Assembly: GCA_011390615.1 (NCBI GenBank)
Contig: JAABSB010000022.1
Location: forward strand, 1 to 32,683
Direction: 5' to 3'
Source of the DNA: Desulfotignum sp.
GTDB lineage: Bacteria; Desulfobacterota; Desulfobacteria; Desulfobacterales; Desulfobacteraceae
Length of the DNA stretch: 32,683 nucleotides
In this document: in pieces, positions 1 through 32,683 of the stretch
Layout of the letters: the number at the start of each line of letters is the position of its first letter
Numbering within the stretch: the first letter of the stretch is position 1
Notes under the pieces: generated by a model
The model's database searches: none
What the model was told of the DNA's origin: nothing
The model's input: the letters and a program-made list of their open reading frames with translations, nothing else
Translations under genes and position numbers: made by a program

Positions 1-827
1 ACGTTTTCCGTAAGAATAAGCTTGAGCAGCATTTCCGGCTCATACCGGCCCGGATAAACCTGTTTGGCCCCCAGAAGCGTCATCAAATAAGGCATGCCCC
101 AGGCATGGACATGGAACATGGGGGTCATGGGCATGTACACGTCATTGGAAGTGACATTTGCCTGGTGGGCATAGGCAGACAACGCGGACATGGTCCCATA
201 GGTGTGCAGAACAATCTGGCGGTGGCTGAAAAATACCCCTTTGGGCAGGCCGGTGGTGCCGGTGGTGTAAAAGGTGGTGGCCATGGTGTTTTCATCAAAT
301 TCGGCAAATTCATATGCCGGGACGGTGTCTGCCAGGAGGGCCTCATATTCTCCGGCGAAGTCAAGCTTTGATTCCGGTATTTCACCGGTATCGGACAGCA
401 CCACCACCTGTTTGACGGTTTCAAAACGCTCATTCACTGATTCCAGAAGCGATACGAATTCCGTGTTCACCAGGATCACGTCATCTTCGGCATGGTTGAT
501 GGTGTAGATGAGCTGATCCGGTGTCAGCCGGATGTTGATGGTGTGGAGCACCGCTCCCATCATGGGCACGGCAAAAAAACACTCCAGATATCGGTGGGAA
601 TCCCAATCCATGACCGCCACGGTGTCGCCGGGGCCGACTCCCAGTTTTTCCAGCATGGCCGCCAGCTGCTTTACCCGCTGACTGAAAGCCCTGTAGTCAT
701 ACCGGTGCTGGTCCCGGTAAACGATCTCCTGGTCCGGAGAATAGATCAGCGGGGTGTCCAGCAGGTTTTTGATGAGCAATGGATAAGAATGGGCACTGGG
801 TGTGGGGGTGATCAGTCTGGTTTTCAT
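1..827 (-). CDS. Acyl-CoA synthetase (AMP-forming), N-terminal part; gene runs off the window
   Basis: This gene is missing from the ORF track because no stop codon lies inside the window. Reading the minus strand from the ATG at 825-827 gives about 275 codons without interruption. An AAGGAGG box sits a few bases upstream of that ATG. The protein begins MKTRLITPTPSAHSYPLL and carries the AMP-binding phosphate loop YTTGTTGLPKG near residue 190. The stretch MMGAVLHTINIRLTPDQL is typical of medium- and long-chain fatty acyl-CoA ligases of the AlkK/FadD type. Such enzymes activate a carboxylic acid to an acyl-adenylate and then to the CoA thioester in the cytoplasm. About half of the usual 540-residue protein is present. 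The exact acyl substrate cannot be told from this part. Confidence 0.9.
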   Translation of the reverse strand, partial: MKTRLITPTPSAHSYPLLIKNLLDTPLIYSPDQEIVYRDQHRYDYRAFSQRVKQLAAMLEKLGVGPGDTVAVMDWDSHRYLECFFAVPMMGAVLHTINIRLTPDQLIYTINHAEDDVILVNTEFVSLLESVNERFETVKQVVVLSDTGEIPESKLDFAGEYEALLADTVPAYEFAEFDENTMATTFYTTGTTGLPKGVFFSHRQIVLHTYGTMSALSAYAHQANVTSNDVYMPMTPMFHVHAWGMPYLMTLLGAKQVYPGRYEPEMLLKLILTEN

Positions 828-859
828 GAAACCTCCTTGGTATGTGATGTTTTTAATAT

Positions 860-893
860 AAAAACCGATGGATTATATTCATAGACCGGTTTT
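860..893 (-). terminator. Candidate terminator hairpin after the response regulator gene
   Basis: The arms AAAACCG (861-867) and CGGTTTT (887-893) can pair. Read on the minus strand, the stem ends in a run of T. It lies between the stop of the response regulator and the start of the acyl-CoA synthetase, both on the minus strand. The loop is long (19 nt), so this is a moderate-to-weak call. Confidence 0.35.
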
Positions 894-941
894 GAAGGAA
901 ATAAAATAGGGGGGATACCCAAAAGGGTGTAGGTGAAATTC

Positions 942-1613
942 CTACAGGCTGTCAGACGGTTCGATGTGCCCGGTTTCCACCCAGATCACGGCATGCCGGA
1001 GCAGCTCCCGGGCAGATTTCAGGTCCAGTTTTTCCTTGATGCGTTCCTGGTAGGTGCCCACGGTTTTGATGCTGATGTTCAGCTGTACGGCGATTTGTTT
1101 GGAGGAAAGTCCCAGGCCGATGAGTCTGAAGATCTGTAGCTCTCTGTCTGAAATCCGTTTCAAAGGGGATTCATGGGCCGTGGACGGCTGGTTCTGGTAG
1201 ATGGTCAGAATATGACGCATGATTTTTCGGCTGACGTGAATGTGTCCAGACATGATGTTGCGGATAGCTTCCACCACGGATTCCGAGGCTTCCTGTTTCA
1301 TGATGTAGCCTTTTGCCCCTGCCTGAAGGCAGCGTTCGGCATGCAGCGTTTCATCGTGCATGGACAGCACCAGTGCGGCACAGGATGGAAACCGTTCATG
1401 GATCTCTTTGACCAGATCCACGCCATTGCTGTCTTTCAAAGAAAGATCCACGATGACCAGATCCGGCTTCCGGGCGATGATCAGCCGGATGGCAGTGTCT
1501 ACGTCTTCGGCTTCTCCGCATACCTGCATGTCGGGCTCATGATTGATCATGTCCTTGATTCCCATCCTGAAAATGGGGTGATCTTCAACAATGAGAATGG
1601 CAATTTTTTTCAT
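942..1613 (-). CDS. NarL/FixJ-family response regulator (REC + LuxR-type HTH)
   Basis: This is a two-component DNA-binding regulator of about 223 residues. The receiver domain starts MKKIAILIVEDHP with the acidic pair E10/D11. The likely phospho-acceptor is D56 in LVIVDLSL, and a conserved lysine follows in AKGYIMKQ. The C-terminal LuxR-type helix-turn-helix covers roughly residues 150-215 (SDRELQIFRLIGLGLSSKQIA). I chose the ATG at 1611-1613 because the receiver fold begins directly there; the track's start at 1646 adds 11 residues with no homology value. The start overlaps the end of the upstream kinase gene by 29 bp, so the two are probably translationally coupled and form a cognate pair. 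Its target genes are not identifiable from the sequence. Confidence 0.9.
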   Translation of the reverse strand: MKKIAILIVEDHPIFRMGIKDMINHEPDMQVCGEAEDVDTAIRLIIARKPDLVIVDLSLKDSNGVDLVKEIHERFPSCAALVLSMHDETLHAERCLQAGAKGYIMKQEASESVVEAIRNIMSGHIHVSRKIMRHILTIYQNQPSTAHESPLKRISDRELQIFRLIGLGLSSKQIAVQLNISIKTVGTYQERIKEKLDLKSARELLRHAVIWVETGHIEPSDSL

Positions 1614-3843
1614 GGGCGGGTATTCCGTTATGGGTGTGAAGGGCAAGCCACAAGGTCACCCGGGAGCCGCCGGTTGACATGGGTTCAAAGGTAAGGGTGC
1701 CCCCGATGCGGGCGGCCCGGTAAGTCATGATTCGGATCCCCATGCCCCGGGTATTTGTCGGAAAAGAAATTCCTTTCCCGTTGTCACGGATTTCCATGCG
1801 GATGTTTTTTGCATCACTGGTCAGAACAATGTCGATCCGGGTGGCTTCGGCATGTTTGACAGCATTGTGCACGGCTTCGTGAACAATGTAATAGGCATGG
1901 GTGGCTTCGCTATTGTCGGTAAAAGGTGCCTGATCCAGGTGCCAGTCCAGGTTGCATGGGATGGAAAACACCTCCCGGATATAGTCAGCCAGAGATGCCA
2001 GGGATATATCAAATCCCCGGTCAGCCAGATTGACCGGCTCAAGCCCCCGGGAAAGGGTCCGGGTTTTGTGAATGGCGTCCCGGATAACCGCTCTGATTTT
2101 TTCGGTACGCCCGATTTCCTCGGCCAGTTTACTGCGTGCCTGAGAGCTGTTCAGGTGCCGATGGAGCATCTTGACCATGACCTCGATACCGATGAGCTGG
2201 GGACACAGGTCATCATGCAGGGACATGGCAATGTTCTGCCGCTCCCGGAGCCCGATTTTCAAAATCTTTTGTTCCAGTCGCCGGGTGTCAGTCATATCCT
2301 CCATGGCTGCCAGAAGGCAGGCCTCTCCCCATACCATCACCCATTCGGCGGAAATGACTCCCTGATGGCATTCTCCGGCACGGTTCCGAAAAATGATCTC
2401 TTTGTTTTTCACCGGGCGGCGTTCCCTGATTTCCGTAAACAGCCATCGTCCTTCCCGGCGGGGGAAGAAAAAATCAAGGGTGAGAATTTCCCTGCCCAAA
2501 AGATCCATCAGGCTGTAGCCGGTGATGTTCAGAAAGCTGTCGTTGGCGTTGATTATCCGGCTGTCTGATAGAACGGCGATGAACATGCCGGCCGGGTTAC
2601 TTCTGAACGCCTTGGAAAACATCTCTTCAGATAGGCGGAGGGCCTGCTCGTTTTTTTTCCGCATGCCGATTTCCGACTCCAGATTTCGGCGGAATAATTC
2701 CAGTTTGTCCATGAACCGGTTGAAATATCCTGCCAGCTGACCGATTTCATCAGTGGCGCCTACCGGCATCCGCACTGAGAAATCGCCTTCTGCGCCCTGA
2801 TCGAATCGTTTCATCAGGGATTGCAAAGGGGTGATGATGGATCGGTTCACCCACAGGTAAGACCCGGTTATCAGAAGGAAAATGAGGGCCAGAATTCCCA
2901 TGACAATGGTTTTCATGGTGTTCAGAGGGGCATAGATCTCATCCAGGTAGCTGGCGGATGCCACAATCCAGTCATATTCCGGAATATAATTGAAGATCAC
3001 CAGTTTCTCCCGGGGGGCTTTTTCACCGGGATTTTCCCAGGAATAAACGGCTTTGCCGTTTTTCTTTTCACACAGGTCCCGGACAAAATATCGGCCGTCT
3101 TTGTCCCGGGAATCAAAGTAATTGCCGGTCAAGAAAGGATGAACGATCAGATTCCCTGAGGAGTCATGAATGTAAGCATATCCGGTCTTCCCGAAAGTCA
3201 TGTCCTGGATACTTTTTCTGAAATCAGATATCTCGATCAGGTGCGTGAATTCTTCACGGTATGTGGATACCGCAATTATCCAGTCCCAGGGTGTAAAATA
3301 GCTCATATACATAGCCTTGGGTTTTATGACGTCTTCTTCCGGGTTCTTCCATTCATATTCCAGGTACCCGGTTTTCATGCGGATCATCTCCCTGACAAAC
3401 GAGCGGTCCATGAAACGTTTTCCGGTCACCCCGGGATTGGGATGTTCCGTTGCAATGCCTTGGGAACTGGCGCAGAAAATATATCCGGTTTTGCCGATGG
3501 TCTGGCTGAAAAGGATTTTCCGGCACAGTTCTTTGGCCTGGGTCTCCGTGATCAGATCCTGTTCAAACTCCTGATAAACAGCTTGGACAATTTCCAGGTT
3601 TTTTTCCGCAACGGCCCGCAGGTGATTTTTGATGGAGGTGGCAGCGGCGGTACGCACCATATTGCGTATAGCGGCGGTGGCATTGGTCAATTCACTTTCA
3701 ATATGGGTTTCTATGGTGGTTTGTACCCGGGAGATGATGATGCCGCCGCCTGCCATTACGGCAAGAACAATGATCAGGGTATGTCCTCCCAGCAGCTTGG
3801 TCCGGATATTTAAATTTTTCAGCCATTGGAAAAATGATTTCAT
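1585..3843 (-). CDS. Membrane sensor histidine kinase: tandem Cache, HAMP, PAS, HisKA_3, HATPase
   Basis: Numbered from the ATG at 3843, the protein has 752 residues. A transmembrane helix lies at about 21-38. A periplasmic region with two Cache modules follows, the repeated IGKTGYIF and FGKTGYAY motifs marking each. A second transmembrane helix lies at about 311-332, then a HAMP linker (about 333-390) and a PAS domain (about 400-460). The HisKA_3 segment contains SLHDDLCPQL with H543 as likely phospho-acceptor. The HATPase domain has the N box EAVHNAVKHA and the glycine motif RDNGKGI. This is the NarX/DegS-like class that pairs with LuxR-type regulators, as the next gene encodes. Cache modules usually bind small organic acids or amino acids; the ligand is unknown. 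The track start at 3900 adds 19 residues and cannot be fully excluded, since no strong ribosome-binding site marks either start. Confidence 0.9.
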   Translation of the reverse strand: MKSFFQWLKNLNIRTKLLGGHTLIIVLAVMAGGGIIISRVQTTIETHIESELTNATAAIRNMVRTAAATSIKNHLRAVAEKNLEIVQAVYQEFEQDLITETQAKELCRKILFSQTIGKTGYIFCASSQGIATEHPNPGVTGKRFMDRSFVREMIRMKTGYLEYEWKNPEEDVIKPKAMYMSYFTPWDWIIAVSTYREEFTHLIEISDFRKSIQDMTFGKTGYAYIHDSSGNLIVHPFLTGNYFDSRDKDGRYFVRDLCEKKNGKAVYSWENPGEKAPREKLVIFNYIPEYDWIVASASYLDEIYAPLNTMKTIVMGILALIFLLITGSYLWVNRSIITPLQSLMKRFDQGAEGDFSVRMPVGATDEIGQLAGYFNRFMDKLELFRRNLESEIGMRKKNEQALRLSEEMFSKAFRSNPAGMFIAVLSDSRIINANDSFLNITGYSLMDLLGREILTLDFFFPRREGRWLFTEIRERRPVKNKEIIFRNRAGECHQGVISAEWVMVWGEACLLAAMEDMTDTRRLEQKILKIGLRERQNIAMSLHDDLCPQLIGIEVMVKMLHRHLNSSQARSKLAEEIGRTEKIRAVIRDAIHKTRTLSRGLEPVNLADRGFDISLASLADYIREVFSIPCNLDWHLDQAPFTDNSEATHAYYIVHEAVHNAVKHAEATRIDIVLTSDAKNIRMEIRDNGKGISFPTNTRGMGIRIMTYRAARIGGTLTFEPMSTGGSRVTLWLALHTHNGIPAHEKNCHSHC

Positions 3844-3996
3844 GTCAGCTGTAATACGACAGTGTCTGGCCGGGGTCAACAAGTTTCCCCACCAGTGCAA
3901 TGCCTTGTGGCCCCTGTCTTGACTTTTTCAGGTGGTTGTGGTTTGACCTGTTGTAATTGATGCATTGCCGTAAACGCCAAATACGAAGGAGCAGAT

Positions 3997-5706
3997 ATGA
4001 ACTGGTTGCACTCGATCCGCACCAAACAGATGGGGGGGTTTCTGGCTATTGCCGCCATTACAGCAGTTGTCAGTCTGGTAAGTTATAATGGCATGAAGAA
4101 TTTGGAGATCAGCTTCAGGCAGGTTATTGAAACAGCCCCTCTGACGGAATCGGCCATCAACATGAAACTGGCGGTGACCCAGGATATCGCAGCCATCATG
4201 ACCCTTATGGCTGCCTTGGATACAGATGAACTTGATGCTGCACTGCAGAAGCACCAGGAAAATGTGGCGCGGTTCAATCAATACCAGAAAGCCATGCTGG
4301 ATGGTGGTGAAGTTCGGGAAAAAACCATTTTTCCCACCCATGACCCGGAACTTCGCCGGATCATTCAGGATGCAAAAGAATTTCATACATCCATTTTTCT
4401 GCCCAGTTTCAAGGTGGCCTATGATCAGATGCATCTGCAGTTGTCTGCAGAACCTTATGATTACGGGCTTTTGGACACCATTGATGAAAAAACCATTGCC
4501 CTGGCCAATGATCTGACCCGGCAGCTGGACCAGGCCGGCGACATATCCCAGGGGCTTATCCTTCAGGCTGAAGCAGATCTGATAAAAGAAAAGCAGCAGG
4601 CGGTTACCATTCTGGCGGTAGCCACCCTGGTGGGAATCGCAGCAGCTGTTTTGCTGGGGTTTGTCGTGTCAGGCCGGATTGCCGGGCCTGTTAAAAAAGC
4701 GGCAGCTTTTACCAGAGAGGTTGCCCAGGGCGATTTCTCCAAAACTTTAGAGGTTCCCCAGAAAGATGAAATCGGGTCCATGGTGAATGCCATGAACCAG
4801 ATGGTACAGGGGCTGGCATCGGTGTTTAAAAACATTGCACAGGGGGTGGCCACCCTGGATCAGACATCAGCGGATCTGTCCGGGATTTCAGACAGTCTGA
4901 AGACCCGCGCTGAAAAAATGACCCGTAAATCAGGTGCTGTCAGTGGCGCGGCCCAGGCAATGCAGGAGCGGGTGTCGTCTGTCACCAAAAGCTCCCAGGC
5001 GTTTTCCGATAACCTGGATACGGTGTCCGCTGCCATGGAACAGATGAATGCCACTGTGTCGGAAATAGCCAAAAATACCAGCCAGGCCCGGCAGATTTCG
5101 GAAACAGCCGTGTCAACAGCCAGGGATGCTTCCAACCGGGTGGATGAACTGGGCAAAGATGCGGCTGAAATCGGGCAGGTTACCCAGACCATAACCGACA
5201 TATCAGGCCAGACCAACCTGCTGGCATTGAACGCCACCATAGAAGCTGCACGGGCAGGAGAAGCCGGTAAAGGCTTTGCCGTTGTGGCCAATGAGATCAA
5301 AAGCCTTGCCCAGCAGACAGCAGAGGCAGCCAAAGATATTTCAGAAAAAATTGCGCGTATCCAGGATTCTTCCAAGGGCACGGTATCGGAAATTCAGCAG
5401 ATTTCGAAGGTGATCAATGATGTGAATACCATTGTTACCTCCATTGCCGGTGCCATTGAAGAACAGTCCAGCACTGCCGGAGAAATTGCTGAAAATATTT
5501 CCCTGGCTGCACAGGGCATACATGACAACCATGAAAACATTACAGACATATCCAAGGCATCCAGCCGGATTGCCGATGACATCCTCAGTGTAGACACCCA
5601 TGCAGCCACTGTCACAGATACCAGTCTGAAGGTAAGTGAAAACGTGACCCGGATCACGGAATTTGCCGCCAGCCTTGGACAGTCAATCCGCCGCTTCAAA
5701 ATTTAG
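3997..5706 (+). CDS. Methyl-accepting chemotaxis protein
   Basis: This 569-residue chemoreceptor has a transmembrane helix at about 12-30 and a roughly 170-residue helical periplasmic domain of the four-helix-bundle kind. A second transmembrane helix lies at about 203-223 ([21 protein letters not shown]). A HAMP domain and a long cytoplasmic coiled coil follow. The signalling tip [24 protein letters not shown], the CheA/CheW-contacting hairpin, is intact near residues 405-430. The C terminus (SIRRFKI) has no NWETF-type CheR/CheB docking pentapeptide. An SD-like GAAGGAG precedes the ATG. The gene diverges from the Cache histidine kinase across a 153-bp spacer, which may mean they answer related stimuli, but no shared ligand can be read from the sequence. 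Confidence 0.95.
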
Positions 5707-5727
5707 CGGGCACCACAAAAAATGAAA

Positions 5728-5766
5728 GCTGTTAGTTTTTAGTTTTAGCTGTTAGCGTTTAGCTGA
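5728..5766. repeat. Dispersed intergenic repeat, copy 1 (GCTGTTAG-type)
   Basis: This AT-rich stretch is built from repeated GCTGTTAG / TTTAGCTG words. It lies just after the chemoreceptor stop codon. A close relative occurs at 27824-27856 after the TRAP permease gene. Both contain GCTGTTAG, then a TTAG word, then GTTAGCG(T/C)TTAGCTGA. The 5707-5844 gap otherwise shows no gene. Confidence 0.6.
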
Positions 5767-5844
5767 CAGTAACCAACAGGAAAAAAATGTAATTCTTACT
5801 GGAAGCTGATAACTGCGTACTGACAACTTTCATATAAATTGGTG

Positions 5845-6882
5845 ATGGAAAACAAAAACAGCATGAACATTTTGGCATTAACCCTGGAACAGTTAATCCA
5901 CACCCTTGAAACAGTGTATGGAAAAGGCCGGTTTCATGGCCGTGCCCTGTACCGGGAAATCTTTAAAAATGCAAATTCGGATTTTCTTTTTGTACCTGAA
6001 TTTGCCGCTTCCCAGGTATTGGCCAGGGATTTGGAAAAAAACATCTGCCTGGAACCAGGCCGGGTAAAAATGGTTTTCCAGGATAGGGATCTCACCAAGT
6101 TTATCACCCGGCTGTCCGATGGCATGGAGATAGAATCGGTCATCGTTCCCATGAACCGATACAATACCCTGTGCGTGTCCAGCCAGGTGGGATGCCGCAT
6201 GGGATGTACCTTTTGTGAGACCGGCCGCATGGGACTGCAACGCAATCTTACCATATCCGAAATCACGGGCCAGTTGTACAATGCCAGGCATGTGCTGAAA
6301 AAACAGATCAAAAATATCGTGTTCATGGGCATGGGAGAACCCTTTGACAATTTTTCACCGGTCATGGCTGCTGTAAAGATCATGAATGAGCAGAAAGGGT
6401 TTGACATTGCCTTGCGCCACATGACCATTTCCACGGCAGGGGTGGTGCCGGGGATCCGGAAACTGGCTGCCATGAATCTGCCCGGCATCCGGCTGGCCGT
6501 ATCGGTCAATGCCCCGGACAACCCGACCCGGTCACAGCTGATGCCGGTGAACAATGCCTGGCCCCTGGAAATGCTCAAAGAAACCCTGGCAGCCTTTCCT
6601 CTGCCCCGGAAAGGCACATTTTTGTTTGAATATATCCTTATCAAAGGGGTGAATGATACAAAGGCCCATGCAGAGAACCTGGCAGAATTTATTCATCCAT
6701 TGCCGGTGCGCCTGAATCTCATCCCCTGCAACCCGGTGCCCGGCTTTACCCATGAAAGCCCGTCAGATGCGGATATGAACCGTTTTTCACAGCACCTGGT
6801 TGGAAAAAATATTTTTGTCATCAGGCGTTGGAGCAAAGGCAGGTCTGTCTCTGCCGGCTGCGGCCAGCTGGGGCGGCGGTAG
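5845..6882 (+). CDS. rlmN: RlmN-like radical SAM 23S rRNA (adenine-C2) methyltransferase
   Basis: The 345-residue protein has the RlmN/Cfr catalytic set. The radical SAM cluster motif is CRMGCTFC (C117, C121, C124), and the GMGEP motif follows near residue 162. It also has the two extra cysteines used for methyl transfer: C110 in TLCVSSQVGC and C339 in SAGCGQL. E97 aligns with the E. coli RlmN glutamate E105. The enzyme family methylates C2 of A2503 in 23S rRNA (and some tRNAs for RlmN) through a protein-bound methyl group. The track start at 5839 is a TTG; I use the ATG at 5845. Another ATG at 5863 is possible, and neither has a clear ribosome-binding site. The segment CETGRMGLQRNLT differs from textbook RlmN, so this may be a paralogue of the housekeeping enzyme or lie nearer to the Cfr branch. 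Confidence 0.85.
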   Translation: MENKNSMNILALTLEQLIHTLETVYGKGRFHGRALYREIFKNANSDFLFVPEFAASQVLARDLEKNICLEPGRVKMVFQDRDLTKFITRLSDGMEIESVIVPMNRYNTLCVSSQVGCRMGCTFCETGRMGLQRNLTISEITGQLYNARHVLKKQIKNIVFMGMGEPFDNFSPVMAAVKIMNEQKGFDIALRHMTISTAGVVPGIRKLAAMNLPGIRLAVSVNAPDNPTRSQLMPVNNAWPLEMLKETLAAFPLPRKGTFLFEYILIKGVNDTKAHAENLAEFIHPLPVRLNLIPCNPVPGFTHESPSDADMNRFSQHLVGKNIFVIRRWSKGRSVSAGCGQLGRR

Positions 6883-6985
6883 CAGGCCTGAAACTTTTTT
6901 TGCCATATTCGGCGTGCCCTTCTTGACAGGGGGCTGGAAATAGAGATAGTCTGCGGTTCATGTCAAACATTTCAGTAACGCATCT

Positions 6986-7019
6986 GAAGTTACTATTCGG
7001 TTGAAGTTACTATTCGGTT
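6986..7019. repeat. 17-bp perfect tandem duplication in the leader of the GGDEF gene
   Basis: The unit GAAGTTACTATTCGGTT occurs twice with no gap (6986-7002 and 7003-7019). The first copy overlaps an AGTAAC (6974-6979) / GTTACT (6989-6994) inverted repeat. Confidence 0.9.
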
Positions 7020-7023
7020 TGGT

Positions 7024-7040
7024 GCCGGGCATCGCCCGGT
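7024..7040 (+). promoter_or_regulatory. GC-rich hairpin upstream of the GGDEF gene
   Basis: CCGGGC (7025-7030) and GCCCGG (7034-7039) form a perfect stem closed by a 3-nt loop, extendable by a G-T pair. No T-run follows, so it is not a standard terminator. It lies about 70 bp before the ATG and its role is unknown. Confidence 0.45.
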
Positions 7041-7106
7041 AGGTATGCTGCTTGTCAGTTTTGTCTGGCCGCGCACAGTGGTGGACTTTTAAGATACAAG
7101 GCACAT

Positions 7107-8138
7107 ATGACCTATTCAGAAGACAAAAACAGATCAGGCGAGTATCTGCGCCTGGCCTTGAGCTATCTGATCAAATATGATCTGCCGGCCAATCCGGTTA
7201 ACTACACGGTCTGGTATGAATATGTGTCCGGCAGAAATCTGAAATTAAAAAAAGCGGTGGACCTGTCCATAAAATCCGACCATCCCATGGATGGGAAATG
7301 CATTGAAAATTTTTATCAAAAATATGTCACTGATGGAGACCGTATTGTCATCAGCCGCCTGCTCACCCAGATCAATCTTTTGCTCAGGGATATTACCCAC
7401 CATATTTTGGAAACTGAAGGGGATCTGGCAGGACATGGCAAAAGTTTGGGAGATCTGGCGGAAAAAATTAATAGAGTCCATGATTTTGAAGGGATCAGAG
7501 AAATTGTGGACCAGATGCTCCAAGAGACGCGGGGCCTGATAAAATCCGGATCCAGGCTTCAGAGCCGTATGACAGTGTCATCAGAGGACTTGAAGCAGTT
7601 GTCCCAAGAACTGGAAAAATCCCAGAAAGAAGCACAGACAGATATACTGACCGGCCTGGCCAACAGGCGGGGGCTGGAAAAGGTGTTTGAACTGGAACGT
7701 ATCCGTGCCCGGCAGAACATGGCCCCTTTTTGTGTGGTGCTTATGGATATCGACCACTTCAAAAAAGTGAATGATACCCATGGCCACCTGGTGGGGGACA
7801 GCATGCTCAAGGGAATCTCAAAAATATTGACCCAGCATTTGAGAAAAAATGATGTGGCTGCCCGTTTCGGGGGAGAAGAGTTTCTGGTTGTGCTGCCGGA
7901 AACCGATATTGACGGTGCCTGCGCTGTGGCAAAAAAAATCCAGAAAGCCCTTGCCGGCAAGGAGTGGAAAGTCAGAGAATCCGGCAAACGTATCGGTGCG
8001 GTAACTGTCTCCATGGGTGTTGCCAGGTATGCCATGAACGAACCCCAGGAGGCTCTTATCAAACGCGCGGATGATGCCCTTTACCAGGCTAAGCGCAACG
8101 GCAGAAACCAGGTTGTAACCCAGGCGGATACAGTATGA
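7107..8138 (+). CDS. GGDEF-domain diguanylate cyclase
   Basis: This 343-residue cytoplasmic protein should make cyclic di-GMP from two GTP molecules. The catalytic GGEEF sits at residues 255-259 in a full GGDEF domain (about 175-338). The product-inhibition I-site RKND (246-249) is present at the expected 5-residue spacing. The first 170 residues carry the LPANPVNYTVWYEYVSG segment often seen at the N terminus of soluble GGDEF proteins, then a coiled-coil linker leading into TDILTGLANRRGL. No transmembrane helix is seen. An AAGG precedes the ATG. The signal it senses is unknown. The nearby chemoreceptor and Cache kinase make this a sensory cluster. Confidence 0.93.
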   Translation: MTYSEDKNRSGEYLRLALSYLIKYDLPANPVNYTVWYEYVSGRNLKLKKAVDLSIKSDHPMDGKCIENFYQKYVTDGDRIVISRLLTQINLLLRDITHHILETEGDLAGHGKSLGDLAEKINRVHDFEGIREIVDQMLQETRGLIKSGSRLQSRMTVSSEDLKQLSQELEKSQKEAQTDILTGLANRRGLEKVFELERIRARQNMAPFCVVLMDIDHFKKVNDTHGHLVGDSMLKGISKILTQHLRKNDVAARFGGEEFLVVLPETDIDGACAVAKKIQKALAGKEWKVRESGKRIGAVTVSMGVARYAMNEPQEALIKRADDALYQAKRNGRNQVVTQADTV

Positions 8139-8139
8139 C

Positions 8140-8174
8140 CTGCCAGCCCGGGAAAAACTGCTGGCAGTGCTTTT
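8140..8174 (+). terminator. Candidate intrinsic terminator after the GGDEF gene
   Basis: CTGCCAGC (8140-8147) pairs with GCTGGCAG (8160-8167) across a 12-nt loop. A short TTTT follows at 8171-8174. It sits 2 bp past the cyclase stop codon, in the gap before the convergent YcaO gene. Confidence 0.5.
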
Positions 8175-8201
8175 GGGAATCCGATCCTCTGCCGGTGCGT
8201 A

Positions 8202-9929
8202 TCATCCTTTGAGTTTTTTGATATTGTCCCTGGCAAAGTCAATGGTCGGATCGATTTCAAGGGCCATTTCATAGAATTTTACTGCCAGCGCGGTTTCCCC
8301 CAGTTCCCGGTAATTGGAACCGATATTGGCATAGTTGATGGCCTGGGACGGGTCAATCTCCAGGGCATTTTCAAAACAGGTGATGGCTTTGTGGTGGTTT
8401 TTCTGCATGAAATGACAGACCCCCATGGTGTTGAGCAGGTCCGGCCGCTGGGGGTCAACCGCCAGTCCTTTTTCACAGGTGACGACCGCCCTTTCATACA
8501 GGCCCAGATCCTTGAGACAGGCCCCCATGTGGGAACAGATGTCCGGCAGGTTCATGCGGGCCGGTTCTCTTTCCAGAGCGGTTTCAAATGCCTGGAGGGC
8601 CGTGTGCAGGTCACCCAGGGTATTGTACACCAGTCCTTTGTAAAAACTGGTGTAATATTGGTCTGGCAGGGCCTGTTCCAAGGCATCCAGATTGTCCAGG
8701 GCCTGAATGGGATCCAGGGTTTCGGTGATGAGCCTGGCTGAAAACATGCCCACGCTGGCAGATGCTGCCCGCTCTCTGAAATGGGCCCCCGGCATGATGG
8801 TGTAAAAGGCCGGGATATCCAGATCCTGGTGGCGGGTGTCAATGGCCAGGATCTGATAATCTTTTTTGCCCAGGGTGGCAATGAGATTTTCCACCTCCAC
8901 CCGGATATTGGGGTCTGACAGGTCCGGCAGATCAGACATATCCTTCATGGTCTCAGGATGGGTGATAAAGGCGGCATCTGCAATGCTGGTGAACTTGGGC
9001 AGGCCAGAGGCCACATAACTGGATCCGGAATTGAAATCCCCTGCCAGCTGGGCCACCTCGGTCAGGGCCCGGCCCATGGCTTTCTGGGGATCAGGCGCGG
9101 TGCCTGCGGTCCACACGATTTCACTTTTTTCCGGAAACGTGGCAGGATCCCAGGCCAGAACAGCGATGGTGGGAATGCCCGTGTCCAGGGAAAAATCTGA
9201 TGCATGCACCTGAATACCGCAGTTTTTGTATTTGGCCAGCATCTCCTGCACCAGAGGATCGGTGAAGGTGTCCAGATGGATGCCCGGGACAGCAAGGTTT
9301 CCGTGGCTCACCAGAGAAGAGGTATGCCGCTCCACCAGTTCGCAGATACCCTGGATTAAAGCCTCTTCATTGCAGTTGCCGGCACAGGGCCCATTGAATT
9401 CATTGATCATGTAAAACCAGGAAAAGGGAATGAGCACTTCTTTGCCCAGGGTCAGGTTATATCCTGTGGTCCATTGCAGTTTCAGGCTGTCAAATATGGG
9501 TTTGACCCTGTGGGCATCACCTGCATTGTCATGCACGGACCGGATGATCTGAGCAAAGGGCAGGATGTTTTCTCCCAGGTCCGCTGCCCGGGCAGAAAAA
9601 AAGTTACTTTTTTTGTTCACGAAGGAAAAAAAACTGAACCGTTCGGCCAGCTCCATGACAGCACTGGCTTCCGACTGGGCCGGGGTGCCGCCTTTTCCCA
9701 TCTGCTTGCTGGTGCCGATAACCTGCCTGGCATCCACACCGCATTCACTGAAAAACACCGGAATGTCCAGGCGGCCGTTGTCAATGCGCCGGGTCCGGCT
9801 TAGAATATCCAGCCGGGTTCCAGCCGCCTTTTTTCTGAACAGGTCCACGGTTTTTTCTGGCGAGATGATTTTGTCCTGGTCATAGGTGTAGCCTTTTACC
9901 GCGTCCGTGAGTTCGATGGCATATGTCAT
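8202..9929 (-). CDS. YcaO-family ATP-dependent protein fused to C-terminal TPR repeats
   Basis: The 575-residue protein has a YcaO domain at about 60-400. It includes the ATP/Mg-binding glutamate runs QSEASAVMELAERFS (about 85-99) and NEEALIQGICELVERH (about 187-202), plus ALTEVAQL near 288. Residues about 425-565 form about four TPR units, for example AITCFENALEIDPSQAINYANIG. YcaO enzymes phosphorylate peptide amide oxygens to make azolines, thioamides or amidines. The E. coli founder is linked to RimO-dependent ribosomal protein S12 methylthiolation. The proline-rich C terminus of azoline-forming enzymes is absent; this one ends KKLKG. No precursor peptide or TfuA partner is seen nearby. 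A MOSC-domain gene lies 98 bp upstream on the same strand. The substrate is therefore unknown; the TPRs could bind a protein target. Confidence 0.88.
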   Translation of the reverse strand: MTYAIELTDAVKGYTYDQDKIISPEKTVDLFRKKAAGTRLDILSRTRRIDNGRLDIPVFFSECGVDARQVIGTSKQMGKGGTPAQSEASAVMELAERFSFFSFVNKKSNFFSARAADLGENILPFAQIIRSVHDNAGDAHRVKPIFDSLKLQWTTGYNLTLGKEVLIPFSWFYMINEFNGPCAGNCNEEALIQGICELVERHTSSLVSHGNLAVPGIHLDTFTDPLVQEMLAKYKNCGIQVHASDFSLDTGIPTIAVLAWDPATFPEKSEIVWTAGTAPDPQKAMGRALTEVAQLAGDFNSGSSYVASGLPKFTSIADAAFITHPETMKDMSDLPDLSDPNIRVEVENLIATLGKKDYQILAIDTRHQDLDIPAFYTIMPGAHFRERAASASVGMFSARLITETLDPIQALDNLDALEQALPDQYYTSFYKGLVYNTLGDLHTALQAFETALEREPARMNLPDICSHMGACLKDLGLYERAVVTCEKGLAVDPQRPDLLNTMGVCHFMQKNHHKAITCFENALEIDPSQAINYANIGSNYRELGETALAVKFYEMALEIDPTIDFARDNIKKLKG

Positions 9930-10027
9930 GAAAATCTCTTTGTATCCAAAAGGTTATGGTTTACACAAATATGCCGGCCGGCATTGGAAAAGCATTTGAA
10001 AAAGGGAGCTGCTGGTCCTGGCATCTG

Positions 10028-10459
10028 TTATTTCACAAGGGTTACCGCATCACCCACCCGGATTGTTCCACTGGTAAGAATTTTTGCAAACACCCCTTCT
10101 TTGGGCATGATGCAGTCTCCGGTGCGGTAAAAAATGGCACATTTTTTGTGGCATTCTTTACCGATCTGGGTGATTTCCACAAGGGTTTTCTTCCCCAGCC
10201 GTACCTGCTGTCCGATTTTCTGGGTTTTCCAGTCAATGCCGGTAGTGGCGATATTTTCGGCAAAATCCCCGAACTGCAGAACAAACGTTTCGGTGCTGAC
10301 AGCATCAATGCTTTCAGCCGCCAGAAAACTGATCTGCCGGTGCCAGTTTCCGGCATGGGCATCCCCTTTGATGCCATGGTTTTCAACCAGTTCTGCCTGG
10401 TCAATGCACTGCTTAGTGGTGCCTTTTTTTTTGCTCATGGCAATGGAAACTATTTTCAC
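10028..10459 (-). CDS. MOSC-domain protein (small, stand-alone)
   Basis: This 143-residue protein is a single MOSC domain, the fold of the molybdenum cofactor sulfurase C terminus and of YiiM-type proteins. It shows the family pattern NHGIKGDAHAGNWHRQIS near residues 27-44 and a cysteine-rich segment GKECHKKCAIFYRTGDC. In related MOSC proteins a conserved cysteine in this region carries sulfur or contacts the molybdenum cofactor. Translation should begin at the GTG at 10457-10459, which has a good GGAAGGACC ribosome-binding site; no ATG fits as well. Stand-alone MOSC proteins of this size are often found near molybdopterin genes, but none is present here. The next gene downstream is the YcaO-TPR protein. 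Confidence 0.85.
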   Translation of the reverse strand: MKIVSIAMSKKKGTTKQCIDQAELVENHGIKGDAHAGNWHRQISFLAAESIDAVSTETFVLQFGDFAENIATTGIDWKTQKIGQQVRLGKKTLVEITQIGKECHKKCAIFYRTGDCIMPKEGVFAKILTSGTIRVGDAVTLVK

Positions 10460-10495
10460 GGTCCTTCCTTTTTTGTTTTTTCAATACAGGCAGGC

Positions 10496-10525
10496 TTTAT
10501 ATCACATTGTGGCAGTAAATTTCAA
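10496..10525 (-). promoter_or_regulatory. Predicted sigma70-type promoter for the MOSC (and perhaps YcaO) gene
   Basis: On the minus strand TTGAAA (10520-10525) is followed after 18 bp by TATAAA (10496-10501), about 37 bp before the GTG start. This suggests the MOSC gene is transcribed independently of the anti-sigma gene just upstream. Confidence 0.5.
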
Positions 10526-10559
10526 TACCAAATACCCCCTGCCAGACAGAGAAGACAGG

Positions 10560-10880
10560 TTATTTTTTTGCTGGTCTGTTCCGGGATTGTCCGTTAACAG
10601 GGATGGGCGCTGCAGGTTTGTCCACAGCGGTTGTCCGGGGAAAAGGGTTTGTTTTTGAAAAAAAAGCCGCATCAATGTGCTGGTTGATTTTTTTTGCAAG
10701 ACCAGGCGGCATTTTCTGCAGGGTAAAGGCCTGCTGTATACAGGCTTCAAGGCAGGTGTCCATGTCATATAACTGCCTGCAGACGTCACATTCCTGGATA
10801 TGGGCCAGTATACCGGGATTCTGCACCTGTTTATTCTTTGATGGGTTTTGCAGCCAGATAAAAAAGTCGTTACAGTTCAT
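10560..10880 (-). CDS. Soluble zinc-type (ZAS) anti-sigma factor
   Basis: This 106-residue protein starts 3 bp after the ECF sigma gene ends and is almost certainly co-transcribed with it. Residues 27-34 (HIQECDVC) match the H-x3-C-x2-C zinc-binding motif of the ZAS anti-sigma family. Such proteins hold an ECF sigma factor inactive, often until a redox or metal signal releases zinc. There is no transmembrane helix, so it should sense something in the cytoplasm. Three more cysteines (C3, C43, C47) are available. The C-terminal 35 residues are proline- and lysine-rich and look disordered. Confidence 0.75.
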   Translation of the reverse strand: MNCNDFFIWLQNPSKNKQVQNPGILAHIQECDVCRQLYDMDTCLEACIQQAFTLQKMPPGLAKKINQHIDAAFFSKTNPFPRTTAVDKPAAPIPVNGQSRNRPAKK

Positions 10881-10883
10881 GGG

Positions 10884-11462
10884 TCAGGTATGTTCCGGTG
10901 TGCTGTTTATGTGGGGGATGGTTTTCCCGCTGTTTTTCAATTGTTTCAACAATTTTATCTTTAATGCCTCCTTTGCCCTGTTCAGTCTGGACATCACCGT
11001 TCCAATGGGAATATCAAGGGTGCTGGCAATGTCTTTGTACAGCATATCATCCATATAATACAAGATCAAAATTTCTTTGTATTTTACGGGCAGCTGGTCT
11101 ATGGCATTATTCACTGTTCTGGTGTCAACTGCCTCTTCCAGCAGTGTGTCCGCTCCGTTTCTTTGCGTTTCAGACTTGAGGAATGCAATGTAGTCACTTT
11201 TCTGGAGCTGCTGCCTGACATTGTCTTTCTGGCAGGTTTTCAAAAAATTATTGCGCAGAATTCTCAACAGCCAGGGCTTGCATTTGGCTGGATCCTTGAG
11301 CTGGGAAAATTTGTGGAAAGCCATCATAAATGTTTCCTGAACAATATCTTCCGCATCAAATACATTGCCTGTGTATTTAAGGGCCACATTGTATAAAAGC
11401 TTCATATGGGGATATGTCAGCTTTTTAAACTGGCTTTGGTCTGTTTTTGTCTTCCATATCAT
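10884..11462 (-). CDS. ECF-type RNA polymerase sigma factor
   Basis: The 192-residue protein has the two-domain ECF layout. Region 2 includes NVFDAEDIVQETFMMAF (about 33-49), which covers the -10 binding helix. Region 4 includes IDQLPVKYKEILILYYMDDM and the -35 binding helix-turn-helix KDIASTLDIPIGTVMSRLNRAK near 143-164. It redirects RNA polymerase to a small regulon. The ATG at 11460-11462 is preceded by CAGGAT. An ECF-style promoter and a long inverted repeat lie upstream, suggesting autoregulation. The adjacent anti-sigma gene should control its activity. Regulon members cannot be named from this window. Confidence 0.92.
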   Translation of the reverse strand: MIWKTKTDQSQFKKLTYPHMKLLYNVALKYTGNVFDAEDIVQETFMMAFHKFSQLKDPAKCKPWLLRILRNNFLKTCQKDNVRQQLQKSDYIAFLKSETQRNGADTLLEEAVDTRTVNNAIDQLPVKYKEILILYYMDDMLYKDIASTLDIPIGTVMSRLNRAKEALKIKLLKQLKNSGKTIPHINSTPEHT

Positions 11463-11466
11463 GTTA

Positions 11467-11512
11467 TCATATCCTGACTTCGCCTCCTGGACCTAAGATA
11501 ATCAGGATATGA
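11467..11512. promoter_or_regulatory. 11-bp inverted repeat immediately upstream of the ECF sigma gene
   Basis: TCATATCCTGA (11467-11477) and TCAGGATATGA (11502-11512) are perfect reverse complements separated by 24 bp. The near arm reaches to within 5 bp of the sigma ATG and contains its GGAT. A hairpin in the mRNA could mask the ribosome-binding site, or the arms could be operator half-sites. Confidence 0.6.
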
Positions 11513-11535
11513 ATCAAATCAATTGCTTTTTATCA

Positions 11536-11564
11536 TATGACCGGTATGGACACTGTTTTATTCC
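11536..11564 (-). promoter_or_regulatory. Possible ECF-type autoregulatory promoter
   Basis: On the minus strand GGAATAA (11558-11564) is followed after 16 bp by GTCATA (11536-11541). This resembles RpoE-like promoters (GGAACTT-N16-GTCTAA). It lies between the CDF gene stop and the sigma gene. Confidence 0.3.
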
Positions 11565-11570
11565 ACGATT

Positions 11571-12452
11571 TTACTGTGCCGGTTCCAGGTGAACCATCAC
11601 CTCAATGATATTGGATTTGTTGTTCATCAAGGTTTCTTTTACTGCCTCGGAGATGTCATGGCCCTGCTGGACAGTGATCTGACCGTCCACCTCCAGATGC
11701 AGATCAATATAAAATGCGCCGCCTGTTTTCCTGGATCTGAGCCTGTGCACCCCTCTGACATGGGGGATATTTTCGATAAGGGTGCGGATACGTACCATCT
11801 CCTGCTGGGACATGCCTGCATCCACCAGTTCAGCTATGCTTCCCCCCAGAATTTCACATCCCACCTTGATGATAAAAACCGACACAAGGAGGGCTCCCAC
11901 CGGGTCCAGAAACGCCAGTTTCGGATTGATGAGCCCGGCGGTCACCGCCACCAGGACCGGAATGGATGACAATGCATCTGTCCGGTGGTGCCAGGCATTG
12001 GCTTTAAGAGAAGATGCCCCGTTTTTTACCCCGGCCGTATAAGTGATCCTGAAAAGGATCTCCTTGACAATGAGAGACAGGACAGGGGCCAGTATCACCA
12101 TTGGGTGCAGTTTTGTTTCCACAGGGCGCATCAGGGAAATGATGGCGTTATAGCCGATGCCGGCTGCCACAACAAGCAGGATAAGGCTGATGGAAATGGT
12201 GACAAAGGATTCGATTTTCTGATGGCCGAAGGGATGGCATGCATCAGGCGGGGCTGTCCAGTAACGGACACCGAACAGTATCACCACATCTGATCCGGTA
12301 TCGGAAAAACTGTGCAGGGCATCTGCCACCACTGCCTGGCTGCTGCCTGCAATGCCCATGACCAGCTTGATCAGGGACAGGAGCACATTGGCCCAAAGGC
12401 CGATCCAGGTGACTTTTTCAATATTTTTTCTGGTCTGGTTTTGTGTGTTCAT
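11571..12452 (-). CDS. Cation diffusion facilitator (CDF) divalent-metal exporter
   Basis: The 293-residue membrane protein has about six transmembrane helices and a C-terminal cytoplasmic domain typical of the family. Metal-site residues are visible in TM2 (ADALHSFSDTGSD; H47 and D51) and TM5 (AWHHRTDALSS; H155 and D159). The HPFGHQKIE loop is characteristic of this branch. CDF proteins export Zn, Fe, Mn, Co or Cd in exchange for protons. Two histidine-aspartate pairs would fit zinc, but selectivity is an inference. Its ATG overlaps the mutY stop codon in ATGA, so it is translated from the same message. A metal link to the neighbouring zinc anti-sigma factor is possible but unproven. Confidence 0.93.
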   Translation of the reverse strand: MNTQNQTRKNIEKVTWIGLWANVLLSLIKLVMGIAGSSQAVVADALHSFSDTGSDVVILFGVRYWTAPPDACHPFGHQKIESFVTISISLILLVVAAGIGYNAIISLMRPVETKLHPMVILAPVLSLIVKEILFRITYTAGVKNGASSLKANAWHHRTDALSSIPVLVAVTAGLINPKLAFLDPVGALLVSVFIIKVGCEILGGSIAELVDAGMSQQEMVRIRTLIENIPHVRGVHRLRSRKTGGAFYIDLHLEVDGQITVQQGHDISEAVKETLMNNKSNIIEVMVHLEPAQ

Positions 12453-13585
12453 GTCTGTTTCCTGGATATCACAGATCGGTCAATCAAGGGGATGAATTTA
12501 CGGTTGGCGGTTGGAAATGCAAGCCTGTGGATGTTTTCAGGCGCAATCCACTTGTGGTCAATGGGGCCGTCCAATACCACATCCCCTGATATATAATCAC
12601 AGTAAAATATATCCATTTCAATCTTAAAATGGGTATAGGCATGCCTGACATGGGTCAGAAATGAAACAATCCTGACATCAAGGCCGGTTTCTTCTTTGAT
12701 TTCCCTGATACAGGCATCTTCTGCACTTTCCTTGTTTTTTCTTTTGCCCCCGGGAAATTCCCATAATCCCCCCAGAAGGCCGTCCAGTTTTCTTCGGGTT
12801 ACCAGGACCCTGCCCGCTTTTATGACAATGCCGGTGCTGATGTGGTGGCAGGGGATTTTTTTTGCTTTCAGCCGCAGCGGATAGCGGGAAACCTGACAGC
12901 CTGCCAGAGCCAGGCAGGGGTGTGCCAGGGGGCACCTGCCGCAGTCAGGGGCCGACGGTGTGCAGACGAGGGCCCCGAGTTCCATGAGGGCCTGGTTGAA
13001 ACTGCCCGGATCTGTCCGGTCCACAAGGGTGTCTGCAACGGCCTTGAAACGGGTGTGGGCAGAGGACTGGTTCACCGGGATATCCAGGCATAACAGCCGA
13101 GCCAGCACCCGTTTTACATTGGCATCCACCACTGCATGGACCTGGTTGAATGCCATACTCATCACGGCTGATGCAATATAATCCCCAACCCCGGGCAGGG
13201 CTTTGAAATCGGAAAACCGGTGCGGGATACGTCCGTCCATGTGCTGTACCACCTGCTGAGCCGCCTTGTGCAGGTTTCTGGCCCTGGCATAATACCCCAA
13301 CCCTTCCCAGGATTTGAGCACCTTTTCCAGATCAGCCCGGGCCAGGCTCTCCAGGGTGGGAAACCTGTCCACAAAAGCCAGAAAATAGGGCACGGCTGTT
13401 TTTACCTGGGTTTGCTGGAGCATCACCTCTGATACCCAGATGCGGTAAGGGTCGCAACTTTCCCGCCAGGGCAGGTGCCGGTGGTGTGTGTTATACCAGT
13501 GCAAAAGGTTTTTTTGGATCAAGCCAATGTCTGCAGAGGAAAAGCCGGGGATCTGTTGGTTCATCTTGGGTTTTGGATGGGTCAT
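12449..13585 (-). CDS. mutY: A/G-specific adenine DNA glycosylase MutY
   Basis: MutY removes adenine mispaired with 8-oxoguanine in base-excision repair. The 378-residue protein has catalytic E53 (VSEVMLQQTQ), the helix-hairpin-helix ALPGVGDYIASA (129-140) and catalytic D154 in VVDANVKR. The [4Fe-4S] loop is C208-x6-C215-x2-C218-x5-C224. The C-terminal NUDIX-like domain carries a complete Nudix box (GGKRKNKESAEDACIREIKEE). Complete Nudix residues are unusual in MutY, whose C-terminal domain normally recognises 8-oxoG and is degenerate, so residual hydrolase activity may be worth testing. The gene follows the transglutaminase gene by 70 bp and overlaps the CDF gene by 4 bp. Confidence 0.96.
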   Translation of the reverse strand: MTHPKPKMNQQIPGFSSADIGLIQKNLLHWYNTHHRHLPWRESCDPYRIWVSEVMLQQTQVKTAVPYFLAFVDRFPTLESLARADLEKVLKSWEGLGYYARARNLHKAAQQVVQHMDGRIPHRFSDFKALPGVGDYIASAVMSMAFNQVHAVVDANVKRVLARLLCLDIPVNQSSAHTRFKAVADTLVDRTDPGSFNQALMELGALVCTPSAPDCGRCPLAHPCLALAGCQVSRYPLRLKAKKIPCHHISTGIVIKAGRVLVTRRKLDGLLGGLWEFPGGKRKNKESAEDACIREIKEETGLDVRIVSFLTHVRHAYTHFKIEMDIFYCDYISGDVVLDGPIDHKWIAPENIHRLAFPTANRKFIPLIDRSVISRKQT

Positions 13586-13655
13586 CTGAAATTTTCCATA
13601 TGGTCGGTGCCTGTCCAGGCTGTTGCCGGCGGATGCGTGCTGCAGGTTGGGCAGG

Positions 13656-15602
13656 TCATTGTCCGGCCTGCCTGGCAGGCGTGAACTGCTTTACCTGGTC
13701 AATGAATTGTTTTGTCAGGTTGTCTGGGCAGGTTCTGTGGAATCTGATCCGGATATATATATCTGTTATTGCGGCGGCTTCTGGTCCAAGGTCCGGTCTT
13801 TTTGCCTGCACTGTCAAAAGATAATCCATGGGTCCCTGGTCAGGCGGCCTGGCAAGGCCGATGCGGGCCAGACGTCTGCAGAAAAGGGCATAACCTGTAG
13901 CCACCGGGTCTTTTTTTCTGACACCGGACCGGTGCAGAAACATCCAGAAAAAAACAGCCACAACCATGACACTGAGGGTCAGCAATAAAAAATATACGGT
14001 CCCTGTCCCCCATGATGTGCCAAAACCCAGGCGCTGGAGCAACGCTTTCTGCTCTGAAAAAGAATATCCGGTGAACCAGGCCTCCCATGCAAGGTTCACA
14101 GCTTCCAGCATGAACCCCATTTTTTTAAAAACAGAGATGGCATCCCGGGTGGTACCGGAATAGGAAAAAGATCCGTCCGGATTCTGTTCCAGGCGGTTTG
14201 GTGACACCGCCAGGGTGGGATCGATGCGGATCCATCCCCTGTCTGAGGTATACGCCTCCACCCAGGCGTGGGCAAAGGACTGGCGGATGCTCAGGTAATT
14301 GCCGTAGGGATTGAGTTCACCTCCCAGATACCCCCCCACCACCCTGGCGGGTACCTCCTGTATATTCAGCAAAAAAGCCAGGGCACCGGCATAATGTTCA
14401 CAATACCCCTGACGGGTTTCAAAAAGAAATTCATCCATGGGATGGTCCCCGAGCCGCGGCGGGCTCAGGGTATAGGTGAAATCGTTTTCAGTAAAATAGG
14501 CCAGGATCTGCTGGATTTTTCCATGGGCATCAGCGGTTCCCTCTGCCATGGACCGGGCCAGAAGCCGGGCTTTCGGGTTATTGTCCGAATGGGTGAAAAC
14601 AGGGTCTGGTAACAGGGTGCCTGTTTTTCCATTGTTATCACCTGCCGTCCGGATGCAGGAGACCGCCTGGTAGGTTTTTTTCCGGGTCACCCGCTGCCCG
14701 GACACAAGGGTGTAACCGGCAGTCAGTTCCGCCCCGGGGGGGGCTGCAACCGGCCGGTCCAGGGCAAAGAGCCGGCGGCTTTTATGGGGTTCAAGGGTAA
14801 TGGTATGCCGTACAAGGTCCGGGCCGTTTTCCGGAACAAAAGGGATATCTCCCGGGTTGTCCGCCGGAAGCCACCGGGTGCCGTCAAACCTGTCAAATAC
14901 AATCCCACGCCAGTACAACGCATTCGGCGGTGGGAGCGCACCGTCAAATGCCACCCTGAAGGCCAGAGACTGGTCCAGGGTCATGCGGGAGATGCTGCCG
15001 AAACCAAGCCTCTCCGAGAACCCAGATCTGCCGGTTCCTGGTGCTTCCATGGAGAACAGGCCGTGCTGGAGCCGGGGAAAAACCAGAAACAGAAGAACCA
15101 TCAGCGGTATGGCCTGGGCCAGGATACGGGCTGCCAGAAAGATACTGGGCCTGTACCGTCCTTCAGGGCGGTTGATGTGTATCAGCGCAGCTGTGGTGAC
15201 AAAAACAGAGAAAAACAGGTATAAAACAATCCACAAAGATTCGGACCGGAACAAACTGGTGATGATGATAAAGTAGGTGAGCAGCACCGTGATCATCCGG
15301 TGCCGGTGGGTGGCCATTTCAAAGGGTTTGATGGCAGCCATGACCGCCATGAGGCCGACAAAGGCATCTGCATCTATCCTTACACTGAAAAAGAGCAGCA
15401 GTCCGGTTATGCCGGCAGCCGCCAGGATATGGCGCAGGATGGGTCCGGGAAGGGGCCATCCGGTTTTCAACCGCACCACCATGTATCCCCACATGAAAAC
15501 ACACCAGACAATGATCCATGCTGGCAGGTCCGGTGTGTGCGGGGCAATGGCCACCACCAGGGCAAAGATAATGGGATAAGAATGGCGGGTGTCCCGGTTC
15601 AA
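13656..15602 (-). CDS. TgpA-like membrane transglutaminase (DUF3488, transglutaminase core, DUF4129)
   Basis: The protein of about 648 residues begins with several transmembrane helices (DUF3488). A large extracytoplasmic transglutaminase-like domain follows, with the cysteine-protease-like triad C401 (RQGYCEHYA), H445 (SFAHAWVEAY) and D461 (WIRIDPT). A last transmembrane helix (YFLLLTLSVMVVAVFFWMFL) precedes a cytoplasmic DUF4129 tail. I place the start at the TTG at 15600-15602. It overlaps the DUF58 stop codon by 4 bp (TTGA), and AAAGGAGG lies just upstream. The track's ATG at 15647 has no ribosome-binding site and would overlap DUF58 by 49 bp. MoxR-DUF58-TgpA is a recurrent operon thought to act on envelope proteins; its substrate is unknown. 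Confidence 0.9.
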   Translation of the reverse strand: MNRDTRHSYPIIFALVVAIAPHTPDLPAWIIVWCVFMWGYMVVRLKTGWPLPGPILRHILAAAGITGLLLFFSVRIDADAFVGLMAVMAAIKPFEMATHRHRMITVLLTYFIIITSLFRSESLWIVLYLFFSVFVTTAALIHINRPEGRYRPSIFLAARILAQAIPLMVLLFLVFPRLQHGLFSMEAPGTGRSGFSERLGFGSISRMTLDQSLAFRVAFDGALPPPNALYWRGIVFDRFDGTRWLPADNPGDIPFVPENGPDLVRHTITLEPHKSRRLFALDRPVAAPPGAELTAGYTLVSGQRVTRKKTYQAVSCIRTAGDNNGKTGTLLPDPVFTHSDNNPKARLLARSMAEGTADAHGKIQQILAYFTENDFTYTLSPPRLGDHPMDEFLFETRQGYCEHYAGALAFLLNIQEVPARVVGGYLGGELNPYGNYLSIRQSFAHAWVEAYTSDRGWIRIDPTLAVSPNRLEQNPDGSFSYSGTTRDAISVFKKMGFMLEAVNLAWEAWFTGYSFSEQKALLQRLGFGTSWGTGTVYFLLLTLSVMVVAVFFWMFLHRSGVRKKDPVATGYALFCRRLARIGLARPPDQGPMDYLLTVQAKRPDLGPEAAAITDIYIRIRFHRTCPDNLTKQFIDQVKQFTPARQAGQ

Positions 15603-16495
15603 ACAGCCTCCTTTCCCCGGGTGTAAAGGGCTAAAGCCCTGAGACATTTTTTCTTGTGGGACTGCCCCCGGGCCGGGGCTATCAGGGTGTGGGGCAGCTT
15701 AAGCCCAAAGGACAGGTTTTGCCTGTCTGCGGCAAGGACCATGCTGCATAGCCGGGACAGCCGGTATTCGGGATCCCTGGAGGTAAAGTCGTCAAAATCC
15801 AGCAAAGTGAAATGATCAGCCATGGCTGTGAAATCCTTGATAAATATACCCTGTCCCCGGGAAACCGCTTTCCAGGCGATGCGGCCCACATCATGGCCGG
15901 GCTGGTACAGGGACAGCCCCTGAAAATCATCCGGCCCTGCATGCCGGGTGTCTGCACGCCCCCCTGAGCCGCTGCCCCCCCGATCTGATCCGGCAGTCCC
16001 CTTCACAGGCATTGGATACACAAGGCAGGTCATGTGCAGAGAAAGTCTGGCCCCCAACCGGAAGAACCCAAATGGAAAAACCGAACAAAGTGTCAAAGCC
16101 CCGGGGATGAAAACCCCTCTTTGGGCTGTTTCTGCCGGGATCTCCAGAGTTTTTGTTTCATTCTTGGCGATGGTTGTCCAGGGCCCGGTCTGGCCGGGCA
16201 GGGCAAAATTCACCGCCACCCTTTCCTGGTTTTTTGCCTGCACTTGTATGGTAAATACGGTTGTCTGGCCGGCAAACACCGGTCTGGCAGAAGCAAAGGC
16301 GACATCCATGCCTGTCAGGTTCTTCAGAGAATAAAACAAAGAGATCAGGGCCATGCCCCCTAAAAGAAATACCAGGATAAAGCCTGCATTGTTGTTGTAG
16401 TTGACTGAACCGGCCATCATGGCCCCGAGGATGAAGAGAAAGAGCAACCCGTGCCGGGTGGGGCGGATAAAGATCTGTTTTCTGGTCAGGACCAT
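15599..16495 (-). CDS. DUF58 domain-containing membrane protein
   Basis: This 298-residue protein has two adjacent N-terminal transmembrane helices (LLFLFILGAMMAGSV and FILVFLLGGMALISLFY). The diagnostic DUF58 motif YQPGHDVGRIAWKAVSRG lies near residues 199-216. A GGGAGG ribosome-binding site precedes the ATG. It sits 20 bp after the MoxR-type ATPase gene and overlaps the transglutaminase gene, the usual order for this operon. DUF58 proteins are thought to be VWA-like partners of MoxR ATPases; no biochemical role is established. The segment AGSDRGGSGSGGRADTR is a glycine/serine-rich linker. Confidence 0.9.
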   Translation of the reverse strand: MVLTRKQIFIRPTRHGLLFLFILGAMMAGSVNYNNNAGFILVFLLGGMALISLFYSLKNLTGMDVAFASARPVFAGQTTVFTIQVQAKNQERVAVNFALPGQTGPWTTIAKNETKTLEIPAETAQRGVFIPGALTLCSVFPFGFFRLGARLSLHMTCLVYPMPVKGTAGSDRGGSGSGGRADTRHAGPDDFQGLSLYQPGHDVGRIAWKAVSRGQGIFIKDFTAMADHFTLLDFDDFTSRDPEYRLSRLCSMVLAADRQNLSFGLKLPHTLIAPARGQSHKKKCLRALALYTRGKEAV

Positions 16496-16515
16496 GGATA
16501 CCTCCCGGGCAGTAA

Positions 16516-17436
16516 TTATACAGGTACCGGCACTTTTTTGAAAATATCCATGAGCCTGTCCTTTGAAAATTCCGCCAGATCCGTGCTGGACCGCAGCCTG
16601 TGACCCGCCACCCAGGGCAGCACCTGTTGCAGGTCTTCGGGCAAAGTGTGGTCCCGGCCGTGCAGATATGCCCAGGCCCGGGCGGCCCGGGACAACGACA
16701 GGCCGGCTCTGGGGGAAAGCCCGAACTGGAAGGTGCCTGATGTCCTGGTGAACTCCAGGATGTCCTGGAGATATGCCAGAAAGGTATCAGACACATGGAC
16801 CTGTTCCACTGCGGCCTGGATTTTCAGCACCCCGGCTTTGTCCATAAACGGCTGCAAAGCAGCCATGGCTGGTTCTGCGCCGGTGCCCCGTAAAATTTCT
16901 TTTTCCGCTTTCCTGTCAGGATACCCCAGGTGAATGCGCATGAGAAACCGGTCCATCTGGGATTCCGGCAAAGGAAAAGTGCCGGCCTGCTCTAAGGGGT
17001 TCTGGGTGGCGATGACAAAAAACGGGGCCTCCAAAGCCCTTGTTTCTCCTTCAATGGTCACCTGTTCTTCTTCCATGGCTTCCAGCAGGGCGCTCTGGCT
17101 TTTGGGGGTGGCCCGGTTGATTTCATCAGCCAGAAACACCTGGGTGAAAATGGGGCCGGGATGAAAGGTGAAGGTGGCGGCATGCTGGTCAAAAACAGAC
17201 ATGCCCAGAATATCTCCGGGCAGCAGATCGGAAGTGAACTGCATGCGCTGAAATTTCAGCCCCATGCACCGGGCCAGCACCTTGGCCAGCGTGGTCTTGC
17301 CGATGCCGGGAAGATCCTCGATGAGCAGGTGGCCCCGGGCAAATATGCATGCCAGGGCCAGGCGGATCTGGGGTTCTTTTCCCAGCACGACAGAGCCTAC
17401 CTGGTGGACGATTTTTTCAAATAATGGTGTCATCAT
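16516..17436 (-). CDS. MoxR-family AAA+ ATPase
   Basis: Numbered from the ATG at 17436, the protein has 306 residues. It has a Walker A motif (DLPGIGKTTLA, about 41-51), a Walker B motif (VFLADEINRA, about 100-109), the MoxR signature FQRMQFTSDLLPGDILG and sensor 1 (FFVIATQNPLEQAGTF). MoxR ATPases act as chaperones for partner proteins, here presumably DUF58 and TgpA. The track start at 17457 is a TTG lying one base after the pepA stop codon; it would add MREPVPP. I prefer the ATG pair at 17436/17433 on family length, though no strong ribosome-binding site decides it. Confidence 0.93.
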   Translation of the reverse strand: MMTPLFEKIVHQVGSVVLGKEPQIRLALACIFARGHLLIEDLPGIGKTTLAKVLARCMGLKFQRMQFTSDLLPGDILGMSVFDQHAATFTFHPGPIFTQVFLADEINRATPKSQSALLEAMEEEQVTIEGETRALEAPFFVIATQNPLEQAGTFPLPESQMDRFLMRIHLGYPDRKAEKEILRGTGAEPAMAALQPFMDKAGVLKIQAAVEQVHVSDTFLAYLQDILEFTRTSGTFQFGLSPRAGLSLSRAARAWAYLHGRDHTLPEDLQQVLPWVAGHRLRSSTDLAEFSKDRLMDIFKKVPVPV

Positions 17437-17458
17437 AGGGGGTACTGGTTCTCTCAAC

Positions 17459-18997
17459 TTACTTTTGTTTTTCCCATTTTTTCCAGGACCGGATCAAAGA
17501 GATAAAGGTCCTTACCCCGATGCCGGAGGGTCCTTTGGGGATATAGGATTTTTCTGTAAAATCCCAGGCAGTCCCGGCAATATCCAGATGGGCCCAGGGG
17601 GTTTTGTCCACAAATTTGGACAGATAGGCTGCCGCGGTAATGGTGCCTCCGGGTTTTCCCCCGACATTTTTGATGTCCGCCATCTTGGATTCGATCTGTT
17701 TTTCATAGTCTTTGTTCAAGGGCAGGCGCCACACCGGCTCACCAGCCTCTTTTCCTGCAGCCACAAGGCGTTCTGACAAAGCATCACTGTTGGATATCAG
17801 ACCGGAATAATGGTGGCCCAGACCGATGATCACCGCCCCTGTAAGGGTGGCGATATCCACCACGCAGTCGGGTGCATAGGTTTTGATGCCCCAGGCCAGG
17901 GCATCGGCCAGAATCATGCGGCCTTCTGCATCCGTGTTCACGATTTCGGATGTGACCCCGCTGTAATGGTGGATGATGTCACCAGGGTGGATGGCCCTGC
18001 TGCCGGACATGTTGTCGGTGGCGGGTACAATGGCCACCACCCTTATACCGGGTTTCTCCTCAGCCACGGCTGCCATGGTGGCCAGCACGGCAGCCCCACC
18101 GCACATGTCGTATTTCATCTCTTCCATGCCTGCGGCCGGCTTGATGCTGATGCCCCCTGAATCAAAGGTGATGCCCTTGCCCACCAAAAGCAGGGTGTCC
18201 GATTTTCTGCCGGGATTATATTCCAGGGCCACCATGCAGGGCGGGGTGGATGACCCCTGGTTCACTGCCAGAATGCCGCCCATACCCAGTTTTTCCATAT
18301 CTTTTTTTTCCAGGCAGGTACAGGTAAGGCCATGGGTTTTGGCCAGATCAGCTGCAAAGTCTGCAAACTGACCCGGGGTCCACCCGTTGCCGGGCTCATT
18401 GGCCATATCCCTTGCTGCACAGGCGGCCTTTGCTGCCGTCACCCCCATTTTCGCCCCTTTGCGCACCGCTTTGACAGACCTGTCTGAAAAGAATTTGATG
18501 TCAGAAAGCCCTTTATAATCGGTTTTTTTTCTGGTGGTTTTTTTGTATTTTGCAAACCGGTAATCCCCTAAAAGAATGCCTTCTGCCAGGGCCTGGGAGA
18601 TTTTTTCCACAGGTATCTGCGCCATATGGGGCACACACACCAATAGGGTTTTTGCCTTTGTTTTTTCACAAGCTTTGGCTGTGTTTCCCCCCACCCTGCG
18701 CAGGGTGTCCAGAAAATCGGCCAAGTCTTTATCAGGATCATATTTGCCCATACCCAGAACAATGATACGCCTGCCCCCCGATTTTTTTTCTTTTGTGTCC
18801 CCATCCGGGTAGTACATGAGTTCTTCATCCATTTTGCCGGAAAAATCCCCCAGTTCATGGGCTTTTTTAACCCGGGCTTCTACTTTTGGATCACAAACCG
18901 GTGGCGTATCTTTTCTCTGGGTGGCAAAATAGACCACAAGGTCAGATACAAGGGAGTCAACAGGTTTTTCAGTGACGGACAATCGGGTGGTTTCCAT
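17459..18997 (-). CDS. pepA: Leucyl aminopeptidase, M17 family
   Basis: The cytosolic M17 aminopeptidase removes N-terminal residues from peptides using two metal ions. The 512-residue protein has a variable N-terminal domain and a conserved catalytic C-terminal half. The signature NTDAEGRMIL is present, as are the metal and catalytic residues in VGKGITFDSGGISIKP and MKYDMCGGAA. The family C-terminal motif WAHLDIAGTAW is intact. I start at the ATG at 18997 because GGAG lies 6 bp before it; the track start at 19009 would place that GGAG inside the gene. The gene heads the operon with the MoxR, DUF58 and transglutaminase genes. An unusual basic stretch (KYKKTTRKKTDYKG) lies between the two domains. 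Confidence 0.95.
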   Translation of the reverse strand: METTRLSVTEKPVDSLVSDLVVYFATQRKDTPPVCDPKVEARVKKAHELGDFSGKMDEELMYYPDGDTKEKKSGGRRIIVLGMGKYDPDKDLADFLDTLRRVGGNTAKACEKTKAKTLLVCVPHMAQIPVEKISQALAEGILLGDYRFAKYKKTTRKKTDYKGLSDIKFFSDRSVKAVRKGAKMGVTAAKAACAARDMANEPGNGWTPGQFADFAADLAKTHGLTCTCLEKKDMEKLGMGGILAVNQGSSTPPCMVALEYNPGRKSDTLLLVGKGITFDSGGISIKPAAGMEEMKYDMCGGAAVLATMAAVAEEKPGIRVVAIVPATDNMSGSRAIHPGDIIHHYSGVTSEIVNTDAEGRMILADALAWGIKTYAPDCVVDIATLTGAVIIGLGHHYSGLISNSDALSERLVAAGKEAGEPVWRLPLNKDYEKQIESKMADIKNVGGKPGGTITAAAYLSKFVDKTPWAHLDIAGTAWDFTEKSYIPKGPSGIGVRTFISLIRSWKKWEKQK

Positions 18998-19123
18998 GGG
19001 CATCTCCATTTGCTTGCGTTTGGTAACAGGGTGTTAATAATATATGATTATTACCATAGATCCAAAAAGATGTCAGCTATTCCCCTGGAATGTTTTTTTA
19101 AGACACTGGAAATACAAAAGCCA

Positions 19124-19152
19124 TTGACTTTCAGCAAGGTTTGCTATTCTAT
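19124..19152 (+). promoter_or_regulatory. Possible promoter for the CBS-domain gene
   Basis: TTGACT (19124-19129) is followed after 17 bp by TTCTAT (19147-19152), about 100 bp before the CBS gene ATG. The 18998-19252 spacer divides pepA from the CBS gene and shows no other feature. Confidence 0.35.
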
Positions 19153-19252
19153 CTTGGCAAAGGTATATCCACAGGAAAATAAAGCAGGATGTTGTGACAG
19201 CTGAAGTGGACCATGCTGAAAAAATAATGACCCAAAAAAGGAGGATGGATAT

Positions 19253-19804
19253 ATGGACAAAATGAAAGTGCGTGAACTCATGGTACCGACCGACAGATTC
19301 CCGAAAATATCGGATAACGCATCTTTGTTTGATGCGCTTTTTGCCCTGGAAAAGGCCCAGGAAGCATTTTTATCCGGGAAAGCTGAGCAGCGGATCATGC
19401 TCGTGGAAGATGAAAAAAATCAGATCATCGGAAAAATATCCCCGATTGATCTGTTCAAGGGGCTGGAGAAAAATTACAACAAAGTGAATGTTGAAGAAAC
19501 CCTTGATAAATTCGGCCTCAAATATATCTGGACTGCCATGCGAAAAGATTATAATTTGTGGGAAAGCCCGTTCAAAGACCTGTGCCGCAAAGCCGGTGAC
19601 GTGCATGTCAAGGATTTTGTCAATATTCCGGGAGAAGGCCAGACAATTGATGTGGAAGACAGTCTTTCCAAAAGTTTTCACCTGTTTGTTGTGAATCGGC
19701 ATGATACCCTTTTTGTAATGGAAAAAAATCAATTTGTAGGACTGCTGCGGTTTTCCGATGTATACAGCCAGGTATCCCAGACAATGAAAGAATGCACGTT
19801 TTGA
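19253..19804 (+). CDS. CBS-domain pair protein
   Basis: This 183-residue protein consists of little more than a CBS pair (Bateman module). CBS1 begins MKVRELMVPTDRFPKISDNASLFDAL and includes RIMLVEDEKNQIIGKISPIDL. CBS2 is near residues 115-175 (VKDFVNIPGEGQTIDVEDSL and TLFVMEKNQFVGLLRFSDV). Such modules bind adenosine nucleotides or S-adenosylmethionine and regulate partner enzymes or transporters. AAGGAGG lies 8 bp before the ATG. No partner domain or obvious operon partner is present, since the next gene converges. Its role is unknown. Confidence 0.88.
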   Translation: MDKMKVRELMVPTDRFPKISDNASLFDALFALEKAQEAFLSGKAEQRIMLVEDEKNQIIGKISPIDLFKGLEKNYNKVNVEETLDKFGLKYIWTAMRKDYNLWESPFKDLCRKAGDVHVKDFVNIPGEGQTIDVEDSLSKSFHLFVVNRHDTLFVMEKNQFVGLLRFSDVYSQVSQTMKECTF

Positions 19805-19832
19805 TCATGAAATGATGCAACAGGGCCAGGCT

Positions 19833-19898
19833 GCCGAAGCGGTTTCGGCCATAGGTGCGGCCCGGACCATTATTCCATGGAGATTGGACGTGGTCCGG
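19833..19898. terminator. Two hairpins in the convergent CBS / GntR gap
   Basis: GCCGAA (19833-19838) pairs with TTCGGC (19844-19849). CCGGACCA (19862-19869) pairs with TGGTCCGG (19891-19898). They fill the gap between two converging genes and may end transcription, although neither has a clear T-run. Confidence 0.4.
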
Positions 19899-19902
19899 CC
19901 GG

Positions 19903-20613
19903 TCACATTTTCCTGCGTTTAAAAAAATCCCGTACAAAGGCAATATGGGTGTTCATGGACGCATAGGCTGTGTCCGGATCCCGGGATGTGATGGCTTCCA
20001 GGATGGCCCGGTGCTGGGTCAGTATTTTTTGGATATTGTCCGGATCTTCATATAAACTGGCCAGGTTCTCCCGGATACCATGGAACAGATAGTCATAAAA
20101 ATTGCGCATGATCAGGATGTGCAGCGGATTTTTGGCAGCATAGGCAATGGCCATGTGGAATGCTGTATCAGCTTCTGTGCCCAGACGTCCGGATTTCACT
20201 TCATGCTGCATTTCATCTATGCTCTGTATCAGGGCAGTGATATCGGTTTCATCCGCCCGCTGGGCAGCCAGGGAGGCAGCATTGCATTCCAGGCCCATCC
20301 GTACCTCAAGCAGGTCCACCAGGGAGGCGGACTGGGCTTCCATGGCCTTTGCCAGAGGGTTTTCCTGCACCGCTTCCATGGGTTTTACAAAGGTGCCCTG
20401 TCCTTGCTTCTGTGTAATCAGTCCCATGGTGACCAGCCGCTGGATGGCATCCCTGATGGTGGTGCGGGACACATTCATGGCCTGGGCCAGCTCCCGTTCG
20501 GTCATCAGTTTTTCTCCAGGCTTGAGCTTGCCCCTGTAAATGAGTTCCCGGATCTGATCCAGGACCTGATCTGAGATACGCTTGGGCTTTATGGGCTTTA
20601 TGGGTATGGTCAT
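19903..20613 (-). CDS. FadR-subfamily GntR transcriptional regulator (LldR/PdhR-like)
   Basis: The 236-residue protein has an N-terminal winged helix (about 12-75, with the GntR signature KPGEKLMTERELAQAMNVSRTTIRDAI). The C-terminal FCD effector domain (about 95-225) has likely metal-binding residues D149, H153, H201 and H223. FCD regulators such as LldR, PdhR and GlcC bind short organic acids and typically recognise TGGT-N3-ACCA. Two sites of just that kind lie in the glcD-dctP spacer about 3.7 kb away. The gene follows the SDR gene by 99 bp on the same strand and has its own predicted promoter. I infer that it represses both arms of the hydroxyacid cluster until substrate is present. Confidence 0.93.
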   Translation of the reverse strand: MTIPIKPIKPKRISDQVLDQIRELIYRGKLKPGEKLMTERELAQAMNVSRTTIRDAIQRLVTMGLITQKQGQGTFVKPMEAVQENPLAKAMEAQSASLVDLLEVRMGLECNAASLAAQRADETDITALIQSIDEMQHEVKSGRLGTEADTAFHMAIAYAAKNPLHILIMRNFYDYLFHGIRENLASLYEDPDNIQKILTQHRAILEAITSRDPDTAYASMNTHIAFVRDFFKRRKM

Positions 20614-20665
20614 AATCCTATGTTACATGCCGGTCCGGTTTTTATGGTCAAGATTTAAACCATGG

Positions 20666-20694
20666 ATTATTTATTATTCCATTTGTTTTATCAA
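20666..20694 (-). promoter_or_regulatory. Predicted promoter for the GntR regulator
   Basis: On the minus strand TTGATA (20689-20694) and AATAAT (20666-20671) are spaced by 17 bp. An imperfect ATGGT...ACCAT inverted repeat (about 20644-20663) follows and could be a weak autoregulatory site, though its spacing differs from the main operators. Confidence 0.45.
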
Positions 20695-20712
20695 GGGTTT
20701 TTTAATCAAATC

Positions 20713-21549
20713 CTAATAGGTCAATACCATTCCGCCGTCAAACAGAAGATCCCCGCCCACCAGATATTTTGAAAACCGGGAGAATCCAAATACAAAGAGA
20801 TTGGCTACCTCCACCGGTGACATCATCTCCTTGACCCGGGAGGCTCCCATCATGACATCGGTTACCACCTGCTGGGGGGTTATCCCCCGCTGTTTTGCCT
20901 GGGCAGCCACCTGGTTCAGTGCCAGGGGGGTTTTGACAAATCCGGAACTGATGGTAAAAGAACGGATCATGCCTTCCCCTTCAGCGGAGATGGACTGGCT
21001 CAGGGCCCGGAGCCCGAATTTGGTGATGTTGTAGACCGGTTTGTTTTTGGTGCAGATGTGGGCATGGACCGATGCCATGTTTGCAATGGCCCCGGCGCCT
21101 GCCTGTTTCATATGGGGTATCACCAGCTGTGACAAAAAAAATGGGGCCCGGAGCATGAGTTTCTGCATCAGATCATAGGTTTCCATGGGAAAATTTTCCA
21201 CCGCATCAATGTGCTGGATCCCGGCGATATTGGCCAAATATCTGATCTGCCCCAGCCCGGCTGCCTTTTCCACGGCATTTCTCACCTGTGCATCATCGGT
21301 GAGATCGGTTTTTATGAATGTGAAGGTGTCTCCGCCCAAGGCCCGGGCCATTTTACCGGTTTTTTCCCCTTCTGTCTCATTGATATCCAGGCCTGCCACG
21401 GTTACCCCGTTGACAGCCGCTGCAATGGACACAGCCCGTCCGATGCCGGTGCCGCAGCCGCTCACAATACAGACATTTTGTTTGCCAAAATCATCATCTT
21501 CAAGTATCAAGATATCTTTTTTGGTGATTTCAGGTTCTTTGATTTCCAT
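20713..21549 (-). CDS. SDR-family dehydrogenase, 3-hydroxybutyrate dehydrogenase-like
   Basis: The 278-residue protein is a classical short-chain dehydrogenase. It has the cofactor glycine motif SGCGTGIG (30-37), NIAG (107-110), catalytic S160 and the Y173-x3-K177 motif (YNITK). The stretch AGIQHIDAVENFP and the C-terminal GGDLLFDGG resemble NAD-dependent D-3-hydroxybutyrate dehydrogenases. That suggests a hydroxy acid or hydroxy-acyl substrate, but the substrate is not proven. An acidic 22-residue N-terminal extension precedes the fold. AAAGGAG marks the start. The gene lies 28 bp after glcF, so it is probably co-transcribed with glcD and glcF. An SDR is not a standard part of lactate operons. 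Confidence 0.88.
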   Translation of the reverse strand: MEIKEPEITKKDILILEDDDFGKQNVCIVSGCGTGIGRAVSIAAAVNGVTVAGLDINETEGEKTGKMARALGGDTFTFIKTDLTDDAQVRNAVEKAAGLGQIRYLANIAGIQHIDAVENFPMETYDLMQKLMLRAPFFLSQLVIPHMKQAGAGAIANMASVHAHICTKNKPVYNITKFGLRALSQSISAEGEGMIRSFTISSGFVKTPLALNQVAAQAKQRGITPQQVVTDVMMGASRVKEMMSPVEVANLFVFGFSRFSKYLVGGDLLFDGGMVLTY

Positions 21550-21577
21550 GGTGTTCTCCTTTCAGGTTGACAAATTT

Positions 21578-22900
21578 TTATGGGGTGTTTTTTTTAAGGC
21601 GCGATGCGTAAATTTCCATGGGATGCCGGACCGTTATGGATGATCCGGCCTTTCCCAGCATATCTGAGATCTGCATCATACAGGCCGGACACCCCGTGGA
21701 CACGGTGGTGCACCCGGTTTTTTCTATGTTTTCCCGCTTGATTGTTCCAATGGTGCTGGACAAGTCATAATGGTAGATATTGAAACTGCCGCCCATGCCG
21801 CAGCATTTATCGGAACCGGCCATTTCCTTCAATTGACAGCCGGCCGCGGAGATAACCTGCCGGGGCTGATCTGCTACGCCCAAAGACTTTTTCAGATGGC
21901 AGGGATCGTGGTAGGTCACGATGTCAGTTCCCGCGTCAGGCCCTGCTGGATCTGAAAGATTTTTCAGCGGGTCAATTCCCACCCGGTCCACCAAGAACTG
22001 GTTGATGTCCATGGTTTTTTCAGCCAGGGCCGTCAGTTTTTGCTGTATATTGTCGGATGGATTTTTGTAGACAGTCGGCCACAGTTTTTTAATGGTGGAG
22101 GTACAGGTGGCGCACGCGGTCACCAGGACATCAAAATCATGTTTTTCAAACAGGGCCAGGTTGTGGTCCACCAGGTGGGTAAAGCTGTCCCGATCACCTG
22201 ATGCCAGGGCGGGAATACCGCAGCATCCTTGGCCGGGGGGGATAATTACCCCCACCTTGTGATGGGCCAGGACTTTCAGGGATGCTTTGGCCACATTGGG
22301 AAAAATTTTGTCTATCAGACATCCGGTGAAAAAAGCGGCCCGGAGCCCTGAACCGGTGCTTGTAAATCCTTTTTCCGGCAGGGTTTTGTGAAACGGGGTG
22401 GTGCTCAGGGGCATGAAATGCCTGTTGGCCAGCAGTGGAGAGATCAGACGGGCACAGGACGTACCTTGGGCATCGGCAGAAGATTTTGTGAAAAGGCCCT
22501 GGAAGCGGCCGGCCCATTCCACCATAGCGTCGAACCGGCCTGGATTGGCCAGCAGTTGTCTGAAGATCAGTTTTTTGGCAGGGGACAGGCCTTTGTATTC
22601 CGCCAGGATGGCCCGTGCCTTGATGAAAATTTCCACCACGTTGACCCCGGAAGGGCAGTTTGCGGCACAGGACCCGCAGAGCAGGCACCGGTTCAGCCGT
22701 TCGTTCACCCCATCAGGATCCGTGAAAATATTATCCATCAGCCCGGTGAGCAGGGCCAGTTTGCCCCTGGCCACATCCGCCTCTTTGCGGGTCTGCTCAA
22801 ACAGGGGGCATACCGACTGGCACATGCCGCAGCGAATGCAGGTAACCAGTTGCTCTTCCAGCTCTTTTACCAGGGTTGCCAGTTCTTTCATGCCTGCCAT
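21578..22900 (-). CDS. glcF: GlcF/LutA-type (Fe-S)-binding subunit of a 2-hydroxyacid (probably D-lactate) dehydrogenase
   Basis: The 440-residue protein has two N-terminal [4Fe-4S] motifs, C21-x2-C-x2-C-x3-CP and C72-x2-C-x2-C-x3-CP. Two CCG (cysteine-rich) domains follow, shown by GQGCCGIPALASGD and DKCCGMGGSF with the partner motifs CATCTSTIKK and CPACMMQ. The CCG domains are those of heterodisulfide reductase B and LutA. It should take electrons from the FAD of the adjacent GlcD protein and pass them to the membrane pool or another carrier. The gene begins 7 bp after glcD ends. The pair matches the GlcD/GlcF-type D-lactate dehydrogenase of Desulfovibrio by architecture. ATGs at 22900 and 22891 are both possible. 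Confidence 0.93.
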   Translation of the reverse strand: MAGMKELATLVKELEEQLVTCIRCGMCQSVCPLFEQTRKEADVARGKLALLTGLMDNIFTDPDGVNERLNRCLLCGSCAANCPSGVNVVEIFIKARAILAEYKGLSPAKKLIFRQLLANPGRFDAMVEWAGRFQGLFTKSSADAQGTSCARLISPLLANRHFMPLSTTPFHKTLPEKGFTSTGSGLRAAFFTGCLIDKIFPNVAKASLKVLAHHKVGVIIPPGQGCCGIPALASGDRDSFTHLVDHNLALFEKHDFDVLVTACATCTSTIKKLWPTVYKNPSDNIQQKLTALAEKTMDINQFLVDRVGIDPLKNLSDPAGPDAGTDIVTYHDPCHLKKSLGVADQPRQVISAAGCQLKEMAGSDKCCGMGGSFNIYHYDLSSTIGTIKRENIEKTGCTTVSTGCPACMMQISDMLGKAGSSITVRHPMEIYASRLKKNTP

Positions 22901-22907
22901 TATTAGG

Positions 22908-24290
22908 TTATACTCCTGTTATTTTACCGGGGTTCAAGATGTTGCGGGGGTCTAAGGCAGCCCGCAGCTGCCTGGAAAACAAGATGGATGAATACCCGGC
23001 TTCCTTTTCCAGAAAAGGGGCTTTGGCAATGCCTGTGCCGTGCTCTCCGGAAAGGGTGCCTCCCATGGCCAGGGCCGTGTCAAAGATCTCTTCAATGGCC
23101 TGTTCCACCCGGTGAAATTCTTCCTTGTTTCTGCGGTCCGTGAGGATGGTGGGGTGGAGGTTGCCGTCCCCGGCATGGCCGAAAGTGCCGATATCAATCC
23201 GGTACTTTTTGGCAATATCCTGAAGGGCCCTTACCATGTCCGGGATTTTGCTTCTGGGAACCGTGGCATCCTCCAGCACCAGGGTGGGTTTAAGCTGGGC
23301 CAGGGCGGACAAAGCAGCTCTTCTGGCTGCCCAGATCCTGTCCCGCTGGGCATCATCTTTTGCCCTGTCAATGGTCCGTGCCCCCATTTTCAGGCACAGG
23401 GCCTTTACCTGTTCCGCCTCTTCGGCCACCACTGCAGGGTGTCCGTCCACCTCGATGAGCAGCAGGGCTGCCGCATCTGTGGGGAGTCCGGCTTTTGAGA
23501 AGTCTTCCACCGCCCGGATGGTGAAATTGTCCAGGATTTCCAGGGTGGCAGGCACAATACGCGCGGAAATGATACCGGCCACGGTTTCCGATGCCTGTTC
23601 AATGGTGTCATACACCGCCACCATGGCCTGCCTGTCCTTTGGGGCGGGGATGAGTTTGAGAATCACCTGGTCCAGGACCCCCAGGGTGCCCTCAGACCCC
23701 ACCATAAGCCCGGTGATATTATAGCCGGTGGCGCACTTTACTGTCCTGGAACCGGTTTTGATATAATTGCCCTGGCAGTCAAAAAACTGCAGCCCCATGA
23801 CATAATCCTTGGTCACGCCGTATTTGAGTCCCCGCAGCCCCCCGGCATTTTCCGCCACATTCCCGCCGATGGTGGAAACCGCCATGCTGCCCGGATCCGG
23901 CGGATAGAACAGCCCCAGTTTTTCCACTTCAGCCGCCAGGGTTGCGGTCACAACGCCTGGTTCCACCACCGCATACATGTCTGCTTCATTGATTTCAATG
24001 ATGCGGTTCATCCGTCCGGTAAGCACCACGATACCGGATGTCCGGGGAATGGTGCCGCCGGACAGATTGGTGCCAGATCCCCTGACCGTTATGGGGATAT
24101 GGTTTTCATGGCACAGGGCGATGATTTCACCGAGCTGGGTTGTGTTTTCGGGAATCACGGCAGCCGCAGGCATGACCGGGTCCAGCACTGCGGCATCATA
24201 GGAATAGGTGAGCATGTCTTCTTTCTGCGTCAGCAGGTGTTGGGGCCCCACAATTTTCTGGAGCGCATCCTGGATGGACCGGGGGATCAT
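22908..24290 (-). CDS. glcD: GlcD-type FAD-linked 2-hydroxyacid (probably D-lactate) dehydrogenase
   Basis: The 460-residue flavoprotein belongs to the VAO/PCMH superfamily. FAD-binding motifs include PITVRGSGTNLSGGTIP (about 66-82) and DPGSMAVSTIGGNVAENAGG. The C-terminal FAD-oxidase motifs FGHAGDGNLHPT and SGEHGTGIAKAPFL are intact. It oxidises 2-hydroxyacids such as D-lactate or glycolate to 2-oxoacids. I start at the ATG at 24290, which has AGAGGTG just upstream; the track's GTG at 24296 overlaps that ribosome-binding site. The gene is divergent from the TRAP transporter operon and has its own predicted promoter and operator. Glycolate cannot be excluded as substrate, but the lutC/lutBA neighbours favour lactate. 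Confidence 0.94.
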   Translation of the reverse strand: MIPRSIQDALQKIVGPQHLLTQKEDMLTYSYDAAVLDPVMPAAAVIPENTTQLGEIIALCHENHIPITVRGSGTNLSGGTIPRTSGIVVLTGRMNRIIEINEADMYAVVEPGVVTATLAAEVEKLGLFYPPDPGSMAVSTIGGNVAENAGGLRGLKYGVTKDYVMGLQFFDCQGNYIKTGSRTVKCATGYNITGLMVGSEGTLGVLDQVILKLIPAPKDRQAMVAVYDTIEQASETVAGIISARIVPATLEILDNFTIRAVEDFSKAGLPTDAAALLLIEVDGHPAVVAEEAEQVKALCLKMGARTIDRAKDDAQRDRIWAARRAALSALAQLKPTLVLEDATVPRSKIPDMVRALQDIAKKYRIDIGTFGHAGDGNLHPTILTDRRNKEEFHRVEQAIEEIFDTALAMGGTLSGEHGTGIAKAPFLEKEAGYSSILFSRQLRAALDPRNILNPGKITGV

Positions 24291-24309
24291 AGGCACCTCT
24301 TTTGTTTTA

Positions 24310-24320
24310 TGGTACTACCA
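24310..24320. promoter_or_regulatory. FadR/LldR-type operator 1 (glcD side)
   Basis: TGGTACTACCA is an 11-bp palindrome around a central base and fits TGGT-N3-ACCA. It lies 4 bp downstream of the predicted glcD -10 box, so bound repressor would cover the transcription start. Confidence 0.75.
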
Positions 24321-24324
24321 ATTT

Positions 24325-24353
24325 ACTATCAGGTAAATTTTCGGTGTTGTCAA
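24325..24353 (-). promoter_or_regulatory. Predicted glcD-glcF-SDR promoter
   Basis: On the minus strand TTGACA (24348-24353) and GATAGT (24325-24330) are spaced by exactly 17 bp. Operator 1 follows at once. Confidence 0.6.
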
Positions 24354-24479
24354 ATGGTTATTTGATAGCACAGCCTCTGGTTACGCACAGTCATCAAAAA
24401 ATATAACCATTTGTTTTTTCTGAATATAATATCGTATAGCAGACTTTCTGACAAAAAACAAACAAAAATAATTTTTTTC

Positions 24480-24508
24480 TTGACAAAGCAGTCCATATGG
24501 ATTTTAGT
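24480..24508 (+). promoter_or_regulatory. Predicted dctPQM promoter
   Basis: TTGACA (24480-24485) is followed after 17 bp by TTTAGT (24503-24508); TAGTAT two bases later is an alternative -10. Operator 2 follows immediately. Confidence 0.55.
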
Positions 24509-24509
24509 A

Positions 24510-24522
24510 TTGGTATTACCAA
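24510..24522. promoter_or_regulatory. FadR/LldR-type operator 2 (dctP side)
   Basis: TTGGTATTACCAA is a perfect 13-bp palindrome around a central base and matches the TTGGT-N3-ACCAA sites of LldR/PdhR-type regulators. It overlaps the expected transcription start of the TRAP operon. Confidence 0.8.
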
Positions 24523-24677
24523 GAAAGCCAGCAGTATTTAACAGAAAAATGACCATTTTGGACTTACCGGAATACCTTTAAGACCTATCCGGGAAAGGAG
24601 GCAAAAAATCATCTCAGGCAATATCTGGAGACAGGCGAGTGAATAATCAATTTTTTTTTTAAAGGACGGAGGAACGC

Positions 24678-25826
24678 ATGAAAAAAGCATTAAGCATAGT
24701 GGTAACCCTTTTGATGGCAGTTGTCTTTATCTGCGGCACTGCCCATGCCAAACGCGAAAAATTCGGGGAAGACCCCAGGGCAAAAGAAGCAAAACGGGTA
24801 TCATTCAAGACATCGGATGAAAAAATCCGGTGGAAAATGGTTATGCCCTGGTCCAAAGGGCTTTTGTTCTATGATATTGCATCCCATTTTGCCGACAGTG
24901 TCCGTCTGGCATCTGCCGGCCGTCTGGATATCAAGCCGTTTGCAGCAGGGGAACTGGTACCTGCCATGCAGAGTTTTGATGCGGTAAGCACGGGTGCGGC
25001 TGAAGTGGGCCATGACTGGCCCGGTTACTGGAAAGGCAAAAATGAGGCCTTTGTGGCCCTGGCCTCTGTGCCTTTCGGCCTGGATGCTGAGTTGTACAAC
25101 ATCTGGCTGTATGAAAGGGGCGGTGTGGAGATGATGCAGGAAATATATGGCCAGTTCAACCTGTTTGCCCTCCCCGGCGGCCAGTGCGGCCAGGAAATGG
25201 GGCTTTCCTCCAATAAAAGAGCCACCAGTATGGCAGATTTCAAAGGCATGAGAATCCGTACGCCAGGCTGGTTCATGGACATTATGAACAACCTGGGCGC
25301 ATCCGTGTCTCCCCTGCCCGGCGGCGAAGTCTACCTGGCCCTGGAGCGGGGCGTGATTGACGCAGCAGAATTCTCCTCTCCGGCCATCAACTATCCCATG
25401 GGATTTGATGATGTCACCAAGTACGTGATTCAACCGGGCGTGCATCAGCCCGGTATCCAGTGTGCGTTGTTTTTCAACAAAGATGCCTATGAAAAGCTCC
25501 CCGAAGACCTGAAATGGATCATTGATATCGCTGCCAAGGAAACCCAGCTCTGGAGTTACAACTGGATCAACAATCTGAACGCCAAAGCCATAAAGCTGTT
25601 CAAGGAAAAAGTGGAGTTTGTCCACATGGATAAAGAAACCCTGATCGAGTTCCGGAAAACCACCAAAGAGTATATGGACTCTATCAAGGCAAAATACCCG
25701 GATGCCAAGAAAATTCTGGATTCCCACGACCAGCTGATCGAAGATTATGCAGACTGGCGCAAGGAGCGCGGCGGGGCAACCCCCTGGCCTTATGAAACCT
25801 ATATCAGCGGCCAGATCCATGAATAA
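24678..25826 (+). CDS. dctP: TRAP transporter substrate-binding protein (DctP family)
   Basis: The 382-residue periplasmic protein begins with a signal peptide (MKKALSIVVTLLMAVVFICGTAHA, likely cut after A24). The mature part has the DctP fold with FKGMRIRTPG near residue 193, whose arginine normally grips the substrate carboxylate, and PLPGGEVYLALERGVIDAAEF near 213-233. It resembles the TakP/FcbT1-like branch that binds 2-oxo and hydroxy acids, including lactate. A GGAGG ribosome-binding site precedes the ATG. Location between lactate dehydrogenase genes makes lactate or a related hydroxyacid the most likely ligand, by inference. A large minus-strand ORF over this gene is a shadow. Confidence 0.94.
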   Translation: MKKALSIVVTLLMAVVFICGTAHAKREKFGEDPRAKEAKRVSFKTSDEKIRWKMVMPWSKGLLFYDIASHFADSVRLASAGRLDIKPFAAGELVPAMQSFDAVSTGAAEVGHDWPGYWKGKNEAFVALASVPFGLDAELYNIWLYERGGVEMMQEIYGQFNLFALPGGQCGQEMGLSSNKRATSMADFKGMRIRTPGWFMDIMNNLGASVSPLPGGEVYLALERGVIDAAEFSSPAINYPMGFDDVTKYVIQPGVHQPGIQCALFFNKDAYEKLPEDLKWIIDIAAKETQLWSYNWINNLNAKAIKLFKEKVEFVHMDKETLIEFRKTTKEYMDSIKAKYPDAKKILDSHDQLIEDYADWRKERGGATPWPYETYISGQIHE

Positions 25827-25873
25827 GCCGGATCTGTTTTTTGAACTGATGTAAAAACCGAAACCACAGAAAA

Positions 25874-25940
25874 GTCCGGCAGCCCGGTCATTTAACCATT
25901 CCAATATAACACAGGCTGCCGGACCTTACCTGTTTTTTTT
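25874..25940 (+). terminator. Strong hairpin with T-run between dctP and dctQ (attenuator)
   Basis: GTCCGGCAGCC (25874-25884) and GGCTGCCGGAC (25914-25924) are perfect 11-bp arms. A run of T follows at 25932-25940. Partial termination or 3'-end protection here would raise binding-protein mRNA over that of the permeases, as is common in binding-protein transporter operons. Confidence 0.6.
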
Positions 25941-25968
25941 GATTCATTTTCAGTAAAAGGAAACCAAC

Positions 25969-26484
25969 ATGTTGGCATCGTTAGCAAACAACCTGGAAAA
26001 ATTCATCCGCAAGCAGGGGGATGTGACCTCTTTTCTCGTATATCCGCTGCTGATCATCGTAGTATATGAGGTGTTCATGCGGTATGTATTAAATGCACCC
26101 ACCACCTGGGGATTTGAGGCTACCACCTTTTTATACGGGCTGCACTACATGTTCGGGTTCTCTTATGCAGATGTCCATGGTGCCCATGTAAAGGTGGATA
26201 TTTTCAGCTCCATGGCCTCGGAAAAAGTGCAGGCGATTCTCAGCATTATCACCAATCTGGTCCTGTTCATGCCCGTGACCATCTGCCTGACCCTGTGGGG
26301 GATTAAATACGCATATAACTCCACCCTGGGCCTTGAAGTGAATTCCACCTCCTGGGCCCCTCCCATCTGGCCGTTGAAGATATTGATGGCATTGTGCCTG
26401 GTATTTTTACTGCTCCAGGGCATCGCCAATCTGTTAAAGGATATCCATTCACTCAAACAACAAGGAAGAAAGGTTAACCCATGA
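25969..26484 (+). CDS. dctQ: TRAP transporter small permease (DctQ family)
   Basis: This 171-residue inner-membrane protein has four predicted helices, with the second to fourth around FLYGLHYMFGFSYADV, AILSIITNLVLFMPVTICLTLWG and ILMALCLVFLLLQGIANLL. The motif ADVHGAHVKVDIF is typical of the DctQ family. AAAAGGAAACC precedes the ATG. Its last four bases overlap the start of dctM (ATGA), giving coupled translation. DctQ stabilises DctM and completes the Na+-driven uptake complex. Confidence 0.93.
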   Translation: MLASLANNLEKFIRKQGDVTSFLVYPLLIIVVYEVFMRYVLNAPTTWGFEATTFLYGLHYMFGFSYADVHGAHVKVDIFSSMASEKVQAILSIITNLVLFMPVTICLTLWGIKYAYNSTLGLEVNSTSWAPPIWPLKILMALCLVFLLLQGIANLLKDIHSLKQQGRKVNP

Positions 26485-27821
26485 GTCTTGAATTCATGAC
26501 TGTGGCCATGTTTGTCACCCTTATTTTCGCCATCATGCTGGGGCATCCACTGGCCTATACCCTGGCAGCGGTTGCCACTCTGTTCGGCCTGATCGACAAC
26601 GGGTTCAATATCCCCATTCTGTTTGAGATGTTTATCAACAATACCTGGGGGTTGATGGAAAACTACACCCTGGTGGCCATCCCCTTGTTTATTCTCATGG
26701 CCCAGCTTCTGGACAGATCCAAGGTGTCTGAGGCCCTGTTTGAATCCATGTACGTGGTGCTGGGCAGTATCAAGGGCGGCCTGGGCCTGGCAGTGGTACT
26801 GGTGTGTACGGTATTTGCCGCCACCACGGGGATTATCGGGGCATCGGTGGTGGCCATGGGGCTGCTGGCCACCCCGGCCCTCATGAACAAAGGCTACCAG
26901 AAAGAAATGACGGCAGGTATCATCTGCGCTTCAGGCACCCTGGGTATTCTGATTCCGCCCTCCATCATGATGGTGGTGTACGGCGGACTCACGGGCATGA
27001 AGGAAACGTCTGTGGGCAATCTGTTTGCCGGTGCCATCTTCCCGGGTCTTTTGCTGGCAGGCCTGTATTTCGCCTATATCCTCATTCGCTGTAATATCAA
27101 CCCGACACTGGGTCCTCCTATTTCAAAAGATGAGGCATCCGGCTACACGGCAGCCCAGAAATGGGCCATGACCCTGAAATCTCTGGTCCCGCCCCTGGCA
27201 TTGATCCTGGCGGTCATGGGAACGATCCTCGGCGGGGTGGCCACCCCCACGGAAGCCGCCGGTCTGGGGGCCTTCGGTGCCGTACTTCTGGCCTTTTTCA
27301 ACAGAAAGCTCAACTGGACCGTGCTCAAGGAAAGTGCCTATGCCACGTTGAAAACCACCTCCATGGTCATGATGCTGTTCATCGGCGGCAAATTTTTCTC
27401 CGCCGTTTTTCTGAGCATGGGCGGCGGGGATGTGGTAGCGGATCTGCTCATCGGTTCGGGCATGAACCAGTGGATTATTCTGTTCATCATGATGTTCATC
27501 GTGTTCATCATGGGCATGTTTATTGATTGGGCTGCCATCCTGCTGGTGACAGTACCCATCTTTCTGCCCATTGCCATTGAACTGGGATTTGATCCGTTGT
27601 GGTTCTCCCTGCTGCTGTGCGTGAATCTCCAGACCTCTTTTCTCACCCCGCCCTTTGGGTATGCCCTGTTTTATTTCAAGGGTGTGGCGCCGCCGCAATT
27701 TACCATGATGCATATTTACAGAGGTATCATGCCTTTCGTCCTGCTGCAGTTGATCAGTATTGCATTACTGTGCCTGTTCCCGTCTCTGGTTACCTGGCTG
27801 CCGGGTGTGTTTTTTGGATAA
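26481..27821 (+). CDS. dctM: TRAP transporter large permease (DctM family)
   Basis: The 446-residue protein carries about twelve hydrophobic helices and forms the ion-coupled transport channel. Family signatures include GHPLAYTLAAVATLFGL near the start, ASGTLGILIPPSIMMVVYG near 150-170 and the second repeat ending FLTPPFGYALFYFKG. It works with DctP and DctQ to import an organic anion with Na+. The inserted LFEMFINNTWGLMENYTLVAIPLF segment matches the mannitol/chloroaromatic/lactate-type DctM branch, which agrees with the DctP assignment. Confidence 0.95.
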   Translation: MSLEFMTVAMFVTLIFAIMLGHPLAYTLAAVATLFGLIDNGFNIPILFEMFINNTWGLMENYTLVAIPLFILMAQLLDRSKVSEALFESMYVVLGSIKGGLGLAVVLVCTVFAATTGIIGASVVAMGLLATPALMNKGYQKEMTAGIICASGTLGILIPPSIMMVVYGGLTGMKETSVGNLFAGAIFPGLLLAGLYFAYILIRCNINPTLGPPISKDEASGYTAAQKWAMTLKSLVPPLALILAVMGTILGGVATPTEAAGLGAFGAVLLAFFNRKLNWTVLKESAYATLKTTSMVMMLFIGGKFFSAVFLSMGGGDVVADLLIGSGMNQWIILFIMMFIVFIMGMFIDWAAILLVTVPIFLPIAIELGFDPLWFSLLLCVNLQTSFLTPPFGYALFYFKGVAPPQFTMMHIYRGIMPFVLLQLISIALLCLFPSLVTWLPGVFFG

Positions 27822-27823
27822 GG

Positions 27824-27856
27824 GCTGTTAGCTCTTAGTTGTTAGCGCTTAGCTGA
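27824..27856. repeat. Dispersed intergenic repeat, copy 2 (GCTGTTAG-type)
   Basis: This starts 3 bp after the dctM stop codon and resembles the copy at 5728-5766, with GCTGTTAG...GTTAGCGCTTAGCTGA. Both copies lie directly behind a stop codon on the plus strand. Confidence 0.6.
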
Positions 27857-27890
27857 TGAACTTATTAATGACGGCTCTTATATAAAAGGG

Positions 27891-27952
27891 GTATGCCCTG
27901 CCGGGCATACGAATCATGAAAGAAGATTCAGCTGGTTATGTATTTCTTTCAT
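27891..27952. promoter_or_regulatory. Two inverted repeats between dctM and lutC
   Basis: GTATGCCC (27891-27898) and GGGCATAC (27903-27910) form a perfect 8-bp hairpin with a 4-nt loop. ATGAAAGAA (27916-27924) and TTCTTTCAT (27944-27952) form a second pair just before the lutC ribosome-binding site. Neither has the TGGT-N3-ACCA form. They may process the mRNA or modulate lutC translation. Confidence 0.45.
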
Positions 27953-27968
27953 AAAAAGGGAGGCAGAT

Positions 27969-28586
27969 ATGGTGAATACCACTACCGGCAGTACAAAGGA
28001 ACTGGCTGCAGTGTTTACACAAAAAGCCTCCCTGGTGAGTGCCTGTGTCCATGAGGCAAAAGACCGGACAGAGGCCATGGACAAAACCCTTGCACTGCTG
28101 GCCCAAAAACCGCCTCTGGACCCGCAGATGGCATCTGGAAAAAAACAGGATCCATCCAAAAGAATTCTGGCAGCCCCCAACCTGGATCATGACGGATTCC
28201 AGCAGCTGTCTGACCTGTGCCGGGCATTTCCCCATATTCACCTGATCCGGGACAGGCTGCGTGATTTTCCCGGGGGCATTGACATGGGGGTGACCACTGC
28301 GGATTTCGGTATTGCAGACACCGGCACCCTGGTCATCAATTCCAATGACGAACACACCCGCCTGGCCACCATGCTCTGTGAGGTGCATGTGGCCATACTG
28401 GCTGTGTCGGATATCCGGGAAACCGCCCTTTCCATGACCAAAGAACTGGAAATGCTGGTCGGCCGGAAGGGATCCTACACCGCCTTTGTCACTGGCGCCA
28501 GCCGGACCGCCGATATTGAGCGGGTTTTGGCCATCGGGGTGCATGGACCCCTAGAGTTGCATATCATCCTGGTGGAGGAAAAATAA
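27969..28586 (+). CDS. lutC: LutC-type LUD-domain lactate utilisation protein
   Basis: The 205-residue protein is a LUD domain of the LutC/LldG/YkgG family. The diagnostic segment MGVTTADFGIADTGTLVINS lies near residues 100-119, and the C-terminal TGASRTADIERVLAIGVHGP motif is intact. LutC is a required part of the LutABC L-lactate oxidase complex, though its exact role is unclear. GGGAGG precedes the ATG. Its stop codon overlaps the next gene's ATG by one base (TAATG), so the two are translated together. Confidence 0.95.
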   Translation: MVNTTTGSTKELAAVFTQKASLVSACVHEAKDRTEAMDKTLALLAQKPPLDPQMASGKKQDPSKRILAAPNLDHDGFQQLSDLCRAFPHIHLIRDRLRDFPGGIDMGVTTADFGIADTGTLVINSNDEHTRLATMLCEVHVAILAVSDIRETALSMTKELEMLVGRKGSYTAFVTGASRTADIERVLAIGVHGPLELHIILVEEK

Positions 28587-30745
28587 TGGAGAGCCACGAA
28601 AACCTCAAATCCTATAAACACCGTCTGGATGATGCCCTGGACAACCATTTTCTGCGCCAGGCCATGGACAAATTCGCCGTGGCCTACCGCACGTCCAGAG
28701 AAAACGCCTTTGCCGGCATGGATGTGGCAGACCTGATCCAGCAGGTAGCAGATATCAAGGCGGCAGCTATTGCAGACAGCAAAGCTCTGCTGGAACGGTT
28801 TATCAAAAAGGCAACGGCACATGGTGTTCATGTGCACCTGGCAGATACGGCAGAAGATGCCAACCGCATCATCGGTGAGATCGCCCAAAAAACCGGTTCA
28901 AAAAAGATTGTCAAATCAAAATCCATGACCGCAGAAGAGATCCATCTCAACAGATGGCTGGAAAATCTGGGGGTGGAGGTCACAGAAACCGATCTGGGGG
29001 AATGGATTGTTCAGCTGCGCAAAGAAGGCCCTTCCCACATGGTCATGCCGGCCATCCACCTGTCACGCTTCCAGGTCGCGGACCTGTTTTCCGATGTCAC
29101 CGGAACAGACCAGGATGCAGAGATCGACCGGCTGGTCAAGGTGGCCAGAAAAGAGCTGCGGGAAAAATTTGTGCAAGCGGATATGGGCATTACCGGTGCC
29201 AACTATGCTTTGGCTGACACCGGCACCATCGGCATTGCCACCAATGAGGGCAATGCACGGCTGGTCACCACCCTGCCGAAGGTGCACGTGGCCCTGGTGG
29301 GCATTGACAAACTGCTGCCCACCCTGGCTGATGCATTGACCGTGAACCGGATTCTGCCCAAAAACGCCACCGGCCAGGCCATCACCTCCTATGTCACCTG
29401 GATCACCGGGCCGTCTGAATGCACCACCGCCCCGTCCGGAAAACGGGAAATGCACATCGTGTTTCTGGACAACGGCCGCAGCAAAATTGCGGCAGATCCG
29501 GTGTTCGCCCAGGTGCTCCAGTGTGTGCGGTGCGGGGCCTGCGCCAATGTGTGCCCGGTGTACCGCATGGTGGGGGGCCACCAGATGGGACACATCTATA
29601 TCGGGGCCATCGGCCTGATCACCACCTATTTTTTCCACGGCATAGAAAATGCCAAAAATCTGGTGCAGAACTGCACCAACTGCGGGGCGTGCAAGGCGGT
29701 GTGTGCCGGCGGCATCGACCTGCCCCACCTGATCAAGGAGATCCATGCACGGATTCAGGATGAAGCCGGGCATCCCCTGCAGAGCCTGCTGCTGGGCAAG
29801 GTACTCAAGAGCAGAAAGCTGTTTCATTCTCTTTTGCGCACGGCCCACCTGGCCCAGAAACCGCTGCTGGATAAAAAAGAGAAACCCTATCTGCGGCACC
29901 TGCCCATGATTTTTTCTTCGGATCACAATTTCAGAAGATTGCCGGCCATTGCGGATGTGCCGTTCCGGGACCGGTTTGAAAAATTGCATAAGCCAACGGA
30001 CAATCCCAGGTTCACCATTGCGCTTTTTTCCGGATGTGTTCAGGATTTTGTCTATCCAGAACATCTGGAAGCCGCCATGAAAGGGTTTGCAATGCACAAC
30101 ATCCATGTGACATTCCCCATGGGGCAGTCCTGCTGCGGCCTGCCTGCCGTGAGCATGGGGGAAAAATCAGCGGCCCGGGATGTGGCCCTCCAGAACCTTG
30201 ATGCGGTTGACCTGGATACGGTGGATTACATTGTGACCCTGTGCGCTTCCTGCGCCTCCCATCTTACGCACGGTGTGCCCAAACTGCTCAAGGACTATGC
30301 CCCCAAAAAAGCGGCGGCATTTGCTGACAAGGTGGTGCCGTATTCGGTGTTCATGAACGATATTGTGGGCATTGCATCTGCGGTCAGAACTGGCGCGGAT
30401 GTCGGCCGGAAAACCGCGTTTCACTCTCCCTGCCACCTGTGCCGGGGCCTGGGGGTGCACAACACCCCCCATGAGCTGATTGAAAAATCGGGAAACCAGT
30501 ATGTTCCCACAGATGAAGAAGAAACCTGCTGCGGGTTCGGCGGCAGTTTTTCCACCACCTTCCCGGCGGTGTCCAATGAAATTCTCACCAGAAAACTGGA
30601 TGATGTAACAGAATCCGGTGCCGATCTCCTGGTAACCGAATGTCCGGGGTGCGTGCTCCAGCTCCGGGGCGGGGTTGCCAAACAGGGCAGAAAATTCACG
30701 GTGTGTCACCTGTCTGAACTGCTGTATCCCCAATCGGAACCCTGA
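28586..30745 (+). CDS. lutBA: Fused LutB-LutA iron-sulfur L-lactate dehydrogenase subunit
   Basis: The 719-residue protein is a natural fusion. Residues about 60-300 are a LUD domain with MGITGANYALADTGTIGIATNEGNARL. Two [4Fe-4S] motifs follow at C313/316/319/323 (CVRCGACANVCP) and C363/366/369/373. The second reads CTNCGACKAVCAGG and lacks the usual proline after the last cysteine. Residues about 475-719 are LutA-like with two CCG domains: C484, C516-C517 and CASC at 553-556, then C616, C648-C649 and CPGC at 686-689. LutB is normally about 470 and LutA about 240 residues, so the sum fits. Desulfovibrio vulgaris has a similar fused protein beside its LutC. With LutC it should oxidise L-lactate to pyruvate. 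Confidence 0.95.
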   Translation: MESHENLKSYKHRLDDALDNHFLRQAMDKFAVAYRTSRENAFAGMDVADLIQQVADIKAAAIADSKALLERFIKKATAHGVHVHLADTAEDANRIIGEIAQKTGSKKIVKSKSMTAEEIHLNRWLENLGVEVTETDLGEWIVQLRKEGPSHMVMPAIHLSRFQVADLFSDVTGTDQDAEIDRLVKVARKELREKFVQADMGITGANYALADTGTIGIATNEGNARLVTTLPKVHVALVGIDKLLPTLADALTVNRILPKNATGQAITSYVTWITGPSECTTAPSGKREMHIVFLDNGRSKIAADPVFAQVLQCVRCGACANVCPVYRMVGGHQMGHIYIGAIGLITTYFFHGIENAKNLVQNCTNCGACKAVCAGGIDLPHLIKEIHARIQDEAGHPLQSLLLGKVLKSRKLFHSLLRTAHLAQKPLLDKKEKPYLRHLPMIFSSDHNFRRLPAIADVPFRDRFEKLHKPTDNPRFTIALFSGCVQDFVYPEHLEAAMKGFAMHNIHVTFPMGQSCCGLPAVSMGEKSAARDVALQNLDAVDLDTVDYIVTLCASCASHLTHGVPKLLKDYAPKKAAAFADKVVPYSVFMNDIVGIASAVRTGADVGRKTAFHSPCHLCRGLGVHNTPHELIEKSGNQYVPTDEEETCCGFGGSFSTTFPAVSNEILTRKLDDVTESGADLLVTECPGCVLQLRGGVAKQGRKFTVCHLSELLYPQSEP

Positions 30746-30778
30746 TTTTCCCTGGCTTGTGTTTCTCTGGCATTCATG

Positions 30779-30817
30779 TTAGGGTCAGGTCTTAAGATTG
30801 CGAAAATAATACGCAAT
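30779..30817. repeat. Possible REP-like relic
   Basis: The sequence TTAGGGTCAGGTCTTAAG followed by the inverted repeat ATTGCG (30797-30802) / CGCAAT (30812-30817) resembles the GGGTCAGGTCTT-type half-palindromes associated with RAYT/IS200-like transposases. No second half (AAGACCTGACCC) and no transposase are present, so it may be a decayed element or chance. Confidence 0.35.
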
Positions 30818-30855
30818 TTCAAAAATATTTTAAACAAGAAAAGAAAAGGAGAACA

Positions 30856-31641
30856 ATGCAGACCCCGAAACGACATCGTATTCAACTGCCGCAAACTTCC
30901 GCCAGCAGCCTGTCCCAGGATGAAGCGTACTTTTATGTGTATACATCAGATAAAGAAAAAATCAAACTGCGGTTCCATGATTATGACAAAATATATGACA
31001 TGCCCGGGCTGTATGAACAGATATTTTATGACCGCCTCAAGTGTGTTTCACCTGTCAAGGTGGCGGAAATTCTGAAATCCGCCATCAACCAGACCAATGA
31101 AAATTTTACGGAACTGCGGGTGCTGGATCTGGGCGCAGGAAACGGGTTAATGGGAGAAGCCTTTAAAAAATACGGCGTCGCCCGTCTGGTGGGCGTAGAT
31201 ATCATACCTGAAGCCAAAACAGCAACGGAGCGGGACAGGCCCCATCTGTACGATGCCTACTATGTATCCGATTTTTGCAATCTGTCCACAGATGAAAAAG
31301 AAGAATACCGGTCCTGGTCTTTGAACTGCCTGACCGTTGTTGCGGCCCTGGGTTTCGGTGATATCCCCACCAAAGCATTTGTTGAAGCATTCAACGTGAT
31401 TCAGTCCGAAGGATGGGTGGGATTCAACATCAAGGAGACCTTTTTGAACGAATCTGATAATTCCGGATTTTCCCGCATGATCCGGGAACTGATTTTTTCT
31501 AAATATATGGACATGTATCATCTGGAGCGTTACCGGCATCGCCTGTCCATAGAAGGAGAACCCCTCTATTACTACGCCATCGCTGCAAGGAAAAACGCAG
31601 ATATTCCTGAAGAACTTGTCGAAAAATTTTCCGCACAGTAA
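30856..31641 (+). CDS. Class I SAM-dependent methyltransferase, target unknown
   Basis: This 261-residue protein has a Rossmann-type methyltransferase core. Motif I is VLDLGAGNGLMGEAF near residues 89-103, and the acidic end of strand 2 is VGVDIIPEAK. The following part NCLTVVAALGFGDIPTKAF and the loop GWVGFNIKETFL fit motifs IV-VI. The N-terminal 75 residues (YVYTSDKEKIKLRFHDYDKIYDMPGLYEQ) form a helical cap often seen in small-molecule methyltransferases. AAAGGAGAACA precedes the ATG. The gene stands alone after the lactate cluster, 110 bp from lutBA. I do not recognise the specific family or substrate. Confidence 0.82.
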   Translation: MQTPKRHRIQLPQTSASSLSQDEAYFYVYTSDKEKIKLRFHDYDKIYDMPGLYEQIFYDRLKCVSPVKVAEILKSAINQTNENFTELRVLDLGAGNGLMGEAFKKYGVARLVGVDIIPEAKTATERDRPHLYDAYYVSDFCNLSTDEKEEYRSWSLNCLTVVAALGFGDIPTKAFVEAFNVIQSEGWVGFNIKETFLNESDNSGFSRMIRELIFSKYMDMYHLERYRHRLSIEGEPLYYYAIAARKNADIPEELVEKFSAQ

Positions 31642-31696
31642 TACCCCTTCGCAACATGCCGGCATCAGGTTTTTTCCCGGCAACTGTATCTATGCC

Positions 31697-32518
31697 CTAT
31701 GCCAGTGCGGGTTTTCCTATCCGCATTGGTTCAGGGGTGAAAACAGGGCCGGGAATACTGGTGGAGGTCATTGATTCATTGAGTTCCTGGTCGGCCCCGT
31801 AAATTTCACGCACCACCGACGGGGTGAGCCTGGAAGGCACATCATCAAACACGATGCGGCCTTCCAGCATGCCGATCACCCGGTCACAATAGGTTCTTGC
31901 CGTATCCAGGGTGTGCAGGTTGCACAGCACGGTCAGATGGTCCCGGTCCCGGATCTCCCGCAGGGCGGTCATCACTTTTTCCGCGCTCAACGGATCCAGG
32001 GAGGCGATGGGTTCATCCGCCAGCACCATTTTGGGCTGCTGCATCAGGGCCCGGGCAATTGCCACGCGCTGCTGCTGTCCCCCGGAAAGGGTTTCGGCCC
32101 GCTGCAGGGCCTGGTCCGCAATTCCCAGCCGGTCCAGGGCGGCCAGGGCTTCATCCACCATGTGCCTGCCGAAGATACTGAACAGGCTCTTGATGGTGCT
32201 GTGGCCGTTGAGCCGGCCCATGAGCACATTGGTTACCACGTTCAGCCGGGGCACCAGGTTGAACTGCTGGAAAATCATGGCGCAGTCCCGCTGCCACCGC
32301 CGTTTTTCGCTGCCGGAAAGCTGCAGTATGTCACGGTCATTGATCCGGATGGATCCCCGGGTGGCATCGGTGAGCCGGTTAATCATGCGGAGAAGCGTGG
32401 ATTTGCCGGCACCGGACGGTCCGATCACACCTACCATCTGGGGCTGGTCAATGGAAAAAGACACGGCATCCACAGCGGTGATTTTTCCGAATGTCTTGGT
32501 CAGGTCTGCTATTTTCAT
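31697..32518 (-). CDS. phnC: PhnC-type phosphonate/phosphite ABC transporter ATP-binding protein
   Basis: The 273-residue ATPase has Walker [10 protein letters not shown] (33-41), Q-loop Q84, the signature [15 protein letters not shown] (144-158), Walker B MVLADE (164-169) and H202. Features such as [19 protein letters not shown] are typical of PhnC. The C-terminal tail of about 35 residues ([16 protein letters not shown]) is longer than usual and looks disordered. GAGGA precedes the ATG. A PhnE-like permease gene ends 43 bp upstream on the same strand. The substrate could be phosphonate, phosphite or a similar oxyanion; the binding protein lies outside the window, so this cannot be settled. 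Confidence 0.9.
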
Positions 32519-32561
32519 GGCATCCTCAATTGGTTTGGATAAAAAGGTTCATCTGCAATGA

Positions 32562-32683
32562 TCATGTTCCGGACCGGCCGTGAATCAGGCGGCCCCGCAA
32601 TTTTCCGGAAACCGTGTCCATGACCATGACCAGGGAAATGGTCAGCAGAATGAGATAAAATACATTTTCCCAGTGGCGCTGGG
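32562..32683 (-). CDS. phnE: PhnE-type permease, C-terminal fragment at the window edge
   Basis: This is too short for the ORF track. The minus strand from the window edge reads 39 codons (…HWENVFYLILLTISLVMVMD…) to a TGA at 32562-32564. It has a final transmembrane helix followed by a basic tail (SGKLRGRLIHGRS), as in PhnE permeases. It ends 43 bp before the phnC-type gene. The rest of the gene lies beyond the window. Confidence 0.7.
   Translation of the reverse strand, partial: QRHWENVFYLILLTISLVMVMDTVSGKLRGRLIHGRSGT

Follow-up and report, generated by a model that had tools for sequence, protein, structure and literature searches.

Phylum-wide association of a YcaO-TPR protein with DsrC in Desulfobacterota points to a candidate DsrC thioamidase

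Across the phylum Desulfobacterota, a stand-alone YcaO-TPR protein, encoded in the 32,683-nucleotide stretch of Desulfotignum sp. DNA analyzed here (the window), occurs together with DsrC, and in several families its gene lies directly beside dsrC. The phylum-wide co-occurrence with dsrC and dsrA, the adjacency to dsrC and the association with Gly89-type DsrC are new here. Our best explanation, advanced tentatively and at somewhat less than even chances, is that YcaO-TPR uses ATP to thioamidate the backbone of folded DsrC. Family membership, active-site conservation, fold, Dsr co-occurrence, dsrC adjacency and the association with Gly89-type DsrC were computed directly, and from the phylum profile, the adjacency and the sequence association we infer DsrC as the client; the thioamide product, the modified site and a DsrC-gripping TPR domain are likewise proposals.

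YcaO enzymes activate a backbone amide by ATP-dependent phosphorylation of its carbonyl, and attack by a sulfide nucleophile then yields a thioamide. The small protein DsrC, in the form of a trisulfide, ferries sulfur derived from sulfite between DsrAB and DsrMK(JOP). The YcaO-TPR family is already known, as the uncharacterized DVU2210 of Desulfovibrio vulgaris, which has the same two-domain make-up and the ATP motif SAGNTEEESILQGSCELVER (PMC7774982), compared with CAGNCNEEALIQGICELVER in the window protein. A YcaO domain with C-terminal TPRs and a matching ATP motif was found in sulfate reducers, including full-length copies in the Desulfovibrio-like genomes of f109, in whose DsrC the D. vulgaris tryptic peptide discussed below is present; orthology with DVU2210 is proposed from motif, architecture and lineage.

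Features of the window and of related loci, with positions in the respective stretch
Feature	Position	Strand	Basis or remarks
YcaO-TPR protein, 575 aa, ATG start	8202..9929	minus	Pfam, AlphaFold2 model, homologues in order
YcaO domain, residues 77-382	8784..9701	minus	Pfam PF02624 1e-70
ATP/Mg-binding motif CAGNCNEEALIQGICELVER, residues 182-201	9327..9386	minus	catalytic residues invariant in 27 homologues
C-terminal helical TPR domain, residues 393-574	8208..8753	minus	Pfam TPR_1 1.5e-28; helices in model
MOSC-domain protein, 143 aa, GTG start	10028..10459	minus	Pfam PF03473 5e-11; resembles MOSC half of PRK14499
MOSC segment CHKKCAIFYRTGDC, residues 103-116	10112..10153	minus	three Cys kept in 27/27 clade sequences
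Anti-sigma-like protein and ECF sigma factor	10560-11462	minus	upstream of MOSC
RlmN-type radical SAM methyltransferase	5839-6882		barely above NCBIfam cut-off (294.6 vs 290 bits)
Second, shorter YcaO	L154 2617-4062, L155 2134-3663, L188 16440-17897		481-509 aa, fewer TPRs
Another YcaO, 437 aa, no TPR	L149 8092-9405		genome G023
TPR protein with YcaO-TPR-like end	L142 (1469-4470), L143-L148, L150-L152		

The domain assignments are firm. The YcaO domain scores 239 bits against a curated cut-off of 25.7, placing the protein in the YcaO superfamily, and in the AlphaFold2 model (pLDDT 89.5) a YcaO fold precedes some ten helices, which correspond to the four C-terminal TPRs claimed in the initial annotation plus caps; by Pfam, the repeats occupy the C-terminal third. 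The ATP motif (C182-AGN185-C-N-E188-E189-ALIQ193-GICE197-LVE200-R201) conforms to the superfamily pattern Sx6-7Ex3Qx3ExxER, save that the first Ser is Cys182 in the window copy and Ser in most relatives. N185, Q193, R201 and the glutamates E93, E96, E189, E197, E200 and E291 are invariant across 27 homologues, in line with the ATP-binding glutamates noted at the outset. The protein ends in DNIKKLKG, within the TPR helices, so that the proline-rich (PxPxP) terminus of azoline (TOMM) synthases is indeed absent. The pI of YcaO-TPR is moderately acidic, at 4.9-6.3. Searching the whole genome (G000, a MAG 83% complete whose nearest named relatives are Desulfotignum MAGs) returned the identical YcaO stretch as the single YcaO match and no TfuA (PF07812), in agreement with the TfuA-less setting first described.

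Comparison with characterized YcaO systems sets the protein apart from each of them. The best solved matches retrieved by Foldseek were LynD, M. jannaschii YcaO (6PE3, TMt 0.79), E. coli YcaO, MusD and M. kandleri YcaO, and the M. jannaschii- and E. coli-type enzymes belong to families with proven protein targets, which they thioamidate (PMC13063428). E. coli YcaO, the uL16 thioamidase (PDB 4Q84-86), likewise combines a YcaO fold with C-terminal TPRs and is stand-alone, with no precursor peptide, but the 26% identity to it, over 229 residues, covers the catalytic part only, the TPR parts do not align, and distribution and neighbors differ. Orthology was rejected, the score (42 bits) lying far below the cut-off of the equivalog model NF040716 (700 bits). 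The methanogen YcaO that thioamidates a McrA glycine offers a parallel in that it modifies a glycine within a large protein of energy metabolism, yet its target is different, its solved relatives (about 380 residues) end before any TPR, and the TIGR03266 model gives 108 bits against a cut-off of 365. Azoline-forming RiPP enzymes (LynD, TruD, SagD) share the catalytic fold and ATP motif, whereas YcaO-TPR lacks their PxPxP terminus and has no partner or precursor gene, and the SagD model scores 109 bits against 219. Thioamide-forming YcaO proteins that work with TfuA differ as well, given the TfuA result in G000.

Precursor peptides were also missing from the surroundings, as the initial annotation had stated for the window: among ORFs of at least 70-80 aa, no precursor peptide or azoline partner gene recurred in 30 and about 120 loci. 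With no recurrent small ORF or partner and no PxPxP, a RiPP function was rejected. The idea raised at the outset, a sulfur-dependent modification of a protein, remains the best reading in its first part, because the genes are stand-alone, no peptide ORF is conserved, the nearest folds include thioamidating YcaO proteins and, in many lineages, the neighbors handle sulfur; its second part, MOSC as the characteristic partner, is not supported beyond one clade.

In the window, MOSC and YcaO-TPR share a strand, with MOSC 98 nt upstream, confirming the pairing described initially; in 26 named loci MOSC is likewise found upstream in the same orientation, 28-228 nt away. A neighborhood survey had been suggested as a check on this linkage: the pairing is recurrent, contrary to the outcome named as refuting it, but all 26 loci belong to relatives of Desulfotignum and Desulfobacula, and the partner recurring across families is DsrC. 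Within the family, MOSC was found in 33 of 59 genomes, Desulfobacter-type genera keep YcaO-TPR without any MOSC gene, and in G192 MOSC is unlinked to YcaO-TPR. Among 30 order-level loci, MOSC lies within 1.5 kb only in that of the window, that of a congener and two from a sister genus. Being confined to the Desulfotignum/Desulfobacula clade and not seen in the other order-level loci examined, the pairing is a clade trait and not a family-defining partnership; MOSC as a general partner was therefore rejected, and the gene is a purely local companion. One outlier, locus L156, has MOSC and Thi4-like genes on the strand opposite YcaO-TPR, about 1.5 kb from it; the YcaO-TPR of this locus scores like a Desulfobacterales copy although the genome (G344) belongs to f87, and the locus may reflect transfer or contamination, the genome possibly holding foreign DNA. 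The cysteine-rich segment noticed in the MOSC protein is genuine, Cys103, Cys107 and Cys116 being kept in 27/27 clade sequences and Cys18 in 26/27. The protein reaches 184 bits against the MOSC half of PRK14499 and resembles small MOSC proteins of this kind, the MoaC half being missing; as a MOSC domain only, with no fused NifS-like domain, it does not have the make-up of a Moco sulfurase. Relatives of the anti-sigma-like and ECF sigma genes that precede MOSC in the window were also found upstream in 12 and 15 of the loci surveyed, respectively, suggesting that a stress sigma factor may control the MOSC-YcaO pair.

Whole-genome searches covered the Desulfobacterota phylum. YcaO-TPR homologues are present in 211/243 genomes of the order, and full-length copies in 71 of the 197 genomes of a phylum sample (at least 90% complete, plus the window's own MAG). 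All 71 carriers have dsrC, so that in this sample the protein is found only with DsrC, and 70 have dsrA, the exception being the window's own incomplete MAG, in which dsrD and dsrC are located on other contigs. None of the 95 other dsrA-negative genomes carries YcaO-TPR (Fisher p 2e-27, uncorrected for kinship), and 31 genomes have dsrA without it. The sample also contains 26 sat-positive, dsrA-negative genomes, among which the window's MAG is the sole carrier, and three carriers show no sat match; since the other 25 lack YcaO-TPR, it tracks dsr rather than sat, and Sat was rejected as the linked function. The order sample is looser: at least three carriers at 90% completeness or more (G192, G004, G038) show no dsrA match, and G004, like some other carrier MAGs of the order, shows no dsrC match either, which may reflect gaps in draft assemblies.

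In 40 phylum-level loci, examined together with a coordinate comparison, dsrC is the immediate same-strand neighbor of YcaO-TPR, at 105-397 nt, in 15 genomes of 8 families. It lies about 150 nt upstream in 6/6 genomes of f85, and 105-397 nt downstream in f99, f117, f123, f128, f132, f141 and two f109 genomes. By chance, dsrC within 500 nt would be expected in about 0.03 genomes, a figure based on approximate averages of genome size and copy number; the independent origins of the adjacency are fewer than eight, because the arrangement in the six families f99-f141 may be a single ancestral one. Three f87 genomes have dsrC 2.7 kb away on the opposite strand, and in most carriers, the window's genome included, dsrC does not adjoin YcaO-TPR. 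Other neighbors handle sulfur, namely NIL-ferredoxin, HcyBio and Thi4 in f107, NIL-ferredoxin and MnmA in f98 and f131, and a LarE-like PP-loop protein in f118; the NIL-domain ferredoxin directly adjoins YcaO-TPR in L168, L176 and L188-L194 (f98, f107, f131). Neighbors without a sulfur link are TsaE (f84), an RNase D-like protein (f106/f136) and a methyltransferase (f109). Some genomes of f98, f107 and f87 encode a second, shorter YcaO (see table), which in G328 and G344 is close to dsrC, and in G023 the TPR-less YcaO, a small TPR protein and a 431-aa protein are encoded immediately ahead of dsrAB.

The presence of YcaO-TPR also goes with the type of DsrC sequence. We compared 104 DsrC sequences at the X of SGPXKGACK, which is residue 89 of the window organism's DsrC. 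Carriers have Gly89 (SGPGKGACK) in 44/45 sequences, all but an additional, second DsrC from G256, and non-carriers have Ala in 26/59 and Gly in 31/59; all 26 Ala-type sequences come from genomes without YcaO-TPR. Within f107, the residues equivalent to 70 and 89 are Ser/Gly in the carriers G309 and G334, against Cys/Ala in the non-carriers G276 and G358. Many genomes of the order without YcaO-TPR retain dsrA and Gly89-type DsrC, Gly89 being kept there save in two odd extra DsrC copies. On a DsrC tree built with both columns removed, the Gly/Ala state switches twice, YcaO-TPR being missing on the Ala side each time; with only two changes, an independent-pairs test of YcaO-TPR against Gly89 was not significant. 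The association is thus a lead for a putative modification site, drawn from sequence comparison, and not proof.

Ten dsrA-positive genomes gave TPR-only matches to the YcaO-TPR profile. These were rejected as divergent copies, being a different protein whose last approximately 145 residues resemble the YcaO-TPR repeats (41% identity) and which lies, in the fetched stretch, near a B12-binding radical SAM gene in 8/10 genomes, inside the dsr cluster in L142. Eight of the ten lack YcaO-TPR, and all eight have Ala89-type DsrC; the B12-radical-SAM/TPR pair may play a corresponding role in these lineages.

Published work on D. vulgaris offers further clues. Loss of DVU2210 together with sat confers molybdate resistance, S195R in its ATP motif behaves like a deletion, the deletion leaves growth on sulfate normal, and expression of DVU2210 does not make E. 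coli sensitive to molybdate (PMC7774982). During co-culture evolution, DsrC, Sat and DVU2210 each scored highly as targets of mutation (PMC8319347). In an interactome study, the DsrC peptide LKEVYELFPSGPGK was reported with trimethylation plus oxidation in three pull-downs (PMC3125180). This peptide contains no Met, Trp or Cys, and the Gly in question is its next-to-last residue. Replacement of O by S and addition of O on it differ by a computed 11 ppm, well within the 100 ppm tolerance of that study for protein identifications (PMC3125180), so that a thioamide is compatible with the reported +58 Da peptide, which is nevertheless ambiguous. The shift could be a real oxidation or, since iodoacetic acid was used (PMC3125180) and carboxymethylation also adds 58, lysine carboxymethylation. 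A PMC literature search returned no paper joining YcaO with DsrC or DsrC with thioamides, and the sole PMC paper with both YcaO and dissimilatory sulfite reductase appears to concern alkane-oxidizing archaea.

On the proposed mechanism, YcaO-TPR would grip folded DsrC through its TPR domain and activate an amide carbonyl with ATP, and sulfide sulfur would then replace the carbonyl oxygen. No TfuA-type sulfur supplier would be needed, as sulfide is plentiful in sulfate-reducer cells; MOSC, NIL-ferredoxin and the other sulfur-handling neighbors would be optional local helpers. Several observations speak against the proposal: the normal sulfate growth of the DVU2210 deletion strain (PMC7774982), the many carriers in which dsrC lies elsewhere, and the genomes of the order that keep dsrA and Gly89-type DsrC without YcaO-TPR. 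The likeliest site would be the SGPGK loop (Gly89), four residues ahead of the first redox cysteine (Cys93), and the thioamide shift of +15.977 Da would lie on the DsrC peptide EVYELFPSGPGK. Only two protein backbone thioamides are known, in MCR and uL16 (PMC13063428); that Gly89 bears a third, with the B12-radical-SAM/TPR pair possibly substituting in Ala89 lineages, is a narrower claim that we regard as doubtful, if possible.

Several other explanations were weighed. YcaO-TPR might thioamidate another protein, with DsrC, or elsewhere NIL-ferredoxin, MnmA, the LarE-like protein or MOSC, acting as sulfur donor or as a member of a sulfur-trafficking pool. DsrC does belong to the TusE sulfur-carrier family, and the range of sulfur-handling neighbors fits such a pool; however, E. 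coli YcaO with ATP, Mg2+ and Na2S thioamidates folded uL16, free sulfide sufficing in vitro (PMC13063428), sulfate reducers make sulfide, and strict limitation to dsrC genomes together with the Gly89 association points to a specific client, so that we consider a donor role unlikely. The target could instead be uL16 or another housekeeping protein: the gene is stand-alone, the pI and TPR domain are in keeping with this, RiPP context is missing, and E. coli YcaO, also TPR-bearing, thioamidates uL16 Met82 (PMC13063428). The low identity and NF040716 score argue against it, and a ribosomal target would leave confinement to Dsr genomes and adjacency to dsrC unexplained, making this quite improbable.

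A dedicated pair, with the cysteine-rich MOSC protein supplying YcaO with sulfur, would account for the 26 same-strand loci, the conserved cysteines and the 33 MOSC-bearing family genomes, but it fits poorly with the Desulfobacter-type genera, with G192 and with the other lineages examined, which have no adjoining MOSC save the opposite-strand case of L156; its probability is very low. The proposal made for DVU2210, that the protein converts molybdate and other oxyanions into activated AMP adducts, is less credible still. We know of no YcaO with this activity. Molybdate resistance in the sat deletion strain upon loss of DVU2210 or S195R supports it, yet E. coli with DVU2210 gained no sensitivity (PMC7774982), and the phenotype could be an indirect effect of an altered DsrC state.

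In one of Earth's principal forms of anaerobic respiration, DsrC is a carrier of sulfur. If YcaO-TPR does modify DsrC, an uncharacterized YcaO would gain a substrate, the mutations in DVU2210 and dsrC that arise when D. vulgaris evolves without sulfate would be explained, and the molybdate phenotype would have a route other than Sat.

Follow-up and report, generated by a model that had tools for sequence, protein, structure and literature searches.

Predicted FadR-type operators over both arms of a probable lactate divergon in Desulfotignum sp.

Lactate is a main food of many sulfate reducers, and the genes that probably import and oxidise it are at this locus divided between two divergent operons. 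In Desulfovibrio, the regulation of lactate use leads back to LurR, a two-component regulator (PMC6456213), whereas in the present group the evidence speaks for a FadR-type switch whose operator code is clear. We consider it highly probable that a lactate divergon is controlled from the spacer between glcD and dctP, with FadR-type dimers that repress both arms from two operators, O1 and O3, and are released by lactate. The window, by which we mean the whole stretch of 32,683 nucleotides that was analysed, comes from a contig of Desulfotignum sp. and carries glcD, glcF, an SDR gene and gntR in this order on the minus arm and dctPQM, a LUD gene and ldhH on the plus arm:

19903..20613, minus: gntR, GntR/FCD regulator of the FadR subfamily, last gene of the glcD operon and proposed binder of O1 and O3
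20713..21549, minus: SDR, short-chain dehydrogenase, nearest to 3-hydroxybutyrate dehydrogenase models and under their cut-offs
21578..22900, minus: GlcF/LdhH-type iron-sulfur subunit
22908..24290, minus: GlcD-like FAD-linked oxidase, probable D-lactate (2-hydroxyacid) dehydrogenase, likelier start the ATG at 24290
24309..24321, minus: O1 operator, 13-mer TTGGTAGTACCAT, covering the predicted transcription start of the glcD-glcF-SDR-gntR operon
24325..24353, minus: predicted glcD-side promoter TTGACA-N17-GATAGT (TTGACA 24353-24348, GATAGT 24330-24325)
24365..24377, plus: position of operator O2 in relatives, in the window decayed to ATAGCACAGCCTC
24451..24479, plus: A-tract/T-tract, UP-element-like, conserved, directly upstream of the dctP-side -35
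24480..24508, plus: predicted dctP-side promoter TTGACA-N17-TTTAGT (TTGACA 24480-24485, TTTAGT 24503-24508)
24510..24522, plus: O3 operator, TTGGTATTACCAA, perfect 13-bp palindrome, covering the predicted transcription start of the dctPQM-ldhGH operon
24678..25826, plus: DctP, TRAP solute-binding protein, with a ketoacid-binding protein and the lactate-binding TTHA0766 as PDB relatives
25969..26484, plus: DctQ, TRAP small permease
26481..27821, plus: DctM, TRAP large permease
27969..28586, plus: LUD-domain protein, LutC/LdhG-like
28586..30745, plus: LdhH, L-lactate dehydrogenase (quinone) large subunit (NF045670)

O1 and O3 are two near-identical 13-bp palindromes that can be read directly in the spacer. 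On the minus strand O1 has the 11-mer TGGTAGTACCA (24320-24310), and the 11-bp core of O3 is at 24511-24521. The centres (24315 and 24516) are 201 bp apart, which corrects the 202 bp given earlier. Scanning the window with TTGGTANTACCAA returned O1 and O3 as the two best sites and as the sole matches with fewer than three mismatches. In the 3.02-Mb assembly (83% complete), an IUPAC pattern scan with mismatches detected four sites with at most one mismatch, two of which are O1 and O3; from the density of the other two, about 0.0003 such sites would be expected per 387 bp. Those other two lie inside predicted coding frames, and a wider regulon in this genome, whose assembly is 83% complete, was rejected. 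The form of the sites, TTGGT-ATT-ACCAA, has TKGT/ACMA boxes with 3 nt between GT and AC, as in the sites of LldR, PdhR and GlcC (PMC4494728).

The outward-facing pair of TTGACA-N17 promoter-like sites reads as the original prediction described it, and a palindrome does follow each of them within 1-4 bp (4 nt after GATAGT on the minus strand, 1 nt after TTTAGT on the plus strand). Consensus alone gives weak support, the 12 promoter-like sites being close to the 10.4 +/- 3.3 of shuffled sequences. A search for near-perfect -35/-10 patterns gave no match, and the plus-strand promoter fails the rule of the tool because TTTAGT is without an A at position 2. It is conservation, not consensus, that supports both predicted promoters. 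All 29 loci have a correctly spaced dctP-side -35 that differs from TTGACA by at most one base, usually 29-30 nt before the operator, compared to 12 of 29 for the glcD side, mainly in Desulfotignum and part of Desulfamplus; in the window the glcD-side -35 is perfect. The description of the two promoters as mirror images consequently holds in Desulfotignum and some Desulfamplus and fails elsewhere. The length of the spacer also changes slightly. The listed GTG start of glcD (24296) overlaps the gene's own ribosome-binding site, and the ATG at 24290 is the likelier start, with similar AGG..ATGATC starts in relatives; the spacer would therefore be 387 bp and not the 381 bp assumed earlier.

The proposed binder carries an N-terminal GntR winged helix (PF00392, 75.6 bits, cut-off 27) and a C-terminal FCD domain (PF07729, 102.2 bits, cut-off 24.3), and by these domains it belongs to the FadR subfamily of the GntR family. 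Its nearest curated models are LldR (NF007741, 170.9 bits against a cut-off of 311) and PdhR (NF007001, 161 against 330), both under their cut-offs, and the GlcC model gave 128 bits against 301. The regulator would be LldR-like in its working, yet with the cut-off failed it is not filed as LldR. Residues R40, R50, T51, T52 and R54 align with R35, R45, T46, T47 and R49, the DNA-contact residues of E. coli FadR, and the regulator carries D149, H153, H201 and H223, an Asp-His-His-His set that fits the metal/carboxylate site of the FCD fold.

Phylogenetic footprinting, proposed with the original prediction as the analysis that could refute it, came out in its favour. We found 44 relatives of the regulator in genome contigs, the closest from Desulfotignum, and a survey of the order detected the regulator in 86 of 390 genomes, from which further regions were drawn. 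When the spacers of Desulfobacterales loci with an orthologous gntR were aligned, O1 and O3 stood out as conservation islands. The strict pair pattern was found in 27 of 86 family genomes and the reversed-pattern control in 0 of 86. The pair was present in 26 of the 38 family genomes with gntR and in 1 of the 48 without it (Fisher p 8e-12, uncorrected for relatedness). In the lone genome with a pair and no regulator the contig ends inside glcD, while several regulator-bearing genomes without a strict pair have a spacing of 221-225 bp, outside the range of the pattern, or contigs ending early. Divergent glcD spacers of relatives have two or three operator-type sites; L013 and L016 are examples with three, and the cultured Desulfospira joergensenii (L023) and Desulfocicer vacuolatum (L018) share the arrangement of the window. 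Where glcD lies downstream of a gene in the same direction, no site was found in the short preceding gap, and where the gene order is rearranged, sites occur ahead of another gene, for example dctP.

These data support O1 and O3 as predicted binding sites of the neighbouring GntR protein, and the earlier reading of them as FadR-type operators for this protein agrees with its domains, its nearest models and the co-occurrence of pair and gene. Nine genes with an FCD domain are present in the window's genome, and the operator motif might be shared with any of them. Even so, we regard it as very improbable that some other FadR-type protein of the cell, and not the product of the neighbouring gene, binds O1 and O3, as the pair and this gntR co-occur in the comparison of 86 genomes and the gene is itself part of the operon that would be controlled.

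Other arrangements were seen in a few loci. In L025 and L062 the SDR gene instead of dctP faces glcD, the spacer is shorter, its two operators lie 189-190 bp from each other, and another gntR copy is found a few kb off. In another family of the order (L110, L112-L115), near-adjacent tandem operators, 16 bp centre to centre, sit between LUD/ldhH genes and gntR, which is a different arrangement with a related regulator.

The genes were originally described as a hydroxyacid cluster. This description can be kept and refined to lactate, as the plus arm also contains the LdhG-like and LdhH genes (27969-30745). LdhH scored 1033.5 bits against NF045670, over the curated cut-off of 800, which marks a lactate-utilisation locus, and DctP resembles ketoacid- and lactate-binding TRAP proteins; because of these two the cluster is best read as one for lactate uptake and the oxidation of D- and L-lactate. 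The exact substrates of GlcD and SDR are less firmly indicated, as neither protein reaches any of the curated cut-offs shown: the nearest model is glycolate oxidase for GlcD (528, cut-off 568) and 3-hydroxybutyrate dehydrogenase for SDR (182, cut-off 307). From these near matches one could propose that the ligand and pathway concern another hydroxyacid, glycolate or 3-hydroxybutyrate. We find this quite improbable, as LdhH is clearly over its L-lactate dehydrogenase cut-off and ldhH is near the regulator in many relatives where SDR was undetected. On gene content, lactate would likewise be the effector of the regulator. Directly 3' of ldhH (30856-31641) is a methyltransferase-like gene with weak matches to curated models.

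If the preferred reading is correct, dimers of the regulator would occupy O1 and O3, both of which overlap the predicted transcription start of their arm, and would keep RNA polymerase off the two promoters as long as lactate, or a 2-hydroxy- or 2-oxoacid related to it, is in short supply. Once the FCD domain has taken up the acid, the dimers would leave the DNA, and the TRAP importer, L-lactate dehydrogenase, D-lactate dehydrogenase, SDR and the regulator would be switched on together. The regulator should also control itself, because gntR is the last gene of the glcD operon. Control of both arms, as originally predicted, is backed by the operators over both predicted starts and by their conservation, and repression itself is what we infer from them. 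In most other genera O1 persists though the glcD-side TTGACA is missing, so simple promoter occlusion may not apply to that arm everywhere.

The distance between the two operators is unusually constant. O1 and O3 are 198-203 bp apart in most genera and 198-225 bp overall for dctP divergons, and among representatives no interval varied less (CV 0.046, with 0.124 for O3-dctP and 1.16 for glcD-O1), while about 93 bp of its interior have a likeness between genera near shuffle level. The inter-site distance is nearly independent of intergenic length, with a slope of 0.08 (r 0.61, n=25, sequences related), as in cooperative FadR divergons (slope 0.05; PMC4494728). In those divergons the sites are near mid-spacer (PMC4494728), unlike here, where the pair is off the middle: O1 is usually 10-55 bp from glcD and O3 149-232 bp from dctP. 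About half of the family loci have in addition O2, 55-59 bp from O1 and mostly as ATGGTNNTACCTT. In Desulfotignum it forms a graded series, from presence (L007, L059) through damage (L006, L001) to loss in the window, which offers a natural series for probing the role of the third site. O2, the fixed O1-O3 spacing and the unequal -35 conservation of the two arms are additions to the original prediction.

What the constant spacing means can be argued in several ways. We give about an even chance to the explanation that O1 and O3 are independent operators, each repressing its own promoter, and that the spacing reflects back-to-back promoters with little room. The overlap of each operator with its own predicted start is consistent with this, as is the conserved dctP promoter, which occupies much of the O3-side half of the spacer. 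Outside the family the inter-site spacing is variable, mostly 131-161 bp and in one case 103, which also fits independent sites. Within the family, in contrast, the interval is held though the intervening sequence is not, and many relatives have an extra site at a fixed distance, both of which count against independent operators. These observations would suit cooperation, in which dimers on O1, O3 and, if the locus has it, O2 touch and bend the spacer so that the promoters are switched as one. Such looping is compatible with the fixed spacing, and it is favoured by the slope, which is nearer to that of the cooperative class than to the 0.49 of the independent class (PMC4494728), and by O1-O3 lengths of 190, 200 and 221, which differ by about one or two helical turns; it has also been suggested for E. 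coli LldR, according to a citation in PMC7804116. However, the 10.5-bp helical phasing, weak in the family (p~0.07 over six length clusters) and absent outside it (p~0.16), was rejected as proof of looping, lengths of 213 and 225 fit poorly, and the O1-O2 spacing of 56-57 bp is about half a turn out of phase. In a designed library of E. coli promoters, LldR sites did not give repression of the looping type (PMC7804116), and relatedness inflates the apparent constancy of the spacing. Cooperation or looping is in our opinion possible but doubtful.

A dual regulator, which stays bound and with lactate activates at least the glcD arm through O2-like upstream sites, would account for the position of O2, which in many relatives is on the upstream side of the glcD promoter region, several of these relatives being without the glcD-side TTGACA, and for E. 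coli LldR an activation of lldPRD has been reported (PMC10272880). As the window has a decayed O2 together with a perfect glcD-side -35, and as O1 over the start site is in the position of a repressor, we consider this unlikely. The broadest version of cooperation would be a single complex, in which, across this family of sulfate reducers, a FadR-type protein sits on two or three operators whose distances are fixed and turns the import of lactate and the two lactate dehydrogenases on and off as one, the middle operator having been lost among the Desulfotignum relatives of the window. We put this forward tentatively, as a rather unlikely arrangement on present evidence.

Parts of this picture are already known. 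Double FadR-type sites between divergent operons have been described (PMC4494728), and FadR-type lactate regulators are known from E. coli (PMC10272880) and predicted in Desulfovibrio (PMC6456213). The double-site divergons of the FadR subfamily resemble the window in having two sites between divergent operons, one of which holds the regulator gene, and in the near-constant inter-site distance (PMC4494728). They differ in that the sites of the window lie over two predicted starts and its relatives have a third site at a fixed distance. E. coli LldR (lldPRD) is likewise a FadR-subfamily lactate regulator with two sites per target region and a TGGT/ACCA palindrome spaced by 3 nt (LldR box AAnTGGTCnGACCAnTT; PMC10272880). 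In addition to the difference in model score, the central bases are A-N-T in the window and C-N-G in LldR, and in the window two divergent operons are served, with one site on the predicted start of each. PdhR and GlcC of E. coli share the subfamily and the half-site spacing, but the window regulator fails their models and their target genes are other ones.

Among sulfate reducers, a close parallel is the lactate cluster of Desulfococcus multivorans, also of the Desulfobacteraceae as then defined, in which a GntR gene (dmul_C17480) adjoins the lactate oxidation genes (PMC5109826). There the regulator is found with a lactate permease, ldhAB and lutABC, and the proteins are formed specifically on lactate; the importer is an LldP permease in contrast to the TRAP importer of the window (PMC5109826). 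In Desulfovibrio vulgaris, both LldR (DVU2875, predicted FadR-family) and LurR are concerned with the control of lactate oxidation, but LurR belongs to the sigma-54-dependent response regulators and its site is unrelated, and DVU2875 controls a different gene set (PMC6456213). No paper describing the operator pair was found in the literature covered, which left out most subscription journals. The operator code could be used for finding lactate regulons in other genomes, and the fixed spacing together with a third site that is gained or lost provides a testable case of how double-operator divergons work.

The spacer has some further elements. An inverted repeat, CAAATGGTTAT...ATAACCATTTG, was rejected as an operator, as no matched changes were found even within Desulfotignum. 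A structured RNA in the long dctP leader was likewise rejected, with no Rfam family, no covarying pairs and a fold no better than in shuffled sequences (z +1.9). At 24430-24450, about 30-50 bp before the dctP-side -35, is the moderately conserved ATANCAGA, possibly a site for another factor. At 24555-24605 in the dctP leader, some 85 nt ahead of dctP, is the conserved block TTGG.TT.C.GGAA.ACC ... TCCGGGAAAGGAGG, and its AAAGGAGG resembles a ribosome-binding site with no start codon after it. Speculatively, the repeated GGA motifs of this leader might suit a CsrA-type protein.
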